In this document: in pieces, positions 1 to 64,000 of the stretch | How positions within the stretch are numbered: position 1 is the stretch's first letter | How the letters are laid out: each line of letters opens with the position of its first letter | NCBI GenBank assembly: GCA_003176045.1 | Contig: PSRM01000182.1 | Coordinates: 1-64,000 of the forward strand | DNA length: 64,000 nt | Source of the DNA: Verrucomicrobiota bacterium | GTDB lineage: Bacteria > Verrucomicrobiota > Verrucomicrobiia > Limisphaerales > UBA8199 | Reading direction: 5' to 3' | Notes under the pieces: generated by a model | What the model saw: the letters and a program-made list of their open reading frames with translations, nothing else | What the model was told of the DNA's origin: nothing | Database searches by the model: none | Program-made: the position numbers and the translations under genes

Positions 1-446
1 GTGTTGAACTGATTGGCCCAAAACCAGCCCTTTTCCTGCGACAACCGCTCGGCCTGTCGATTGTAGTTGCCGGGATCCGAAAACGGTTTCTCGGGAACCG
101 TGATCACTTCCGCACCCAGCACCCGGAGCAGTTGGATCTTCTCCGGTGCCTGCGTCTCCGGTATCACGATGACGGTCTTATACCCGCGGCTGGCGCCCAC
201 CATCGTCAAGCCAATGCCAGTATTACCCGCTGTGCCTTCGACAATCGTCTTACCCGGCTTCAACTGGCCGGATTCTTCCGCCTCAAGGATAATGTTCTGA
301 GCGGGCCGATCCTTGACCGACCCCCCCGGGTTCATAAACTCCGCCTTCCCCAGAATCTCGCACCCTGTCAGTTCAGAGAGGCGCCGAAGGCGAATGAGCG
401 GTGTGCCGCCAACGTGGCGGTCAATCCCGTAATGTGCTTGAGCCAT
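1..446 (-). CDS. cysK: Cysteine synthase / PLP-dependent beta-family synthase, C-terminus beyond window edge
   Basis: Minus-strand translation from ATG at 446: MAQAHYGIDRHVGGTPLIRLRRLSELTGCEILGKAEFMNPGGSVKDRPAQNIILEAEESGQLKPGKTIVEGTAGNTGIGL; the PGGSVKDR lysine motif and EGTAGNTGIGL loop are diagnostic. Open to the window edge, so absent from the ORF track. Confidence 0.9.
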   Translation of the reverse strand, partial: MAQAHYGIDRHVGGTPLIRLRRLSELTGCEILGKAEFMNPGGSVKDRPAQNIILEAEESGQLKPGKTIVEGTAGNTGIGLTMVGASRGYKTVIVIPETQAPEKIQLLRVLGAEVITVPEKPFSDPGNYNRQAERLSQEKGWFWANQFN

Positions 447-473
447 GTTCAGCAGGTAACTGGAAAGCTGCAG

Positions 474-637
474 TTAACAACCACGGATCAACACGGATTC
501 ACACGGATAAAAAACTTCAACCTTCAAACTTCAAACTTCAAGCCCGAAAGGGCAACTCGACCGCGCTCGTGAATTTTGAGGCTTGAAGTTTGAGGTTTCT
601 TCCTCATCCGTGTCCATCCGTGTTCAGCCGTGGTTAA
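474..637. repeat. Nested inverted-repeat element with heptamer core, between peroxiredoxin and cysK
   Basis: ttaacaaccacggatcaacacggattcacacggat ... atccgtgtccatccgtgttcagccgtggttaa form an imperfect ~32-bp stem; inside it cttcaaacttcaaacttcaag is opposed by cttgaagtttgag. Confidence 0.75.
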
Positions 638-643
638 AGCCTT

Positions 644-1279
644 TTAAACATTGGGCTGCGGCGTATATCGCAGATACGGCTTCACTTTGCGGACCCCTTT
701 CGGAAACATCTTTTCGGCATCCGTATCGGACACCGAGGTGACCACAATGCAGTCCTGGCCCTTTTGCCAATCCGCCGGCGTGGCCAATTTGTGAGTGGCC
801 GTCAATTGCAGTGAATCAATCACTCGCAGGATCTCCGCAAAATTGCGTCCGGTGCTGGCCGGATAGGTGAGGGTTAATTTGACCTTTTTGTCCGGGCCAA
901 TGACGAACACCGATCGCACGGTGGCTTTGTCGTCCACGTTCGGATGAATCATGTCGTAGGCTACAGCCACCTGTTTTTTGTCATCGGCGATCACCGGAAA
1001 ATTCATCGTGCAGGCCTGGGTCTCATTGATGTCCTTGATCCAGCCTTTGTGAGATTCCAGGGGATCCACGCTGACCGCCAAGACTTTGACGTTGCGTTTT
1101 TCGAACTCCGCCTTGATTTTCGCGACTGTTCCCAGTTCGGTCGTGCAGACGGGTGTGAAATCGGCAGGATGGGAAAATAAGACACCCCATGAATTTCCAA
1201 GCCATTGATGAAAATCGAATGTGCCTTCGGTGGTATTTGCCGTGAAGTTTGGAGCCAGATCGCCTAATCGTAATGCCAT
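644..1279 (-). CDS. Peroxiredoxin, AhpC/TSA family, 1-Cys (Prx6-like)
   Basis: MALRLGDLAPNFTANTTEGTFDFHQWLGNSWGVLFSHPADFTPVCTTELG; PVCTTE catalytic motif and C-terminal KVKPYLRYTPQP. Start taken at 1279 rather than the ORF start 1483. Confidence 0.93.
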   Translation of the reverse strand: MALRLGDLAPNFTANTTEGTFDFHQWLGNSWGVLFSHPADFTPVCTTELGTVAKIKAEFEKRNVKVLAVSVDPLESHKGWIKDINETQACTMNFPVIADDKKQVAVAYDMIHPNVDDKATVRSVFVIGPDKKVKLTLTYPASTGRNFAEILRVIDSLQLTATHKLATPADWQKGQDCIVVTSVSDTDAEKMFPKGVRKVKPYLRYTPQPNV

Positions 1280-1699
1280 ATATATGTGAATGTTTTGAGG
1301 TTTATCGCTCAGTAAAGCCGTGGGCGGGTTCCGATTCCTTCGCCTCGGCGGTCGTTTCAACTGTGAAATTGCCAGATTTTTTATGTGAGGCAAGCGGAGA
1401 GTTTTAGCCACGTTCGCGAACGTTTTCCTCCTCGTGAAGGCGCATTCGGGCGGAAAGGATCGCCGCCCTGCCCAAGTAACCAACGACTCGCGCGGGATTG
1501 CCGCGCTCCACGACCGGCATCGCTACAGTCCAAACCACCGGGTGCGGCGGCCTGAGCCAAAATGCTCCTTGTCTACGCGAAGGGCGACTGATGGTTCGTG
1601 ATAGGTGCCGATCGGATGGTCGGGATTGGACAAAAAGTCCACGTCAACGCGACCGATCCGCCCGGCGCCGAATTCGATGTAGCAGGAGTCACCGGCGCT

Positions 1700-2578
1700 C
1701 TACGACTTCTTCGGAGCCTTGGGCTGCTTCGGCACCGGCGGTTTTTTAATCGCGGCGTTAAAAGTCCCAGCTACCACGCTTTTGGATTTGTCAGGGAGAC
1801 AAACGTAGATCTTGCCCGGCATGTGTCCGGCGGCGGCCTCTCCGAAAACCACTCTCAGCAGATAACCGCTTTTGAAATCCTCGCGCTCGAGCTTTTGCTG
1901 ATCGTTTTTCCAACGCACGCTCACGGTGGGCAGCGGCGGATCGCGGTCGGGGGCCACCTCAATGGTCTTGCCGGCGATATCGCGCGAAAAGAACAGTATG
2001 TTGATGCCCAAATCGGCCACACGCTCCCGGCCCTGGCGCATCCATAGATTGCTCTCCGTCAATGTAGCCTGCTCGCACAAGAAGCCTATCCCGCGCAGGC
2101 TGCCGGCGACGGTCGCTTCCGGCGGAACGGCGTTGGTCAGGTCCGCCGTCCAGATGATATTCGTCGGAATGGGATGCACGACCCTGGGCGCAGGTTGCTT
2201 GCCAGATTGAGGTTGTTGCCCACCACCATTGGCTTGTTGAGCGGGGTCGGCGGAGGTTTTGAAAATCTGTTTCTTGAACACCAGCACCGCGGCGCCCGCC
2301 GCACATACAACCAGCGCCAGCCCGAACGCGACCGCGGGCCACTTCGATCCGGACGCTGGCCGCACTGTCGCGGCATCAGCGAGGGCCTCGGACGGAAGCG
2401 GGCGTGGTTTGCCGACCAGGGAGGCCGAGACGATGAGCTTGGAATCGCCGCCCGCAGGCGCCTGGGGGACAATAAGTTTTTGGAAGCAAGTCGGACATTC
2501 GATCTGGCTGCCGCTGTTGCTCGAATCAGCAGTGATATGCTGCCCGCACACCGGACACGCAAATTTGAATTCACTCAT
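1700..2578 (-). CDS. Hypothetical protein with N-terminal zinc-ribbon and one TM segment
   Basis: FACPVCGQHITADSSNSGSQIECPTCFQKLIVP (two CxxC pairs) followed by a hydrophobic segment AVAFGLALVVCAAGAAVLVF. Confidence 0.75.
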   Translation of the reverse strand: MSEFKFACPVCGQHITADSSNSGSQIECPTCFQKLIVPQAPAGGDSKLIVSASLVGKPRPLPSEALADAATVRPASGSKWPAVAFGLALVVCAAGAAVLVFKKQIFKTSADPAQQANGGGQQPQSGKQPAPRVVHPIPTNIIWTADLTNAVPPEATVAGSLRGIGFLCEQATLTESNLWMRQGRERVADLGINILFFSRDIAGKTIEVAPDRDPPLPTVSVRWKNDQQKLEREDFKSGYLLRVVFGEAAAGHMPGKIYVCLPDKSKSVVAGTFNAAIKKPPVPKQPKAPKKS

Positions 2579-2708
2579 CGTCTGTGCCCAGTGTGAAAAA
2601 ACGTCGCGGCTTTACAATGAACCACGTCCGGCCACTAAGCAATACCAATGAATACGGAGGTGCGGGGCCGCGCGGGGCCGCAAACCAACAGAATGAGAAG
2701 GGCTGAAA

Positions 2709-2748
2709 GGGTTAAATAAGTTAAATGGGCTAAATGAGTTAAATAAGG
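2709..2748. repeat. (gttaaat)n-type short tandem array
   Basis: ggttaaataagttaaatgggctaaatgagttaaataagg; same unit as arrays at 19720 and 58023. Confidence 0.7.
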
Positions 2749-2763
2749 AAGTTCGGGCGTTGG

Positions 2764-3726
2764 TTGCAACCCTGGGAACCTCGAACGTTGCTGCGGACAG
2801 GAATGTCCGCGCTCCATTGCGGCATCTTGCGCCGGGGCGTACGGGTGGCTAATCTGGTGACGTTGAAGCTCAATACGCTCATTCAAAAAATTGGTGAGAG
2901 GGCCAAGCGCAAGGGCAAGAAAACGGCTGAAATCGCCCCGCCACAGCTCATCGAGCCTTTGCGGGTCCCCTACGGCCCGTTCCGCTTCAAGGCCCGATTG
3001 CCAAAGGGAATGGCTTATGAAGTCCACGTTTGTACCGACCTTCGTAACTGGAAGATTCTTTCATCGGACAACGCGGGGGCCGAGACGCTGGAGTACCTGG
3101 ATTCAGAAGCCTTCAAGTTCAGTTATCGCTTTTACCGCCTGTTCGCCGAGGATGTCGCATCGGTTAACGTCATTGGCTACGCTTCAGTAACGCTGCCTCC
3201 GGGCCTTTCGATGATTGCCAATCCCTTCGAGACCCACGAGACGGTCAGCGAGCTGTTCAAGGGCTGGCCCGACGGCACAAGGCTCGACAAATTCGACACC
3301 CGCCTCTTTCGCCTGGGCGAGAACATCCTTGAACATGGCAAATGGTCCAAGCCCTCTGAGCGGCTCATGCCGGGCGAGGGCGCCATTTTCCGCAATCCGA
3401 CCGACGATTATAAATCGGTGAGCTTCGTTGGCGAAGTCATGCAGGGCAACCTCTCCGTGCCCGTGCCGGCCGGTTTCTCGATCCGCAGCTCGCTCCTGCC
3501 CCAGGTAGGCAACCTCGAAGAGCTCAAGTTCCCCATCGCTAACGGCGACATCATCCACGTCTTCGACCGCGACCGCCAGAAATACGTTCTGCACCCGTAC
3601 GAAAACGGCAAATGGACCGATGGCACGCCGATTCTTGGCATTGCCGAATCGTTCTGGGTCGCCAAAACCGAGCCCGGCAATTGGAGGCAGAGCTTCAAAA
3701 ACGAAACACAGGGACCAGAGTCCTAA
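2764..3726 (+). CDS. Hypothetical protein; start uncertain
   Basis: Long plus-strand ORF; codon-like composition; the first ~30 codons overlap a palindrome (gcggacaggaatgtccgc, 2793-2810), so the true start may be further in. Confidence 0.65.
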   Translation: MQPWEPRTLLRTGMSALHCGILRRGVRVANLVTLKLNTLIQKIGERAKRKGKKTAEIAPPQLIEPLRVPYGPFRFKARLPKGMAYEVHVCTDLRNWKILSSDNAGAETLEYLDSEAFKFSYRFYRLFAEDVASVNVIGYASVTLPPGLSMIANPFETHETVSELFKGWPDGTRLDKFDTRLFRLGENILEHGKWSKPSERLMPGEGAIFRNPTDDYKSVSFVGEVMQGNLSVPVPAGFSIRSSLLPQVGNLEELKFPIANGDIIHVFDRDRQKYVLHPYENGKWTDGTPILGIAESFWVAKTEPGNWRQSFKNETQGPES

Positions 3727-5546
3727 TCCAAATACGGTTGCACCTGCACGAAATTCATCATCAATTCCTGCCCTGCCGGACCGCCCGGCTCCTGCTCGCT
3801 CGCCCAATCTGAAATGCGCAGCAGGGCTTGCTTGTGGGTTGCGCGGAAAATGACCCAATGATAGTTCATCCAGGCCCTGTGCTTGTCATCGAAAGGACCC
3901 CAGCGATGGCTGTAGCAGTTCGCGAACACGTGCTGGAACGATTTTTCCGGTAGCACGTCGGCCCCGCTTACCTTGATAGCGATCGCATGTTTCCGCTCGA
4001 CCGCAAGGTCCTGGAAATCCCCTGAATACATCCGCAACGAGTAGAGTCTGCCCGGGTTCAGGCCCTGTATCTTCTGCGAAACAAAGTTGGGCCGCTTGAG
4101 ACTCCGTTTCATCCAAAGGACGCTGTTGCCGCGCGGAGTACGAGGATAGCGCCCCTGGAGCCAACTAAACCCATCCATCTTCCTGGCCGCCACGCTGCCA
4201 GGCTCAGCCTCGTTCACCATCCAGCCTTTCAGCCCATCTTCAAAGTCGGAATTGGAAATGTGCGTCAGGAGATAGGGGTCCGTGGACAGCAGATTAGTTT
4301 TTCCTTCGATACAATAATGGCGGAAGAGCCTGCTCATCCAACGAATCGTCTCTTCATCGGTATAGGCCGACAGATAGCTCATGACTCCGTAAAGCCCCGC
4401 GAAAGCCGGATCAGTGGCCAGCAGATTCATCTGCTGGTCCAGAAACACCTTGTAATTGGCGCTAGGGCTGACGTCGAGGCTCTCCGGCGGGAGCGAAAAC
4501 GTCCCGAGACAAACGATCAGGTGCTGCTCGATGCCGGGCATAGCCTGGCGCCAGGCGGCAATGGGCTTGCGCAGGTGTCTGTCGAGCTTCCCCTCGATCG
4601 TATCGTCGTCGCGCGGCTCAGAAAGGTACCGTTCCCATGCGACCGGCCACCCCGCATCCATTACGGCTTTGAGGAAAGCCCGATTCGTCGGCGAAGCAGG
4701 AGGCGCGGTGAAATAGGGGTAGAATCGCTTGCCGGCAAGCGCTGGATTCGTGCTCATATTTTGGACTGCTTCCGTCCAGGCTGCGTATTTGGACGGGTCC
4801 GTGTCCACGAATTCATCGGCAATGACCCCGTCCAATAGCGGCTCCGTAATCCCGGGTTGCGTCAGCCAGGACTTCTCGGTTTCCGCGCCCGTGATTTTCG
4901 CTCCCGGGCTCAGCCCGGGCACACCGCACTCCATAATCCAGCGTCGGCCCATGGCTTTCCATTGCTTAACGAAAGACAACTCGTTCGTCGTGCCGTATCC
5001 CACCATGACATTGATGTTCGCGAGCACATGGGCTTTGAGGAACGGCCAATCGTATTTTCCAAATTCTGGCACGTGCGGATTAGCGCCGAAGTTCGCAAAA
5101 GCCAGTTCAGGGATGGCGTGGACGCGAAGCGATTGGATCTGGATGGGTTGGTCGGTCTGGCGCCTGAGGCCGTGCCGCCCTTTTGCGAGAAACCGCATGG
5201 CCTCCAAAGTCCCGGAGTGTGGTTCGTTCGGCAGCTCCTGCCCATCGAGCCAAATCTTTAATGGCTGCTTCCCTCTAAAAGTTCCGGAAACCCAGACCCA
5301 CCCATCTCGCGGGTTTGTGAAGTCGAAAGAGATTTCAAAATCGCTGGCAGGCTGTGAGACGTTTAACAATTCAGACACGAGGTTATTAAGAGGCTTGGGC
5401 TCCGGCGCGACGCTTGCCGCGTCACTGTGCCGCGCCGAAGCCGCAAACATCAAAGCAGCAGCCGCTGCGGCGGCGCCGGCGGTTTTCAGACAGGCATTTG
5501 TTCCGCTCACGCCTTCAGCAATGACAGACCCGCCACCGACGGTCAA
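3723..5546 (-). CDS. Hypothetical secreted protein, possibly glycoside-hydrolase-like, with C-terminal carbohydrate-binding-like module
   Basis: 607-aa ORF with Ala-rich signal-like N-terminus (AAAAALMFAASARHSDAAS); TIM-barrel-like central part is inference. Confidence 0.6.
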   Translation of the reverse strand: MTVGGGSVIAEGVSGTNACLKTAGAAAAAAALMFAASARHSDAASVAPEPKPLNNLVSELLNVSQPASDFEISFDFTNPRDGWVWVSGTFRGKQPLKIWLDGQELPNEPHSGTLEAMRFLAKGRHGLRRQTDQPIQIQSLRVHAIPELAFANFGANPHVPEFGKYDWPFLKAHVLANINVMVGYGTTNELSFVKQWKAMGRRWIMECGVPGLSPGAKITGAETEKSWLTQPGITEPLLDGVIADEFVDTDPSKYAAWTEAVQNMSTNPALAGKRFYPYFTAPPASPTNRAFLKAVMDAGWPVAWERYLSEPRDDDTIEGKLDRHLRKPIAAWRQAMPGIEQHLIVCLGTFSLPPESLDVSPSANYKVFLDQQMNLLATDPAFAGLYGVMSYLSAYTDEETIRWMSRLFRHYCIEGKTNLLSTDPYLLTHISNSDFEDGLKGWMVNEAEPGSVAARKMDGFSWLQGRYPRTPRGNSVLWMKRSLKRPNFVSQKIQGLNPGRLYSLRMYSGDFQDLAVERKHAIAIKVSGADVLPEKSFQHVFANCYSHRWGPFDDKHRAWMNYHWVIFRATHKQALLRISDWASEQEPGGPAGQELMMNFVQVQPYLD

Positions 5547-5768
5547 GAATCGCCCGCCAAGCCTTTCCTAGCTCGAGAGTCTCAGCCGGGCCATATTCCG
5601 CATGTCAGCAATGTTTGTCACGGAGTTCGGATCATCTGCACCTGAGATAGCTCCTGGAGCAAGGGCTTCCACAGTTTCCAGCTTTCCGCTGGTATTGACT
5701 ATTCGCCTTTCAGCGGATCGAGAAATCTCGGCACAGTCGCAAACGGTTTGTTCGTCTGTTCGCGAAGC

Positions 5769-6239
5769 TCAGGGTTTTCGCAGCCGGTAGAATCTTGCAG
5801 CCAGGGTGGGGAAGGTGACGGGATTCGCTGACCCGCTCAGTGAGTTTGTCCAGTTGGCAGGCGTCAGGCTCCAGGTTTCCTGCAACACGAAGCCGGGAGT
5901 ATTCGGTGTCCAGGAAATTGTGGCACTGCCCGGCGCGGCCGGCGCGATGGTCAGGAGCGGAGAGCCCTCCACTTGCACCGCTTGCGGCAAAACCCAGAAC
6001 CCGCCTGTGACCGAGAATTGTCCATTGGTCATGGTCGGCCCGGCATCATGCTGGCCGATAGTTCCGCTGAGGGCGTACTGCGCGTTCGTGCTGTTGCCGC
6101 CACCGCCGGCAATCTTGAACCAATCAATCGAATACTGCGCCCTGGCGGAAAACACCAAACACCAACTGGCGGCAAACACCAAACACCAAAGACCAAACAC
6201 CAAATAAGCTCGAAGCCCGGATGGTTTCATAATTCTCAC
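5769..6239 (-). CDS. Small secreted hypothetical protein
   Basis: 156 aa; signal peptide AYLVFGLWCLVFAASWCLVFSARAQ; body typical of Verrucomicrobia secreted proteins (YALSGTIGQHDAGPTMTNGQFSVTGGFW). Confidence 0.75.
   Translation of the reverse strand: MRIMKPSGLRAYLVFGLWCLVFAASWCLVFSARAQYSIDWFKIAGGGGNSTNAQYALSGTIGQHDAGPTMTNGQFSVTGGFWVLPQAVQVEGSPLLTIAPAAPGSATISWTPNTPGFVLQETWSLTPANWTNSLSGSANPVTFPTLAARFYRLRKP
6151..6206. repeat. (aacacca)n heptamer array inside signal-peptide coding region
   Basis: aacaccaaacaccaactggcggcaaacaccaaacaccaaagaccaaacaccaaata: two plus four 7-nt units. Confidence 0.85.
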
Positions 6240-6330
6240 ATTTACGTTTTAATTTTTTAACGTTTCAAACCTGGTGCCCGTCCATGCTGATGGCGCTCGC
6301 CAGACTCTCTTCGATTCATGATCCGATGGA

Positions 6331-9300
6331 TCATTGGATTTTCCAGAACTCGGCGACGGCAAAAATGTATTGATTAGCATCGCCCCAAGTGAAGGTGTGC
6401 AAAGTGCCAAGGCCTTCATTGGCACGGCCAGTCTCGCAATACTGCTGCACCTGCACGGTAGTCGTGGCGCCGAGGGTGAATTGGCCATCAATAAGTGAGT
6501 GGTCATTCCCCCCGATTGTGCCGCTGGGGCTATAACCAACCGTACCGAAGAGGAGATTCAGGCCGCCGGCGGTGCGCAAGCGGGCCTGATGCGTATCAAC
6601 GCGGAAGGCAGGCACGGCAATGTGGCATTGGTAAGTTCCGGCGGGCAGAGTGATGTCACCGCTGCCATTTGTGGACCCGAGGTTGAAAGTACTGGCCAGT
6701 ACGACATTGAAGTTGCGCCAATTGTTGGTGCCGGTCACCGAACTGCCGGCCGGCGCGTTGGCGGTGACTTCCGCAATCTTGACGTAAGGCGCCGAGCCAT
6801 ACAGCGGGCCGGTGAAAAGATTCGTGCCGGTGAACACGTTCGAGCCGCTGAAGATTTGGGTGCCGTTGAGCAATGCAACATTCGGGGAGAGGCGGGGATC
6901 GGCGATAGTGCCGACGAGGTTGGTCGCATTTAGGTTCGTCAACCCGCCGCCGTTGCCAATGTACGTGCCTGTCAGCGTCAGGCCGGTCTCGCCGTTGGTC
7001 ACGACTGCCGAGGGCAGACTGGCCAGGCTCAGGTTCGTCAACCCGCTGCCGTTGCCAGTGAACGTGCCGGTGGCGAGAACATTGCCGGCGACGTGCAGGG
7101 GGGCCTGCGGATCAGTAGTGCCGATGCCGACATTGCTGTTGCTGCTCAGGGTCAGGGGGTACAGCCCGCCAGTTTGGTTCTTGAAAATGAGTTTGCCCTG
7201 CCCTTCGCCGGCGGCTGCTCCAGTCGAAAAAATGAAATAATCCTTTCCGCCCGCCGTCGCGGTGGCGTCCAGGCTCAAGAAGGCGCCATCAGGTGCGCTG
7301 CTGCCAACCGAAATTTTGAGGTGGGGAAATGGGTTCGTGCCGACGACGTGGAGCGGCGCAATCGGACTATTGGTGCCGATGCCGACCCAGCCACTGAAGA
7401 GATTGGTGCCTGCGAAGGTTTGGGGGTTGCGATCCAGCAGCGCCACGTCGGGCAAGAGGCGCGCGTTAGCTACCGTGCCAACGAGGTTGGTCGCGTTGAG
7501 ATTTGTCAAACCGCCGCCGTTCCCGTTGAACGCGCCCGTCAGCGTCACACTTATTGCATTATTATTCGTCACGACAGCGGCGGGCAATTGCGCAAGCGGA
7601 ATCGTGCCGCTGGAAAGTTGCGAGGCATTGAGGTTGGTCAAGCCGCCGCCGTTGCCAGTGAAAGCGCCGGACAGCTGGTTGTTTGCATTGGTCGCTACGA
7701 CCACACCCGCAAAACGATTCGTGCCGGCAAAGACATTCGTCCCGTTAAACAGGGCCACGTTGGTGGAAAGGCTCCCGTCAGGCACGATGCCGCTGGTCAG
7801 ATTGCCCGCGTTGAGGTTGATCAGACCGCTGCCGCTGCCAGTTAGTGTGCCTTCAACGAGGAGATTGCCTGCCACGTGCAACTTCGCCTGTGGGGCATTA
7901 GTCCCGATTCCCACGTATCCGGAGTATCCAGGAGGATTTACCACCATTATGGTGGCGCCGCCATTGGTGGGCGCCACTAGCGTTTCGAATAAATAGTCCC
8001 AACTCGCGTTAGCGTCGGCTCTGCCGCCGGAGTAAGCGTTGGTCGTGTTAACATCGGTCCACGAAGAATTCACGGAGGGGGCGCTGAATCGAATAGTATA
8101 TTGATGGCCTGCTTGTACCAATAGAGGAGAACCCAGGGAGTTTGTCTGAAATCGGGTACCGAGCAAGGGCAGCCAGGTTACAGATTGTGTAGCCAGCAGG
8201 GTGCCGCTGACACCCTCCCCATCATAAATGCGTATCGATCCCAGAGAACTGGATGGGTGGGTTGGAGAACCGACGCCCAGGATGATGGTTGTCAGTCCTC
8301 CACTCATACCTGCTGTAAATGATTGCCATGGGTCCGTAGGCGCAGTGATAGCAGTCTTAACTGTCTCCTGTTGATCCAACGCGCTCGCCCCCGAGACAAT
8401 CGTATCTGCCACCTGCTGCGGGCCCGAGAAGGCGTTGCCGCCTGCGCGCAATGCGACATTGGTAGAAAGGTTCGTGTCGGCAACTGTGCCCACCAGATTG
8501 GTTGTGTTGAGATTCGTCAGGCCGGCGCCGTTACCGGTGATGGTCCCGGCAGAGAAATTTCCGCTGCCGTCGCGTTTCACAATCGAATTCGGCGTATTGG
8601 CGCTGGTGGCTGAGTTGGCGGCAATGGCGCCATTGGCCACGGCCGTCGCCGTCTGTCCGCCAACCGCGGCGACGACCGTACCCGACTGAGTGCCAGTCAC
8701 GTCGCCGGCGAGAGAACCTGAGAACCCTGTGGCCGTTGTCGCAGATGTGGCCGTCGTCGCCGTCGCCGCATTGCCACTGATACTGATGCCCGCCGTGCCG
8801 GCAGCAATACTGGCGGGATTTAATGCGGTCAGGCCGCTGCCGTTGCCGAAATGGTTGCCGGACAGAGTGTTATTGACATTGGTCGCGACAACAACGTTGC
8901 TGAATCGGTTCGTGCCGGAAAAGACGTTTGTGCCGTTGAGCAAGGCCACGTTAGTCGAAAGTCGCTGGTCGGAAAGTATTCCAACGAGGTTGGTGGCACT
9001 GAGGGCAGTCAAGCCCGATCCATTTCCGGAGAAGCTATTGGCGGTATTGGTCAGGACATTGGCTCCGCTGAAAGTTTGACTGGCATTGAGCAACACGACA
9101 TTGGTTGAGAGCCGCGCGTCGGCCACGGTGCCACTGGCCAGACTCGTCGCGTTCAGACCCGCCAGGCCGGAACCGTCGCCGATGAAGCGGCCGCCATAGC
9201 CGGTGGGCACATTGAGGAGCACGCTCAACGAGTTGCCACCATAGTTCACACTGATCAAGTCAGGATGCCCATCCCCGTTGACGTCCGCCGCCACGACGGA

Positions 9301-12300
9301 CTCGGGGTTGGCGCCCACGCCCGGTGAGGACGACAGACCGAAGACGCCGCGGCCGTTGTTTGTCAGGACTGAGACGGTGCTGTCGCCAAAGTTGGCGGTG
9401 ATCACATCTACCTTGCCGTCGCCGTTGACGTCCGCCGTGATCAGTCCATAAGGGCCGCTGCCCGCAGCCGGTGTCGAGGCCACTGCGAAGCCGTGACCAT
9501 TGTTGGTCAGCACCGAAACGTTATAGGTTAGATACTGGTGCGTGCAGATCAGGTCCATTCTCCCATCCCCGTTGACATCCGCGGCTGTGATAAAAGCAGG
9601 AAAAGGATTTACGCCGAGTGTGGAATTCAGACCGAAGACGCCGCTGCCGTTGTTCGTCCATACCGTCAGCGTGTAGGAATTGCGGTCGGCGCTGATCAAA
9701 TCCACGCTGCCATCGTTGTTGATATCTGCCGCAACGACTGAATAGGGCCCCTGACCCACTGGCAGTGTGGCCGCGACCGCAAAGCCGCCGCTGCCATCGT
9801 TGGTCACCACCGTAAGCGTGTTATCTTGTGAGTTCGCGGTGATCAAATCCACCTTGTGGTCTCCATTGACATCCGCAGCTACGACAGTATATGGCTGCCC
9901 GCCCACGCCTACTGTGACAGAGACCACAAAGCGGCCGCTGCCGTCGTTGGTCAGCACCGTAATTGAATTGCCAAACACGTTGGCGGTGATCAAATCCATG
10001 TTGCCATCGTTGTTGACATCGGCCGCGGTAACACAAACCGGGTAGCCCGCCACCGCCGGCGAAGAAGACACAACAAAATTGCCGTAGCCGTCGTTGGTCA
10101 GCACTGTCAGCGTACTGGAGAAAGAGTTCGCGCTGATCAAATCCACCTTGCCATCGTTGTTAACATCGGCTGCCACGACCGACTCCGGCGAGCTCCCTAC
10201 GCCTGGCGAGGAGGATAGTGAAAAGGCGCCGTAGGCGTTGGTAGTCCAGGCGATGGCTCCCTGCGAGTTGACCGACACCAGGTTGACGTTGGTTATGCTG
10301 GCGCCGTTGCCGCTGAACGTGCCCCCCAACGTCCCGCCGCTGGCAACAATATTGCCGACGACGTGCAGGCTCGCCTGCGGATCGGTGGTGCCGATGCCGA
10401 CATTGCCCTTGCTGCTCAACGTCAGCGGATAGGATCCGCCGGTTTGGTTCTTGAAAATCAGTTTGCCCGGCCCTTCACCGGCGGAGTTACCGGTGGAAAA
10501 AATCAAATACTCGTTTCCGTTTGTCGTGGCGGTGGCATCCACGCTCAAGAAGGCGCCATATGGTGCGTTGCTGCCGGCCGCCACTTTGAAGTGGGGAAAG
10601 GCGTTTGTGCCGACCACATGGAGGGGCGCGATCGGACTGGCGGTGCCGATGCCGACGCTCCCGCTGCTGACAATCTGGTTCCCGGTGAACGTATTGCCGT
10701 TGTTGCGCAACGCGACATTGCCGCTTAGGAGCGCATCTGAGACCGTGCCGACGAGGTTAGTCGCGTTCAGGCTGGTCAGAGCAGAACCATCGCCGGCGAA
10801 ACTGGCCGCAGTCACTGCGCCGGCGGAGAAATTGCCGCTGGCGTCGCGCTTTACGATCGTGCTCGGCGTGTTCGCGCTGGTGGCCGCGTTGGCGGCGGCG
10901 GCGCCGCTGGCAATCGCCGCCGCGGTCTGCCCGCCCACATGCCCAACAACGGTGGTGGACTGGCCGCCGGTCACGTCGCCAGCGAGTGAACCTGAGAAGC
11001 CTGTAGCCGTTGTCGCCGTTGTGGCTGTCGTCGCCGTCGCCGCATTGCCACTGATACTGATGCCGGCGCTTCCGGCAGCTATGGTGGCAGGATTTAATGC
11101 GGTCAAACCGCTGCCGTTGCCGGAGAACGATGTCGCAGTCACGGTGCCGTTGACTTGGAGTTTCGATGCCGGATTGCTCACACCGATTCCCACATTGCCG
11201 GTGCCTTTAATGCGCATGATTTCGGTCATATTCGCGCTGCTGCCATAGCCGAAGGCGATATCAGCAGCAACCACGTCGCTGTGAATCTGGAGCAGGTTGC
11301 CCTGAACGCCGAAGCCGACGTTGTTTCCTGAACTCCCGAAGAGGCTGATTTTGTCACCCACCGTATCGGCAAAGTTCAATGGGAAACCGGGCGTAGTCGT
11401 GCCGATGCCGACTTTGCCGTTGCCGCCCAAGGTCAGGGGTATGAGACCATCGGTCTGGTTTTTGAAAACCAGATTGCCTGGACCTTCGCCGGCCGAGCCT
11501 CCAGTTGAAAAAATAAAGTACTCCTTTCCCGCTATCGCGCCGGCGTCCAGGCTTAAAAATGCGCCGTACGGCGCGCCGGGCCCCGCAGCGATCTTGAAGT
11601 GCGGGTAGGGGTTGTTGCCCAACACTTGCAGCGGCGTTCCGGTGAAGGTTTGGCCGTTGCCATTGAGCAAAGCAACGTTCGCTGAGAGCCGCGCGTCCGC
11701 CAGCATACCACTGCTTAAACTGGATGCGTTCAACGCCCCCAATCCAGAGCCGTCGCCGCTGAAGGATCCGGACAGTGTCAATCCACCGGCGCCGTTGGTA
11801 ATTACCGAGGCTGGCAACTGGCCTGCACTGAGAGTGCCCGAAATGTTCGACGCGGCGACGGAATTGGCCATGGCCGCGGTTGAGGCGCTGTTCGCCGTAT
11901 CGGCAGAACCGGCGGCGGTGGCACGCACCGCATACGGTGTGGCCGTTACCTGCTGGCGCGGCGACAGCGTCGAGAAATCGCTGACACTGCCATTGGTACG
12001 AACGGCGATTTCCAGCCAGCGATCCGGGCCGGAGAAAATGCCGTTGCCGAAGTCCAGCGTCACAGTGAACAAGCCGTTACTCGCCCCTATCGCGGTGTTC
12101 GTGAGAACGCCGCCAACCTGGTTTCCTCCGGTCAGCGCGTCGTAAATGGCGAAGCGCAGATCGTAGCTGCCATTGGCCGGGCCGCCGGAGTCATTGAGCC
12201 GGCCCTGATAAGTGAAAGCGGTTCCTTGCGCATCCGCCTTCAGGCAGAACGTGATTGCGATCAGAACAAATAGAACAACTGCGATGCGGTTGGTTTTCAT

Positions 12301-12327
12301 AGATGAGTTGGAATGGTTATTTGTCAT
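6331..12327 (-). CDS. Giant secreted repeat protein with tail-fibre-like GNGSGLTNLNATNLVG repeats and an FG-GAP/VCBS-like repeat block
   Basis: 1998-aa single ORF with signal peptide; recurrent GNGSGLTxLNATNLVGTVxDxxLSTNVALLNG; repeated AADVNGDGKVDLITAN-type motifs encoded around 9200-10260. Confidence 0.85.
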   Translation of the reverse strand: MTNNHSNSSMKTNRIAVVLFVLIAITFCLKADAQGTAFTYQGRLNDSGGPANGSYDLRFAIYDALTGGNQVGGVLTNTAIGASNGLFTVTLDFGNGIFSGPDRWLEIAVRTNGSVSDFSTLSPRQQVTATPYAVRATAAGSADTANSASTAAMANSVAASNISGTLSAGQLPASVITNGAGGLTLSGSFSGDGSGLGALNASSLSSGMLADARLSANVALLNGNGQTFTGTPLQVLGNNPYPHFKIAAGPGAPYGAFLSLDAGAIAGKEYFIFSTGGSAGEGPGNLVFKNQTDGLIPLTLGGNGKVGIGTTTPGFPLNFADTVGDKISLFGSSGNNVGFGVQGNLLQIHSDVVAADIAFGYGSSANMTEIMRIKGTGNVGIGVSNPASKLQVNGTVTATSFSGNGSGLTALNPATIAAGSAGISISGNAATATTATTATTATGFSGSLAGDVTGGQSTTVVGHVGGQTAAAIASGAAAANAATSANTPSTIVKRDASGNFSAGAVTAASFAGDGSALTSLNATNLVGTVSDALLSGNVALRNNGNTFTGNQIVSSGSVGIGTASPIAPLHVVGTNAFPHFKVAAGSNAPYGAFLSVDATATTNGNEYLIFSTGNSAGEGPGKLIFKNQTGGSYPLTLSSKGNVGIGTTDPQASLHVVGNIVASGGTLGGTFSGNGASITNVNLVSVNSQGAIAWTTNAYGAFSLSSSPGVGSSPESVVAADVNNDGKVDLISANSFSSTLTVLTNDGYGNFVVSSSPAVAGYPVCVTAADVNNDGNMDLITANVFGNSITVLTNDGSGRFVVSVTVGVGGQPYTVVAADVNGDHKVDLITANSQDNTLTVVTNDGSGGFAVAATLPVGQGPYSVVAADINNDGSVDLISADRNSYTLTVWTNNGSGVFGLNSTLGVNPFPAFITAADVNGDGRMDLICTHQYLTYNVSVLTNNGHGFAVASTPAAGSGPYGLITADVNGDGKVDVITANFGDSTVSVLTNNGRGVFGLSSSPGVGANPESVVAADVNGDGHPDLISVNYGGNSLSVLLNVPTGYGGRFIGDGSGLAGLNATSLASGTVADARLSTNVVLLNASQTFSGANVLTNTANSFSGNGSGLTALSATNLVGILSDQRLSTNVALLNGTNVFSGTNRFSNVVVATNVNNTLSGNHFGNGSGLTALNPASIAAGTAGISISGNAATATTATSATTATGFSGSLAGDVTGTQSGTVVAAVGGQTATAVANGAIAANSATSANTPNSIVKRDGSGNFSAGTITGNGAGLTNLNTTNLVGTVADTNLSTNVALRAGGNAFSGPQQVADTIVSGASALDQQETVKTAITAPTDPWQSFTAGMSGGLTTIILGVGSPTHPSSSLGSIRIYDGEGVSGTLLATQSVTWLPLLGTRFQTNSLGSPLLVQAGHQYTIRFSAPSVNSSWTDVNTTNAYSGGRADANASWDYLFETLVAPTNGGATIMVVNPPGYSGYVGIGTNAPQAKLHVAGNLLVEGTLTGSGSGLINLNAGNLTSGIVPDGSLSTNVALFNGTNVFAGTNRFAGVVVATNANNQLSGAFTGNGGGLTNLNASQLSSGTIPLAQLPAAVVTNNNAISVTLTGAFNGNGGGLTNLNATNLVGTVANARLLPDVALLDRNPQTFAGTNLFSGWVGIGTNSPIAPLHVVGTNPFPHLKISVGSSAPDGAFLSLDATATAGGKDYFIFSTGAAAGEGQGKLIFKNQTGGLYPLTLSSNSNVGIGTTDPQAPLHVAGNVLATGTFTGNGSGLTNLSLASLPSAVVTNGETGLTLTGTYIGNGGGLTNLNATNLVGTIADPRLSPNVALLNGTQIFSGSNVFTGTNLFTGPLYGSAPYVKIAEVTANAPAGSSVTGTNNWRNFNVVLASTFNLGSTNGSGDITLPAGTYQCHIAVPAFRVDTHQARLRTAGGLNLLFGTVGYSPSGTIGGNDHSLIDGQFTLGATTTVQVQQYCETGRANEGLGTLHTFTWGDANQYIFAVAEFWKIQ

Positions 12328-12740
12328 GGTTTATGGGATGGAGAATTTCCGAGCGGGCCTGCGCCAGAATCGAGGCGCAGCAGTCCGTAGAGCGGCGCCA
12401 AATCCTGCTTGGATACGAACCCAATTGCACCGGCCTGCGCGGCGGCCTGTCGAAAGGGAGCGCTGTCATGCCGTGAAACAATGATGATGCGCGCCGCCGG
12501 ATCTCGGGCCAGAATCCGGGCCATGGCTGCCAAACCGTCCTCGCGCGGCATGGAGATATCCATCAGCACGAAATCCGGGCGCTGCTCAGCGAATAGCGCC
12601 ACAGCCTGCTCGCCGTCGGCACATTCGTGAATTTCAACGAAGCCCTGGGCGCACATCCGGCGCAACAGCGCGCGCATCTCCGCGCTGTCATCGGCGATGA
12701 GCAGCCTGGCCGGCCCTCGACTGGTTTCTTGATTTTGCAC
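12324..12740 (-). CDS. CheY-like response regulator receiver protein
   Basis: RLLIADDSAEMRALLRRM...DFVLMDISMPREDGLAAM...IIIVSRHDS...GAIGFVSKQDL: receiver-domain DD, D and K motifs; overlaps the giant-protein start by 4 nt. Confidence 0.85.
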   Translation of the reverse strand: MQNQETSRGPARLLIADDSAEMRALLRRMCAQGFVEIHECADGEQAVALFAEQRPDFVLMDISMPREDGLAAMARILARDPAARIIIVSRHDSAPFRQAAAQAGAIGFVSKQDLAPLYGLLRLDSGAGPLGNSPSHKP

Positions 12741-12772
12741 GCGCCCAGTCTGCCAGTCTCCCTGAGCCCCCG

Positions 12773-12813
12773 CCTATCGTCGGCGATAGGGATTTTCGAC
12801 TACCTAAGGGTAG
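12773..12813. promoter_or_regulatory. Two adjacent short inverted repeats upstream of the response regulator
   Basis: cctatcg-tcgg-cgatagg (12773-12790) and ctacc-taag-ggtag (12800-12813), 33 nt upstream of the CDS start. Confidence 0.4.
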
Positions 12814-12860
12814 GTATTTTCAGAGGGAAGAATTTCGCCGACTCGTAGCGGGAAAATCCG

Positions 12861-13154
12861 ATGATCCACAACGACAAAACCACGGGACGAGTTATCCAGT
12901 CCAGCATGGCTGAATTTTCTCGGGGCCGGCTTGTTATTCTTCGGCAGAAAGGGCCGCGTGATTACGCGCAACGGCTTGCCATTGCAGAACGCGCGCGGTC
13001 ACTCCTGGGCACGAACTATGATCTTTTTTCCTTCAACTGCGAACATGCCGCGACCTGGGCACAGACGGGGAAAGCCGAAAGTCCCCAGTTGCAAGCCGCC
13101 ATAGTTCTTGGCCTTTTGCTCTTCGGTTTGGCGCTCGCATCGAGCAAGGGGTAA
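12861..13154 (+). CDS. Truncated LRAT/NC-like domain protein
   Basis: MIHNDKTTGRVIQSSMAEFSRGRLVIL...ARSLLGTNYDLFSFNCEHAATWAQTGKAES: NCEH motif plus C-terminal TM; in-frame stop (tag) just upstream leaves no room for the usual N-terminal part. Confidence 0.6.
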   Translation: MIHNDKTTGRVIQSSMAEFSRGRLVILRQKGPRDYAQRLAIAERARSLLGTNYDLFSFNCEHAATWAQTGKAESPQLQAAIVLGLLLFGLALASSKG

Positions 13155-13177
13155 GCGCGTGCGATTGGCGGAAGCGC

Positions 13178-13867
13178 TCAATCCTCCCGCAGGATTCTCT
13201 TCTTGCCAGTTCGGCTTTGAAATCGCCCGCGAATTAGTGCAAGTGTCAAAGTGCCTACGCCAAAGACCGCCACTGCGCTTGGCTCGGGAATGGATTGAGA
13301 GGAGAACTGGATATTATCCAGGCTAAAAGTGCTGAAGTAAGACGCAGTAAACCTTAGCTCTCCCGATTGTCCGGCAAAAGCCGACATGTCCCCGCCCAAA
13401 ATGGAATAGTTGGGTGTCGTTCCAAGCAGGGTTAAAGGAATAGAATTACCTCCAAAAGTTAGAAGTAGATTTGCAGTGCCTTGCGCGTAGAAGTTAATCG
13501 AAGCGGAATTCGTCGGCACCTGCCCTGTCTGCGCAAGCGCAACCGTAGATGCATTAGCAACACCAACTTGGAAGAGCACCGAATAGTTGCCTTGCAAGGG
13601 TTGAACCACAGGCGAGTGAGAATCCTGAATAGAGAGAGCCGGACCACCTGCTGTAGCGGTGTCATAGAGGATTGCCCCCGGAGGAGCTGAACCCCCCGTA
13701 TACGCAGTCCAGTGAGAGAGCGCGGCGGAAACTTGGACAAGATTTGTGTTGCCGCCTCCAAAGGGGACTATAGTTGCTTGCTCAAAATCAAGATTTTGGA
13801 ATGTTCCTTGCGCTTCTAGAAAGCAAGGTATGAAAACGCAGGAGATGGCGATAACTATAATTTTCAC
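13178..13867 (-). CDS. PEP-CTERM sorting-domain protein
   Basis: C-terminus IPEPSAVAVFGVGTLTLALIRGRFQSRTGKKR: PEP motif, TM segment, basic tail; N-terminal signal peptide. Confidence 0.85.
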   Translation of the reverse strand: MKIIVIAISCVFIPCFLEAQGTFQNLDFEQATIVPFGGGNTNLVQVSAALSHWTAYTGGSAPPGAILYDTATAGGPALSIQDSHSPVVQPLQGNYSVLFQVGVANASTVALAQTGQVPTNSASINFYAQGTANLLLTFGGNSIPLTLLGTTPNYSILGGDMSAFAGQSGELRFTASYFSTFSLDNIQFSSQSIPEPSAVAVFGVGTLTLALIRGRFQSRTGKKRILRED

Positions 13868-13899
13868 CGCGCTTTTCGCCTATCGAATCAGGGACGCTC

Positions 13900-14568
13900 T
13901 CAGTCGTTGCGAAAGTTCCTCCCCAAACCAGTTCCGTTCTGCAAGCGCGTGCGAATTAGTCCAAAAGATAAAACACCTACGCTAAGAAGCGCCACTGCGC
14001 TAGGCTCGGGAATGAATTGCGTGGAAAACTGGATGTTGTCCACAGAATCCCATTGACCACCTACCTGCGACGAATATGAAGTAAAAAGCAACTGTCCCAC
14101 CCCTCCAGCGAATCCCGAAATGTTTGCTCCATAAATTTTGTAATTTGGCGCGGTTCCAAGCACTACAAGGGGCAAGGTTTGCCCATTGAAAGTGACGTCC
14201 CCCGCTCCCACGCTGCCCCAGAAAATCAAGGATTCAGCCGTGATGGGGACCATTCCGGTTTGTCCGATTGACGCGGTGTTCGGAAATCCAACCGTCTGTC
14301 CTTGGAGATAAGCAAACCAAGCGCCCTGAATTTGCTGGAAACCGCCGTTCGTTCCGAGAAGACAGACCGCTCCACCGTTAAGGGCGATATTGTTGGACAG
14401 CACTGTGGTGGGGGAGCCATTCACGTAAGCTGTCCATCCAGGAATTGTATTGCTCGACGTAACTCCTCGCTCAAAATCGAGATTGATAAAGCCCTGTCCA
14501 TCGCTGTTCATGACAGTGGAAAGGGCCAGGAGGTTAATTGCTATGAAGGGGCCAATGTTTCTGTTCAT
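13900..14568 (-). CDS. PEP-CTERM sorting-domain protein, paralog of neighbour
   Basis: C-terminus IPEPSAVALLSVGVLSFGLIRTRLQNGTG; similar layout (NLDFE..., NYKIYGANISGFAG) to the 13178-13867 product. Confidence 0.85.
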   Translation of the reverse strand: MNRNIGPFIAINLLALSTVMNSDGQGFINLDFERGVTSSNTIPGWTAYVNGSPTTVLSNNIALNGGAVCLLGTNGGFQQIQGAWFAYLQGQTVGFPNTASIGQTGMVPITAESLIFWGSVGAGDVTFNGQTLPLVVLGTAPNYKIYGANISGFAGGVGQLLFTSYSSQVGGQWDSVDNIQFSTQFIPEPSAVALLSVGVLSFGLIRTRLQNGTGLGRNFRND

Positions 14569-14586
14569 TTGCTGTTCCGCGCGTTT

Positions 14587-17500
14587 TTATTTGGTTACGA
14601 AAGGATCTCCCACGACTTGTAAATGTGGAACAGAGACTAGGTTCCATGAATTCCAACTACAAATCGCCAAATTCTTGTGCGAAGCCCACAAATTGAAAAA
14701 TAGCGCGTTATCCGTAGCGGCCGCGCCGGGCTCGTCAGTATAAGTAGGTCCTCCGATTGGAGTGTTCGAATAGTTTGTCCCCCCAAATGCGTTGCTGGCA
14801 TACCATTTTAGGAAAATTCCCTGTCCGTACATCGTGCGCTCGCCATTGTAGGACTCTTCGGTTCTGATGATCCACCAACCGCTATCACCGGACCATTGAA
14901 CCACTCCATTGAATGGGTAGTCATTACCGAGGGAACTGTGGGCACCCCAACCGATGTAGCCGGCAACGTTCGAGGCATTTGTGGCATGGGGCAGATCACC
15001 GGCAGTTTCGCAGCCGCTAAGATAATGAATTGCGGCAGGTGGGACTCCGGCTGAAGCAAGTCCGTTCGTGGTAGGCGGCACCCAAGGATCGCCGCAATAC
15101 AGGTTGTTTACGTCATCCACGAGGTAATTGGTACCTCCGTAACCGCGTTCGGAGGGCCTGATAATGAGTTTGCCGGGAGAATACGTCATCCCAAAGTATG
15201 CTAGTTTGTTGATATAAGCGATACAATCATTTGTGCCGCCATACCCATCCATGTTGATGCTCGTCACAAAGGGATTCCAAGTAGTGGAGACGCCGCCAAA
15301 CCGGAAAAAACACTGAACGCTTTGGAGTTGAATTACCGGAGCCGGAAAGGTCCAAGGGTATGCTCCGATCTGCGTGTTTGTAAAAACAATCGAAGGAACG
15401 GAGGGGAAAAGGATGACGTATTGCGGACGTTTTGTGGGGTTTGCCCGGAGCCAAGTTTGCGCCGCCGCCAAGATGTTGTTTGTGAAAGTGACTGGGTCGA
15501 TTATTTCGTAGTATCCGGATTGGTTAACATTTGTTGTCTGAGCGTTGGTGTAACCGATCCCCAGAAGGTTCGCTCCGCCCACGAAGGGGCGATTTTGAAG
15601 ATAGTATGTAAGGACGTTGTAACTGTCGGCAGAGTTAGTGTTATAGATCAGGAGCAAGTCCTTCGAAACATCGACAGGGTATTGTACAAACGGAGACAAT
15701 TGAATCGCTGCGCAGAAATCACCTCCAGCGACAACAAACTTCACACTGCCCAAGCCGACGATACCATTGGTTTGTCCAAAGCTGTTATCTCCCCACACAA
15801 CGACGGTGCCGTCGTTTTTGAGGGCTACACTGTTGCCTTCTCCCGCCGCAACATTCATCACATTACTCAGACCGACAGGAATATTGGTGAGGGCGCCCCA
15901 AGCCAGTAGCGTGCCATCAACTTTTAGAGCAAGGGCATGGGAACCTGCCGCCGCGATGGCGACAACGTTCGAAACGCCCAGAGGAACATTCGTTTGACCG
16001 GAGTCATTAACGCCCCACGCAACCACGGTTGAATTGCTGAGTAAAGCTAGATGAAAATTGGTGCCTGAGGCAATTGCCGTCACGTTCGTGAGTCCAGCGG
16101 GGACGAGCGCGTTCGTCTGTCCCCATTGCACAACTGTTCCATCATTTTTGAGCACAAGACTTTGCTGTCCTCCAGCCGAGATAGCGGTAGCATTAGTCAA
16201 GCCAGCCGGAACATCGGTCTGGCCTGAATCATCAAGGCCCCAGGCAGTCACGGTGCCGTCTGATAAAAGCGCCAGGTCGTGCCGTGTCCCCGCAGCGACG
16301 ACAACGGCATTTGTCAATGTCGGTGGCGGGGTGGCAGCGATGTAATTCGTGCCTGTCCAGTATGAGCCCCAGTTTGTGACGGCGCCGGTTTCGAGTGCGA
16401 CAACGCCATGAGCTTTGCCCGCAGCAATCGAAAGGACATTCGTCATATGGGAGGGAACATTCAACTGGCCATTCGTGTTCGAGCCCCATCCTAAAACACC
16501 CCCGGGAAGAATCACCGTTACGAGCCAGCTTGCGTTGGTGGTTCCAATTGCGTTCGAAACCGTTACCGAATATGTCCCTGAATTCACCGCAGCAAAAGTC
16601 CAGTTAGAGGAGGTTATACCTGGAACGTTCGTGCCATTAAACTGCCATCGGTAACTGAGTGGAAAGCCGTTGAACTCTCCGACTGCACTGGCATCAATGC
16701 TGAGGTTGAGCAGCGTTGGGGCAAGCACCAATTGGCTACTTAGAGTAGTTTGGGAAACGATGGCGGGTGGGGTCACAACGTAAACATGCACGTTGGAACT
16801 AAGGATTGCGCCAAAGGAATCACTTATGAGCACGTTGAAGTCGCCGTCCGCTTGCACATTCGTCAACGTCAACGAGGCGTTGGTAGCCCCGGTCAGATTC
16901 ACACCGTTAGTCTGCCACTGATAATTAACTCCGTCAAGTCCCGAACCTCGCGAAGTGAATGTAACGTTACTCCCCGCGATGACGTATTGATCAACGGGCT
17001 CAAGGGTGATTACAGGAGCTTGGGTTCTTGTGCGAATAGCGAGCGCGTGGTCGGCACCCGCTGCTATAGCAATGACGTTGGTCAGCCCTCCGAAAGGATG
17101 AACCGTGTCATCATCACCCCAAACGACAACGGTGCCGTCACTTTTGAGCGCCATGCTGTATGCCTTTTCAATATCAGGATCGCCTCCGGCGGCAATGGCA
17201 ACGACGTTGGAGAGTCCGGCGGGTACGTTCGTTTCGCCGTGGACATTGTCTCCCCATGCGACAACGGTGCCATTCTTTAGAAGTGCGAGACTGTGATATG
17301 GACCCGCTTCCACGTCCACCACATTGGTCAAGCCCGCAGGGACATTACACTGGCCAGCACTATTGTCGCCCCATGCCACGACCATGGAATTTGAAACCGC
17401 CAGATTGAATCGAAAGCCAGCGGAAATCGCGCTAACGTTGGTGAGTCCGGAGGGAATATTCGTTTCTCCCGTTGATGAGTTGCCCCAGGCTACTACTGTT

Positions 17501-18492
17501 CCATCGTTTCGAAGCGCCAGCGTATGCAGGGCTTGCGCGGAAATTAATATCACGTTGGTGAGATTGGCGGGAACATTTGTTAAGGTCCAACCAATTGCCG
17601 GGAAATTATACCCCCACGCCGTCACAGTGCCGTTTGTGAATAGCGCAACATCGTGATACCAGCCAGCGGCAACCATGGCAACTCCGGTAAGATTCGTGGG
17701 CACTGCGCCTTCTCCGTAGTAATTGGCACCCCACGCGACAACCGTGCCGTCGGTTTTTACCGCAAGGCTTTGTCCGCCGCCGCCCGCCACTTGCAATGCA
17801 TTGGTCAGGCCGAACGGCACGTCGCACTGAGCCGCTACGTCATTGCCGATACCTACAGTCATGGTTTTTGAGGGCTTTGCAAGAATGTAATATGCCTGAT
17901 TGGGCGGCTGGTTTGAGAAGGTGTATCTGTTCGAGGTGTAACCGATTCCGAGCCACGACCATTGAGACACGCTCTGCGTTATGTTCGTGCTCGTCAAAAT
18001 ATCGTAGGGCACATTATTGGTGCCTCCAGCGATGCTGAAGCTTGCGACCGTGGCCGAGCCATTGGTGAAGGCCGCCATGTTCGTGAGATACACCGGATTG
18101 CCATAGGCGATGTAGCTGTTGAGGATGCTGCTTGCCATGATTCCGGGACTGCCAGTGAGCAGCGCGTCCGCTTCTGCTTCGGCTTCAAGTTCGTCATAGT
18201 TTACATCAAGGTCATCCAGAATGTAGGTGCCATCAGCGAGAAGCCAGCAGGGCACGGCAACCGCGTTGCAAGGAGCCGGGCATAACCTGACGCCAAACTG
18301 AGCAGAAAAGAAAGTCGCGTACGGAGGGAGTTGGTCAGCAGGAATGAGCGTCGTGGTCTCGGCGGCTTCAATCGCCGCTTGCAGGGCTAACGCGTCGGGA
18401 GTTAGAGGCGGCAAGGTAAAAGCGAGAGCCGGATTGAATGGTGATAAAAAAATAAGTGCTGCGATAGCGATGCGGATTCTGAGCTTTGTCAT
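14587..18492 (-). CDS. Large secreted protein with RCC1-type repeats, Ig-like segments and TIGR03790-like C-terminal domain
   Basis: Repeated VAIAAGxxHSLALKNDGTVVAWGDNxxGQTNVPAGLTN units; Ig-like VTFTSRGSGLDGVNYQWQTNG; C-terminal DLLLIYNTNSADSYNVLTYYLQNRP resembles TIGR03790. Confidence 0.85.
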   Translation of the reverse strand: MTKLRIRIAIAALIFLSPFNPALAFTLPPLTPDALALQAAIEAAETTTLIPADQLPPYATFFSAQFGVRLCPAPCNAVAVPCWLLADGTYILDDLDVNYDELEAEAEADALLTGSPGIMASSILNSYIAYGNPVYLTNMAAFTNGSATVASFSIAGGTNNVPYDILTSTNITQSVSQWSWLGIGYTSNRYTFSNQPPNQAYYILAKPSKTMTVGIGNDVAAQCDVPFGLTNALQVAGGGGQSLAVKTDGTVVAWGANYYGEGAVPTNLTGVAMVAAGWYHDVALFTNGTVTAWGYNFPAIGWTLTNVPANLTNVILISAQALHTLALRNDGTVVAWGNSSTGETNIPSGLTNVSAISAGFRFNLAVSNSMVVAWGDNSAGQCNVPAGLTNVVDVEAGPYHSLALLKNGTVVAWGDNVHGETNVPAGLSNVVAIAAGGDPDIEKAYSMALKSDGTVVVWGDDDTVHPFGGLTNVIAIAAGADHALAIRTRTQAPVITLEPVDQYVIAGSNVTFTSRGSGLDGVNYQWQTNGVNLTGATNASLTLTNVQADGDFNVLISDSFGAILSSNVHVYVVTPPAIVSQTTLSSQLVLAPTLLNLSIDASAVGEFNGFPLSYRWQFNGTNVPGITSSNWTFAAVNSGTYSVTVSNAIGTTNASWLVTVILPGGVLGWGSNTNGQLNVPSHMTNVLSIAAGKAHGVVALETGAVTNWGSYWTGTNYIAATPPPTLTNAVVVAAGTRHDLALLSDGTVTAWGLDDSGQTDVPAGLTNATAISAGGQQSLVLKNDGTVVQWGQTNALVPAGLTNVTAIASGTNFHLALLSNSTVVAWGVNDSGQTNVPLGVSNVVAIAAAGSHALALKVDGTLLAWGALTNIPVGLSNVMNVAAGEGNSVALKNDGTVVVWGDNSFGQTNGIVGLGSVKFVVAGGDFCAAIQLSPFVQYPVDVSKDLLLIYNTNSADSYNVLTYYLQNRPFVGGANLLGIGYTNAQTTNVNQSGYYEIIDPVTFTNNILAAAQTWLRANPTKRPQYVILFPSVPSIVFTNTQIGAYPWTFPAPVIQLQSVQCFFRFGGVSTTWNPFVTSINMDGYGGTNDCIAYINKLAYFGMTYSPGKLIIRPSERGYGGTNYLVDDVNNLYCGDPWVPPTTNGLASAGVPPAAIHYLSGCETAGDLPHATNASNVAGYIGWGAHSSLGNDYPFNGVVQWSGDSGWWIIRTEESYNGERTMYGQGIFLKWYASNAFGGTNYSNTPIGGPTYTDEPGAAATDNALFFNLWASHKNLAICSWNSWNLVSVPHLQVVGDPFVTK

Positions 18493-18709
18493 GTTGTCTT
18501 AGCGGTCTATACCCCTTGCGCCGTGGGGCTGAAAACTTGCTCACGGGGCAGGGTTAAAGATCAATGGTTGCTGTTGATGTTCCCGAGCGCCTGGGAACGA
18601 GATGGCAGTGCAGGAGATTTAGGAAACCATCCTCCAACGCCACCAAAGTGAATCTATAATTATTTTGACAATAATTGCCAAGAAAAATTTTCCTGGAAAT
18701 ATTTTTTCC

Positions 18710-18931
18710 TCACGGCTGCAACACTGCCTGATAATATCGCTGCCCGTTCGTCGCCGGATCGTAATAAGTGTAAGGAGCGTTGAGATAGACATTGGTAAGT
18801 GCCGTCCAGGTAGCGGGGTTTGCCATTGCCGGTGTGTAGTCCAGCCGATACATGCCGTTGCTCGGCGGGGTGAAGCGCATGCCGAAATAGAAATGCTCGG
18901 TAATTACGCATACTTTTGATACACAAGCCAT
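18710..18931 (-). pseudogene. Probable C-terminal fragment of a secreted protein
   Basis: Reads YFGMRFTPPSNGMYRLDYTPAMANPATWTALTNVYLNAPYTYYDPATNGQRYYQAVLQP, resembling the C-terminal end of a larger protein; no upstream gene body. Confidence 0.5.
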
Positions 18932-19016
18932 TCCCTTACGGGGCAGGGTGTGGGATCCGAAATCCGGAATCGGTTAGAGCCGTGTGACGTTTACCGCTAG
19001 TCTGGTGTCCGCTACA

Positions 19017-19670
19017 CTACAGCTCGTTGCGGTGGTCCATGGCGAATTGCAGCAGGCGGTTGGGGCCGTGCAAATCGAGCTTCGTGCAGATATTGCGGCG
19101 GTGGGTGCTGACGGTGGCTTCGCTGATAAAAAGTTCCGAGGCGATCTCGCGGCTGGTTTTATTCGCGGCGACCCGGCGCAAGACCTCACGCTCCATCCGG
19201 GTGAGCGACAGAATGCCAGGGACCGCCTGCTCCAATTGCTGGCCGGCCTTGCGCCACCTCACCAGGTAAGAGGAAACCTGGGGGCTGAGATAAGTTTCCC
19301 CGGCGGCCACGGCGCTGAGGCAATCGAACAGCTCGGTGCTGAGGTTATCCTTGAGGATGTAGCCCTGAACGCCGGAGTCCATCGCCTCGCGGAAAAGGCC
19401 CTCCTCCTTGTGCATGGTGAGCATGACTACCGGCACCGCTATGCGTTCGCGCTTCAGAGCGCTCATCAAATCCAGGCCGCTGCCCTGAGCCAGCTTCATG
19501 TCGGTCAGGATGAGATCAGGGCGGAGTTGGCGGACCAGGGCCAGAGCGGACGATGGGTCGGCAGCTTCACCCACGACCGTATAATCACGGGAACGGCTAA
19601 GCACGCGCAGCAGCCCTTCGCGGAAAATGGGGTGATCTTCCACGATCAGGATTCGCACAGTCGTTGGCAT
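19017..19670 (-). CDS. NarL/FixJ-type response regulator
   Basis: Receiver domain (VRILIVEDHPIFREGLLRVL...DLILTDMKLAQGSGLDLM) plus LuxR HTH (LTRMEREVLRRVAANKTSREIASELFISEATVSTHRRNICTKLDLHG). Confidence 0.93.
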   Translation of the reverse strand: MPTTVRILIVEDHPIFREGLLRVLSRSRDYTVVGEAADPSSALALVRQLRPDLILTDMKLAQGSGLDLMSALKRERIAVPVVMLTMHKEEGLFREAMDSGVQGYILKDNLSTELFDCLSAVAAGETYLSPQVSSYLVRWRKAGQQLEQAVPGILSLTRMEREVLRRVAANKTSREIASELFISEATVSTHRRNICTKLDLHGPNRLLQFAMDHRNEL

Positions 19671-19719
19671 ATCAATTTCAAACCACAGATGAACCCAGCG
19701 TGGCGGAGCCGCAACCGAA

Positions 19720-19771
19720 GGGTTAAATAGGTTAAATGAGTTAAATGGTTAAATGGGTTACAAGGGTTACA
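19720..19771. repeat. (gttaaat)n-type short tandem array
   Basis: gggttaaataggttaaatgagttaaatggttaaatgggttacaagggttac. Confidence 0.7.
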
Positions 19772-19996
19772 TTGGAAAATTTGCGCGGCTTGCGAGAACT
19801 GTCATGCATAGTAGTGCATAGTAGTACGGATGAACACGGATACACCCAGCGCGGCGGAGCCGCAGCCGAAGATAGACAGATTCATTGAAGGACAGAATCA
19901 TTTTCAACCAGAAATGATTCTGTCCTGCCATGATTCTGTCTCAATGTTCACTCGCCGCGGCTTACAATCCACCACTCACAATTCACCACTCACTAG

Positions 19997-22900
19997 TCAC
20001 TTTGTCTTAAGTGGCAATCTGGCTTCAACCAGCGTGCCGGAACCTGGCTGGGAGTGAATTGTAATCTGTCCGCCGAGCAGCCGCACACGATCATTCATTC
20101 CGGCCAACCCCATGCCATGGATTTTTCCAGCGCCGGACTGATGGCTGGCCGGATCGAAACCTTCGCCATTATCACGGACCCGGCAGTGCAAAAAACCGTC
20201 TTCGGACCAGGCGCGCACTTCGACAAAACTGGCGCGGGCATGTTTGACGACGTTGTTCAAACTTTCCTGGACCAAACGATAGAGGTGGATTTCCGCTTCC
20301 GGGGCCAATAGACCATCCAGTGGCTCGAATTGCGCCGACAAACGCAGGTCCGCGGGTTCGACTGCCAAACGGACAGCGTGTTCCAAAGCTTTGGTCAATC
20401 CAAGGCGATCCAATTCCGGTGGCCGCAGCGCGTGACTGATGGTGCGCAACTCGTCGAGCGCTTTTGCCGACAGATTGGCAATCGCCGCCAGGTCCTCGCG
20501 CATTTCCTCGGCGGGCGCCGGCGGGGCGCATGCGAGCGAGGCTGTGTTCTTGATGACGAGCAGGTTTTGGCCAAGGCCATCGTGCAACTCGCCCGCAATG
20601 CGCTTGCGCTCCTGCTCCTGCGACTCGATGAGCCGGCGGGAGAAATTCTGTTGGGCGGCGCGTTGCGCTTCAAGCCGCGAAACGCGGCGCCAGTAGGTGC
20701 CGACAACCATGCCGACGATGGCCAGCGCCGAGAGACCTCGAAACACAGCGGTTTGATGCCACGCGGGCAACACAACGAACGGCAGCGCTGCGCCCGTTTC
20801 GTTCCAGAAGCCGTCACAATTGGCTGCGAGCACCGTGAAATTGTAGTGGCCGGGGCCCAGGTGTGGGTAATAAGCGGCGCGGCGCGTGCCGGCCTCGAAC
20901 CAATCCTTATCTACTGGCGCCAGCCGGTATTTGAAGGAGAGCCGTTCCGAATTGACGAAGCTTAGCCCGCTGTACTGAATTTCGATGTCAGCTTTGCCCG
21001 GCGGAACCCGCAACGGGCCCTCGATCGACTGCGGCTGACGGTCCACCACAAACGCTTCGATAACCACCGGAGGCGGGTTGGTATTGATGACCAACGATGC
21101 CGGGTCAATCACCGCCACGCCTTCCTGGGTGGGAAACCACAGCTTGCCGTCACGCGTTTTCACACCTGCGGGCGAGCGCCCGCCATTGCACTCGCTGGTG
21201 AGCATGCCGTCGTTCCTGCCATAGGCAACAGAATTGATCGAGCGGCGGCGGCCTTCCGCAAACTCGTTCAGTTCGCGTTTGCGAACCCGGTAAATCCCGT
21301 GGGAGGAACTCATCCAGAGATTGCCGGCTGCATCCTCAAGGATTTGGAACACACCATCATCGAACATCCCCTCTCGGGTCGTGTAGCGGGTAAAGCGGTC
21401 CTGCTTTAAGCGCGCCAATCCTCCATCCGTGGTCCCGATCCAGAGTGTGCCATCCGTATCTGCGTACAGCGCGCACACATGGTCGCTCGGTAATCCCTCC
21501 TTTTCCGTCCAGTTGGTAAATCGGCCTTTTGTTATTCTCGTCAAACCGGACTGGCTGCCGATCCACATTGAGCCGCCTGCGTCTTCAGTGATTACGGAAA
21601 TGGTTTCTCCGCAGAAACCGTCCCGGTTTGTATAGCTGGATAATTCGCCATTTCGGTAAGACCATAATCCGTGTTCGCCGCCGAACCATAGGACACCGGC
21701 ATGGTCCTCATAGAAGGCGTTGACGCACTGGTTGGTTAATGGCACCGGGACATCTGCCAGATCGAGCCGGTCGCCCTGCAAAATGCCGACCCCTGCCACC
21801 CAGCTAAACCACAAGCGGCCAGTTCGGTCCTGGCCCAACGCCGTCGCCTCGAATCGCATCCCTCCCAGACCGAAGTTTGTCACCGTGCCGGCCTGGATGC
21901 GCGCCAGTCCCTGTCCCCAGAAGCCAAGCCAGACCGCTCCTGCGCGGTCCTCCAATACGGGGTAAATGTTGGGTGCGCGCAGCCCTTCCTGCATCGAGAA
22001 AACATTGGCGATTTGCTTGCGCGCGCGGAAGAGTCCACAGCCAACCGTTCCGATCCATAGATTGCCCTCCCGGTCCTCGAACAAAACCGTGATGCCACTC
22101 TTGAACGGATTGTTTCCTTGTGGCAGTGGACTGGAGGATTGGGTGTTCGCGGAAGGATAACCGGTGAACACACCGTCCTTCAGCCGACCCAGCCACGGGC
22201 CCGCGGCGCCAATCCATACGTTGCCGGTGCGATCCTCACAGGCGATGAACTTATCCCAGGTGGCCAATATCTCGCGCGGCAAGCCGTCTGGCTGCCCGTA
22301 AATCTTCACGACCTTGCCCTCCCGAACCTTCACCAACTCCCCGCGCTCGGTCGCCAGCCACCAATTCTCGTATTGATCCGGGATCAGAAAGGTGACGCGG
22401 CTCGACGCCTCTTTCTCGACGCTAAAGGTCGTGAGTTTTCCGCGACTGAATACGTGGAACCGGTCTCCAACTTTCGCCCAAAAAATTCCCGCCGCTCTTC
22501 CCCGGAATGGCACGTTCGGCAGCGCTGCTCCATTGGCTTGCAGCGCAGGCCGAACGCGGCCATCCCTTAATTGCAGCACCTGACCACCAACACCGGCCCA
22601 AAGGTTTCCTTTTTCGTCACCCGAGATCGAGTCCACACTCCCGGCTGGCAGTCCCTCAGCAGTGCCAAATACACTGAATTTTCCGTTTTGGTAGCGGATC
22701 AACCCACCTTCGACCAGTCCGATCCAAAGAGCCCCCTCGCAGTCCTCGTACAGCACCAACACACGATTGGACGGAAGGGCCGGCGTATTGGCGCGGTTAA
22801 ACACCGTGAAGCGAACACCATCGAAGCGAGCCAGCCCATCGAGCGTGCCCACCCATAGATAACCATCGCGCGTTTGAACAATTGCGCGCACGTCGTTTCG

Positions 22901-23146
22901 CGGCAAACCCGAATCTGACGTCCACACGTCGAACCGATATTCGGCTAACACGGTGCAGGTTGCCAGGAACAACGCGCAAATCGCCAGACGCCACCAACAT
23001 CTGAGGGCTGTTGCTCGACGTTTGGTTCTAGTGGCGGCCACTGATCGAATTCTAACTCTGCGACTTTCGAGCGGAAGGAAAAAGAGTTCCAGAGCTGCCG
23101 CGGAGGCACATCTTAATTGTACCGTTAACCTGGACATTTCCCTCAC
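19997..23146 (-). CDS. Two-component sensor histidine kinase with N-terminal two-component-regulator beta-propeller, Y_Y_Y and HisKA_3 domains
   Basis: Propeller blades (TRDGYLWVGTLDGLARFDG, DREGNLWIGTVGCGLFR); kinase core ERKRIAGELHDGLGQNLLVIKN; ATPase motif VRDNGEGFDP. Confidence 0.92.
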   Translation of the reverse strand: MREMSRLTVQLRCASAAALELFFLPLESRRVRIRSVAATRTKRRATALRCWWRLAICALFLATCTVLAEYRFDVWTSDSGLPRNDVRAIVQTRDGYLWVGTLDGLARFDGVRFTVFNRANTPALPSNRVLVLYEDCEGALWIGLVEGGLIRYQNGKFSVFGTAEGLPAGSVDSISGDEKGNLWAGVGGQVLQLRDGRVRPALQANGAALPNVPFRGRAAGIFWAKVGDRFHVFSRGKLTTFSVEKEASSRVTFLIPDQYENWWLATERGELVKVREGKVVKIYGQPDGLPREILATWDKFIACEDRTGNVWIGAAGPWLGRLKDGVFTGYPSANTQSSSPLPQGNNPFKSGITVLFEDREGNLWIGTVGCGLFRARKQIANVFSMQEGLRAPNIYPVLEDRAGAVWLGFWGQGLARIQAGTVTNFGLGGMRFEATALGQDRTGRLWFSWVAGVGILQGDRLDLADVPVPLTNQCVNAFYEDHAGVLWFGGEHGLWSYRNGELSSYTNRDGFCGETISVITEDAGGSMWIGSQSGLTRITKGRFTNWTEKEGLPSDHVCALYADTDGTLWIGTTDGGLARLKQDRFTRYTTREGMFDDGVFQILEDAAGNLWMSSSHGIYRVRKRELNEFAEGRRRSINSVAYGRNDGMLTSECNGGRSPAGVKTRDGKLWFPTQEGVAVIDPASLVINTNPPPVVIEAFVVDRQPQSIEGPLRVPPGKADIEIQYSGLSFVNSERLSFKYRLAPVDKDWFEAGTRRAAYYPHLGPGHYNFTVLAANCDGFWNETGAALPFVVLPAWHQTAVFRGLSALAIVGMVVGTYWRRVSRLEAQRAAQQNFSRRLIESQEQERKRIAGELHDGLGQNLLVIKNTASLACAPPAPAEEMREDLAAIANLSAKALDELRTISHALRPPELDRLGLTKALEHAVRLAVEPADLRLSAQFEPLDGLLAPEAEIHLYRLVQESLNNVVKHARASFVEVRAWSEDGFLHCRVRDNGEGFDPASHQSGAGKIHGMGLAGMNDRVRLLGGQITIHSQPGSGTLVEARLPLKTK

Positions 23147-23148
23147 GA

Positions 23149-23263
23149 GCGCCGGGTGAGGGCACCCGGCCTACAGGCGCAGCGCTTTGGACATGCAGGC
23201 CGAGTGCCCTCACCCGGCGCTTTGGGCATGTAGGCCGGGTGCCCTCACCCGGCGCTTTGGGCA
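23149..23263. repeat. Triplet of gtaggccgggtgccctcacccggcgctttgg palindromic units
   Basis: Three near-identical hairpins: gcgccgggtgagggcacccggcctac, gcaggccgagtgccctcacccggcgctttggg, gtaggccgggtgccctcacccggcgctttggg. Confidence 0.85.
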
Positions 23264-23612
23264 CGTGCTCCAAGCAGTAACGGGACTTTCAAGATATGCC
23301 CCAAGGGGGCGGGGACGGCCTCGTCCCAGCAATGTCCGGGGGGAAGCACGACGGCCCTCTGCCGTTGTTCGCCTTCGAGGGCCGTCTCTGGCAGGCGGGA
23401 AACAACAAAAACCGCCTGCGACTCTGAATTAAGTTAGCCCAATGCGGCGAGAGTGGCCATGGGGCGAATGGCTGAGTTGAGATTACTGACCCGCCTCCGC
23501 CCCGCTACGGCGCGGCAAGCCACTGACCACCGACCACTGACTACGGACTACGGACTACGGACTCGACGAAGTTCTCGACAAAGTTCTCGACAAAGTTGCC
23601 CCTTCCCGCGGA

Positions 23613-26135
23613 TCACCCCTTGCCAACAGTGGCCAGGCGGCCGAGGATTTCGCGCAGTTCACGGACGCGCGGGGGCTTGCTCAGGAGGCCGTCCACGTGC
23701 TCGGGGATGTCGCCATCGGCGCGCATGAAGGCGCCCCAGCCAGTGAGCATCACGATCGGTGTGCGCGGCGATTCAGCTTTTAAAGTTTTGGCGACCTGCC
23801 GGCCATCTACAAAGGGCATGCCCAGATCGGTGATGATAACGTCGAAGCTGCGATTGCGTTCGGCCGCCACGCGGAAAGCATCAATGCCGGTTTGGCCGCC
23901 ATCGGCTGTTTGCACGGTGTGGCCATCGGCCTCGAGCACTTCCTTAAGCAGTTCGCGCAGCAGCGGTTCATCATCAATGCACAGGATGCGCAAAGGAGGC
24001 GGTGGAAGGATTTCCTCCGGGTTTTGACCCAGCACCTTTGCTTTTCGAGGCAGAGGCAGGAAGAGCTGAATGCTGGTGCCCTGGCCTAATTGGCTGTTGA
24101 TTTCAATCCGCCCTTCGTGCCGCTCCATAACGCCATAAACCATCGCCAGGCCAAGGCCTGTGCCCCGAGTGCCTTTGGTGGAAAAGAACGGCTCCAGACA
24201 GCGCTGCCGCGTCTCGGTATCCATGCCGATGCCGTTGTCCGCCACTTCGAGAATGGCGTAGGTGGAACCGTCCTGTTCCACGTGAGGCAAAGGACTGAGC
24301 CGGGTGCCGATGAGAACCTGGCCGCCATTTGGCATGGCATCCAGGGCGTTGAGAATAAGGTTAGTCAAGGCTTCCCGCAGTTCGCTTTCGAGTCCGAGGA
24401 TGGCGGGCAACCCGGACGTTAATTGCGTTTGCACTTCGACCATGATGCCTTTGCCCTGCGGGATGTCCCGCCAGCGGGGCCGGGTCATTTCAATGACCTG
24501 TTCGACGAGGCGGTTTAGGTCCACCGGATGAACGGGCTCGCGCTCCTCCCGCCGGCGATAGAACTCGCGCAACCGCGCGACGATGTGGGCGATGTCCTCT
24601 CCGGCCGTGCGAATGTAAGTGAGCTGCTTTATTGCGTTTTGAGAGAGGTCGGGTTCATGCTGCAGGACCATTTGGGAAAAGCCGACCACCGGAGCCAGGG
24701 CATTGTTGATGTCGTGCGCGATGCCGCTGGCCATTTGCCCCAGGGCGCGCAGGCGGTCCTGTTGCATGACCGCCTGTTGGGTTTGGCGCAGTTCGTTGTA
24801 CGCAGTTTCGAGCTGTTGATGCAGGCGGGCCTGGTGGACGGCGAGGGAGACCTGCTCGCTGAGCATGCGCAGGAATTCACATTCGCCGCTGCTGAAGCTG
24901 TCAGGTTCCGAGCGGGCCACAATTAGCAAGCCGAAGAATTTACCCTCGACGGTCAGGGGCGCTTTGACGGTGCAAAAGATGCCAGCGGCAGCAAGATGTT
25001 GGGCCAGTTCGCCGGTGACCTGGCGGGTATCCGGCACATACAGGGTCTTGCCACTCATGCAATGCGCGTGCGCCGAGGCTGTCAATGTCACAAACCCGCC
25101 CTGAATCAAATCGAGTTTAGCTGCGCCTTTGACATCCAATTGCCGGAGGGCGGAAATCTTCAACCGCTCCGAATCCGGTTCGTAAAAGCCGATGAGGCCC
25201 ATGTCCATGTGCAGGTGCTCTTCCAACTGGCGCAGCACAACCTGCTGGATGCGGGTGAGGTCCTGGCGCTCAGAGATGACCTGGGTGATTTTGTTGAGCA
25301 GACTGATGTGGGTTAATTGCTGGCGCATGCCCTGCTGGGCCTGGGCGCGCTCGGCAACTTCCGCTTCGAGCGCCTGAGTGCGTTCCTGGACGCGTTTTTC
25401 GAGTCTGTCATGGGCTTGTTGCAGGGCAGCGTCGCGCGCCTGAATCTGCTCGAGCATTTCGTTAAAGCCACCAATTAACTGGCCCAGTTCGTCATCGCTG
25501 CTTTGTGTGGCGCGCACCGAATAATTTTTCTGCAGGGACACCGAGCGGGCCGTGCCCGCCAGCTCAGATAAGGGCGCCGAAATGACCCGTTGGAGCATCG
25601 CGGACAAGACCAGCGCGACTAGCGAGGAGAGCAGGACGAAAGGCACGATGATCTCGGTGTAGCGCACCAGCCGTTCGCGCCATTCCAGCAAATCGCTTTT
25701 GAGATAGACCTGCCCCAACTCCTCGCCATTAAACACCACCTGGTGGAACAGGACCAGGTGCTTGCGCTCGAACCGGGAACCGTTGGGCTCCGGGCGGCGG
25801 GGGGGAAGATCTTTGCTGGCTACATCGCGTGAATAATGCGCGAAAACCTTTCCCTGCCGATACAGGCAGGCAGTAACAATATGCGGCCGGGCCGCCAGTG
25901 AATGGAGGATTTCCTGCGCGTTGGCATCGTCCCCGAAACGCAACGACGCCGTGCTTTGATTGCCAATCAACTCGGCCAGCGACCCTAGATCGCGGCTCAT
26001 CGAGAGTCGAAACGTGAACAACTCGTAGGCGACGAAAGCCCCCGCCATTAGCAACAGGGCGCAGAGGCTGACGCCCATGATCATGAGCACCAGTTTGCGT
26101 TTGATGGAAAGATTACTCAATGAGCGCCAGATCAT
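23613..26135 (-). CDS. Hybrid sensor histidine kinase (HAMP, GAF, HisKA, HATPase, receiver)
   Basis: GQMASGIAHDINNALAPVVGFSQMVL H-box; DNGIGMDTETRQRCLEPFFSTKGTRGTGLGLAMVYG; C-terminal receiver RILCIDDEPLLRELLKEVL...DVIITDLGMPFVDG. Start at MIWRSL (26135) preferred. Confidence 0.92.
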   Translation of the reverse strand: MIWRSLSNLSIKRKLVLMIMGVSLCALLLMAGAFVAYELFTFRLSMSRDLGSLAELIGNQSTASLRFGDDANAQEILHSLAARPHIVTACLYRQGKVFAHYSRDVASKDLPPRRPEPNGSRFERKHLVLFHQVVFNGEELGQVYLKSDLLEWRERLVRYTEIIVPFVLLSSLVALVLSAMLQRVISAPLSELAGTARSVSLQKNYSVRATQSSDDELGQLIGGFNEMLEQIQARDAALQQAHDRLEKRVQERTQALEAEVAERAQAQQGMRQQLTHISLLNKITQVISERQDLTRIQQVVLRQLEEHLHMDMGLIGFYEPDSERLKISALRQLDVKGAAKLDLIQGGFVTLTASAHAHCMSGKTLYVPDTRQVTGELAQHLAAAGIFCTVKAPLTVEGKFFGLLIVARSEPDSFSSGECEFLRMLSEQVSLAVHQARLHQQLETAYNELRQTQQAVMQQDRLRALGQMASGIAHDINNALAPVVGFSQMVLQHEPDLSQNAIKQLTYIRTAGEDIAHIVARLREFYRRREEREPVHPVDLNRLVEQVIEMTRPRWRDIPQGKGIMVEVQTQLTSGLPAILGLESELREALTNLILNALDAMPNGGQVLIGTRLSPLPHVEQDGSTYAILEVADNGIGMDTETRQRCLEPFFSTKGTRGTGLGLAMVYGVMERHEGRIEINSQLGQGTSIQLFLPLPRKAKVLGQNPEEILPPPPLRILCIDDEPLLRELLKEVLEADGHTVQTADGGQTGIDAFRVAAERNRSFDVIITDLGMPFVDGRQVAKTLKAESPRTPIVMLTGWGAFMRADGDIPEHVDGLLSKPPRVRELREILGRLATVGKG

Positions 26136-26806
26136 GGTTGAATCGAAGGGGTCAGGATTGCAGCGACAAAACGCTTGCCACGAAATTTGTTGCAAGCCAA
26201 TAGAAGTCTCGATACGCCCCCTGACAGAGTGCACGCGGCAAGGACGGTTGGGCGGGGAGCGAGGGCGGCGGTCTTTCGGCGAGCCAGATTGAGGAGCTTG
26301 GCGCTGATTCTCAGGCCCACTTGCCTGGCTGCAGCATCATTAATCTCGAACTTCACTTTCTTGTCTTCGATTAAAAAATTGATCACGCCGCCGGCGGCTG
26401 TAAAACCCTCCATCTTGCCTACGGTCAAGACGGGCGCTCCCTTGAGGCCGCTGAGCAGCTCGGCCAGGCGCTTCTGGTCGGAGTTTCCGGTGAACAGGAT
26501 GTGGCAGGCGCGAGCGTCTGTGATCGGCCGCGAATCCAGGCGCATCATGCGAAGCCCTCGCCCCTGAACGGTTTTATTTCGAATGATTGCTTCCAGTTCC
26601 GCGGCGAGCGGATCTGCGTTTAACACCCCGATCACTACCGGGCTATCCGGTCCCGAGAACGCCGCTGGCGGCCACGCCACAAATTCGGCGAAGTGATACA
26701 AGTAGGCCGCTTCGACCTGATATTCGGAGGTGGCCGCCTCCTGGGCGCCAGCAGTAAAATCCCGCAGGGACGCGGCAATGAGCAAAGCAAATAAGGGGAA
26801 TCTCAT
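26132..26806 (-). CDS. YfiR family (DUF4154) periplasmic protein
   Basis: EYQVEAAYLYHFAEFVAWPPAAFSGPDSPVVIGVLNADPLAAELEAIIRNKTVQGRGLRMMRLDS...CHILFTGNSDQ: DUF4154 pattern; overlaps the kinase start. Confidence 0.88.
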   Translation of the reverse strand: MRFPLFALLIAASLRDFTAGAQEAATSEYQVEAAYLYHFAEFVAWPPAAFSGPDSPVVIGVLNADPLAAELEAIIRNKTVQGRGLRMMRLDSRPITDARACHILFTGNSDQKRLAELLSGLKGAPVLTVGKMEGFTAAGGVINFLIEDKKVKFEINDAAARQVGLRISAKLLNLARRKTAALAPRPTVLAACTLSGGVSRLLLACNKFRGKRFVAAILTPSIQP

Positions 26807-26834
26807 GGTGCTCAGTGCTCTGGGCCTTGCTCTT

Positions 26835-28856
26835 TCATCGTTTCCCGCCGAACTGCCATGTTATTTGGCCATAGATTCCCCAGGGCACTTCCGTTCTTTG
26901 TGTGCCAACAAAAGTGGGAGCAAACTCGCCGTGATGGTCGTGCAAGAGGTTTTGGCCGACTACTGCCAACTCGAGGTCCGGCCTGGCGTGCCAGGCGAGA
27001 CGGACGTCCAGGGCGACATAACTTTTCACGCTCAGCGCGGGCAGCTCGTCCACGTATCGCAGATTGGCGTCCAACGCCAGCCGCCACGGCAAGTCCATCG
27101 AAGAGCGTAGGGCGGCCTGTTGTTGAGGGCTGTTCCCTTCCTCAAACGCGACGGAAGTCGTGTCGGTGCTGTCCGAAGCTGTGTGCAGATGCATTTTCAA
27201 TAAGCTGTAGGCCGGGCGCAAACGCCACCAATCACAGACCTGCCATACGGCGGCCAACTCGAAGCCGTAAGTATAGCCATGAAGCTTGTTGTCCAGTGTT
27301 ACAGGAATGAAAATTGGAATGGGCCCAGGCCCGGGCGCAAAGGGCGCGCCTGTTTCCTGGCTGCGGAGGCGGTCGTAGTCGTTGTAGAACGAGGCCAGGT
27401 CGAAGGACAGATCAGGTCGCGGCTGAATCCGGTAGCCCAGCTCGTAGGCGGTTAAAGCGTCCGAGTGATAATCGGGGTTGCCGGAAATCTGGATCACCAC
27501 AGGCGTCGGTGGCCTGGGCTGGTGCAACAAGACATCTTCGTCGGCCTGTGAAGGCGTGCGCACCGCGCGGGAAACCGCGGCCCAAATCGTCTGGTTCGCG
27601 CTGGGCGTCCAGAGCAGGCGTCCGTTGGGTTGGACTTCGAACCCAGTGAAATCGTTGTGTTCGAGTTTTGTGCCTAGCGTAAAACGCAACCGGTCCGGAA
27701 CTACCGACAGTTCATCCTGAACAAATCCGCTGAACCAGTGCAGTGCTTTATCAGGTGGGTTGAAAGAAACGGTGGGCGTTGGGGCCGTGCGATTTGCGCT
27801 GAACCGGTAGGCCAGACCCCACATCACATCGTTTCGCTGGCCCAGTGCGAAACGGTGCTGCGCATCTATATCAAAGGTGTCCCGGGTTTCCTTGAAGATG
27901 ACTGTGTCCTGCCTCGTCCGATCGTAATACATCTGTAGTGTGAAGTCGGACGAGTCGGAAATCCGGTGCGTCCATCGGCCCAGCACGTTGCCGCCATAGG
28001 TCCGATAATCATCCTGATGCGTGACCTGGTAGAAGGTTGGGAAATTGGATGGCGCATAGTTGGTGAAGGTTTGATTGGCTATGCTCGAGTAAATGTCGCC
28101 CTGGAGGGTAAACAGGTTTCCGCTCTGCTGCGTCAGGTCGTAGTCCATGCGAAATCCGCCCTGGCCCTTTTGCCAACTGTCGTCCGCTGAACTGCCGTCC
28201 GGAAGAACCGAATCAGCGCGATTAAAGTACTTTCCGTACACCCGCACATAGAGGTCCTGGGCAGGCTCAAAGCCGTATCGCACCCCGGCAAAACCACGTT
28301 CTTCATTGCCTCCGCCTGCTGTGACCAACAGCCCCTGGGTGTCCTTTGCAGATTTTGTAATAATATTAATGACACCGTTCACCGCATTTGCGCCCCACAG
28401 GCTGGCGCCCGGGCCGCGGATGACCTCGATGCGATCAATGTCTTCCATCAAGGTATCCTGCACGTTCCAAAAAACGCCGGAGAACAACGGGGTATAGAGA
28501 CTGCGCCCGTCCTGGAGAACGAGGAGTTTGTTTGCAAAAATGTCGTTGAAGCCTCGGGCGCTGATGGCCCATTGCTGCTGGTCTGCCTGCGCCACGTCCA
28601 GCCCTGGAATCAGCCGAAGCGCCTCGGGAATGCTCGTCGCGCCGGAACGATGGATGTCCTCCTGGGTCAGCACCGCGATGGCCGCCGGCGTGGCCGAGAG
28701 TTTCTCCGGCCGCTTGCTGGGTGTGTACACCTGAATATCCAGCAGCTTCTCGATCGGCAAGTCCGCGAGATCCTTTTTGTCAGGCCCATTTTCCTGCGAC
28801 CGCCCGGCAAAAGCAACACCCAGCAGGAAGGCCAGTACAACTGTAATGGCTTTCAT
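26835..28856 (-). CDS. TonB-dependent receptor (outer-membrane)
   Basis: Plug domain TPAAIAVLTQEDIHRSGATSIPEALRLIPGLDVAQ...DTLMEDIDRIEVIRGPGASLWGANAVNGVINIITK and beta-barrel body. Confidence 0.93.
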   Translation of the reverse strand: MKAITVVLAFLLGVAFAGRSQENGPDKKDLADLPIEKLLDIQVYTPSKRPEKLSATPAAIAVLTQEDIHRSGATSIPEALRLIPGLDVAQADQQQWAISARGFNDIFANKLLVLQDGRSLYTPLFSGVFWNVQDTLMEDIDRIEVIRGPGASLWGANAVNGVINIITKSAKDTQGLLVTAGGGNEERGFAGVRYGFEPAQDLYVRVYGKYFNRADSVLPDGSSADDSWQKGQGGFRMDYDLTQQSGNLFTLQGDIYSSIANQTFTNYAPSNFPTFYQVTHQDDYRTYGGNVLGRWTHRISDSSDFTLQMYYDRTRQDTVIFKETRDTFDIDAQHRFALGQRNDVMWGLAYRFSANRTAPTPTVSFNPPDKALHWFSGFVQDELSVVPDRLRFTLGTKLEHNDFTGFEVQPNGRLLWTPSANQTIWAAVSRAVRTPSQADEDVLLHQPRPPTPVVIQISGNPDYHSDALTAYELGYRIQPRPDLSFDLASFYNDYDRLRSQETGAPFAPGPGPIPIFIPVTLDNKLHGYTYGFELAAVWQVCDWWRLRPAYSLLKMHLHTASDSTDTTSVAFEEGNSPQQQAALRSSMDLPWRLALDANLRYVDELPALSVKSYVALDVRLAWHARPDLELAVVGQNLLHDHHGEFAPTFVGTQRTEVPWGIYGQITWQFGGKR

Positions 28857-29110
28857 TTAAATTACCGAAATACGCCCTTTTTAAGCAGCTTATGTGCCCC
28901 TGTCCGGGGCCGGCGGCGTCTCGCCAGCGAGACGATTCATTGGGGGTTAGTATTCCGTCTGTGCAGCCGTGGTGGGAGTAGATCAGTAGCGGTTGGCAAG
29001 GGGTAGCTGTCCCATTTCGAGACACGCGCAAGCATTGGCTCAAACAGAACTCCGCTTGAACTCTCGCATCAGACGGAATGTGCCGAACTCCACACGGTTG
29101 CCGCGGCAGG

Positions 29111-29270
29111 GGCGTACGGATTTCGCGAAGCGTCTTGGAGTGCGCTCCCGAGCCATCAGGGGCGCTTTGGATCCTCTGGCAGAAAAAGCCAAAGCGGCAC
29201 AGGAGTACAGGAGTGCCGCACTCCAAGACGCTTCGCGCGGCACGACGCGTACGGACTTCGCGAAGCGTTG
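29111..29270. repeat. Palindromic element (cttggagtgcg family)
   Basis: ggcgtacggatttcgcgaagcgtcttggagtgcg ... cgcactccaagacgcttcgcg, followed by a partial direct copy gcgtacggacttcgcgaagcg. Confidence 0.8.
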
Positions 29271-29358
29271 AGCGGCATTCCCGCGCTTTCGTCTTTCAGC
29301 CGTCAATCACCCCGGCTTTGCTTGAACCTGCCCGTTTCGCCCTTTAGGATGCTCGCCG

Positions 29359-30822
29359 ATGACGACCGCTCCCATTGATCTTCGCGCCCGAGCGCGCCAG
29401 GCGGTGATTGCCGCAGGGTTCCATCCGGATTTTCCACCCGATGTGCTGCGTGAGGTGCAGGCACTTCGGGAGAGAGGACAGAGGACAGAGGTCCAGGCGC
29501 GGGATTTGCGCGCGATGCTGTGGTCCTCGATTGATAACGATACCTCACGCGATCTGGACCAGGTGGAATTTGTTGAAAAACTCGCGAATGGCACGGTGCG
29601 GTTGCTGGTTGGAATTGCCGACGTGGACGGGTCGGTGCCAAAAGGCTCTGCCACTGATCGTGAAGCGGGTGCGGATACGATCTCTGTTTATACGGGCGTG
29701 GCGACCTTTCCCATGCTGCCCGCAGAGCTTTCGAACGACATGACCTCGTTGGTGGGCGGGCAGGACCGGCCCTCCATTGTCATCGAGGTTCGCATCAATG
29801 ATTCCGGAGAGGCCATTGGGCACGAGATTTATCCGGCCTTGCTGCACAACAAGGCGAAACTTGCATACAGCTCCACCGGCGCCTGGCTGGAAGGGCGCGG
29901 CCCGATGCCTGAAGCCATCGCTAATGTTCCCGGCATGGAGCAACAACTGCGGCTTCAACAGGAAACATGCGAGCGGCTGCGTGGTTTGCGCAAGGCGCAT
30001 GGCGCCCTGACGTTCGGCTCGATCGAGGCAATGCCGGTGATGGACGGTGGCCAGGTAAAGGAGATGGCCATACGGCAACACAACGTAGCCGAAGATATCA
30101 TCGAGAGTTTCATGGTGACCGCGAACGTGGCCATGGCCCGGTTTCTTAAAGAGAAAGGGTCCCTTTCGATCCGGCGCGTGGTCAGGACCCCCAAACGCTG
30201 GGACCGCATCCAGGCCATCGCGGCCCAGTTCGGCACGAAACTTCCGGCGACGCCGGACCCGCGCGCTCTTTCAGAGTTCCTGGATGCCAGGAAGACAGCC
30301 GATCCGGACCATTTTCCGGACCTGTCACTTTCGATCGTGAAACTGCTTGGGCCCGGTGAATACATCGTCGAGCCGGCCGGCGCTGAAAGCACGGGCCATT
30401 TCGGTCTGGCGCTGCATGATTACACTCACTCCACCGCGCCGAATCGGCGCTACGCCGATCTAATAACTCAGCGTCTGCTTAAGGCCACCTCAGGCAAGGG
30501 CCCGGCGCCGTATTCAGGAGAGGAGCTGAGCGCGATTGCCGCGCATTGCACCGAGCGCGAGGACGCCGCGCGAAAAGTCGAGCGCCTGATGCGCAAAGTG
30601 GCGGCCGCCAGCCTGCTCAGCCAGCGGATCGGGGAAACATTTGATGGCATCATCACCGGCGCCTCGCCAAAAGGCACCTGGGTGCGCCTGCTCAAGTTCC
30701 CGGCCGAAGGCCGAGTGGTCCATGGCGCGCAAGGCATTGATGTCGGGGATAAAGTGCGGGTCCGGTTGGCAACGGTGGATGTCTGGAAAGGGTTTATTGA
30801 TTTTGATAGGGTTGGGGGATAA
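29359..30822 (+). CDS. RNase II/RNB family 3'-5' exoribonuclease
   Basis: RAMLWSSIDNDTSRDLDQVEFVEKL (RNB catalytic Asp cluster), HFGLALHDYTHSTAPNRRYADLITQRLL, C-terminal S1-like GASPKGTWVRLLKFPAEGRVVHGAQGIDVGDKVRVRLATVD. Confidence 0.93.
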   Translation: MTTAPIDLRARARQAVIAAGFHPDFPPDVLREVQALRERGQRTEVQARDLRAMLWSSIDNDTSRDLDQVEFVEKLANGTVRLLVGIADVDGSVPKGSATDREAGADTISVYTGVATFPMLPAELSNDMTSLVGGQDRPSIVIEVRINDSGEAIGHEIYPALLHNKAKLAYSSTGAWLEGRGPMPEAIANVPGMEQQLRLQQETCERLRGLRKAHGALTFGSIEAMPVMDGGQVKEMAIRQHNVAEDIIESFMVTANVAMARFLKEKGSLSIRRVVRTPKRWDRIQAIAAQFGTKLPATPDPRALSEFLDARKTADPDHFPDLSLSIVKLLGPGEYIVEPAGAESTGHFGLALHDYTHSTAPNRRYADLITQRLLKATSGKGPAPYSGEELSAIAAHCTEREDAARKVERLMRKVAAASLLSQRIGETFDGIITGASPKGTWVRLLKFPAEGRVVHGAQGIDVGDKVRVRLATVDVWKGFIDFDRVGG

Positions 30823-31057
30823 AAAGGGGATTCGCGTGAATGGACGGTGGTATGGAGCGCCGAATTCCATTTCGGCGAGGAGGTAAGGCGATGCGCGTGT
30901 TCGCGCCGAAAAGGAGTTCGGCGCTCCTTAGAGTTGGGCCGGCGTCTGTGGCGCATGTTTCCAACCTGCTGTATCGCCGACTTCCAGTCGGCAGACTTAC
31001 CTCCGGCTCAGTGTGCGAATCCATTCAATTAGAGCCTCGTCACCTCGGCTGCTACCA

Positions 31058-31777
31058 TTATTTTACACCCGATGGGGCGGGCGAGACGCTTGCCCTGCTT
31101 TGGGCCAATTGCAGATGGGTCAGCGCGTAGAGCATCAGGTAGGAAACAAACAGGAACGCTGCGAACATCATTGGAAAAGCCACACTGTTCAAGTGGCCCG
31201 TCGGTCGGAGAGCTAGTGAACCGATGCCATGATAGAGGGCGATTGGCTTCAGGAGAACGTCCCAACTGTTGAACCGGAGGAACCGCCCCAGATAGATCCC
31301 AATGGCGCTCAGACTGGCAACGACAACAATGAAACCCCAGCTCGCCAAACGTCCGGCAATTTCGATAACAAGGGACTGCATCAGAAACAACGACAGAAAG
31401 CCCAAAACCAAACCTGTCACCGCCGAAAGCATAATCAGCGTCAGGTCCACCCAAAAATAGTGGAAGTAACCTGTCGTGAGATGGATGACATCCGTGAAGA
31501 TGTAGGGTGCATTCGGAAAAAAGAGCAGCCACGCGGCACCGACTGCCCAGAAGCGCCATTTGCGAGCGCCGCATTGGCGGTATTCATCATAAGCCAAAAG
31601 AGCAAACGCCAGTGGCATCCACGCCAGGAAAAGATTCCAAACCAGGTAAGCCGAGTACCATTCGCGCGTCCAGATGATGCGCGCCACCACCAGCAGCACA
31701 CTTACGGCGGATGCGAAAGTCAGCGCCAGAACCGGAAAAGCGGTTTGAGGTTTTAAAGCAAGTTTCAATAATTTCAT
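31058..31777 (-). CDS. DUF1361 family integral membrane protein
   Basis: YLVWNLFLAWMPLAFALLAYDEYR...AWLLFFPNAPYIFTDVIHL is the DUF1361 signature; multiple TM segments. Confidence 0.85.
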   Translation of the reverse strand: MKLLKLALKPQTAFPVLALTFASAVSVLLVVARIIWTREWYSAYLVWNLFLAWMPLAFALLAYDEYRQCGARKWRFWAVGAAWLLFFPNAPYIFTDVIHLTTGYFHYFWVDLTLIMLSAVTGLVLGFLSLFLMQSLVIEIAGRLASWGFIVVVASLSAIGIYLGRFLRFNSWDVLLKPIALYHGIGSLALRPTGHLNSVAFPMMFAAFLFVSYLMLYALTHLQLAQSRASVSPAPSGVK

Positions 31778-31924
31778 ACAGTGACTTCCAAAGTACGGTT
31801 GCGGCTCATGACTTAGACCTCGAATGGCCCTGTTGCGCTCAATTTACCCGAGGGCTCCAGCCTCGGGAGCAGGATCCAGGCCACACGGACGCCGGATTCA
31901 CGCAGGGCCAATGACAAACTCCAC

Positions 31925-32043
31925 TGTAGGGCAGGCTTTCGAGCCTGCCGGTTCAGGGGGCTTTTCAGCCCCCTGAACCATGGCCTTCCAGGTTCGCGGC
32001 GCTGGAAAGCGCCGCAACCGGCAGGCTGGAAGGCCTGCCCTAC
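31925..32043. repeat. ~120-bp multi-hairpin palindromic element, copy A
   Basis: gtagggcaggctttcgagcctgccggttc...gaaccatgg...gccgcaaccggcaggctggaaggcctgccctac; matches 61882-62003 in reverse orientation. Confidence 0.88.
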
Positions 32044-32068
32044 AGACTTTGTCACCAGCGCTGCATCT

Positions 32069-32305
32069 TCACCTCCTCTGATCTTTCTGGCCAAATCGTT
32101 CCGCGGCCGCGAGGAGCATCGCGCCCAGAAAAACCGCCGTGCCGATGAAAAATAATGCCACGGCCACCAGCACGAAGGAATCGCTCTTTGGTTCAGAAAG
32201 AGCCGGACCGAGAATTGTCAGGCCTCCAACTCCGAAGCAGAGGAACGACAAAACAGCAGCGATACGGAGCAAATGTTTCATAGTCGTGTTGGTCGCGTAA
32301 AACAT
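32069..32305 (-). CDS. Small hypothetical two-TM protein
   Basis: 78 aa with two hydrophobic stretches; abuts the downstream-oriented ferritin-like gene. Confidence 0.55.
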   Translation of the reverse strand: MFYATNTTMKHLLRIAAVLSFLCFGVGGLTILGPALSEPKSDSFVLVAVALFFIGTAVFLGAMLLAAAERFGQKDQRR

Positions 32306-33042
32306 TAGCCCGGCAAAATCCGCGCAAATCGAGCGGAAACCGGTGTCGGTGCGCGGCTCAGAATGGCGGCGGCCACTTCATCAAAGAGCAAGCCGCAGTC
32401 CCACCAAAAAGTTGTGGCCGAGACCCCGACTGCCCGGAGGATGGTTCGATGATCGACTATGACCACAAGGCAGGCAGCTCGAAAGACCAACCGCCAGACT
32501 AGCCGCAGCAATGCGCGTTCGGGCAGGGACAGCGAGACAAGGGCCGCCTGGAGGAAATCCACGTGAAAGCCCAGGTGCCCATCTTCGTCATGGAGAATCT
32601 GCGAAAACACAGCCTTCAGCGCCGGGTCATCGAATCGATCGCGCAAAGCACGGAAATACCGTTTGGCGATCATCTCCGGAATTAGCAACACCAGCAACTC
32701 GTGCCGGAGGCCGAACAAACGGCGCAAAAGAATGAAGCAACCGTCGCTCCAGTGCATCTTGAGCAAGGGCGCGTTCTGTTTTTGCAAAATGCAGGCCATG
32801 AGCCGCGCATGTTCCTGTTCTTCCTTGATGAATAACTCAATGGCCGCCTGGTAAGCAGGGTCACCCGTCGTGGCGGCATGGCTGCGCAAATGGTTGCCCT
32901 CGCCGCTTTCTCCGACCTGGAACCGCTGCAGCGAGCGGATCAGCGGCGCGCGTAACGCGTGGGCGAGTTCGATTGGTTTCTGCCAGTCAATTTCAGCTCG
33001 ATGGGTACGGTTGTGTTCGAAATAGTTCAGCCAGTTCTTCAT
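32305..33042 (-). CDS. Ferritin-like di-iron family protein
   Basis: IELFIKEEQEHARLMACILQ and ALRDRFDDPALKAVFSQILHDEDGHLGFHVDFL (ExxH pairs). Confidence 0.75.
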   Translation of the reverse strand: MKNWLNYFEHNRTHRAEIDWQKPIELAHALRAPLIRSLQRFQVGESGEGNHLRSHAATTGDPAYQAAIELFIKEEQEHARLMACILQKQNAPLLKMHWSDGCFILLRRLFGLRHELLVLLIPEMIAKRYFRALRDRFDDPALKAVFSQILHDEDGHLGFHVDFLQAALVSLSLPERALLRLVWRLVFRAACLVVIVDHRTILRAVGVSATTFWWDCGLLFDEVAAAILSRAPTPVSARFARILPG

Positions 33043-33083
33043 AGTCCGATTCCTCCCGGTCGTGCAGACGTTGTGAAATAATT

Positions 33084-33168
33084 GTAGGAGCCGAGGTAAC
33101 GAGGCTCTAATTTTTTTGTACCCTGCTTGTGCACAAGGATTTCAGAGCCTCGTTACCTCGGCTGCTAC
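33084..33168. repeat. Palindromic element (gtagcagccgaggtaacgaggctct family), copy A
   Basis: gtaggagccgaggtaacgaggctctaattttttt...ttcagagcctcgttacctcggctgctac. Confidence 0.88.
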
Positions 33169-33221
33169 GGGGGTTTTGGATTTCTTCACAGCTTGATTTC
33201 ATAGGTATCGAATATTTCCAG

Positions 33222-34109
33222 CTAGGTTGTGAGTGCCGGCAATTGAGCGGATTCCGTTTGAAAACGTTCATGTTTCGCAGCGTAATTCTTTAGCCAGCGT
33301 TGTATGGCTGAAATAGTTGAATCGGGCGTGGACGTCCCTGCAGTAATTCCTACCGTCTGGGCGTTGATAAACCATTCCTCGCACAAGTCCGCCGCCGTTT
33401 GCACGTGAAACACGCGAGCACAGTATCGCCGGCAGGTTTTAACCAATTCCTGCGTGTTATTGCTGTGGGCTCCCCCGATTACAACAACTACGTCCGATTG
33501 CTCCGCCAGTCCCATGGCGGCGGTTTGTCGCTGCTTGGTGGGCCGGCAAACCGTGTCAATGAAACGCACTTCGGACTCAGGAAACCGCTGGCGGATCAGT
33601 TCCACCAGCTCCTCAACCCTCTCGATGGGCTGGGTAGTTTGCGCGGCCACTCCAAACTTCTTTCGTTCCCTGAGCGCCAGCACATCCTCGGCGGACAGCA
33701 CCACATCAAATTCTGCCAAATCTTCGGTAATTCCTCTTACTTCAACGTGGTCCCTTTTGCCTATGATCACCGGGTGGTATCCCTCCCGCACTAGCATCGC
33801 GACGGCCTGATGGGCTACGTGGACCAATGGGCATGTTGCCTCCCTCACCTTAAGCCCTCGGCTTCGGGCGCGCTCCAGAGCCTTTTCGGAGGCGCCGTGG
33901 GCCGTGATCATTACGGCTTTGGTCTGCACCTCGGCTGCGTGCTGCGAAACCCGAATTCCCCGGCGCCGCAGGTCCGCAAGAACGGTTTCATTGTGGACCA
34001 GGTCCCCCAGAATCGTCATCGGCCCCGCTTTGGACTGCTCCAGCGCCAGCGCAATGGCGTCCCTTACCCCAAAACACATGCCCAGATGCTCTGCCAAAAT
34101 CACTCTCAT
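33222..34109 (-). CDS. ispH: 4-hydroxy-3-methylbut-2-enyl diphosphate reductase
   Basis: MRVILAEHLGMCFGVRDAI, VMITAHGASEKALERARSRGLKVREATCPLVHVAHQA, DTVCRPTKQRQTA, GGAHSNNTQELV, GITAGTSTPDSTI: IspH motifs and conserved Cys residues. Confidence 0.95.
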   Translation of the reverse strand: MRVILAEHLGMCFGVRDAIALALEQSKAGPMTILGDLVHNETVLADLRRRGIRVSQHAAEVQTKAVMITAHGASEKALERARSRGLKVREATCPLVHVAHQAVAMLVREGYHPVIIGKRDHVEVRGITEDLAEFDVVLSAEDVLALRERKKFGVAAQTTQPIERVEELVELIRQRFPESEVRFIDTVCRPTKQRQTAAMGLAEQSDVVVVIGGAHSNNTQELVKTCRRYCARVFHVQTAADLCEEWFINAQTVGITAGTSTPDSTISAIQRWLKNYAAKHERFQTESAQLPALTT

Positions 34110-34186
34110 ACTGACTTACTTTGTATCACAAAGTAAAAGAGTGTCAATAGGGGTTTTTGTTCAAAAAAACATTGTAGCAGCCGATT

Positions 34187-34495
34187 CTATTTCGGCTTAT
34201 TTTGCCGAATGATCTGCTCGAGCAGGTTAATATAGTCACTAAAGGCCCTTTTCCCCGCCGCTGTGAGTGAACACGTGGTATGCGGCCGATTGTTTTGGAA
34301 AGATTTGGTTACGGACAGATAACCAGCCTCCTGAAGAGTACGGATATGGGTCGTGAGATTGCCGTCGGTCATCCCGAGGGCATCCCGCATCTCCGTAAAG
34401 GAAAGCTCAGGCGAGGCGGCGAGCATGGACATGATGGCCAGCCGCCCTTTCTCGTGAATGATGCGATCGAGCTGAAGGAAGGGTTCCGGGTTCAC
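34187..34495 (-). CDS. Winged-helix transcriptional regulator
   Basis: IIHEKGRLAIMSMLAASPELSFTEMRDALGMTDGNLTTHIRTLQEAGYLSVTKSF: HTH. Confidence 0.85.
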   Translation of the reverse strand: MNPEPFLQLDRIIHEKGRLAIMSMLAASPELSFTEMRDALGMTDGNLTTHIRTLQEAGYLSVTKSFQNNRPHTTCSLTAAGKRAFSDYINLLEQIIRQNKPK

Positions 34496-35241
34496 ATTTC
34501 ATTCCTGCGCGGCTCGGTGAAATAAAGGTAAATCCCGTAAGCTAAATGCCCCAGGCCGAAGAAAAAGCCCATCACGCCATGACCAAAGTGAATTCGGGCA
34601 AGCCGGCTTGCCGCCAACGCATCCGGTAAACCCAACACGAGAAAAGAGCTGGCCCCCAACACGAACGCCAGGCCGAACAGTTTCATCCCGCGGGGCATAA
34701 AAAAACCGGCTGCGTGGATCGCGCAGCCGTAAAGGCCAATCCAGGCCAAAGGCAACCAATCTAAACTGAGGACTTTAACAAGCTCGTCGGCAGGGTTGCC
34801 CAGATTGATGTCCACGAAAGATGACGATGTCAGATCAATCCTCAATTGATGAGGGCCGGCCCGAATTATCAAAACCAAGCCGAGCGCAAACCCAAAGACC
34901 AAAGCAGGCAGCAATGCCTGAGCCACGCGCCGTGTGGGCGGTGACCAGAAAGGTTCGGCTGCCTTGAGCGATTGCCGGCGAATGAGCAGAAATGATCCGC
35001 TCGCGCCGATGAGGGCCACAACCATCCAGTAGCCAATGAACACACGCGGCGGTTCCAACCGCATCAACCACCCAAACGCCCCGGCCAGAATACCCAGCAC
35101 GCCGTTGAAGATCATCACGGGGGCCAGCGCCCGCCGATACACGGCGGCCCGCTCCATCAACGTGCGTATGACCTGAATATGCTCAGCAGCAGCATTGGAT
35201 TCCATGCCAAGACTTTGCATTACAAAGCCTTGCCTTGTCAA
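34492..35241 (-). CDS. Hypothetical multi-TM membrane protein, coupled to regulator
   Basis: 249 aa, several TM segments; overlaps the regulator start by 4 nt. Confidence 0.75.
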   Translation of the reverse strand: MTRQGFVMQSLGMESNAAAEHIQVIRTLMERAAVYRRALAPVMIFNGVLGILAGAFGWLMRLEPPRVFIGYWMVVALIGASGSFLLIRRQSLKAAEPFWSPPTRRVAQALLPALVFGFALGLVLIIRAGPHQLRIDLTSSSFVDINLGNPADELVKVLSLDWLPLAWIGLYGCAIHAAGFFMPRGMKLFGLAFVLGASSFLVLGLPDALAASRLARIHFGHGVMGFFFGLGHLAYGIYLYFTEPRRNEM

Positions 35242-35287
35242 GCTTCGGCGAGCCCGGTGATGCCCGTGGATACCGCCACACGGCGCA

Positions 35288-35398
35288 AGGAGCGCGGCAT
35301 TTATGCCGCTTCAACTGACGTAGCGCGATGGACGTACCTGGTAACACCGGCGCTTCTGTGCGTTCGGAGCGTGAAGCGGCATAAATGCCGCGCTCCTT
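35288..35398. repeat. Palindromic element with perfect ~27-bp arms
   Basis: aggagcgcggcatttatgccgcttca ... tgaagcggcataaatgccgcgctcct. Confidence 0.9.
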
Positions 35399-35576
35399 CC
35401 CTTCGGCGGCCACCGTCAATCAGGGTGGTGGTATGCACCCGTCCGCTCACAGCACCGTTTGCCTAACCTCAGTTTTGCGAATTGCGAAACACCGAAAGCC
35501 GGAACTCCTTGAACAGAATTCCGGCTTTTAGTCTTCCCCCTCGGCAATTGGTTGCCCGACCAGTCCGCTCCACTGG

Positions 35577-35969
35577 CTATGCTTCGACTAACTCCAGCTC
35601 GTCCGCCTCGGAATAATTGGGCTCCTCATATTCGGAAGTCTTCTCTTCCGGCTCAGGCGTCAGATCAACCTTTACCCTTGGTAGAACCGGCGCCAGCTTG
35701 CGCGGTTGCGGAGCCGAGCCGGGCAGGACCAAATCGAAGTCGAACGGTTCCGCTTCTCCCCCCTGGTCGAATCGCGCGATCCACTCCTGGACCTCGCCTG
35801 GCAAAAGCAACAGGGTCGTATGTTGTTGCTCATCGGTGAATGTGATCGCGGCACCCATTACCCCAGAGTGGCCTATGCCTGCTCGGCGTAACGCGCGGGC
35901 TACGGGGCAATCTTCCGGATCACGTCTCTGTCCCCTTTGAATGTCCTCTCTGCTCACTATGATTTTCAT
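35577..35969 (-). CDS. Conserved-looking hypothetical protein
   Basis: MKIIVSREDIQRGQRRDPEDCPVARALRRAGIGHSGVMGAAITF; start at 35969 preferred. Confidence 0.65.
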   Translation of the reverse strand: MKIIVSREDIQRGQRRDPEDCPVARALRRAGIGHSGVMGAAITFTDEQQHTTLLLLPGEVQEWIARFDQGGEAEPFDFDLVLPGSAPQPRKLAPVLPRVKVDLTPEPEEKTSEYEEPNYSEADELELVEA

Positions 35970-36536
35970 AAACTCTGTTTCTCCAATCTCGCTCGCCCGC
36001 CAGCCATAGTAACAGGGGTCTTCACCCATCGTCCCGGCGAAATTCCCCTACGCAGAGCGGACGGCCTCGCCCGCTCTTCCGCTCTCAGTCTCACGCTTTT
36101 CGCAGCTCGGGGAAGCTCCGAAAGCTTTCCTCTATTTACAATTTTTTTGCAAGTTCCGATTTCCCGTCCGTCTGCTCTGTGATTAGTGCTTATGGCAAAT
36201 CGAACAAACCCACCACCGCCCTCCCGCAAAGTTGTCGCGAGTGGGCTGAAGCCCGGAGTTAATGAAACGGGATATGAAATGCTCGGGCTAAAGCCGCGGA
36301 CGAGGCCGTCCGCACTCCTTTTTCTCAAATCTGGGTTGGCACGGTCCTTGCCCGCAAGAATCCCGGAACCCAGGAGGCGCCTGGCTCCTCCTACAGGTAG
36401 GCAGGAAGCAGCGCCGCCAAAACAAACTTCGCCTGCTCCCGGCAGCAGACGGCTGGCCGAGGATGAGCGAACCTCAAGGGCGCTTCCTCACGGTCGCGGC
36501 TCTGTTCGGAGGGGCGGGCGGGCAAAACGAACGAGC

Positions 36537-36809
36537 ATGAAACTGCTGTTTTTCTCCGAGGACTCTTCGGAAGTGGATCAGGCGCGCCAGCAGCTTATCC
36601 TGGTTGGCATCATGTGTGAAACCCGGCATAGCCCCGAGATCCAAGGGCTGGAGCCAAATCCGGCCGCATTCGAGTTATGGATCCAAAGGAAACAGGACTC
36701 ACACAAGGCTTTGATGCTTTGCGCCGAACTGGGGATCGGTTTTTCACGCCGGCCAGTCAGAATTTTGACCATCGAAGACCTCGATGAAGAATTGCTGGAG
36801 GCTGCGTAA
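36537..36809 (+). CDS. Small hypothetical protein (90 aa)
   Basis: MKLLFFSEDSSEVDQARQQLILVGIMCETRHSPEIQG...; the first ~117 codons of ORF 36186-36809 look like repeat or spacer sequence. Confidence 0.6.
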   Translation: MKLLFFSEDSSEVDQARQQLILVGIMCETRHSPEIQGLEPNPAAFELWIQRKQDSHKALMLCAELGIGFSRRPVRILTIEDLDEELLEAA

Positions 36810-36815
36810 GAGCAA

Positions 36816-38492
36816 TCAGTTGGATGCTCCGGTGGCATCCAGTTTGCCCATGATGTTCTTCACTAGTTTAGCCTGAAGGGCTTGCTGCTGCCGGTATTTA
36901 TCCAGTTGATCGGGTGTCAGGATCGGCTCCAGCGCTTTGGTTTTCTGCTCGAGCATTTTTACCATAGCGTCCGCAGTGTTTGCGCCGTCCAGTTTCGCAG
37001 TTCCGCCCAGTTGGCTGACGCTCAATTCGTAAAGTGCCGCAAACACGCGGTCTTCCTGCTCCGGACTTAAGCCCAGAGTCGAGTGCAATTGAAGCAATTC
37101 CTGGTTGGCCGCCAGGCGCGCGTTCTCCGAATTCTCCTCCTGTTTGTATGCAGGATACGCGACTTGCTGCTCGGGAGTCAGGAGGGCTTTGATTTGCGTA
37201 TCTGGATCGCCTGCATCTTTGCCCATCTTAGTAAGCGCATCCTTGTCATAGTGCCCCGAGAACACCTGTTGCATCCCCGCGGACATGGCTTTTGCCTGGC
37301 GCATCAGGATTTCCCGGGCGGCCTGCACTTGCTCGGGACTGAGGCCGAGCGTGGCGGTCATCCGAGAGAGGCGACCCTCCAATTGTTGTTCCATCGCATA
37401 GGTCATCGCATCCTCCATGGCGGTGGCATTAGAACTGGCTTGGGCCTTGTCTTGAGCAAGCTTCGCGCGCAACTGATCGGCTTGCGCGTTTGCGCGCCGG
37501 GCCAATCCGGCCATTTTTCGCAAGCGCGCCAGTTCCGGCTCCGTTTGGGCCTTGTATTGGCGCAGAGTCTGCAATTCGCTTTGGCCGGGCGCAGTGCCGC
37601 GCAACCGCTCGACTTCTTCGCGCAACGCCGCTAGCTCATCGGCCTGTGCTTGCGGCTCCATTTGCTGCGCGCGCAGTTTCGCGTTTTCTGATTTCGCGCG
37701 CTCCAGCCTGGTCTGCTGCAACGCTGGGACTGCAATGCCGGCCAGAACAAGCGCGCCGGCCAGGGTAAGTTTCACTTTTGTCATGCTCATAAGTTTAATG
37801 AAGGTTAATGTGATCGAACTGGCTGCGGCCTCACCCGTCATGGCGGCAGTTGCCAGAGCGGAGGTGGCGATAGTGGCGCCCAGCGCCGAGGGAGCCGGGG
37901 TAATCGCGCCGATTGCCAGCGCTGCGGCCAGCCCGGAGGCTGTCGAGGTGATGCCGCGCCGGGCCAGCAGGTGTCGGAGCTTCTCCTTTGCGCGCTCCAC
38001 CCGCATGCGGGCCGCGTTCTCGTCCACTCCGAGCATCGAGCCCACTTCGCGCAGTGGCCGGTCTTCGAGAAAGCGCAGCACAATGGCCGCGCAATCGGTT
38101 TCGTTCAAATCATGCAGAGCGTCATCCAGCACGGGCCGGAGCTGCTCCCAACCCTGCTCGGCCGAGGTCTCCGACAGTAATTCATTCATGGTGTGGGCCT
38201 CCAGTTCGCGTGTGCGGCGCCGCTGCTCGGAACGCCGCGCATTGGACGCCAGATGGCGGACAGTGGTGTAAAGCCAGCCCGCCACGGATGGGTGGCGGAG
38301 CAGTCGTTGGGCTTTGCGAGCCAGTTCAGTGAACACGCCTTGCGCAATATCTTGCGCCTCGGCGCCATTGCCATTGGCTTCCCGCAGGGCCGCCGCATAG
38401 ACCATGTTCACGTGCTCGTGCACCAGGTCCGTGAAGGCCATCTCGGAGCCCTCGCTTACATACTGTCGTAATAGTTCCGTATCGTTGTTCAT
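36816..38492 (-). CDS. ECF sigma-70 factor with C-terminal TM and coiled-coil/Spy-like extension
   Basis: Sigma regions 2 and 4 (MAFTDLVHEHVNMVYAAALREANGNGAEAQDIAQGVF; CAAIVLRFLEDRPLREVGSMLGVDENAARMRVERAKEKL), then TM KVKLTLAGALVLAGIAVPAL and a long helical domain. Confidence 0.88.
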   Translation of the reverse strand: MNNDTELLRQYVSEGSEMAFTDLVHEHVNMVYAAALREANGNGAEAQDIAQGVFTELARKAQRLLRHPSVAGWLYTTVRHLASNARRSEQRRRTRELEAHTMNELLSETSAEQGWEQLRPVLDDALHDLNETDCAAIVLRFLEDRPLREVGSMLGVDENAARMRVERAKEKLRHLLARRGITSTASGLAAALAIGAITPAPSALGATIATSALATAAMTGEAAASSITLTFIKLMSMTKVKLTLAGALVLAGIAVPALQQTRLERAKSENAKLRAQQMEPQAQADELAALREEVERLRGTAPGQSELQTLRQYKAQTEPELARLRKMAGLARRANAQADQLRAKLAQDKAQASSNATAMEDAMTYAMEQQLEGRLSRMTATLGLSPEQVQAAREILMRQAKAMSAGMQQVFSGHYDKDALTKMGKDAGDPDTQIKALLTPEQQVAYPAYKQEENSENARLAANQELLQLHSTLGLSPEQEDRVFAALYELSVSQLGGTAKLDGANTADAMVKMLEQKTKALEPILTPDQLDKYRQQQALQAKLVKNIMGKLDATGASN

Positions 38493-38698
38493 TTGCCCTT
38501 CATAAGTGATATGTGCGCTGGTAGCCAAAACCGCACAGGCAAACCAAATTAATGGATGCGTTCTATACGTGTTTTATAGGCCAGGGTTGAGGTTCTGGCT
38601 CTCCTTTTTTTGCCAAATGATTGGGCAAGAAATGGCTAGTCCTGGGGGCGCGGGCATCTTGCCCGCGAGAGTTTGACCCTTCTAACCCGAAGCAGGAA

Positions 38699-38803
38699 AA
38701 CGAAAGCGGCGGGATGCGCCGCACTCCAAACGCTCTGCGACTTCGTGAGCGCGTCCTGCTGCGCGAAGCGTTTGGAGTGCGCGGCATTCCCGCGCTTTCG
38801 TTT
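38699..38803. repeat. Palindromic element (cactccaaacgc family)
   Basis: cgaaagcggcgggatgcgccgcactccaaacgc ... gcgtttggagtgcgcggcattcccgcgctttcg. Confidence 0.88.
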
Positions 38804-38896
38804 TTTATGAGTAACTTCAGCAGCTTCGCAAAGACCCAGGCGGGCTGTCCCTCAATTAACCAATTAACTTAATTAACTTAGTTAACATCTTCCCTT

Positions 38897-41497
38897 TTAT
38901 CCCATCGCCCGCGCGATAGCGTTCCACCACCGGTCGTAAAGGTCAGCAACCGGCCACTTGAAGGCACCCGAATCGGTATGCATCTCCAGGTCTTCACCGC
39001 CAACTATGCCAATCCATGCGGCTTGAACGCCGAGAAGTTTGGCGCGCTCGACTGTCTTGACGGCATCGAGAGGAGCTGTCGAGATGATGATACGGCTCTG
39101 AGTCTCCCCGAAGAAGAGGGCGTCGAGGCGCACCACAGCCGCAGGCGTTTCGTTGGTGGGGGCGGCGCTCTCGCCAAGGGTTCGCGCGGACAAGGCTGTC
39201 CGCGCTCCTAGATCCAGTTGAGCCCCGATCAGCCGGGGAGTATCGCGGGCAATCTGATGGCTGATGCAACATTCCGCCAGGGCGATGGCGAGGCCGCCGT
39301 CGCTACAATCGTGGGCGCTTTTGACGACGCCCGTGTGAATGAGTGAACGGAGCACCAGGTGAAGATCTTTTTCCTTCTCCAAATCACACCGTGGAGGCGC
39401 GCCCGTCTTCAAGCCGTGCATGACCTGGAGATAGGCCGAACCGCCCAGCCCCTGCAACGGATCGCTCTCATCAACGGCCTGGCCAAGTAGAATGATTGCA
39501 TCGCCCTCATCTTTGAACCATTGCGTTGTGATGTGCTCGCCCCGCTCGATCAGACCCACCATGGCAACTGTGGGAGTAGGATCAATCGGGCCGGCCGGGC
39601 TTTGATTGTAAAGACTAACGTTACCGCCCGTGACCGGTGCATTAAAAACGCGGCAGGCTTCGGCCAGGCCGCGCACCGATTCGCGTAACTGCCAGAAAAT
39701 TTCCGGATTGTAAGGGTTGCCGAAATTCAGGTTGTCTGTCACACCCAGTGGCACCGCACCTGAGCAAGCCAGGTTCCGCGCCGCCTCGGCCACAACGATT
39801 TTGCTGCCCTCGTACGGGTCCAAATAGACGTAGGTCGCGTTACCATCAACTGTAAGGGCCAGCAGTTTTTCCGGCGATGCCTGTCCGCTCTCTGTTCTCT
39901 GACCTCTGTTCCCTGTTTCCTGAACCCTGAACCCTGAGCCCTCCGCCTCCGTGTTGCGTGTTGTGTGTTCCGTCTGGGCCGCTGACGCCGGCAGCGAGTC
40001 CGCCTTTATCCGCAGCACCGCGGCATCAGAGCCCGGGCAAACCGCCGTGCCGTCGCGCACCATGTGGTCGTATTGGCGATAGACCCAATTCTTGGAAGCG
40101 ACCGTTGGCCACGCCAATAAAGAAAAGAGTGCCGCCACCGGATCCTTTTGGTCAGGAATGGAAGCCAGTGTGAATTCGCGGACAGATTTGATGTATTCCG
40201 GCTCGCGCGCCTCGCGTTGGTAGAGGGGCGCTTCATCAGCCAGCTTCTTTGCGGGGATATCCGCGACGACCGACCCGTTATTGCGAACCAGCATGCGCCC
40301 GGTATCGGTTACGCGACCAATTTCGGCCCACGGAAGGTCCCATTTATCAAAGATGCGCTTTACGTCGTCCTCGCGCCCTTTTTGAACGATGATCAACATG
40401 CGCTCCTGCGATTCGCTGAGCATGATCTCGTATGGGGACATGTTCGGCGCCCGCTGTGGGACCCTGGAAAGATCAATTTCGATGCCATTTCCCGCTCGTG
40501 CTGCCGTCTCGCACGTCGAGCAGGTCAGCCCGGCGGCGCCCATGTCCTGGATGCCTGCGACCGCGCCCGTGGCCAGCAGCTCAAGGCACGCTTCGCACAC
40601 CAGTTTTTCCATGAACGGATCGCCAACCTGCACTGCGCCACGCTGTTGCTGAGCCGATTCCTGCGTCAAATCCTGCGACGCAAAGGCTGCTCCTGCCAAA
40701 CCGTCCCGGCCGGTGGCCGGCCCAACGTAAAAAACGGGATTGCCCACTCCCTTTGCCGCGCCGCGCACGATTTGATCGTGGCGCAACACTCCCAGGCAAA
40801 ACGCATTCACCAATGGGTTGCCCTCGTAGCACGGATCGAACGCCACCTCCCCCGCAATCGTGGGAATGCCGAAGCAGTTGCCGTAGTGCGCGATGCCAGC
40901 CACGACGCCCGCGAACAATCGCCGGTTGTGTGCGAGGGTCGAGCCGCCTGCGCTGCCCTCTGGCGCGCCGAGGGGTCGAGGGTCAAGGGTGGGAACAGCG
41001 CCGAACCTTGAACCTTGAACCTTGAACTTTGAACCTTGAACTTCAGACTCCGCGAGGTCGGCTCCAGGTTTCACATTTTCCGCGATCGAACCAAAGCGCA
41101 GGGAGTTAATGGCGCACACCGGCCTGGCCCCCATAGTGAAAATATCGCGAATGATGCCGCCAACTCCGGTGGCCGCGCCCTGGAAGGGCTCGACAGCGCT
41201 TGGGTGATTGTGCGATTCAATTTTAAAGGCGATGGCCAGACCATCCCCGATGTCAATGATCCCCGCATTCTCCTCACCGGCGCCGACCAGTATCCTGGGA
41301 GACCTCGTCGGAAAAGTTTTAAGCAGAGGCCGGCTATTTTTGTATGAGCAGTGCTCGCTCCACATGACCGAAAAGATGCCCAGCTCCGTGTAGCTCGGCT
41401 CGCGGCCAAGGATAGCCTTTAGCCGTTCATATTCCTCAGGGGCGAGGTTGTGCTGGCGGACGAGGTCGCCGGTGATAGCCGGGGAATCAGATGACAT
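38897..41497 (-). CDS. purL: Phosphoribosylformylglycinamidine synthase II (PurL) with three insertions
   Basis: [102 protein letters not shown]; single open ORF of 866 aa. Confidence 0.96.
39184..39205. repeat. 22-bp palindrome inside purL
   Basis: gcgcggaca-aggc-tgtccgcgc; exact reverse complement of the 22-mer at 54267-54288. Confidence 0.9.
39880..39975. repeat. Heptamer-type arrays inside purL (second site)
   Basis: ctgaaccctgaaccctgagccct and gtgttgcgtgttgtgtgttcc; encodes [29 protein letters not shown]. Confidence 0.85.
41004..41043. repeat. (aaccttg)5.7 heptamer array inside purL (first site)
   Basis: aaccttg aaccttg aaccttg aactttg aaccttg aactt; encodes [14 protein letters not shown]. 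Confidence 0.95.
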
Positions 41498-41804
41498 CGA
41501 TTAAGTGGCTGGTAATCCAAATGTCTAATTGTTGGAATCTGGTTTTCAGCCGTTGTTTGAGGTTAGTAATGAATTCTCTACTCCCGGCGGAATCTGGGAC
41601 ATCGAGAATCAGCCGGGTGTTATTATCCCGATAAATCACACCACTCTCTTGCCAAATGCCGCGAACAATCTGATTCTCCCATGAAACACCATGAAATCTG
41701 GCCTCCAATTCTTCAACTGTCTGCCACAGTAGTGACTCGGGAACAGGTCGCCCGTCGTTAAACTGAAGCGGAAGCAGAATCTCGTACCGTCGGCGTACGC
41801 TCAT
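41487..41804 (-). CDS. Small hypothetical protein between purQ and purL
   Basis: 105 aa; overlaps the neighbouring 81-aa ORF by 4 nt and the purL start by 11 nt. Confidence 0.7.
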
Positions 41805-42046
41805 GCGGACGCCGCAGGTTCGGGCTCTGTCGGCGAGCTTGCGGCTTGCCGATTGAGGAGAAGAACACGCTCGTAAGTCGCCGGTCCTTCAACTGAAAAT
41901 GCAATTCCTTCGCTGGCAAGATATGTCAGTGCGGGTTCCGGGACCATGACCTCACCAGTGGACCAGCTTTTTCCCGAAAACCTTCCCAGCAAGTAGCCAA
42001 GGGCTCGCCGCCGAATTTCAACGCTGGGAAAACGAACTATAACCAT
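41801..42046 (-). CDS. Small hypothetical protein, translationally coupled partner
   Basis: 81 aa MVIVRFPSVEIRRRALGYLLGRFSGKSW...; 4-nt overlap with the next ORF. Confidence 0.7.
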   Translation of the reverse strand: MVIVRFPSVEIRRRALGYLLGRFSGKSWSTGEVMVPEPALTYLASEGIAFSVEGPATYERVLLLNRQAASSPTEPEPAASA

Positions 42047-42055
42047 GCCCCAACT

Positions 42056-42796
42056 CTAAGCGCACACCGGTCTTTGTGCAACAATTGGTGCGCTGGGTGA
42101 ACCGTTCCTTTGTAATGCCCCAACCATACTTTCAAACACCAGCCGCCCATCCGCAGAACCCAAAATGCTTTCGCTGGCTCGTTCCGGATGGGGCATAAGG
42201 CCGGCCACATTGCGAGCTTCGTTGCAAATCCCGGCAATGTTGTCCAGTGAACCGTTTGGGTTGGCCGCATCCGTCGCTTCACCGGCGGCGTTGACGTAAC
42301 GCCAGAGGATCTGATCATTGGTCCTGAGCCGCGCCAGCGTATCATCGTCCGCAAAATAACAGCCCTCGCCGTGAGCGATTGGAACACAGAGAAGCTTCTC
42401 TGGCGGAATGGAGTTGGTGAAGGGAGAGTTGGCGGTGATGGTCTTGAGAAAGATATGTTCGCATCGGAACTGGAGCGATCGGTTGCGGACCAATGCTCCG
42501 GGCAGCATCCCTGCCTCGCATAGAATTTGAAAGCCGTTGCAGATCCCCAGCACCAAACCTCCCTCCGACGCAAACGACCTGACTGCTTCCATCACCGGAC
42601 TGAACCGCGCGATGGCGCCGGTGCGCAGGTAATCTCCGTAACTGAATCCTCCGGGGATAATCACGGCGTCAGGCTGCCCTAATGAGCTTTCTTTATGCCA
42701 TAAGAGCCCGGCTGAATGGCCAAGGACATTCTGGAGGACGTGGACCGCATCCTGATCACAGTTGGAACCGGGAAATTGGAGAACCGCGAACTTCAT
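42056..42796 (-). CDS. purQ: Phosphoribosylformylglycinamidine synthase I (PurQ, glutaminase)
   Basis: [72 protein letters not shown]. Confidence 0.96.
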
Positions 42797-42814
42797 CTCA
42801 TTTATTCTCCAATG

Positions 42815-44722
42815 TCAGGGTGCCTTTTCTTTCCTGCGGTCCAGCAGGCGCTGGAGCGTTGCGGGCAGAGGCGCGGGATTAGTGGCCATGATGGAACAGA
42901 GGCCGGCGGGAAATTGAGGCGACTCCAGCCAGTTGGCCAGCAGGTCCATCTCGATGGAGGTAAGGCCCACAGAAGATTTGCGGGCGAAGCTCAGGCGGTT
43001 GGTGTCGGCCAGTTTGATCTCCGTGGCCGCGTAGGTAAGATTGGTCAGGTTGTTCAGGATCCAGTTATAGCTAAGCGTCTCGTCAGATACCCGCAGGCGT
43101 TGGCGATCAAATATGATGCGATAAACGTCGTCCAGGTAGCGCCAGTGCGAAAGGCGGGGGCCGGTCCGTTCCCAATCGTAATACACCAGGTCCGGAGCCA
43201 GAGCCAGGTGGTCCAGGAACTCCATGGGAATGCTTCGATTGGTGCGAATCACGAAAAAGTCCGGCCCAAAACCGCCGTACAGAAACTGTGTGGATGCTGG
43301 ACTATTGGATGGTTGGATGGTTGGATTGGCGGAGTTGGTAACTACTTGGAGAAATGGGGTGAAGTGGGGCACACCATTCCAAACCAGTTTATTGGGGTTG
43401 TTTGTCTCAAAGGCAAACGAGCCGTAGGAAGAATGAAGGAGAGGATTGACCGTCTGAATCAAAGCAGGCGCGAGGACACTGAAAAGGTTGGAAGCCTGAT
43501 CCGACGCCAGGGCGAAGTAGTTGTAGAGCGGGAGGCGGCCGTCGTCCCAGAAGAAGGCCTGCGGCACGGAGGAAGATAGCAGATGGAAGATGTCAGGTGC
43601 GGATGGTTGGTTGGATGGATTGCTTGGGGAGGGCTGGGATGCTGAAATGCTGGAATGTTGGAATGATGCAAGGAGAGGACCCAGGCCGCGGACACTAGTG
43701 AACCCGACGAGGGCGCGGGTGATGAGGTTTGTGGGCACAATCCAGGGCGGGAGTGCCATACCGAGAGATTGAGGAAAGGTGAACTCGCCACGGGTGCGGA
43801 CCGAGTCGCCATCGCCGAAGATACGGAGAGTGACGAGCGGGAGGATCGGGAAGACCGTTCGAGGGTCGGAGCTTGGAGCGTGGAGCGTGGTCATTTTGGC
43901 GAGGTCGAGGTCGCCTTCGAGCCAGAAATTGGTTTGAACCAAGCCGCCCGGCTCATTCTGCGAATGGGAGGGGTGAGGGGATAACCAGTCAGTCGGCAAA
44001 GGGCTGCGGTTGCTCTGGATGCGCGACTGGATTTCGGAGAGAAGAGGGGAGGAGGATGAGGAGGAGAGGGTGAGGAGAGACCAGGGGCTGAGACGTGAAA
44101 CGTGAAACGTGAAGCGTGAAACGGCAGTCGTGGTCTGTGGTCCGTGGTCTGACAGCAGATTTGTGATCGCCTCTGCGAGAATCGGCGAATTGGATTGCCA
44201 GAGGGCGGCGCGGGCGTCGTTCAGGCGGATGGCCAGGACGCTTTCCGGAGGCTGGTTGGCGGAGAATTGACGCAGCTCCAGGTAGGACTCGGAGAGAACG
44301 AGGTCGTCCAGGAGGGGGCGGATGCTGGATGTTGGATACTGGATACTGGATGGGGCGGTGTTCGACGAAGTGGACGACAAAGTGTCCTGCGGTCTTGCGA
44401 GAAAGGCGGCGATCTTATCCAGAGTCTGGGCTTCAAGGCGGGCGGTCTCGATTTGCCGCCAGAAGCGCATCAGGCCGGCGGAGTTAGTGTCGGCGGCGAC
44501 GCCGTCTTTGCCCAGCCAATGAATGCGGGCAATGACAGGAGATTGCGCCGCGGTTTGAGCCGGCGCAGGAGAGCCGGATTTACCGCAGCCGGAGACAAGG
44601 CAGAGAAGGACCACAAGACCACAAGACCACGAGACTACTGACCACGGACCACAGACCACGGACCATGGAGGACGGTTCAAACGCCTGCCTCCCTGAGAAA
44701 ACCCGAGACATCTCATGCACAT
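42815..44722 (-). CDS. Hypothetical lipoprotein with many array-derived segments
   Basis: Long ORF; lipobox-like LVVLLCLVSGCGKSGS; start at 44722 (MCMRCLGF) preferred over TTG at 44767. Confidence 0.7.
   Translation of the reverse strand: MCMRCLGFSQGGRRLNRPPWSVVCGPWSVVSWSCGLVVLLCLVSGCGKSGSPAPAQTAAQSPVIARIHWLGKDGVAADTNSAGLMRFWRQIETARLEAQTLDKIAAFLARPQDTLSSTSSNTAPSSIQYPTSSIRPLLDDLVLSESYLELRQFSANQPPESVLAIRLNDARAALWQSNSPILAEAITNLLSDHGPQTTTAVSRFTFHVSRLSPWSLLTLSSSSSSPLLSEIQSRIQSNRSPLPTDWLSPHPSHSQNEPGGLVQTNFWLEGDLDLAKMTTLHAPSSDPRTVFPILPLVTLRIFGDGDSVRTRGEFTFPQSLGMALPPWIVPTNLITRALVGFTSVRGLGPLLASFQHSSISASQPSPSNPSNQPSAPDIFHLLSSSVPQAFFWDDGRLPLYNYFALASDQASNLFSVLAPALIQTVNPLLHSSYGSFAFETNNPNKLVWNGVPHFTPFLQVVTNSANPTIQPSNSPASTQFLYGGFGPDFFVIRTNRSIPMEFLDHLALAPDLVYYDWERTGPRLSHWRYLDDVYRIIFDRQRLRVSDETLSYNWILNNLTNLTYAATEIKLADTNRLSFARKSSVGLTSIEMDLLANWLESPQFPAGLCSIMATNPAPLPATLQRLLDRRKEKAP
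44608..44667. repeat. (gaccaca/gaccacg)n heptamer array overlapping lipoprotein signal peptide
   Basis: gaccacaagaccacaagaccacgagactactgaccacggaccacagaccacggaccatgg. Confidence 0.85.
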
Positions 44723-44770
44723 AGAGTCGAGCCTTTTACACAAAAATGGTTCCGGGAGCAAACCCAAAGC

Positions 44771-45310
44771 ATTTTAGATTTAGTCATTTTAGATTTTAGA
44801 TTTACCGAAAAAGCCCGGGTCGGCTTCTTGCATCCAATCCAAAAACCAAAATCTTCAATGTAAATTAGCCTTTGCCGTGTTCAGTGAACTGCTGAAGATG
44901 GCACAAAGCTCGTCCGCTTCTTTCCATAGCGGCTGAATTCGAGCAGGTTTCATGAGGCCGCTTTCCATTAGGACCTCCAGCCAGAAGGCGCTCTCGTCGG
45001 CTTCCTCAAGCACGGTCCCCATCTTGGCAATGAAATCCGCCTTTGATTTCGCACGGCAAACGGCGCGATAATTGGCGCCTACGGACGAACCAGCTTTCAT
45101 TAGCTGATTCCCGATTACCTTTCCCGGCTCATTCCTCGGCAAGGCAAGCACGAGCTTGATAATTCGCAGTGCAAACTTCTTCGTTCTGGCTTTCATCTCT
45201 GTCTCATTCATAGGTTTTTTCATTTTGGATGTTGGATTTTCTGCTCGCTAGCAAATCGCTAAACGCAGTTCTTTTTTCAATCTAAAATCTAAAATCTGCA
45301 ATCTAAAATC
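44771..45310. mobile_element. Putative IVS-like cassette: S23 four-helix-bundle gene between inverted heptamer arrays (copy A)
   Basis: Left arm attttagatttagtcattttagattttagattta (44771-44804); right arm aatctaaaatctaaaatctgcaatctaaaatc (45279-45310), near-perfect reverse complement. Confidence 0.5.
44855..45223 (-). CDS. Four-helix-bundle protein, S23/IVP family
   Basis: RTKKFALRIIKLVLALPRNEPGKVIGNQLMKAGSSVGANYRAVCRAKSKADFIAKMGTVLEEADESAFWLEVLMESGL: S23 family pattern. Confidence 0.92.
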   Translation of the reverse strand: MKKPMNETEMKARTKKFALRIIKLVLALPRNEPGKVIGNQLMKAGSSVGANYRAVCRAKSKADFIAKMGTVLEEADESAFWLEVLMESGLMKPARIQPLWKEADELCAIFSSSLNTAKANLH

Positions 45311-47515
45311 CTATCTCCCCTGCCTCAGTCTGGCCACTATCGCGAGCTGGGCGTTGGCGTCGTTGGTGCGGCCTTTGGTGAGGAGGGCGTAGGCCAGATT
45401 CTCGCGGGCGGAGAGGTCGGTGGGGGCCAAATCCACCGCGATCCGGAGCTGATCAATGGCATCGTCCACGCGCCCAGCCGTGCCCAGGGCGATGCCGAGG
45501 TTGCGATGCGCGCCGGCAAAGTTGGGCATGAGTTTGACGGCTTGTTCTGAGTGATAAATGGACTCGTTAAGGCGGCCCTTCCGGAACAAGGCCAGGCCGA
45601 GGTTGCCGTGCGCGAGGGCGTAATCCGGGTCGGCGTCCACGGCGGCCTGGTATTCGCGGATGGCGTCGTCTTCGAGTTGGGAGATTTGGCTGCGCAACCG
45701 GGCTTGTTCGGCGGGGGCAAGTGTTTTAGGCAGGAGAAGCCTGAAAGAGACAGCTTTTTGGTTGAGTTCGGCGGCGAGATTTTGGTGGGCGAGCGCATTG
45801 TCGCGGGTGACGGCGATGGCGTGGCCATAGAGCCTAAAGGTGTCGTGCCAGACCTGTACCTGGCCGCGTGAGAGCACACAGCAGACGGAAAGAGCCGCGA
45901 CAGCGAGAGCCCCGGGCGTGAAACGTGAAACGTAAAAGGGGAAAGGGGAAACGCGATGCGCCGAAGGATGCTGCGGGCCAGCAGAACCTTGAACTTTGAA
46001 CCTTGAACCTCGAACTTTGAACTCAGCAAAAGTCCAAACGACGGCGATAAATATCCCAATAAGCGGTATATAAGTGTAGCGATCGGCGTGGGCCTGGGCT
46101 CCGACCTGAAGCAGGCCGATGACTGGCAGGAGGGTGATAATGTACCAGAGCCAGCCGACGGCAGACCACGGACCACATACCGCAGTCCAAAGGCCTCGAT
46201 CATACGCTAACGGCGACCCCTGAACCTTGAACCTTGAACCTTGAACTTTGAACAGGATCCAAAAGGCCGCAATGGTCAGAAGCAGCCCAACCAAGCCGAA
46301 GGCGATTGTGAGCAAGAGAGAGAAGGTTTTTGGGTAGCTGTAAAAGACGGCGAGGCGCGCGGGCCACACGGTCTGGAAGAGGTACTCGAGGTAAGAGTGG
46401 ATGGCGTTTTCGAAGCGATAGAGGACGGAATAACGGGCGCCGGTTTGAAGCGCGCCGGCTTGTTTCTGGGCGATGATGGTGACGATGCCGGCAGCGAAAG
46501 AAAGGGCGAAGAAGGGAAGCTTCTCTAAAACGAGACCACTGACCACTGACCACTGACCACCCCGCCAGCGCGGTTCTGAGCAAGAACTTTGAACCTTAAG
46601 CCTTGAACCTTGAACTTTGAGCTGACTTTCGGGCGCTGGGGGATCGAAACCTTGGACTTTGGACTTCTTGTCCGCCGAAGCTTTAGCGAAGGTGGAGGGA
46701 CTTTGGACTCGGTTGAGCGGCCAAAAATCCAGCAGTAAAAGCACGAGTGGAAGAGTGACAAGCATGGTTTTGCACATCAGGCCGAGGGTGAAGAGTAAAA
46801 GGGCGCTGAGGTACCAGAGCAAAGGCCTCTGAAACTGGCGAATTAGGAGAAAACCTTGAACCTTGAACTTTGAACCTTGAACTTTGAACTCGCTCCATCG
46901 CCCTTCGCCGCTCGCCACACAGTTCGAATATGCAAGCACAGTCAGAAGGAAGAACAACGTGGAGAGCGTGTCCTTCCGTTCGGCCGCCCATGCAACGGAC
47001 TCGACGTGGAGGGGGTGGACCGCGAAAAAGGCGGCCACAAAAAAGGCAGGCCACGGCGGAGATGGAATGATGGAATGGTGGAATGATGGAATAGCGGATG
47101 AAAGCTGAAGGAGGAGGAAGAAGAGTAATAGCGTGTTGCCGGCATGGAGCACGAGACTGGTGAGATGGTGGCCCCAGGCGGCCTGGCCGAAGAGTTGGCA
47201 ATCGGTCATAATCGACAGCCAGGTGATGGGGTGCCAGAATCCACCTTGGAGAGTAGTAAACGCCCAGCGGAGATTGTCCCACGCAAGCCCGCTCAAGACG
47301 TGGGGATTGCGGTAAATGTAGGTGGGGTCGTCGTAATTGACGAAGCCATTTCGGAACAGGGGCCAAAAAGTGCCGGCGGTCAGGAGCAACAGCAACAAAG
47401 CGAGGATCAGAGGATGCCCATCGCGGAACGGCTTCAAAAGCGACTTCAAAACGAGGGAGAGTTTAGCAGAAGCAGGAAACCGCGAAATGCGCGAAATACG
47501 CGGAACTGGAGACAC
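45311..47515 (-). CDS. Multi-TM protein with C-terminal tetratricopeptide repeats (PMT-like plus TPR)
   Basis: NYDDPTYIYRNPHVLSGLAWDNLRWAFT, AFFAVHPLHVESVAWAAERKDTLSTLFFLLTVLAY; C-terminal TPRs (DPDYALAHGNLGLALFRKGRLNESIYHSEQAVKLMPNFAGAHRNLGIAL). N-terminus uncertain. Confidence 0.88.
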   Translation of the reverse strand: MSPVPRISRISRFPASAKLSLVLKSLLKPFRDGHPLILALLLLLLTAGTFWPLFRNGFVNYDDPTYIYRNPHVLSGLAWDNLRWAFTTLQGGFWHPITWLSIMTDCQLFGQAAWGHHLTSLVLHAGNTLLLFFLLLQLSSAIPSFHHSIIPSPPWPAFFVAAFFAVHPLHVESVAWAAERKDTLSTLFFLLTVLAYSNCVASGEGRWSEFKVQGSKFKVQGFLLIRQFQRPLLWYLSALLLFTLGLMCKTMLVTLPLVLLLLDFWPLNRVQSPSTFAKASADKKSKVQGFDPPAPESQLKVQGSRLKVQSSCSEPRWRGGQWSVVSGLVLEKLPFFALSFAAGIVTIIAQKQAGALQTGARYSVLYRFENAIHSYLEYLFQTVWPARLAVFYSYPKTFSLLLTIAFGLVGLLLTIAAFWILFKVQGSRFKVQGSPLAYDRGLWTAVCGPWSAVGWLWYIITLLPVIGLLQVGAQAHADRYTYIPLIGIFIAVVWTFAEFKVRGSRFKVQGSAGPQHPSAHRVSPFPFYVSRFTPGALAVAALSVCCVLSRGQVQVWHDTFRLYGHAIAVTRDNALAHQNLAAELNQKAVSFRLLLPKTLAPAEQARLRSQISQLEDDAIREYQAAVDADPDYALAHGNLGLALFRKGRLNESIYHSEQAVKLMPNFAGAHRNLGIALGTAGRVDDAIDQLRIAVDLAPTDLSARENLAYALLTKGRTNDANAQLAIVARLRQGR
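45985..46022. repeat. Heptamer array in TPR-protein gene
   Basis: aaccttgaactttgaaccttgaacctcgaactttgaac; encodes [13 protein letters not shown]. Confidence 0.92.
46222..46253. repeat. Heptamer array in TPR-protein gene
   Basis: gaaccttgaaccttgaaccttgaactttgaac; encodes [13 protein letters not shown]. Confidence 0.92.
46534..46560. repeat. (gaccact)4 heptamer array in TPR-protein gene
   Basis: gaccact gaccact gaccact gaccac; encodes GGQWSVVSGLV. Confidence 0.95.
46852..46890. repeat. Heptamer array in TPR-protein gene
   Basis: aaccttgaaccttgaactttgaaccttgaactttgaact; encodes [13 protein letters not shown]. Confidence 0.92.
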
Positions 47516-47565
47516 GAATTACACTAATTAACACGAATTCGTGCCAATTAGTGTAATTCGCGTCT
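47511..47565. repeat. Long palindrome between VWA and TPR genes
   Basis: gacacgaattacactaattaacacgaattcgtgccaattagtgtaattcgcgtc, centred on gaattc. Confidence 0.88.
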
Positions 47566-47633
47566 TCCAGTCTATAATTTTTCTATCCCGAAATTTTCTG
47601 TCAGTTCAGTTTTCGTGTGTGTCTGCCGGTCTC

Positions 47634-50600
47634 TCATCGCCGCTTCTGAGCCCGACGCTTGGCTTCAAGGAGTCGGCTGGTGGTCGTGGCAGGGGGGGCT
47701 TCCTCCGGAGCGGGAGGCGGTTCCGCAGCGGTTGCCGACGCCACCGGCGGCGGTTCGGGTTCCTCACCGCCGGGCAAGATGACTTCGACCGGCTTTTCGG
47801 GTTTGAACAAATCTTCACTGCGCCTTCCGGATTCCGCACTCCGCACCGCCTTTGCTCCCCATTCCGCGCTCCGCACTTCTCCGCGGCGAGCCAGGAGGGC
47901 TTCGAGGGAAGCGTCGGCTTCGGGAGCGCGCGGGGCGGGTTGCAGGAAGAAGAGGTAGCGGCGCAGGGCCCGGGCCGCGCGCGCCCATTCTTCGCGGTCC
48001 ATCTGGATGCGTCGCACGCCGACGTCGGCCACGAAAAGCAGAATGGCGAACTTGAGCAGCCATTGCCAGAGGTCGCGCGGCTGAAACGTTTTCAGCCGAT
48101 TATGTGTGAACGGGTTGTCGGTTTCGATGGCCGGATCGAGCATTTTGCCGCCGCCGCTTTCGGCCAGGCGGCGCAACAGGTTCACATTCGGCTCAGCGGA
48201 GTTGAACTCAGGTGAATAGTTCACGCTGGCGCCAACGACCTGTGATCCGACGATTTCGCGGTTTTTCACCTCCAGCAGATTGAGGGTGTAGAGTCCGATT
48301 TCCTTCGTAGCGAACCGGGCCTCGTAATGGCCTGGGCCGGTTTGTTCGAGGTGATTGGTCTGGCTGACGCCTTTGGGGCTGGTGATGATGACTGGCAGGT
48401 TGAGGAAATTTCGGTAATTGCCCTGGGCATCGAGGGCCTCGACGTTCACCACGCCTTCGCCTTTGTCGATGGTGACCTGGGTGTCCAGGTCCGCGTTTTC
48501 AAGTTTGCGCAGGCTCCATTGGCCGATCTGGGACCAGAACTGCCGGTATTTTTCCCAATTCAGCCAAATGCGGGCCCAGCGCGCTTTGGCGTCCGCAGTG
48601 AACGCGACGGTGCGGCCCAGGCCGTATTGCCAATGGGCCAGGAGCGGATCGCCTTTATCGGTCCACATTGGCGTCTCGGCGCGGGGCTTGGGCGTGGTGG
48701 CGACGTAACCGAGCAGTTGCGGAATTTCCGGCCCTTCAAAACCGCGCACCACTTCAGTGTGAGAGCGCAACTGCGGCTTGAAAGGTTCCTCGTAGATTGC
48801 AGACTTCAGAATAACGGCGGTTTCCTTGATGAATATCTGCGGCAGTTGCTCGGGTGAAGTCACGTTGTAGAACCGGCCACGGCCCTGGTCGGCGATCCAC
48901 ATCATTTGTTCGGGGCCCATGTGGCCGGAGATGAGCACGGTGCTGACGGTGATGTGGTCGTCCACGATTGCTTTCATCAATTCCTTTGCCGGCAGGGCAG
49001 GATCGCCGTCGCTGAACACGATGATGTGCTTGAGATTGGCGGTGGATTTCTTCAGACCGTCGTGAGCCAGTTGGAGCGGTCCTTGAAAGCTGGCCATGTC
49101 GCCCTGATTCATTCCGGCGATTTGCGACTGGAGCGGGCCTCTATTATTGCTCACTTTTTGAAGGGGGAACAGCCAGCGTTCTTGCGCCTGGCCATCCCAA
49201 TAAATAACGCCCATTTCATCGGCCGGTCCAAGCGCGGCCAGAACGCCCTGGGCACACTCGCGCGCGACCTGGTTGCCATTGTTAAACTCCATTCCGTGCA
49301 TGATGAGCACAACGGCGCCGCTGGGCAGGACCTTCTTGCTGTCCAATTCCATGCTCACGGGGAGCATCGCCTCCAGCGGCGTGCCGCGGTAAGCGCCGGC
49401 AGCGTAAGCCTCATCGCCGCCGACACAAACCACGCCCACGCCAAAATCGCGGACGGCGCTCTCGAGCAACTTCTGCCGGTCGCTGCCCAGGTCGCCGGCG
49501 GCTACGTTGCTGATGAAGATGGCATCGTAACTTTGCATCTCGGCGAGTGTGCTTGGAAAATCCTTGAGGCCGGCGAGGACGACTTGGAGGTTGACCGGAG
49601 CGCCCGGTGAAGGCACCGGGCCTACATGAGTTTGGAGCGCGGCGGCCAATTGTTTGTCCTGGTCGGGTTCGGCCGAGATCAGCAACAGGCGGGGTTCGCC
49701 GCGGACAATGGCGAAAGTGGAGGCGCGGTTATTTTGAGGCAGCGGATCGCCTGGAGCTTCCACTTGCACGTCATATTCATAGAAACCCGGGTCGGGCAGT
49801 GTTTGAGGAAAAGTGAAAAGATTCTTGCCTTGCGAAAGTTGGACTTTTTGTTCGCCGAGGAACTGGTTATTGCGAATAAGGCGGATAGTGGCGGGCGTGG
49901 CCTGATCGGCTAGAATGAAAATTTTGGCTTCGAAGACCTGACCTCGCTTGAGGTTGGAAGGGACCTGGAGCTTTTGGACCGAAACGTCGTTCGGCCGCGC
50001 AACGCCCATGGGCACGACATCCACGGAGACGCCGAGTTGTTCTTTGGCTGCGAGCACCGCGCCCATGGCATCGCCCACGTTTTCGTTGCCATCGGTGAGC
50101 AGCACCAATCGTTTCTGGCCGCTCTCGGGGAACGCGGCGGTGCCCAGGCGGATGGCGCCGGCGAGGTCTGTGCGTTCAGTGCCGACTACGGCCTGGATCT
50201 TGGTCAGTTCCAGGCGCGAGTTCGGCGAGCTTTCGATGCTGGCCTCGCTGCCGAACACGATGACCCCGGCCTTATCGTCGTTGTTCTTCTGGCGCACCAT
50301 GCGATTGATGAGGTCGCGAGCGGCTTCCTGTTGCGTGGACGGGATGCTGTCGGAGCGATCGAGCACGAAGAAGACGTTCATGCCTTCGACCCGCCGCCGC
50401 CATTGCAGGCCTGCCATGGCGAAGACGAGCGCCGTGACAACCACAATACGGATTAAAAGGGCGGTCCAGCGTCGCCCGGAAGAGATTTGAACGTCGCTTT
50501 TGATCGCGAACCAAAGCACCCATGCGAGCGCCGGGATGAGCGAGAGCAGGTAAAGAGGATGAGTGAAACTAAAGTTCACGGCGCGCGGTCCAAAGTCCAA
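47634..50600 (-). CDS. Large VWA-domain / glutamine-amidotransferase-like membrane protein
   Basis: N-terminal TM segments, VFFVLDRSDSIPSTQQEAARDLI (MIDAS-like), VVLIMHGMEFNNGNQVARECAQGVLAAL, VFSDGDPALP; C-terminal TM. Confidence 0.85.
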   Translation of the reverse strand: MDFGPRAVNFSFTHPLYLLSLIPALAWVLWFAIKSDVQISSGRRWTALLIRIVVVTALVFAMAGLQWRRRVEGMNVFFVLDRSDSIPSTQQEAARDLINRMVRQKNNDDKAGVIVFGSEASIESSPNSRLELTKIQAVVGTERTDLAGAIRLGTAAFPESGQKRLVLLTDGNENVGDAMGAVLAAKEQLGVSVDVVPMGVARPNDVSVQKLQVPSNLKRGQVFEAKIFILADQATPATIRLIRNNQFLGEQKVQLSQGKNLFTFPQTLPDPGFYEYDVQVEAPGDPLPQNNRASTFAIVRGEPRLLLISAEPDQDKQLAAALQTHVGPVPSPGAPVNLQVVLAGLKDFPSTLAEMQSYDAIFISNVAAGDLGSDRQKLLESAVRDFGVGVVCVGGDEAYAAGAYRGTPLEAMLPVSMELDSKKVLPSGAVVLIMHGMEFNNGNQVARECAQGVLAALGPADEMGVIYWDGQAQERWLFPLQKVSNNRGPLQSQIAGMNQGDMASFQGPLQLAHDGLKKSTANLKHIIVFSDGDPALPAKELMKAIVDDHITVSTVLISGHMGPEQMMWIADQGRGRFYNVTSPEQLPQIFIKETAVILKSAIYEEPFKPQLRSHTEVVRGFEGPEIPQLLGYVATTPKPRAETPMWTDKGDPLLAHWQYGLGRTVAFTADAKARWARIWLNWEKYRQFWSQIGQWSLRKLENADLDTQVTIDKGEGVVNVEALDAQGNYRNFLNLPVIITSPKGVSQTNHLEQTGPGHYEARFATKEIGLYTLNLLEVKNREIVGSQVVGASVNYSPEFNSAEPNVNLLRRLAESGGGKMLDPAIETDNPFTHNRLKTFQPRDLWQWLLKFAILLFVADVGVRRIQMDREEWARAARALRRYLFFLQPAPRAPEADASLEALLARRGEVRSAEWGAKAVRSAESGRRSEDLFKPEKPVEVILPGGEEPEPPPVASATAAEPPPAPEEAPPATTTSRLLEAKRRAQKRR
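49597..49626. repeat. Palindromic unit inside VWA gene (same family as 23149-23263)
   Basis: ggagcgcccggtgaaggcaccgggcctaca; encodes HVGPVPSPGAP. Confidence 0.85.
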
Positions 50601-53461
50601 AGTCCAAAGTCCAAAGTCCGAAGCCCGAAATCCGAAGCCCGAAATCCGAAGGGTCGAGCGTCGAGGGTCGAAGGTCGAGGGCGGAGACTACCTCGATTCG
50701 TAGCAGCCGAGATAACGAGGCTCCAATTTTTTTCGGCCTGCTGGGTTAAAAAATAACAGAGCCTCGTTACCTCGGCTGCTACGTGGGGGGCGATCGACGC
50801 TTGCTCCCGGCTGGCCGCTTGCTCACGCGCGCGGCTCTGTGCGCTGGCATTCTGCCGGCGAATAAGCTTCTGGACGCGGTGATTCTGCGAATCGGCGACG
50901 TAGAGGTTTCCGGCGGAGTCCAGGGCGATGCCCCAGGGGTTGCTGAACTCGCCGGGTTCTGCGCCGGGATGGCCGATGATTTCGATCGGCTGATCGTTGG
51001 CATCGAAAATTTGGATCCGGCCGTTGCCAAACTCGCAGATGTACTGGCGCCCGGAGGAGTCCACGCAAATGTCGTAGGGATAGCTCAATTCGCCTTTGCC
51101 CGCGCCAGCTTTGCCGTAGGCGCGGAGGAACTTGCCGTCGCTGGAGAAGATCTGGATGCGATGGTTGCAGGAGTCGGCTACGTAAAGGCGGTCCTCTGAG
51201 TCCACGCAGATCCCCTCGGCGCGGTTGAATTCGCCAGGGCCGGTGCCGGGATGGCCGAGGGAGAGGAGGGGCGAGGGGCGAGGGGCGGGGGACGGAGGTG
51301 AAACGTGTTGCGTATTGCGTATTGCGTGTTGCGTATTAGCTGACGCCTGTTCCGGACTTTTCGTGTCTTTCGTGACTTTCGTGGTTTGTAGATCGAATTT
51401 CTGTACGCGTTCGTTTTCGCCGTATTCACTGACAAACATTTCGCCGCGCGAATTGACGGCGACCGCGCGGGGCAACATGAATTGGCCGGGGCCGGTTCCG
51501 CGCTGGCCCCATTGGGCGACGAGTTTGCCGTCAGGCGAGAAATGGTTCACGCGCTGGTAATGCGGTTCGAGCACGATGATATTGCCGTCCGAATCGCGAC
51601 ACATGCCTTTGGGTTTGCCGAGGTCGGTTTGCGGCATTTGCCAGGAAAGGAGGAACGCGCCACTCGAAGAGAATTTTTGGACACGGCCGGTCATGTCGGC
51701 CACATAAAGATTGTCCTCGCGGTCAATGGCAACCGAACGCGGTTTGTTGAATTGACCCACACCGACGCCTCGCGAGCCAATGACTTCGACACGACTAAAG
51801 AGGCGGCTGCCGAGAGGGGTGGAGGCAGGGGACGAGGGGGAGCAGGAGGTAAGGGGGAGCGTGAGGAGCGTGAGGAGCGTGAGAGCGTGATGCGTGAAAC
51901 ATGAAACGTGAATCGTGAAATGTGACCCGATTTCGGCTTTTGGGCCTTGGACTGTGGACGGTGGACTGTGGACTGGCTTCCCCCTCGCCCCTCGACCCCC
52001 GACCCCCGGCCGGACTTTGGACACCACGGTCCACGCGATCAACGGCGCCAGCGCGAGGGCGAGCAGCGCCAGGCAAAGCGCGTTGACTTGTGCGTTGTGG
52101 CCGTAGTGGAGAAGGTTGAAGATGCGAAGGGACAGGGTTTCGCCGCCGGGCGGCACAACCAGGATCATCGTCTCAACGTCCCAGAGGCAGAGGAGGAATA
52201 TAATATACCAGGCCGCGGCCAGTTGGGGGCCGGTCTGCGGCCAATAGGCGTGCCGGAACATTTGGAGCCGTGAGGCGCCCTCGAGTCGGGCAGCGTCGGC
52301 GAGATCGCGGTCCACACTCGCGGTTGCGCTGGCCACGGCCGTCCAGCCCAAAGCCAGATAACGAATCACGAATGCCAGAATGACAATTCCGGCGCTCTGA
52401 TAAAAGAAAGACGTCCAGGAGTGATTAAACAGATGAATGAGCGCCAGGCCGGTCAGAACGCCGGGGAGGAGGAAGGGAAGCCAGAGAAGAAGGCGGAAGA
52501 ATGGGAGAGTGGGAGAGTGGGAGAGTGGGGGATGGAGCCGTCGGACCGATCGGGCCGGTTGGACAAATAGAGCAGAAAGAATAACTGCCGTAGCCGCGCT
52601 GGCCGCAAACCAGAACGAGTGGCCGAGCGCGTGCTGGCCACGGGCGGCGGCGAGGGCGCCGGGGAGTTCGGTCCAGGTGCGTTTCACTAGAATGAGCTGA
52701 AGCACGGGCAGGCCAACCGCAAAAAGACAGGTAGTGAGGGCAATAACACCGCTTGTCCAAAATAACGCGGGGCCAAGTTGACGTCGGATGAGGCGGGGCG
52801 AGACTGTTGGCTGAACGTGCGGCCAGGGGATGGAAGAGGGATTAAGATTAAGAGAAAGATTACGATTAAGATTAAGAAGAAGAAAAAGGAGCAATGGACC
52901 CAGAACCAGCGGCAGGCTCATGAGCAGCACACCCCATGTGTCGAAGGTGGTATTGAACCGGACCCACATTTCTGCGGGAAACACTTTGACCTGAAGGATG
53001 GCTGGCACAGCAAAGTTGTTGAGCGCCAAAACGAAAGTGAGAGTCGCGGCGATCACGATGGCGTTTCTGGCAAGGGGCACGAGGAGGCCGCGCAGCAAGT
53101 TCCAACCTGTGACAGCCATGTCGCTTTCAAGTTGGGCAGGTTCGAGTCGCTGCCAGGCCGCGCACGCCGCAAAAGTGGCAATGGGCCAAAGCAGGAGTGC
53201 GAGAATCCAGGCTGCCCCACCGAGGGAAAAAATGTTTAGCGGAACCCAGCGGCGCCATGCGCCGGTATCGCCGAGGAAATGAAGCCAGCAATTGGTCGCA
53301 ACGAATGGCGGCGTGGCCAGAGCGATTACGGCCAGAACCAGAAACAGCGCCCGCCATCGTCGGGGCAAGCCGGCAAGCCAGAGCGCTACTGCCAGACCGA
53401 TACCAACGGCGAGCACGGTGGCGAGCAGGCTGACGAGGACGCTGTTTTTTAAAAGGAGCAA
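50576..53461 (-). CDS. ABC transporter permease fused in frame to an NHL-repeat (lipo)protein
   Basis: N-terminal ThiP/FbpB-like permease; SCSPSSPAS lipobox-like segment; NHL repeats FNKPRSVAIDREDNLYVADMTGRVQKFSSSGAF. One 961-aa ORF. Confidence 0.8.
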   Translation of the reverse strand: MLLLKNSVLVSLLATVLAVGIGLAVALWLAGLPRRWRALFLVLAVIALATPPFVATNCWLHFLGDTGAWRRWVPLNIFSLGGAAWILALLLWPIATFAACAAWQRLEPAQLESDMAVTGWNLLRGLLVPLARNAIVIAATLTFVLALNNFAVPAILQVKVFPAEMWVRFNTTFDTWGVLLMSLPLVLGPLLLFLLLNLNRNLSLNLNPSSIPWPHVQPTVSPRLIRRQLGPALFWTSGVIALTTCLFAVGLPVLQLILVKRTWTELPGALAAARGQHALGHSFWFAASAATAVILSALFVQPARSVRRLHPPLSHSPTLPFFRLLLWLPFLLPGVLTGLALIHLFNHSWTSFFYQSAGIVILAFVIRYLALGWTAVASATASVDRDLADAARLEGASRLQMFRHAYWPQTGPQLAAAWYIIFLLCLWDVETMILVVPPGGETLSLRIFNLLHYGHNAQVNALCLALLALALAPLIAWTVVSKVRPGVGGRGARGKPVHSPPSTVQGPKAEIGSHFTIHVSCFTHHALTLLTLLTLPLTSCSPSSPASTPLGSRLFSRVEVIGSRGVGVGQFNKPRSVAIDREDNLYVADMTGRVQKFSSSGAFLLSWQMPQTDLGKPKGMCRDSDGNIIVLEPHYQRVNHFSPDGKLVAQWGQRGTGPGQFMLPRAVAVNSRGEMFVSEYGENERVQKFDLQTTKVTKDTKSPEQASANTQHAIRNTQHVSPPSPAPRPSPLLSLGHPGTGPGEFNRAEGICVDSEDRLYVADSCNHRIQIFSSDGKFLRAYGKAGAGKGELSYPYDICVDSSGRQYICEFGNGRIQIFDANDQPIEIIGHPGAEPGEFSNPWGIALDSAGNLYVADSQNHRVQKLIRRQNASAQSRAREQAASREQASIAPHVAAEVTRLCYFLTQQAEKNWSLVISAATNRGSLRPRPSTLDARPFGFRASDFGLRTLDFGLWTLDRAP
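50589..50642. repeat. (gtccaaa)n / (gcccgaaatccgaa)n array at 3' end of permease-NHL ORF
   Basis: gtccaaagtccaaagtccaaagtccaaagtccgaagcccgaaatccgaagcccg. Confidence 0.93.
50700..50782. repeat. Palindromic element (gtagcagccgaggtaacgaggctc family), copy B, inside ORF
   Basis: gtagcagccgagataacgaggctccaattttttt...acagagcctcgttacctcggctgctac; matches 33084-33168. Confidence 0.9.
51303..51339. repeat. (cgtattg/cgtgttg)n heptamer array inside permease-NHL ORF
   Basis: acgtgttgcgtattgcgtattgcgtgttgcgtattag; encodes NTQHAIRNTQHV. Confidence 0.92.
51856..51924. repeat. 9-nt and 7-nt arrays at the permease/NHL junction
   Basis: ggagcgtgaggagcgtgaggagcgtgagagcgtgatgcgtgaaacatgaaacgtgaatcgtgaaatg; encodes HFTIHVSCFTHHALTLLTLLTL. 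Confidence 0.9.
52839..52889. repeat. (attaag)n array inside permease coding region
   Basis: ggattaagattaagagaaagattacgattaagattaagaagaagaaaaagg; encodes LLLFLLLNLNRNLSLNLNP. Confidence 0.9.
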
Positions 53462-53465
53462 GGGG

Positions 53466-53500
53466 AATTTATGATTTATGAATTATGATTTATGATTTTT
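53466..53500. repeat. (atttatg)n array 3' of solute-binding-protein gene
   Basis: aatttatgatttatgaattatgatttatgattttt. Confidence 0.85.
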
Positions 53501-53548
53501 GTAAACAAAAAGGGGTTGGTGGTTGGTGTTTGCAAAGTGATTGCTCCT

Positions 53549-54682
53549 TCATCGCAAGAAAATCTCGTTGAGTTTGGTCGTGGTGGAATCCAAATCGCGC
53601 AGGAGCGCGGGCCAATCAGGGGTGAGCGTTGGCGCGGCGGCGTCTTGGAGTGCGCCAGTCCTCTGGCGCTTTTGTTTCGCTTCGGAACTCTCAGCCAAAG
53701 CGCTCCCGATAGATCGGGAGCGCACTCCAAAAGCTTCGCCAGTCTGGCCGCTCAAGTCCTCCAAAGCGCCGACTGATACAAGGCCCTGCACGATCTTCGG
53801 CTGTTGAAGGTAATCGAACAGGCGCCGGGCGGAATCGGGATGCGGAGCGTTGCGGACGAGGGCGACGGTGTTTGGGATGAGCAAGGTTTCTGAAGTGATG
53901 GGCAGCGGGATTATCGGTAAGCCGTTATGTTGGCCTTCGGCGATGTCATCGGAATCTGTGAGGCCGATCCAGGCTTCGCCACGTCCGACCAACTTTACGA
54001 CCACGGAGTTGCCGTCCACAAGGAAGGGTTTATTCGCAGCTAGTGCGCGGCACCAGGTTTGCCAGGACTGGTCGCCCCAAAGCTGTCGCAAAGCATGAAA
54101 ATGGGTGGCGGTGGTGCCGAATTGAGGATAGGCAAGGGCCACTTTACCGCGCCAGGCGGTGTTGGTGAGTTCCAGCAGTGAGTGCGGGGCTGAAGCGAGA
54201 GACAGATGGTTTGTGTTGATGACAATCCGGCGGCTGCGATGGCCGAAGGCAGCCCAACCGTCCGGAGCGCGGACAGCCTTGTCCGCGCCGGGAATGCCAA
54301 AGATATTCTGCGCCGCCAATTGCCGGGTCCGCATTTCTTCGTTGCCCCAAAAGACGTCGCATTGCGGATGATTGCGCTCGGCGAGCAGGCGATTGGCCAA
54401 GCCCACGGTTTTTACAGCTTCGTTATCATAGACGGCACGGACCTTGATGCCGGTTTCCTTTTCGAAGTCCTGGAAGATGGGTTCCGCATAAACCTGGTCC
54501 TGGGCGCAGTAGGCGATGACGAAGCCAGATCCCATTGAGAAGCTGACCAGCGAGAGAACAAGAGTAAGCACGATTACCAAACCAACGCCGATAATAAGTC
54601 CCCAGAAAGACGTCATCTCTCGTTGAGTGAATTCATCTTTCGGCCAGTTATAATCTTTAGCTTGGTTCTCCTGTTGGCTCAT
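53549..54682 (-). CDS. Extracellular solute-binding protein (Fe3+/thiamine-type ABC transporter), membrane-anchored
   Basis: N-terminal TM, then VYAEPIFQDFEKETGIKVRAVYDNEAVKTVGLANRLLAERNHPQCDVFWGNEE; located upstream of the permease in the same orientation. Confidence 0.88.
   Translation of the reverse strand: MSQQENQAKDYNWPKDEFTQREMTSFWGLIIGVGLVIVLTLVLSLVSFSMGSGFVIAYCAQDQVYAEPIFQDFEKETGIKVRAVYDNEAVKTVGLANRLLAERNHPQCDVFWGNEEMRTRQLAAQNIFGIPGADKAVRAPDGWAAFGHRSRRIVINTNHLSLASAPHSLLELTNTAWRGKVALAYPQFGTTATHFHALRQLWGDQSWQTWCRALAANKPFLVDGNSVVVKLVGRGEAWIGLTDSDDIAEGQHNGLPIIPLPITSETLLIPNTVALVRNAPHPDSARRLFDYLQQPKIVQGLVSVGALEDLSGQTGEAFGVRSRSIGSALAESSEAKQKRQRTGALQDAAAPTLTPDWPALLRDLDSTTTKLNEIFLR
53636..53742. 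repeat. Palindromic element (cttggagtgcg family) inside SBP coding region
   Basis: gcggcgtcttggagtgcgccag ... gggagcgcactccaaaagcttcgcc; same core as 29111-29270. Confidence 0.85.
54267..54288. repeat. 22-bp palindrome inside SBP gene
   Basis: gcgcggaca-gcct-tgtccgcgc; exact reverse complement of the purL 22-mer. Confidence 0.9.
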
Positions 54683-54741
54683 TTCGCCGAAATTGCAAAT
54701 TGAAAATTGACCGGACCGAGCCGTGTGGCGGCACGCTGAAA

Positions 54742-54908
54742 GTAGCCGTGGGCTTCAGCCCACGGATAGATGGACCAAATCGCCGGAGCGTCGCGGAGCG
54801 ACGCTTGAAAATGCGGGTATGCGGTCAGCGGGAAGAACGCTTCAAGCGTCGCTAACGCGACGCAAAAATCCTCCTCCGTCCCGTACCGTGGGCTCAAGCC
54901 CACGGCTA
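54742..54908. repeat. Nested palindromic element
   Basis: Outer gtagccgtgggcttcagcccacgg/ccgtgggctcaagcccacggctac; inner gcgtcgcggagcgacgcttgaa/ttcaagcgtcgctaacgcgacgc. Confidence 0.9.
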
Positions 54909-54956
54909 CCTTCACGCCATCGCTACGCGATGCCACCATACGGCCTCTCCGCTCGT

Positions 54957-54981
54957 AAATCATAAATCATAAATCATAAAT
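54957..54981. repeat. (atcataa)n array 5' of solute-binding-protein gene
   Basis: aaatcataaatcataaatcataaat; reverse complement of the 53466-53500 array. Confidence 0.88.
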
Positions 54982-54986
54982 TCCGC

Positions 54987-56822
54987 TCAAGCGGTCCTTC
55001 GATGGTAATACCACCACTCCACCGCCAGCACGACCAATGCGATGGCGGCGATGGTGCGCCACAATTCCATGTTTGCCCGCTGAAGCGTGGTCGCCTCCAC
55101 GGTGGTGTATTTGCCCAGATGCAAATTTTCCCGTGGTCGAATATTGCTTTCGGCGGCATCAAGCAGGTTGACGCAAAAAGCGGTGTCGTTGGTGCCGACA
55201 TGAAGGCGATAGATGCCTTGCTTCAAGGTGTCGCCAAAAACCAGTTCGTTGGCATTGGAATTGAGCGGGATGGTCCTGGTCTCGCCGCCGGGCAAGGTGA
55301 TTTGGGCGCTGCGCTCCGGTTGGGTGAGGGCAAGACGGAAGGGATCACCGGCTTTGACAAGCAGTTGGCTGGTTTTGGTGGTGGCGGGGTTGAGCCATTC
55401 GACGGCATTGGCGATGAAGATGGGATACGAGACACGCAACGGCCAGTTGCTCTGGAGCGTGTCGAAACCGATCCATATAATGCGCTGACGGCCAAACTCA
55501 CCGGCCAGAACCAATGGGTTCTGCGGCGCCTCGACCAATGCGATGGCCCAGGTCGGAAGTTTTGCGGTAAGGCTTTCGGCTACCTGCACGTTGTCGAATC
55601 CCGCATAGCGCAGGAGCGGGTGGGCCGTTTTCCATTCGACGATCGCCGGCGCCTCGATGCGGGTGATATTTTCCAGCCAATTGGTGTTCACCACATGAAT
55701 CGCCAGCATATTGCCTTTGGGCCAAACCGTGGGGGTGATGTCATCGAGCACCACGAAATCGAATTCGCCGGCTTCGTCCGCAAGGTTGTTGGCTGTGCGC
55801 AGTTCAACGCCGGCAGCCGCGCGCAGAGCTTTTTCCAGAAACCGGTTGCCTCGCGAGACAAGAAGGACTTTTATGGGTTTGGGCAACAGGCTAACAATCG
55901 AGGCGCGATCATCGGCTCCCAGATCGTCTTTTGAAGTGAGGCGCGCGGTAAACACGCCGTCGTGGGGTTGCGAGGCCACAAAAGCCTGCGGTGCCAGTTC
56001 GCCAGGGCCGAGCGTCAGCGCCCGAGTGTCGAGCAATTGATCATCGAACAGCAATTGGATTTCCGTAGCGACGCTGTTGCTGGAGAAATTTTGGACGTTG
56101 GCATACACCGCGCGTTGGCGAGCGTCATCAGGATTGGCCCGAACGTCGAGCGCCGTGATGCCGATGTTATTGGCGTCCTGCCCAATGCGATGAAAAATGA
56201 GCGGCAGCGCCCGGTTTTCGAACTCGTTCAGGTCCGGAACCGCGCCGTCGGAGAACAGATGGATTTGGGCGTCCTTTTGATCGCGCACGAGCGACTCGGC
56301 CATTTTGAGCGCGGGCACCAGGCGTGTGGGAGAATCGGAACACATGCACTCCTTCAATGCGCGGCGCAGTGCAGTTTTGTCGCCGGTGGCGGACTGTTTG
56401 ACTTCGGTGTTTGCGCCGGCCTGGAGGATGACCATTTGGTCAGTATCGGCCAGGCTATCAATCCACTGCAAGGCTTCGGTGCGCGCTTTTTCGAACCGGT
56501 TCGGTTTTTCGTCCGTGGCCTGCATGGAGGCCGAGGCATCCAAAATGATCACGCGCAATTGTGCGGGTTTGGCTTTGGTTGGGAAAAACGGCCGGCTCAG
56601 CGCCAGCACGGCGAACAGCAGAAGGAGGATTTGGAGGATGAGCAGCCAGTTCTTGCGCAGCTTTTGAAACGGCGCGCTGGCCTGGGTGTCTGAGAGGAAG
56701 CGTTGCCAAAGGAGCGTGCTGGAGACCAGCTTGATGACGCGCTTGCGCTTCAGGAGATAAAAGACCACCACCACCGGGATGGTGGCAGCGAACGCGAAGG
56801 CGGCTGGCGCTAAGAAGTGCAT
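54987..56822 (-). CDS. BatA/VWA-domain membrane protein
   Basis: LAPAAFAFAATIPVVVVFYLLKRKRVIKLVSSTLLWQRFL (BatA N-terminus); VIILDASASMQATDEKPNRFEKA. Confidence 0.9.
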   Translation of the reverse strand: MHFLAPAAFAFAATIPVVVVFYLLKRKRVIKLVSSTLLWQRFLSDTQASAPFQKLRKNWLLILQILLLLFAVLALSRPFFPTKAKPAQLRVIILDASASMQATDEKPNRFEKARTEALQWIDSLADTDQMVILQAGANTEVKQSATGDKTALRRALKECMCSDSPTRLVPALKMAESLVRDQKDAQIHLFSDGAVPDLNEFENRALPLIFHRIGQDANNIGITALDVRANPDDARQRAVYANVQNFSSNSVATEIQLLFDDQLLDTRALTLGPGELAPQAFVASQPHDGVFTARLTSKDDLGADDRASIVSLLPKPIKVLLVSRGNRFLEKALRAAAGVELRTANNLADEAGEFDFVVLDDITPTVWPKGNMLAIHVVNTNWLENITRIEAPAIVEWKTAHPLLRYAGFDNVQVAESLTAKLPTWAIALVEAPQNPLVLAGEFGRQRIIWIGFDTLQSNWPLRVSYPIFIANAVEWLNPATTKTSQLLVKAGDPFRLALTQPERSAQITLPGGETRTIPLNSNANELVFGDTLKQGIYRLHVGTNDTAFCVNLLDAAESNIRPRENLHLGKYTTVEATTLQRANMELWRTIAAIALVVLAVEWWYYHRRTA

Positions 56823-56841
56823 GACGAGCTTGTTTTATGTC

Positions 56842-56880
56842 AGACCGGTCGGACCGGTCGGACCGGTCGGACCGGTCGGA
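56842..56880. repeat. (accggtcgg)4 nonamer tandem repeat
   Basis: agaccggtcggaccggtcggaccggtcggaccggtcgg. Confidence 0.95.
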
Positions 56881-56896
56881 CGAAATTTCCTGGAGT

Positions 56897-57868
56897 TTAT
56901 GACCATACCTCGGCTTTTCTAAGCTGCCTTAAAAGCAGTTCCTCCAGCGCCGTGTTCGAGCTTGCCGTGAAAAAATTAATCCCTCTTTTTTGGCAAAACT
57001 CGCGCATGCGTTGGAGATAATTCTGCACGGCTTGCACATAGGCTTTCATGCGGTAGCGGCCGAAGGTCACCTCCTGGACTGCGCCCGTCTCGGAATCCAC
57101 CAGGCGCAGGTCGCCGAAGGTGGAAGGGGAAAGTTCCTCGGGCGCGAGGATTTGCACGATGTCCACCTGGAAGCCGCGTCCAACCAGGGCGTTGAGGCCG
57201 GACTCGTAACCTGCCGGGTCGAGAAAATCGCTCAGCACAACGGCCAGGCCTGCCTGGCGGGCCTCCAGCGCGCCGCGACGAAGCGCTTCGTTCAAATCGG
57301 CCGGGCCTCCCGCGGTGAGCGCGGTAATGTTTTGAAAAAAAGAAAGCGCAGACTTTTTTCCTCGCACTGAACGCAGAGCGCCGCGGGCGGCCAGTTCGGC
57401 CGTTTGTGACGCAGCATCGGCCGGACGTGGCGCGTATTGCGTGTTGCGTGTTGCGTGATCAGGAGAGCGGCGGTTTTCGAGCGAAGGAAAGGGAATGATG
57501 CTCACTCGATCAAAGCCGCAGAGCGCCACGTATCCTATGGCCGCGGCGACCCGGCGCGCGAAATCGAATTTACGAGGCTCACCAAACGTCATGGACTCGC
57601 TGGCATCGAGAAAAATCCGCACGGGCAGCTCACGTTCTTCCTCGTAGAGCTTTAGAAAGAGCCGTTCCAAACGGCCATAGAGGTTCCAATCGAGATAACG
57701 AAAATCGTCGCCGTGAACATACGTACGATAGTCCGCGAACTCGACGGATTGGCCCCGCGCGCGGCTGCGTCGTTCGCCGCGGGACGAACTCTTGGCCCGG
57801 CGAGCCGCGAGCAGTTGGAATTGCTCGAGGCGGCGAAGGAGTTCGGGGGTGAGGAGGGGGTTGGGCAT
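56897..57868 (-). CDS. DUF58 domain protein
   Basis: SRARGQSVEFADYRTYVHGDDFRYLDWNLYGRLERLFLKLYEEERELPVRIFLDASESMTFG: DUF58 signature. Confidence 0.93.
   Translation of the reverse strand: MPNPLLTPELLRRLEQFQLLAARRAKSSSRGERRSRARGQSVEFADYRTYVHGDDFRYLDWNLYGRLERLFLKLYEEERELPVRIFLDASESMTFGEPRKFDFARRVAAAIGYVALCGFDRVSIIPFPSLENRRSPDHATRNTQYAPRPADAASQTAELAARGALRSVRGKKSALSFFQNITALTAGGPADLNEALRRGALEARQAGLAVVLSDFLDPAGYESGLNALVGRGFQVDIVQILAPEELSPSTFGDLRLVDSETGAVQEVTFGRYRMKAYVQAVQNYLQRMREFCQKRGINFFTASSNTALEELLLRQLRKAEVWS
57432..57459. repeat. (cgtgttg)n array inside DUF58 gene
   Basis: gcgtattgcgtgttgcgtgttgcgtgat; encodes HATRNTQYA. Confidence 0.92.
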
Positions 57869-57880
57869 CTAATTGGTCTT

Positions 57881-57990
57881 GCTCTTAATCTTTTCTCTTA
57901 CTCTTAATCTTAATCTTAATCTACGAAGTCACGAGTTTTACGCAGGAAAGGATTAAGATTAAGAGAAAGATTAAGATTAAGAATCTACGG
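57881..57990. repeat. Inverted hexamer arrays (cttaat / attaag)
   Basis: cttaatcttttctcttactcttaatcttaatcttaatctacg ... ggattaagattaagagaaagattaagattaagaatctacg. Confidence 0.88.
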
Positions 57991-58022
57991 CCAGCTCCCA
58001 AATTAACCAACCAGCCCATTCA

Positions 58023-58069
58023 CCCATTTAACTCATTTAACCTATTTAACTTATTTAACTTATTTAACT
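58023..58069. repeat. (atttaactt)n array overlapping MoxR stop codon
   Basis: cccatttaactcatttaacctatttaacttatttaacttatttaact. Confidence 0.88.
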
Positions 58070-59065
58070 AGTCAGTACCGCCGCATCTCGGGGCACATCC
58101 TTCAGCACCTGCGCGATGATATGATCGGTCGTGATCCCCTCAGCTTCGGCTTCGAAGTTGAGAATAAGCCGGTGGCGCAGGGCGGAAGGAGCGACGGCTT
58201 CGATATCATCAAAGCTGACGTTGAACCGGCCATCAATCAGGGCGCGGACTTTGCCGGCCAGGATAAGGGTTTGGGCGCCGCGCGGGCTGCTGCCGAAGCG
58301 CAGGTATTGCGAGGCGATTGGAGCGGCGGTGTCCGTGCGCGGATGTGTGGCCAGAACCAGGCGCACGGCGTAATCTTTCACGTGCGAGGCAACCGGCACT
58401 TCGCGCACCAGGTCCATCAACTGCATAAGCGTGCCCCCGTCGAGCACTTTGCTGACCTGCGCCCGCACACCGGCAGTGGTGCGTGTGAGCACTTCGGTCA
58501 ACTCCTCCGCGTTTGGGTAGCCAACCAGGATTTTGAAAAAGAAACGGTCCAATTGTGCTTCGGGTAACGGATAAGTGCCTTCCTGATCAATAGGATTCTG
58601 CGTGGCCATCACGAAGAAAGGCTCGGCCAGTTTGCGCAATTCACCGCCGGCAGTGACCTGATGCTCCTGCATGGCTTCGAGCAACGCAGACTGGGTTTTC
58701 GGGGTGGCACGATTGATTTCGTCGGACAAAACCAAGTGGGCAAAAATGGGGCCGCGTTGAAACTGGAACTCGCGCCTGCCACCGGGGATTTCCATTACTA
58801 TGTTCGTGCCGAGAATGTCCGCAGGCATGAGATCCGGCGTGAACTGAATGCGGCTAAAGGACAGGTCGAGCACTTCGCTGAGCGTCCGAATCAAAAGCGT
58901 TTTACCCAGGCCCGGCACGCCTTCGAGCAGCACATGCCCGCCGGCAAACAGCGCGATGAGCGTCCCTTCGACAATTCCCTCGTGGCCAACAATCACTTTG
59001 CCGATTTCAGATCGGAGAGTTGCGTAAGCGGTGCGGAAGGATTGGATTTGTTCTTCAGTAGTCAT
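58064..59065 (-). CDS. MoxR family AAA+ ATPase
   Basis: GKVIVGHEGIVEGTLIALFAGGHVLLEGVPGLGKTLLIRTLSEVLDLSFSRIQFTPDLMPADILGTN; start at MTTEEQIQ (59065) preferred. Confidence 0.95.
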   Translation of the reverse strand: MTTEEQIQSFRTAYATLRSEIGKVIVGHEGIVEGTLIALFAGGHVLLEGVPGLGKTLLIRTLSEVLDLSFSRIQFTPDLMPADILGTNIVMEIPGGRREFQFQRGPIFAHLVLSDEINRATPKTQSALLEAMQEHQVTAGGELRKLAEPFFVMATQNPIDQEGTYPLPEAQLDRFFFKILVGYPNAEELTEVLTRTTAGVRAQVSKVLDGGTLMQLMDLVREVPVASHVKDYAVRLVLATHPRTDTAAPIASQYLRFGSSPRGAQTLILAGKVRALIDGRFNVSFDDIEAVAPSALRHRLILNFEAEAEGITTDHIIAQVLKDVPRDAAVLTS

Positions 59066-59079
59066 TTGCGCCGGCGGCC

Positions 59080-59714
59080 GTTGAAGGTTGAAAGTTAAAA
59101 GTTGAAGGTTGGTCAACCGTTACCGTTGGCGTGAAAGGCGCCTGGCATTCGTTCGAACCCTTTCCAGATAGTCTATGAACTTAGCTATTCGACGTGACAG
59201 GGTCAGGCATGATTCACGCAGCGCCTCGAATTTTTTCTGGTCAATGTACTGCTGGTCTAGTGCAACGTAGAGTTGGGATCGGACTTCGCCATTTGAACCT
59301 TTGGCGATGTTCAGGAAATGAATGAATTCTTTGCGAGTCCCGCGTTCGAAGCCCTCTGCGATGTTCGACATGGTCGAAGTGGAGGCGCGGATAATTTGAT
59401 CTTTCAGCGTGAAATCGCGACGAAATAATCGCTCCTTCGTTATGTCGTAAATACGGTTTACTAAAACGCGCGCTTCCTGCCAAACCTTCAGATCTTCGAA
59501 TTGTTTTGCCGTAGCCATAGATTTTTATCCTCGTTAAATGTTTGTCGTATTTGTCGTATTTGTTCAGTAGGAGTGAATGAAATGAGTGTTGAATTTGCAA
59601 TCTTAAGTTTATTCAACCAAGCCATTAACCTGCCTTCAGCCAAGAGGCGTTTGCGCAGACCTCAGACTCGACAAACGGAATGAACCTTCAACCTGTAACC
59701 TTCAACTTTCAACT
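59080..59714. mobile_element. Putative IVS-like cassette: S23 four-helix-bundle gene between inverted heptamer arrays (copy B)
   Basis: Left arm gttgaaggttgaaagttaaaagttgaaggttg (59080-59111); right arm aaccttcaacctgtaaccttcaactttcaact (59683-59714), near-perfect reverse complement. Confidence 0.5.
59120..59518 (-). CDS. Four-helix-bundle protein, S23/IVP family
   Basis: KQFEDLKVWQEARVLVNRIYDITKERLFRRDFTLKDQIIRASTSTMSNIAEGFERGTRKEFIHFLNIAKGSNGEVRSQLYVALDQQYI: classic S23 pattern. Confidence 0.95.
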   Translation of the reverse strand: MATAKQFEDLKVWQEARVLVNRIYDITKERLFRRDFTLKDQIIRASTSTMSNIAEGFERGTRKEFIHFLNIAKGSNGEVRSQLYVALDQQYIDQKKFEALRESCLTLSRRIAKFIDYLERVRTNARRLSRQR

Positions 59715-59717
59715 AGA

Positions 59718-61687
59718 TCATTTTTTCAAATCATCAAAGTAGTCCTTCACCGCTCCCTGATATGCTCGCGGCACTTTCTCCTCGGTCAGCGCACTCTGGG
59801 CGTCGGACTGGGCGGCGGCGGCCGCTTCCTCGTAAGCGATATTGCTCTGGCCTTTGATGCTCACGCCACGCAAGGTGATGCTCGGCATGGGCGCGCCTGG
59901 CGAGAACTGGCCTTTGACCTTGGTCGGCATGAGTTTGTCGGTGGGGCTGGTTGGGCGGTCGGTGTGGCCGCGTGGGTCAACATTCGGGCGCACGGCGCCG
60001 GTATTGTCCCAGGCATCATTCTGGACTCCGTCCCACGTGTGGCCTTCTTCGGCCCATGTGCCGACGCCGCCACCCAGCCCGCTGCCTTTGGTTGGACCGC
60101 TGCCCGGGTTATTGCACTGCCCCCAGCCTTTGCACTCGCTGATGCACATGGCCGCCTTATTCATGGCATCGAGCGTGGCCATCAATTCCTGGGCGTCACC
60201 CATTTGCTGAGCGAGTTCTCCCAATTTTTTGGCTGCAGAAGCGAGTGACTGCGCGGCACCCGATTTGTCGCCGGCCTGGCCTTGCTTGCAGGCCTGCTGC
60301 AGGTCCTTCGCCACGTCGCCATAATGGCCCGCAGGTGGAATGGCTTTTGAAACTTCCTCCATCATTTTCTGCAGTTGCTCCTGGGTAAGGCCCGAAGACT
60401 TTAATTGTTCCACCATCTTGGTCAGAGTCTGCTGGGCCTGCTCGGGCTGCCCTTTTTGTAGTTGCTCGGCCAGGTCCTTGCCCAACTTGTCCATTTGCTG
60501 TTGGAGCTGTTGGAGGGACTTGGCCATGTCCTTCATCTTATCGAGGTCCTTAACGGCAGTCTGAATATCCTTGAGAAACTGGTCGGGCTGACTGTTCTCC
60601 AGGGCCTTGATGGCGTCCTCCAACTGCGGCATTTGCATCCCCATCTGTTGCGCTTCCTTCGACAGAGCGGAAAGGGCTTCTGAAAGTTTTTGTTTCTCGC
60701 CCTCGCCGGCGGCGGCGCCTTTATCGGCCAAGTCTTTGGCGGCTTGTTGAACCTTTTGCAGGTCCTTTTTGAGTTTGTCGAGCGCTTCGGGATTACCGGT
60801 AGGAGAGCCAAGCTGCTTCTGTAGCGATTCAATTTGCTTTTGCAATCCGCCGGCGGTTTGAGTGTCGTTCGGGCTTGTGCCACGGGCTGCCTGTTCGAGT
60901 TTGTTGAGGGCCGGATCTTTGGCCATTTCCTTGATCTGCTCCTTCAGCTTCTCAGCCACATTCGCCAGGTCTTTGAGCGCCTCGGTTCGGGTGAGGGAAG
61001 TTTTGGTGAACCGGTCGCCCAACTCGCCGACTGCCTGCATGGCTTTCTGAGTCGGCGGCAGGGCCGTCGGGCGCTTCTCGATGTCGCGCCGCACGAGTTC
61101 GGCCAGATTTTTGCCCGCTTCTTTGATTGATTTCTGTTCCTTTTGTTTTTGCAGGTAGCTCTTGCTGCGATACTCCGGGACAAAACCCAGCCCAACACAC
61201 AGCGCCAGCAACAGAAATGCCCAACGCGCCGCGCCCGGCAGACTCAACGGGAGCAGCTTTCTGGGATCCAGAGCTTTGGAATGTGCCGCGGCATCCGTGA
61301 CCACCAGGTCGCTCCATCCTGATGGAGCGCGGACAGCCTGTCCGTGCGCACCGCTGGCTGGGCCAGCTTCCTCGGCGGCAATCTCCAACGCCGTGCTCAA
61401 CCGCTCCTTTAGCTGTTGCTTGTTATCCACCCAACGGGCCACTTCTTTTAACGATGGTTTTCGCCACCCTCCTACGATCAAGCCAAAGGCCATCGCGACA
61501 AACGGCGCGACCAATGCAGCCACAGGCACCCAAAGCGGCAGCGGCCACAAATGAAATGCCCCCGCCATCAGTAGCGCGGCGAGCGCCCCAAAGAGCAACC
61601 CCTTCCACATCCCTTGCAACGCCTTCGCCCATCGCCGCCGCCGTCCGGCCCGACGGAGTGCCAATTCAATAGTTTGTAACTCGCTCA
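59718..61687 (-). CDS. DUF4175-like membrane-anchored coiled-coil protein
   Basis: N-terminal TMs, long Gln/Lys-rich coiled coil (LQQLQQQMDKLGKDLAEQLQKGQPEQAQQTLTKMVEQLKSSGL); start at MSELQT (61687) preferred. Confidence 0.78.
61327..61345. repeat. gcgcggaca-type palindrome inside DUF4175-like gene
   Basis: gcgcggaca-gcc-tgtccgtgc, preceded by gctccat-cctg-atggagc; encodes SGAHGQAVRAPSGW. Confidence 0.85.
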
Positions 61688-61881
61688 TAAATACTCCCTC
61701 AATCCGGCTCTTAATCTTTCTCTTAATCCTAATCTTAATCCCTCCCACAAAACTGCGCCATCCACCTCCATTTGGCTAGTGCTAATTCATTTGACCGCGG
61801 AAGCGCCAAAATGTTCCGCGGATTTGCGCCCTTAGCCGGAATAATTTTCCCGGCTGATAGTCCCCTGCGCCAGACGGCCCA

Positions 61882-62003
61882 TGTAGGGCAGGCTTTCCAG
61901 CCTGCCGGTTCGCGGCGCTTTTCAGCGCCGCGAATCTTTAGGCCACAGAGTTTCACGGGGCTAAAAAGCCCCCTGAACCGGCAGGCTGGAAAGCCTGCCC
62001 TAC
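61882..62003. repeat. ~120-bp multi-hairpin palindromic element, copy B
   Basis: gtagggcaggctttccagcctgccggttcgcggcgcttttcagcgccgcg...ggggctaaaaagccccctgaaccggcaggctggaaagcctgccctac. Confidence 0.9.
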
Positions 62004-62020
62004 CAGGGAAACAATCCGTC

Positions 62021-64000
62021 TTATGGACTCAACCGCGCCCGGTAGAAGCGCCGGGGGACGCGGCCATTGGTATCCACAAGGATGACCGTATTATTCGTGA
62101 GGGTGAGGCTCGTCAGAGTGGTCCAGGTTTGAAAGTTGGTCGAGGTGAGGACGTCGTAGTGCGAGCCAGGCGCGCCCGAGAGTGTGAATTGGAACCCGCC
62201 GTTTGTGCGGAACGCAACGCTGCCTGGCACGAAAGAAGGCGTGGACGAGGCGAAGGCCAGGTGGAAAACCAAGTTGCCAGTGTGCGCCGCGTAACCTCCG
62301 GCCAGGATGCGGTAAGTAGTTGCTGTGCTGACGGCCAGGGTGATCTGCGAATTGATTCCGCCAGCATCATCGTTGCACGCCACCTCTGTCAAAGCGCCAC
62401 AAGCACCCGTGTAAATAGCCAGGCCCGTGTCGAAATCGCTCCCAAATGTATCCACCGTAAGCAGCCCCGCTGATGGCGTGGCGAACTGGTACCAAACCCC
62501 ATTTCCAAACCCCGGCACGCACGACGGCGCTGGATCGCTGGTGGAGCTCGCGTAGGTGGTGGATTGCTGATTGGCGTAACTGGAACTGGCGATCACGATT
62601 GCACCGGCGCATTGGTCGTTGGCCAGGGTGGTAGTCACCTTGAGGATCGCGTTTGAGCTGAGCGCAAAGCCGTATGCGTTTGTGACCAGGCAACTGAACA
62701 GGCTGCCGGAGTCCGAAAGTTGCGCGTTATTAAACGTATAGCTGGAGTTGGTTGTGCCGCTGATCGGTGCTCCATTGCGCCGCCAGCCATATACGAACGG
62801 CGTCGTGCCCGCAGCCGAAACGCTGAACGTAGCCGCCGCCCCTATCGAAACTGTCTGCCCCGCAGGTTGGGCAACAATACTCGGTGCGGACGGGTTGACA
62901 ACGATCCTCATCGTGGCTGTGTTGGCCCAACCATTTGTATCGCTTAGGCCAACGGTGAAGGAATTGGTCCCGAGGTTCGCCGTCAGTGGTGTGCCCGAGA
63001 GCGAACCGTCGCCGGCTACGTTCAACCAGGCCGGACCGCTGACCTTCGCGAATGAAAGCGTGTCTCCTGCGGGCGCGACCGCGTCGGCCAGAAGCGAACT
63101 GGCATACGCCGAGGCATCACTCGCTGCCGCTTCGGTGAATGGGTTGCGGATGAATGTCGGCACAGTCAGACTGAAGACGGTATCGAATCCGACTCCCAAA
63201 CCTCCGATTCCCGCCGTCGTTCCGTAAAACCGGCCATCGGAAGCTTGCACCATCCTCGTTCCCGGTCCCCACCCGTTTATGCCTTCAAACCAAACGATGC
63301 TCGTCAGCGTCCCGCCTGGCGTCAGCTTAAAAACCGTCCCTCCGCCGCCCAACCCGCCCGAGTAAGTCGTGCCATAAAAATTGCTATCGGCCCCCTGCAC
63401 CAGGCCGCCCGCCTGCGTGCCGTTGCTGGTGGAATCGAATGAGATCAATGTGCTCAACGCGCCATTGGTGGCCATGCGAAACAGCGTTCCGTATCCGTAG
63501 GCGCCGCCGTAAAAGGTGCTGCCGTAAAGGTAGCCATCGCTGGCGGCGAGCAGTCGGCCCACCGGAGTCGCGCCATTAGTGCCGTAAAAGGTTGCACGAA
63601 TCGTGAACAGACCGTTGGTTGTCAGGCTGAACACCGCGCCCGAGCCGCTTGTTCCACCTTCCGAAGTTGTGCCGTACAAAATCCCCCCTGGGCCCTGAAC
63701 CAGCCCTGCCTGCGGGTAGCTGCCGCTGGTCGAATAATCGAAATTCACGAGGGTGGTCAGGACACCGCCCGGGGTAAGCCTGAAAGCTGTTCCGTACCCG
63801 TTGGCGCCTCCGGCATAGGTCACTCCATAAAAGTTGCCGTCTGGCGCCTGCATCAATTCTCTCGCATAAGCCCCTTTGCCGTAAGAATCAAACGTGAACA
63901 CCGTCGCCAGCGAACCGTTGGCCGTCATCCGGAATACGGTCCCGTAGCCCCCAGGAGTACTTTGGGTAACCCCATAAAGATTGCCATCCGCGCCGACGAT
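62021..64000 (-). CDS. Secreted GloVer tandem-repeat protein with Ig-like segments, N-terminus beyond window edge
   Basis: Repeats LVQGPGGILYGTTSEGGTSGSGAVFSLTTNG (TIGR03803-like); reading frame continues upstream of 63928 to the window edge (IVGADGNLYGVTQSTPGGYGTVFRM). Confidence 0.85.
   Translation of the reverse strand: MVGADGNLYGVTQSTPGGYGTVFRMTANGSLATVFTFDSYGKGAYARELMQAPDGNFYGVTYAGGANGYGTAFRLTPGGVLTTLVNFDYSTSGSYPQAGLVQGPGGILYGTTSEGGTSGSGAVFSLTTNGLFTIRATFYGTNGATPVGRLLAASDGYLYGSTFYGGAYGYGTLFRMATNGALSTLISFDSTSNGTQAGGLVQGADSNFYGTTYSGGLGGGGTVFKLTPGGTLTSIVWFEGINGWGPGTRMVQASDGRFYGTTAGIGGLGVGFDTVFSLTVPTFIRNPFTEAAASDASAYASSLLADAVAPAGDTLSFAKVSGPAWLNVAGDGSLSGTPLTANLGTNSFTVGLSDTNGWANTATMRIVVNPSAPSIVAQPAGQTVSIGAAATFSVSAAGTTPFVYGWRRNGAPISGTTNSSYTFNNAQLSDSGSLFSCLVTNAYGFALSSNAILKVTTTLANDQCAGAIVIASSSYANQQSTTYASSTSDPAPSCVPGFGNGVWYQFATPSAGLLTVDTFGSDFDTGLAIYTGACGALTEVACNDDAGGINSQITLAVSTATTYRILAGGYAAHTGNLVFHLAFASSTPSFVPGSVAFRTNGGFQFTLSGAPGSHYDVLTSTNFQTWTTLTSLTLTNNTVILVDTNGRVPRRFYRARLSP

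Follow-up and report, generated by a model that had tools for sequence, protein, structure and literature searches.

Heptamer repeats are described as a class of bacterial SSR (PMC4692102, PMC4679880), and dispersed palindromes lying inside coding genes have been reported from Rickettsia (Ogata et al.; PMC10969869). Repeat DNA has also been co-opted into membrane proteins in the case of the PARCELs (PMC2996958). A literature search, mostly of journals open without subscription, returned no description of heptamer arrays as signal-peptide cores, nor any report of arrays of this kind from Limisphaerales or Verrucomicrobia. The locus described here lies in a 64,000-nucleotide stretch of a Limisphaerales genome (contig PSRM01000182.1), referred to below as the window, and joins heptamer arrays to the N-terminus of a predicted exported protein.

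The window gene and its heptamer arrays

The gene occupies positions 5772–6230 of the minus strand and encodes a 153-residue protein of the QYSIDWF..GGGG family, for which no Pfam or NCBIfam family was matched at E 1. Its open reading frame (5769–6239, minus strand) contains a further in-frame start, GTG at 6239, besides the ATG at 6230, and translation from the latter gives MKPSGLRAYLVFGLWCLVFAASWCLVFSARA-QYSIDWFKIAGGGG. The predicted signal peptide comprises residues 1–31 (6138–6230, minus strand) with cleavage at SARA/QYS, a point placed at the boundary of the conserved domain in the family alignment, where homology starts at (A)Q-YSIDW. A Sec-type signal was defined by a positive n-region, a hydrophobic h-region and small residues at −3 and −1; under this crude rule (not SignalP) the peptide fits the layout as MKPSGLRA / YLVFGLWCLVFAASWCLVF / SARA, followed by Q. 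Its maximum KD over 11 residues, 2.58, equals the median of the 261 signal peptides called crudely in the genome. The peptide probably functions as an export signal, with Sec the likely route rather than another. About 100 bp upstream, on the same strand, a long repetitive open reading frame of 1998 residues (window 6331–12327) also has a signal-like N-terminus.

The plus strand between 6150 and 6204 reads (CAAACAC)n in two blocks (6150–6165 and 6173–6204) that are linked by ctggcgg. On the minus strand the blocks become (TTTGGTG)n and encode approximately residues 10–27 of the protein, after which QYSIDW follows. The first array (6173–6204, minus strand; TRF period 7, 4.6 copies; period-7 run score 18) encodes the core LVFGLWCLVF, and the second, TTGGTGTTTGGTGTTT (6150–6165, minus strand), recognized by reading the marked repeat in the sequence, encodes WCLVF. 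Overlapping both is a 24-bp in-frame tandem duplication within the signal peptide (6142–6189, minus strand; TRF period 24, 2.0 copies, 95% matches). Each copy consists of two heptamers and CCGCCAG, or eight codons, read as WCLVFAAS and WCLVFSAR; without one copy the signal would be MKPSGLRAYLVFGLWCLVFSARA, with a maximum KD of 2.35. The hydrophobic core of the predicted signal peptide is therefore encoded by the array, as the preliminary description had proposed for the minus strand of (aacacca)n, and sequence, TRF and translation of the reading frame all bear this out. The same description had named, as the outcome contrary to its reading, a true initiation codon lying beyond the array; this was looked for, and no ATG, GTG or TTG is present from the end of the array to the QYS of the mature domain. 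GTG and TTG codons do occur within the array, and initiation at its end would abolish the signal.

With a period of seven, each base of the unit falls at the second codon position once every seven codons, whatever the frame. It follows that the same residues are encoded in all three frames and that hydropathy is set by the T content of the unit. When all stop-free heptamers were computed, mean KD rose from −2.15 for units with no T to 1.85 for units with four. TTTGGTG reads FGVWCLV (KD 2.31) and its complement reads HQTPNTK (KD −2.44). The hydrophobic character that the preliminary description had ascribed to T at second codon positions in all frames is upheld; the reason given for it is sharpened to identity of the encoded residues and to T content. 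Because the seven residues are the same in every frame, a unit that is T-rich and stop-free would offer a usable core in any of them.

Heptameric predicted signals in the QYSIDWF..GGGG family

Members of the family share a conserved mature part and are found in Limisphaerales (Verrucomicrobiota). The source genome itself contains 12 further matches to the window protein, and those relatives from the protein search that carry names are Verrucomicrobiota or Limisphaerales MAGs. The 81 nt located 5′ of the mature domain were scanned in 106 distinct members, with a lag-7 run score of at least 8 as the threshold. Such runs were found in 13 of the 106 signal regions; lags 4, 5, 8, 10 and 13 gave none and lag 11 gave one, and mature windows gave 0–1. 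In the adjacent upstream DNA (120 nt) the count is 4/105, as against 13/106 for the signal region (p 0.02). The units are TTTGGTG in the window gene and L003, TTTCAGC in L188 and L141, CCTTCCT in L148, TTTCTGY in L202 and L210, TTGGTGC in L190, TTTCAAC in L161 and L156 and TTCAACC in L212, and weaker period-7 runs are present in the signal DNA of L181 and L184. Mapping presence or absence of an array onto a maximum-likelihood phylogeny built from the mature domain requires 13 changes, at least 10 of which are forced by well-supported branches, the alignment having 127 columns and the bootstrap values being not fully settled. The predicted signal position is heptameric in independent lineages and its units differ among them; in this family arrays recurrently become the cores of predicted signals.

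In two genomes the array is confined to this position. The only (TTTCAGC)3 array in the 5.7-Mb genome G007, and the only (TTTCTGY)3 array in G058, is the signal peptide of a family member. Two paralogues of G007 (L188 and L183) are 95% identical in mature DNA and 44% identical in the signal region, and just one of them is heptameric. Elsewhere the signal DNA resembles an arm of the dispersed inverted-repeat element of the source genome (see below). For L003, from the source genome, the match extends over 51 of 55 positions and spans the aperiodic TTTCTC junction (score 47, shuffled maximum 22). L190, from a genome belonging to another family of the order (G036), matches at 44 of 54 positions (score 34, shuffled maximum 14), and L181 of that genome also resembles the arm; both are less close to it than L003. 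The element arm is, on alignment, nearly equal to the predicted signal DNA of L003 and similar to that of G036.

Every family member inspected has an N-terminal leader before (A)Q-YSIDW, which argues that arrays replaced an existing signal (turnover). Arrays accordingly appear to replace signals already in place rather than to cause export of a formerly cytosolic protein. The earlier proposal that arrays supply export signals de novo can be kept in part: array cores recur through at least 10 independent changes and in unrelated predicted exported proteins, but the leaders in all inspected members indicate replacement. Comparison with array-free relatives also went against that proposal as worded: their signals are unrelated and equally good.

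Heptamers across the genome and the order

The source genome amounts to 7.74 Mb in 372 contigs, and surveys were made on a 1.48-Mb sample of stretches unless stated otherwise. Period-7 arrays number 251 in 836 kb, whereas every other period from 4 to 13 gives 0–40 at equal score; the excess is not due to chance, and array density is 295 per Mb. AAACACC/TTTGGTG is the commonest dispersed unit. Three copies of TTTGGTG (at most 2 mismatches) give 607 matches genome-wide, overlapping ones counted, and the reversed control gives none; the unit is nearly private to this genome, with 9 matches in others among the 58 genomes searched. Many copies are arms of a dispersed, mostly intergenic inverted-repeat element in which (CAAACAC)n cagagaaac and gtttctc(TGGTGTT)n flank a unique centre, the arm consensus being TTTGGAGTTTGGAGTTTGGTGTTTCTCTGGTGTTTGGTG. 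Examples are seen at about 1490–1660 in each of L021, L023, L031, L034, L036 and L045. The junction occurs 44 times in 1.48 Mb, 25 times with a mirrored arm no more than 220 nt away. As a pattern it has 145 matches in the source genome; 20 of 196 Limisphaerales genomes carry it, the source included, and G191 has 66 copies. The window signal matches the arm only moderately, with a score of 30 against a shuffled maximum of 23, and the TTTCTC junction is absent from it. The window array was rejected as a full copy of the element, as no mirrored arm and no clear junction were seen.

Heptamer signal cores are also found in two unrelated predicted exported proteins, a heparinase II/III-like protein (L084:9231, plus strand; TATTTGC-like) and a multihaem cytochrome (L079:18612, minus strand; TTCACTG-like), and a heptamer run is present in the signal DNA of a GFO/IDH/MocA-like protein (L064). 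The genome-wide survey of N-termini used a home-made gene caller and signal predictor, both of them crude. In the source genome it gave runs in 11 of 261 crude signal peptides and 41 of 2129 internal segments; dropping three false signal calls leaves 8/258 (p 0.15). Curated and pooled with G036 and G191, signals score 11/398 against 52/3228 for internal segments (one-sided p 0.08), and in G191 runs occur in 0 of 59 signal peptides. A strong genome-wide N-terminal enrichment was therefore rejected, the first-pass p of 0.01–0.02 having been lost with the three false calls. On the curated values a general enrichment of arrays at N-termini is not established, and what the preliminary description had expected of N-termini at large is not clearly seen; within the family, signal regions do exceed the DNA upstream of them.

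Arrays also occur as in-frame insertions within genes, and inserts of this kind with coding-like flanks lie at about 40 sampled places. Two lie in frame within leucyl-tRNA synthetase (L083:538–569 and L083:2385–2409) and one within aconitase (L086:18694–18725). Where both flanks are coding-like, 37 of 41 arrays read hydrophilic (mean KD −0.80), as against the hydrophobic reading of arrays in the signal cores. Other arrays stand directly 5′ of starts, as in NuoK-like, SufU/NifU-like and other genes (L065:6753–6798, L076:4648–4678, L085:5234–5265). They read as hydrophobic N-terminal extensions free of stop codons, which a gene caller may include in error. Not every upstream array can be taken for a signal, as the NuoK-like and SufU/NifU-like genes start properly after the array. 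In a prepilin-like reading frame (..SAFTLIELMIV..) a TTTCACG array immediately precedes the pilin motif (L093:8147–8178), with ATG, GTG and TTG absent between the two, and its leader may be encoded by the array.

Proposed origin of the array signals and comparison with known systems

The likely explanation is that the array is translated as a Sec-type h-region, and that heptamers at hand repeatedly rebuild the signal cores of the family. Period-7 arrays are abundant in Limisphaerales, and would derive partly from the arms of dispersed inverted repeats and partly from local events. A T-rich, stop-free array situated upstream of a conserved mature domain would provide a usable hydrophobic core, and the older core would be replaced or rebuilt from whichever heptamer is present. 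Selection would then sort direction, favouring the hydrophobic reading at exported N-termini and the hydrophilic reading inside proteins. Arrival could be by insertion of an element, as for L003 and L190, or by slippage, perhaps as in G007 and G058 and in the 24-bp duplication; the window array was probably gained by one of these routes and not by point mutation. A wider proposal seems unlikely. On this view T-rich arrays would form a standing reservoir of proto-signals that does not depend on frame: because any frame gives the same stop-free hydrophobic heptapeptide, each such array upstream of a gene would be a latent export signal, and signals of the order would regularly be born or replaced by this route, possibly exporting formerly cytosolic protein.

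Arrays may alternatively land and expand everywhere and be passively tolerated, the signal peptide being merely the most permissive coding segment and not a preferred source, with surviving signal arrays in the sole tolerable orientation. This comes close to an even prospect, given the density of arrays throughout the genome, LeuRS and aconitase included, a curated signal-peptide rate not clearly above that of internal coding DNA, and the many arrays just 5′ of true starts, such as those of the SufU/NifU-like and NuoK-like genes. Against it stand the excess of family signal regions over neighbouring upstream DNA and the cases of G007 and G058, which hold the sole genomic array of their unit in a signal peptide. 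That uniqueness is what would be expected from local slippage, a period-7 duplication within pre-existing signal DNA with no arrival of a dispersed repeat. The 24-bp in-frame duplication in the window signal agrees with such slippage, and heptanucleotides are reported as the commonest longer-SSR class in most genomes surveyed (PMC4679880, PMC4692102). Slippage by itself nevertheless remains a somewhat doubtful account, as the window unit is the commonest dispersed unit of its own genome and the dispersed element's aperiodic junction is present in L003, L190 and L181.

It is very improbable that the window array is an annotation artefact, that is, 5′ untranslated sequence ahead of a true downstream start. 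Such a status is likely for several other arrays (those of the NuoK-like and SufU/NifU-like genes), and the codon score of the gene caller set the window start within the array. Against this, the DNA between array and mature domain offers no start codon, and a start at the array end would strip the protein of its signal, although in the family members read a signal precedes (A)Q-YSIDW.

Heptamers as signal cores matter because of the rapid evolution of signal peptides, whose origins can seldom be followed back. In the present case the DNA of origin remains recognizable, and the change recurs at least 10 times within one small family. The frame-independence of period 7 would be a simple reason for this recurrence. 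How export signals arise and turn over is thereby open to direct sequence and reporter tests, and the comparisons made here suggest that repetitive DNA recurrently supplies the material from which such signals are made.

Among described systems, the Rickettsia palindromic elements (RPE) are comparable as dispersed, palindromic repeats tolerated in frame within protein-coding genes; mirrored arms are seen here for copies elsewhere in the genome and not for the window copy. RPEs are MITE-like units of about 150 bp reported in metabolic genes (PMC10969869). The coding part of the present arrays is instead of period 7, reads the same in all frames and serves as a predicted signal core. The heptamers GGGGAYT and GGGAATC of Nostoc and Xanthomonas (PMC4692102) and TAACTGA of Beggiatoaceae (PMC4679880) are likewise genome-specific, dispersed, tandem and mostly near gene boundaries. 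The available portions of these reports discuss them as G-quadruplex formers or translational regulators and describe no role in signal peptides, and TAACTGA has stop codons in one direction. PARCELs resemble the present arrays as palindromic repeat DNA with coding capacity that is co-opted into membrane-targeted proteins, but they encode a 25-residue amphipathic repeat domain rather than a targeting signal (PMC2996958).

Follow-up and report, generated by a model that had tools for sequence, protein, structure and literature searches.

In the 64-kb stretch of DNA analysed here (the window), a gene of the S23 protein family is enclosed by inverted tandem arrays of a short unit and placed directly behind the stop codon of a protein gene, and the same architecture recurs throughout the source genome, its family and more than ten phyla. 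Judging from sequence comparison, we consider it likely (probability roughly 0.75) that this architecture represents a mobile element system in which S23 acts in trans as an array-recognising protein, with an organisation like that of REPIN/RAYT but without a recombinase. To our knowledge, S23 proteins have no known function, even though they are widespread in bacteria and have been represented by structures since 2006; nor do we know of a cause for the over-representation of heptameric repeats in many bacterial genomes. The proposed system would join these two puzzles. It would give a large orphan family a function that can be tested, would probably account for a class of microsatellite-like repeats in bacteria, some of them translated as extra peptide in proteins, and might explain how rRNA intervening sequences arose.

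Copies A and B in the window

The S23 gene of copy A (44855-45223, minus strand) encodes 122 amino acids. In profile searches its sole Pfam match is 23S_rRNA_IVP (PF05635; 49.0 bits, cut-off 33.8), and it also matches TIGR02436 (76.9 bits, cut-off 24). In the sense of the element, the upstream arm (45279-45310, minus strand) reads as five units, GATTTTA-GATTGCA-GATTTTA-GATTTTA-GATT, and the downstream arm (44771-44804, plus strand) holds about five GATTTTA-like units inverted with respect to it, so that the element spans 540 bp. The first-pass annotation had placed the gene between inverted arms that match except at a few central positions, and had proposed folding the cassette RNA as a test of end pairing. 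The open reading frame, both profile matches and the arm positions bear out this layout, and in a predicted fold of the cassette RNA the upstream arm pairs with the downstream arm at 27 of its 32 bases, with one internal loop interrupting the stem at those central positions. Only S23 was identified between the arms; S23 has no known catalytic site and the element encodes no recombinase.

The neighbours of copy A are co-directional protein genes rather than rRNA genes. The annotation had described the arm as adjoining the stop codon of a TPR gene, and this is literally the case: the TPR gene (45311-47515, minus strand) ends in a TAG at 45311-45313, and the distance from this codon to the upstream arm is 0 nt. 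On the other side, a lipoprotein-like gene (42815-44767, minus strand) starts just past the downstream arm. Rfam gave no match anywhere in the window; searches of PHROGs and PADLOC were likewise without a match. Homologs of the lipoprotein gene were found in 12/12 family genomes searched; the TPR gene was not found beside it in these relatives, which hence provide no empty site for copy A. The GATTTTA-type unit has almost no solo copies outside its own arms in a 0.6-Mb sample. The TPR open reading frame itself carries GAACCTT heptamer arrays (window positions 45983-46022, 46220-46253 and 46851-46890) that are translated as peptide inserts, and thus solo arrays are tolerated in coding DNA. Further along the window, an inverted pair of ATTTATG arrays (53467-53498 and 54956-54981), whose unit is that of the S23 element on contig C25, encloses other genes without S23.

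Copy B has the layout of copy A and a different unit, as had been claimed from the two copies. Its S23 gene (59165-59497, minus strand, the extent being that of the profile match) lies between a downstream arm at 59080-59110 (plus strand) and an upstream arm at 59683-59713 (minus strand), both composed of GTTGAAG-type units. Single 7-mer arrays are abundant throughout the window. What is special is the inverted pair enclosing S23, and not the presence of an array as such.

Inverted arms and their units at S23 loci

The source genome (G000; 7.7 Mb in 372 contigs, 86% complete) contains 21 S23 matches in 18 places, and inverted tandem-array arms are present at all 18, with inverted-repeat scores from 17 (copy A, the weakest) to 41 (C12). 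Random spacers of equal length carrying inverted arrays equally often without S23 genes would, according to the first-pass annotation, have refuted its reading; among 20,000 random 320-bp pieces of the source genome, only 0.23% score at least 17, and the reading withstands this test. The unit varies among the 18 loci in both sequence and length (6 to 12 bases), and the two arms of a locus can share non-periodic details, agreeing at 41/41 bases in C12 and 32/32 in C178. At two loci, L032 (contig C235) and L033 (contig C365), two S23 matches stand in tandem and the arms have a 12-base unit.

The architecture extends well beyond this genome. Across the family set, which comprises 13 incomplete multi-contig assemblies, 56 of the 84 S23 loci score at least 17 against a background of 0.14-0.23%. 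Relatives of copy A, found by searching with the copy A and C25 S23 proteins, occur in Verrucomicrobia, Lentisphaerae, Cloacimonadota, Chloroflexi, Acidobacteria, Bacteroidetes, Cyanobacteria, Planctomycetes, Desulfobacterota, Armatimonadetes and others, more than ten phyla in all; 44/80 of the loci in other phyla score at least 17 and 59/80 at least 14, compared with 0.14% and 0.40%, respectively, for background drawn from their contigs. Arms are undetectable at some S23 loci (for example G010:C44 and G009:C34:112591), which may have decayed or been domesticated, or else the association may not be universal.

From copies A and B it had been concluded that the structure and not the sequence is conserved, suggesting a class of elements. 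The 18/18 loci uphold the class; the statement about sequence needs amending, as members of one S23 subfamily have a conserved unit, which is a different one in other subfamilies. The copy A and C25 proteins are 52% identical and their units are GATTTTA and GATTTAT, while the other aligned S23 proteins share 11-17% identity with copy A and have other units. Among the relatives of copy A, the units are mostly variants around GATTNNN or the 8-base GATTTGGT. In the 13 family genomes arm similarity tracks S23 protein similarity to a degree that 0 of 2000 permutations reach: the mean arm score is 15.7 for the closest protein pairs, 3.9 for unrelated pairs and 3.5 in the opposite orientation. Immediately beyond the arms the score is 7.6 for the closest protein pairs, some of which are the same old insertion, and about 5 elsewhere. 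The likeness of arms among close relatives can be due in part to common descent. Below about 60% protein identity the units are often different.

The same dependence is seen in the number of dispersed arrays per genome, counted as exact 21-mer matches that may overlap. The AAACACC 21-mer occurs 282 times in G000, where the C12 S23 has such arms, and 0 times in its 12 relatives. The GTGAAAC 21-mer occurs 216, 209 and 17 times in G000, G008 and G007, all of which have a matching S23, twice in G003, in which no matching S23 was detected, and 0 times in the other nine genomes; a reversed control pattern gave 0 in all genomes. S23 subfamilies thus have repeats that are specific to them, and each of the two units tallied genome by genome is abundant where its matching S23 is present. 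For a further family, AAGGTTC, with 19 dispersed arrays in the 0.6-Mb sample, an S23 with exactly matching arms was not found in the 86%-complete assembly; the C334 unit is one base different.

Probable mobility, placement and proposed arm recognition

Paralogous S23 elements align approximately arm to arm and their homology ends there, over 591 bp for C51a and C51b of G000, 581 bp for C135 and C635 of G003, and 665 bp for G007 C394 and G008 C979, the flanks of which are not colinear, so that this last pair is used for arm-to-arm homology only. C51b is missing at the orthologous site of G007, where 92 bp stand in place of 726 bp. Comparisons between named Nostoc plasmid records give the sharpest boundaries. 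An S23 element of 436 bp with perfect 39-nt ends in pC052_A is lacking in pC052_D, a plasmid of the same strain, and in three others; homology ends exactly at the outer arm edges, a 202-bp segment that the empty-site plasmids have in common stands in the element's place, and an arm provides the stop codon of the upstream gene. A second S23 element, in pC052_D, is cleanly inserted where a stop codon and a start codon meet: it follows the stop codon of one gene immediately, whereas without the element the next gene begins 3 nt after that codon. Each arm of this element is readable as five units. Neither of these two occupied/empty comparisons shows an evident target-site duplication. Plasmid records with an S23 match of the copy A type number 26, and five of these plasmids are typed as conjugative. 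On plasmids such S23 genes recur inside defence-like operons (L318, L322 and L319-L321), in the orders DUF1156 - S23 - Swt1/HEPN and drmD - S23 - MmeI/PglX.

Miniature, gene-less derivatives are also present. The AAACACC arrays of G000 form many inverted pairs, several with a 98-bp offset that defines elements of about 126 bp, and the ends of these miniatures resemble those of the C12 S23 element, including its AGAG/CTCT interruption. G008 contains a family about 100 bp long whose members combine the arm GGGGAAAAGCTGAAATTGGGAAAGCAGAAAGCAGAAAT with a loop of 34 nt and are nearly identical at some ten sites; the loop is found in both orientations, and two members are missing from the orthologous region of G007. 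In the arm GGGGAAAAGCTGAAATTGGGAAAGCAGAAAGCAGAAAT, which is similar to the S23 arms of G007 C394:5973, five GAAA cores stand at spacings of 8, 8, 7 and 7. Four miniatures (L277, L279, L286 and L306) have extra loop sequence, palindromic in L279, which probably represents nested insertions. Overall, S23 and its arms very probably constitute a class of elements that is mobile. We propose that gene-less arms would persist and multiply as miniatures of 100-126 bp and as solo arrays, on which S23 would act in trans.

The position behind a stop codon, noted before at copy A, holds for the class: at 33/54 family loci and at 28/40 loci of other phyla the upstream arm has its outer edge within -15 to +25 nt of the stop of a long same-strand open frame, compared with 4% of random positions. 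By heuristic open-reading-frame calls, 38 cases have both neighbours co-directional with S23 and 2 have both opposed. The enrichment of solo arrays near stop codons is slight (12/84, where about 8% is expected), and the position of S23 elements is therefore probably due to selection for expression and not to target choice. Purifying selection acts on S23, and the protein matters: dN/dS is 0.05-0.18 in most measurable pairs and 0.39 in one very close pair. Together with the placement at stop codons, these low ratios suggest that the elements probably stand where they do because S23 needs to be transcribed by read-through. Full elements would accordingly persist mainly right behind a stop codon between co-directional genes, with S23 expressed by read-through.

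The AF2 monomer model of the copy A protein (pLDDT 96) has four helices, and its best PDB matches are 2rld and 2gsc, followed by Avd in the ribonucleoprotein of a diversity-generating retroelement (DGR). Both 2gsc and 2rld contain five chains, S23 taking the form of a pentameric ring in its known crystal structures, and the former is Xcc0516, an S23 protein of Xanthomonas campestris. Xcc0516 has been reported as a homopentamer (PMC4990558). The number of units per arm among the relatives of copy A has a mode of five (38/87 arms; four units in 19 and six in 15), as does the number per solo array (34/91), while arms at family loci have four units in 34 cases and five in 33. The correspondence between five-chain structures and a mode of about five units makes the binding of one unit per protomer an attractive model; that five is a mode and not a fixed number counts against it, as does the preference of Xanthomonas GGGAATC arrays for four units (PMC4692102). 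Mismatches between arms are concentrated in the spacers, at about 20% in the last two positions and 1-9% elsewhere, as expected of a recognition site. The spacers agree at 0.84 within a locus and at 0.37 between loci, indicating that copying or pairing maintains the likeness of the two arms.

We therefore favour a model in which the element, about 430-700 bp long, has terminal inverted repeats of about five (4-6) units around S23, and S23 would be the cognate recognition protein, with one unit type per subfamily. A pentameric S23 ring may bind one array, with roughly one unit per protomer, and join the two ends, which would probably be brought together as a folded single strand (a hairpin). 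As the element encodes no recombinase, cutting and joining are proposed to be performed by a host enzyme or one acting in trans. The details of this model, namely a ring reading one unit per protomer and a route through single-stranded DNA, are put forward tentatively, and we would place them somewhat below even odds.

The arms could instead function in RNA, forming an RNase III-cut stem in the read-through transcript with S23 bound to that RNA and any movement proceeding via RNA and a reverse transcriptase acting in trans. The pairing of the copy A arms in the predicted RNA is consistent with this, as are the sense orientation of the elements between co-directional genes, the fold that S23 has in common with the reverse-transcriptase-associated Avd, and the terminal stems and heptamers of the Coxiella intervening sequence (PMC4990558). 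Selection for RNA pairing is nevertheless not supported by the arm mismatches, which have no G-U bias (33 G-U-compatible versus 28 incompatible in one comparison and 27 versus 43 in the other); this disfavours RNA pairing as the selected form, and a single-stranded DNA hairpin would be a simpler choice. Miniatures moreover occur in both orientations, and in this incomplete genome reverse transcriptase is matched just once and in part, by a contig-edge fragment below the cut-off (L079, G000 C120:4-258). We consider the RNA-level account unlikely.

It is more doubtful still that S23 is a regulator whose binding targets are the arrays of its own transcript and a regulon of hundreds of dispersed copies, with the arrays serving as operators and not as mobile ends. 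Strong purifying selection on S23, the subfamily-specific units and the read-through position would all suit such a role, whereas the arm-to-arm paralogs, the arm-bounded presence and absence, and the near-identical miniatures at unrelated sites show mobility. Regulation by the protein of a mobile element could coexist with that mobility.

Ownership of the heptamer elements by a RAYT or another transposase, with S23 as a passenger, is very improbable. Y1 transposase genes are present in the genome and the dispersed doublets resemble REPINs, yet the unit co-varies with S23, and none of the five Y1 loci examined has heptamer arms (0/5) while three of the five have inverted repeats of their own; we therefore reject RAYT as the owner. 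The Y1-like genes L313, L314 and L317 (G000 C166, C240 and C150), the last of which is below the Pfam cut-off, have REP-like inverted repeats on either side that bear no relation to the heptamers. Slippage alone, producing microsatellites in or near which S23 merely tends to land, would explain why arrays are abundant genome-wide and variable in copy number, and is rejected as scarcely credible given the inverted matched arms at 18/18 loci against 0.23%, the link between unit and S23 subfamily, and the lack of array families in genomes without the matching S23.

Comparison with known systems

RAYT is thought to act in trans on REPINs, much as we propose for S23 and its miniatures. In REPIN/RAYT systems a protein gene lies between inverted short repeats, subfamilies of the protein are associated with families of the repeat, and many gene-less inverted doublets are dispersed in the genome (PMC3116915). 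S23 elements resemble them in each of these respects, having one gene with inverted repeats, co-assortment of protein and repeat, and gene-less doublets; when the likeness was tested on individual units, the AAACACC miniatures proved to have the ends of the C12 S23 element, while copy A's own unit is rare. They differ in that S23 is not a Y1/HUH transposase, Y1 genes being located elsewhere in the genome, and in that their arms are tandem arrays of 6-12 nt units and not imperfect palindromes. A classical insertion sequence would differ further, as there is no transposase within copy A and a target-site duplication is not evident in the two Nostoc comparisons. With the Avd protein of DGRs, S23 shares a four-helix-bundle fold (8ub7, TM 0.73; 4dwl, TM 0.69), whereas the copy A locus has no reverse transcriptase, the one fragment being on another contig.

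Intervening sequences of 23S rRNA are the other close relation. The Coxiella intervening sequence with an S23 open reading frame has terminal inverted repeats, and heptamers beside the S23 start codon (PMC4990558). The likeness to copy A consists of the S23 family, the heptamers and terminal inverted repeats able to form a stem (27/32 in copy A); copy A differs in being located between protein genes, in a window without an Rfam match, and the S23 class differs in its subfamily-specific arrays and miniature derivatives. As the defining test for REPIN/RAYT and that for intervening sequences each come out negative, we conclude that the S23 element class is new and separate from both, a conclusion that would be weakened if intervening sequences prove to be members. 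In the open-access literature we found no paper linking S23 to tandem arrays; an earlier description in subscription papers is possible. In its broadest form our proposal is of a recombinase-less class in which a pentameric S23 ring would read about five units per end and move the element and its miniatures via a folded single strand with a borrowed enzyme, many heptamer arrays would be footprints, and the rRNA intervening sequence would be a special case; this is speculative, and we hold it to be possible rather than probable.

Dispersed 7-mer arrays have been described independently, with the units GGGAATC in Xanthomonas, GGGGAYT in Nostoc and TAACTGA in Beggiatoaceae (PMC4692102, PMC4679880). 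The Xanthomonas GGGAATC arrays include 70 inverted pairs, favour four units and have a sense-strand preference for stop codons (PMC4692102). No cognate protein is named for any of these repeats in the accessible portions of the two reports. By analogy with the elements analysed here, and given that Xanthomonas campestris carries Xcc0516, the GGGAATC arrays look like an S23 system seen without its protein.

Follow-up and report, generated by a model that had tools for sequence, protein, structure and literature searches.

S23 genes between inverted heptamer arrays as probable mobile cassettes at bacterial operon junctions

A 64,000-nucleotide stretch of contig PSRM01000182.1 from a Verrucomicrobiota bacterium (assembly GCA_003176045.1), hereafter the window, contains a gene for an S23 (four helix bundle) protein enclosed by two short inverted arrays of tandem heptamers. 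We conclude that such S23 genes and their arms very likely form discrete mobile cassettes, with mobility inferred from their distribution and no transposition observed. The reading that we favour, and hold to be somewhat more likely than not, is that the window locus is one copy of a widespread transcript-embedded mobile element, in which the S23 gene lies within inverted arms, the stem formed by these arms is probably cut by RNase III and the protein probably recognizes its own repeat unit; RNA processing and transposition are unproven. The processing and recognition steps deserve less confidence than the existence of discrete mobile cassettes.

The S23 (23S_rRNA_IVP) gene of this locus, cassette B (59120-59518), matches PF05635 with E=8.6e-36 and is also matched by TIGR02436. 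Its inverted arms (59080-59110 and 59683-59713) are 31 nt long, 87% complementary and 572 nt apart, the left arm having a period of 7 and 4.6 copies. Read in the sense of the S23 gene, the upstream gene (59718-61748) ends with its stop codon, and after 3 nt there follow the 5' array, a leader, the S23 gene, the 3' array, 14 nt and the moxR start codon. The inverted-flank score of the locus is 21, against a median of 9.0 for control genes of 80-200 aa, 1.4% of which score 19 or more. In the predicted fold of the window transcript the two arms of the cassette close the structure; the stability of the whole predicted fold is not above that of shuffles (z -0.94). No gene other than S23 is present inside the cassette, and there is no element-encoded transposase.

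Much of this arrangement had been proposed in an initial annotation made from sequence alone. The S23 gene flanked by inverted 7-nt arrays held, and proved general across S23 genes; the gap of 3 nt between the right arm and the preceding gene's stop codon and the moxR neighbour (an AAA_3 ATPase) held as well. The DUF4175-like character of the upstream gene was not confirmed, as no DUF4175 match was obtained for it in Pfam. The proposed identity of the locus, a mobile cassette resembling the intervening sequences (IVSs) of rRNA genes and inserted in an mRNA spacer, is supported, with RNA stem processing and transposition not shown. Searches for other identities were negative within their scope: neither the window nor 20 S23 loci sampled across many phyla contained rRNA or, by Rfam, the catalytic RNA of a group I or group II intron. 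The assembly of the window genome itself gave no 23S rRNA match, which leaves its own 23S rRNA out of the comparison with IVSs. A PADLOC search for a defence family returned no match, and no S23 was found in phage records queried with the window protein.

Table 1. Positions of the two S23 cassettes in the window and of the genes adjoining cassette B.
Feature	Position	Strand	Remarks
S23 gene of cassette A	44855..45223	-	PF05635 E=8.1e-13
5' arm of cassette A, contiguous with the stop codon of gene 45311-47515	45279..45310	-	
3' arm of cassette A, unit ATTTTAG on the + strand	44771..44803	-	
Whole cassette B (arm, S23 gene, arm)	59080..59714	-	between the upstream gene and moxR
5' arm of cassette B in S23 sense, heptamer array AGTTGAAAGTTGAAGGTTACAGGTTGAAGGTT	59683..59714	-	
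S23 / four helix bundle protein gene of cassette B, 132 aa	59120..59518	-	PF05635, TIGR02436
3' arm of cassette B, complementary to the 5' arm, unit GTTGAAR on the + strand	59080..59111	-	
moxR (AAA_3 ATPase), downstream neighbour	58064..59065	-	start codon 59063-59065
Upstream neighbour gene, C-terminus YFDDLKK	59718..61748	-	

Cassette A, also in the window, has the layout of cassette B with a different unit (ATTTTAG arrays). The TPR-containing gene beside it (45311-47515) keeps a single long frame despite several GAACCTT-type heptamer and other 7- and 8-nt arrays. At 53464-54984, what lies between inverted ATTTATG arrays is not S23 but a gene for a solute-binding protein (53549-54682) together with a 94-aa ORF, and the same unit makes the arms of another S23 copy in the window genome (L020). 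Short hairpins of inverted 7-nt and 6-nt arrays without S23 occur at 526-598 and 57896-57982, and might be solo or remnant elements.

The window genome carries 21 S23 hits, and at 17 of these the inverted array arms lie no more than 300 nt away; since two of the 21 rows (L019 and L021) are parts of one gene, the S23 loci number 20. Nearly every locus has its own unit (GTTGAAR, GTGTCAC, AGAGGAC, GTTAAATGA, AAACACC, GTGAAAC, TCTTAA and others), which differs between loci and agrees within a locus. The arms were evaluated on 104 S23 genes, from the window genome and order-level relatives, and on 497 control genes; several of the relatives are incomplete metagenome assemblies. The inverted match between own left and own right arm scored 14 or more in 74% of the S23 genes and 19 or more in 51%, versus 2.2% (at 14 or more) both for control genes and when left arms were combined with right arms from a different locus. 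The comparison of S23 with control genes, which the initial annotation had put forward as its test, was thereby passed, and the outcome it had named as refuting, S23 genes without arrays in relatives, was met only in a minority, about a quarter of S23 genes (clear arms being absent from ~26% of the 104). Of 128 armed elements, 88 have arrays with a period of 7 and 30 have arrays with a period of 8. Arrays have a median length of 32 nt and 4.6 units, copy number on the left correlates with that on the right (rho 0.40), and 5' arms are rich in G (G>C in 63/68).

Two simple origins for the arms were rejected. Chance within a repeat-rich background is contradicted by the control genes and by the armed S23 genes of genomes that are poor in arrays. 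An element landing in an array that was already there would be flanked by direct, not inverted, arrays, and direct-orientation matches between S23 flanks reach 17%, versus 74% for inverted ones. A more elaborate rival is a mutational by-product, in which slippage and hairpin-templated repair would build and homogenize arrays around any gene of a repeat-prone genome without any element being involved. In its favour, arrays are frequent in the window genome (~30 per 100 kb over L029-L048, period 6-9), and copying from arm to arm would explain matched arms without selection on the stem. Against it stand the control genes without such arms, the armed S23 genes of the array-poor relatives G018 (0 per 100 kb) and G036 (1.2 per 100 kb), the density of 183 arrays per 100 kb in the S23 flanks of relatives (S23-free relatives have 1.25), and the recurrence of one element with its arms in new contexts. 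We regard this explanation as all but excluded. The strongest outlier among the controls, a 150-aa ORF within long inverted repeats with a palindromic core (L043:8087-8539), remains unidentified.

The association extends well beyond the order. Scanning GTDB genomes across phyla with a three-sequence S23 profile gave 80 loci and 73 testable S23 genes from more than 12 phyla; arms were present at 51 of the 73, with cross pairs at 4.5%. The phyla sampled include Bacteroidetes, Chloroflexi, Nitrospirae, Acidobacteria, Planctomycetes, Proteobacteria and Verrucomicrobia, although the sample represents mainly the window's own S23 clade because the profile was built from only three sequences. Units in this clade often have a common GTT, GTC or ATT core. 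When the comparison is confined to loci that have no neighbours in common, arms in the same orientation are more alike the more similar the S23s are (Mantel rho 0.32, against at most 0.10 in permutations), with no comparable trend in the opposite orientation. From this tie between S23 type and unit we infer, without binding data and less firmly than we hold the cassettes to be discrete, that the S23 protein likely recognizes its own repeat unit and so helps the element to move or persist. Solo arrays of the window genome match resident S23 arms in 21% of cases; equal arm sets from other genomes match them in 4.7% on average and 13.7% at most (200 samples). Such a resemblance would fit action in trans, which is only a possibility, as base composition was not fully controlled in this comparison.

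The cassettes occupy the gap between co-oriented genes almost exactly. Armed elements measure 414-912 nt (median 535), and their outer ends lie close to the neighbouring genes: the median offset is -1 nt between the 5' arm and the end of the upstream gene, and +5 nt between the 3' arm and the start of the downstream gene; single distances are approximate because neighbours were called as mechanical ORFs. Between co-directional genes, S23 lies in sense in 54 cases and in antisense in 4 (p=3e-12).

One result counts against an RNA stem: selection for such a stem should give an excess of G-U over A-C mismatches on the sense strand of the arms, and none was seen (164 vs 187). This absence favours a DNA-level hairpin transposon, in which the arms would be folded single-stranded DNA ends, the transposase would act in trans in the style of IS200/IS605 or REP/RAYT, and S23 would be a passenger or accessory. 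Also on its side are the existence of array hairpins without S23 (the two in the window and one at L145) and the sharing of units between solo arrays and resident S23 arms. It is opposed by the strong sense bias (54:4) and the tight fit to operon junctions, by an S23 type that tracks the arm unit, by the free variation of the arms in sequence, and by the lack of a transposase in the cassettes. On balance we judge it unlikely, and retain the transcript-embedded element as the better account.

The junction between the upstream gene and moxR, compared in 30 genomes, provides both filled and empty sites. It is filled in four genomes of four different families (G000, G049, G014 and, in decayed form, G039). 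In G001, of the same family as the window genome, stop and start codons overlap with no insert, and in G010, G011 and G012 the spacer is 4-24 nt, compared with ~650 nt in the window. The unit in G049 is of the window's type, and that in G014 is another; exchanging arms between the window and G014 destroyed the match, own scores of 21 and 16 falling to 7.5 and 8.5. The same junction in G036 (L145) holds a GCAGAT-type inverted array hairpin without S23.

Comparable replacements were found elsewhere. Two duplicated loci of G009 have flanks that are ~90% identical, yet carry different S23 sequences and units at the same place, and swapping their arms lowered the scores from 28.5 and 28.5 to 9.5 and 7.5. 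In the orthologous elements L081 and L087, arm length differs, and does so on both sides together. At these loci, arms have been replaced or expanded on both sides jointly. Copies sharing one site may descend from an old insertion followed by losses or from repeated insertion. The second check suggested by the initial annotation, presence or absence of the cassette at moxR, was passed, the junction being empty in same-family relatives, and its other refuting outcome did not occur: relatives do carry arms, but without strict conservation.

A host regulatory module would be retained for a different reason, namely that the hairpin or the S23 protein sets the ratio of upstream to downstream expression. 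The position between operon genes and long persistence at some junctions, such as moxR in four families, speak for it. Sporadic occurrence (4/30 moxR junctions), the variety of unrelated operons, decay in G039 and presence or absence varying among close plasmids speak against it, and we consider it unlikely.

Those plasmids carry the check for empty sites beyond moxR. At the first Nostoc junction, an element with AGGAGTC arms is present in C052 (pC052_D), N6, ATCC 53789 (pNsp_a) and PCC 73102 (two plasmids), whereas pC052_A, pC052_B, pNsp_b and pNFSY05 have the empty form, stop-GTT/ATT-ATG without insert. At a second junction the empty form is an overlapping TAATG, and pNsp_c is filled by a different S23 type with GGGAAAA-like arms. 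The AGGAGTC-type element also occurs with its arms in unrelated contexts in Aulosira and in Trichormus/Scytonema, three unrelated contexts in all, and there DNA similarity stops at the element ends. No clear target-site duplication was seen at the Nostoc junctions, which are ambiguous as the arm end resembles the flank. The general criterion for a mobile element, the same element in different contexts together with empty sites, is met. Another copy lies in Pseudanabaena between cas6 and cas4; this armed S23 cassette (plasmid, L251:1998-2357) sits in a type I-D CRISPR operon.

The closest known counterparts are the S23-containing 23S rRNA IVSs of Leptospira, Coxiella, Xanthomonas and Brucella. 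These measure ~430-700 nt, with complementary ends forming a stem of ~30 bp (PMC4990558). That of Coxiella has an S23 ORF preceded by two or three GACAGAT heptamers and a degenerate one, in varying copy number, and a 28-bp terminal stem; it is excised by RNase III, which cleaves at the first repeat, and the authors of that study point to an older proposal of IVS mobility (PMC4990558). In both forms the S23 ORF runs in sense with the host transcript, complementary ends close a stem, which in the cassettes is a predicted one, and occurrence is sporadic. Unlike rRNA IVSs, the cassettes lie between protein-coding operon genes rather than within 16S or 23S rRNA, and there are many of them per genome, with a unit particular to each copy and arrays at both ends; RNase III excises the rRNA form without ligation, whereas no RNA evidence of such excision exists for the operon cassettes.

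Other repeat systems share fewer features. Like REP/RAYT (TnpA-REP) and MITE-type repeats, the cassettes are small intergenic inverted repeats tied to one protein family, of which solo copies may exist; unlike them, the cassettes enclose the protein gene between the two repeats and differ in unit from one copy to the next. They differ from insertion sequences and DNA transposons in having no element-encoded transposase and no constant terminal inverted repeats, even at duplicated sites, and no library match related S23 to a transposase. Tandem 7-nt arrays in gene spacers are also known from Xanthomonas, Nostoc and Beggiatoaceae: two Xanthomonas genomes have 70 and 75 convergent pairs of intergenic heptamer arrays (PMC4692102), and for TAACTGA arrays a repeat-binding protein was suggested as the mobile part (PMC4679880). 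Neither study mentions S23, whereas arrays of the window type are matched pairs around an S23 gene.

Avd, the accessory protein of diversity-generating retroelements (DGRs), shares the S23 fold, and the window protein is weakly similar to its family (PHROG 3206, E=0.0019). In contrast to DGRs, there is no reverse transcriptase (RT) in the cassettes or anywhere in the assembly. A retroelement moved by RT in trans, with S23 acting in an Avd-like way, would agree with sense insertion in transcripts, with this similarity and with a weak correlation of S23 and RT counts over 58 genomes (rho 0.29). It is opposed by the window genome, which has 21 S23 hits and no RVT_1 match (assembly completeness 86%), and by 13 of the 58 genomes with at least 5 S23 hits and no RT. 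Assemblies are incomplete and cassette copies may predate RT loss; even so, RT as a requirement is unsupported, and we hold this scenario to be very unlikely.

Mechanistically, the transcript-embedded element would consist of an S23 gene and two inverted tandem-repeat arms, mostly of heptamers and ~32 nt each, inserted in sense between co-transcribed genes. In the operon mRNA the arms are predicted to base-pair, leaving the S23 ORF in the loop of the resulting stem. By analogy with the S23-coding IVSs of 23S rRNA, and without RNA data, RNase III would probably cut this stem. We infer that the element can live at operon junctions because a cut between two cistrons spares both reading frames; the mRNA form would then share the life style of the rRNA form, which sits at helices not needing continuity. 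The S23 protein would probably bind its own unit, aiding movement or persistence. Xanthomonas S23 is a homopentameric toroid, and structures 2gsc and 2rld have five chains each; an S23 ring on about five repeats is attractive because the protein is pentameric and arms have a median of 4.6 units, binding data being absent. A bolder reading, which we put forward as a conjecture and hold to be less likely than not, would see S23 proteins as unit-specific repeat-binding rings that spread their own array-bounded cassettes and same-unit solo arrays into transcript junctions, with many specificities coexisting per genome and rRNA IVSs as a special case.

The S23 operon cassette appears likely to be an overlooked kind of bacterial mobile element. 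Its novelty is provisional, since the open-licence PMC literature that we searched contains no description of S23 cassettes at mRNA junctions, which is weak evidence. The finding links three puzzles: S23 proteins, whose function is not known, rRNA intervening sequences, whose origin is unclear, and the heptamer arrays of bacterial intergenic DNA. Natural pairs of filled and empty junctions exist in culturable Nostoc strains, and many genes annotated just as 'four helix bundle protein' may be the cores of a compact mobile element.
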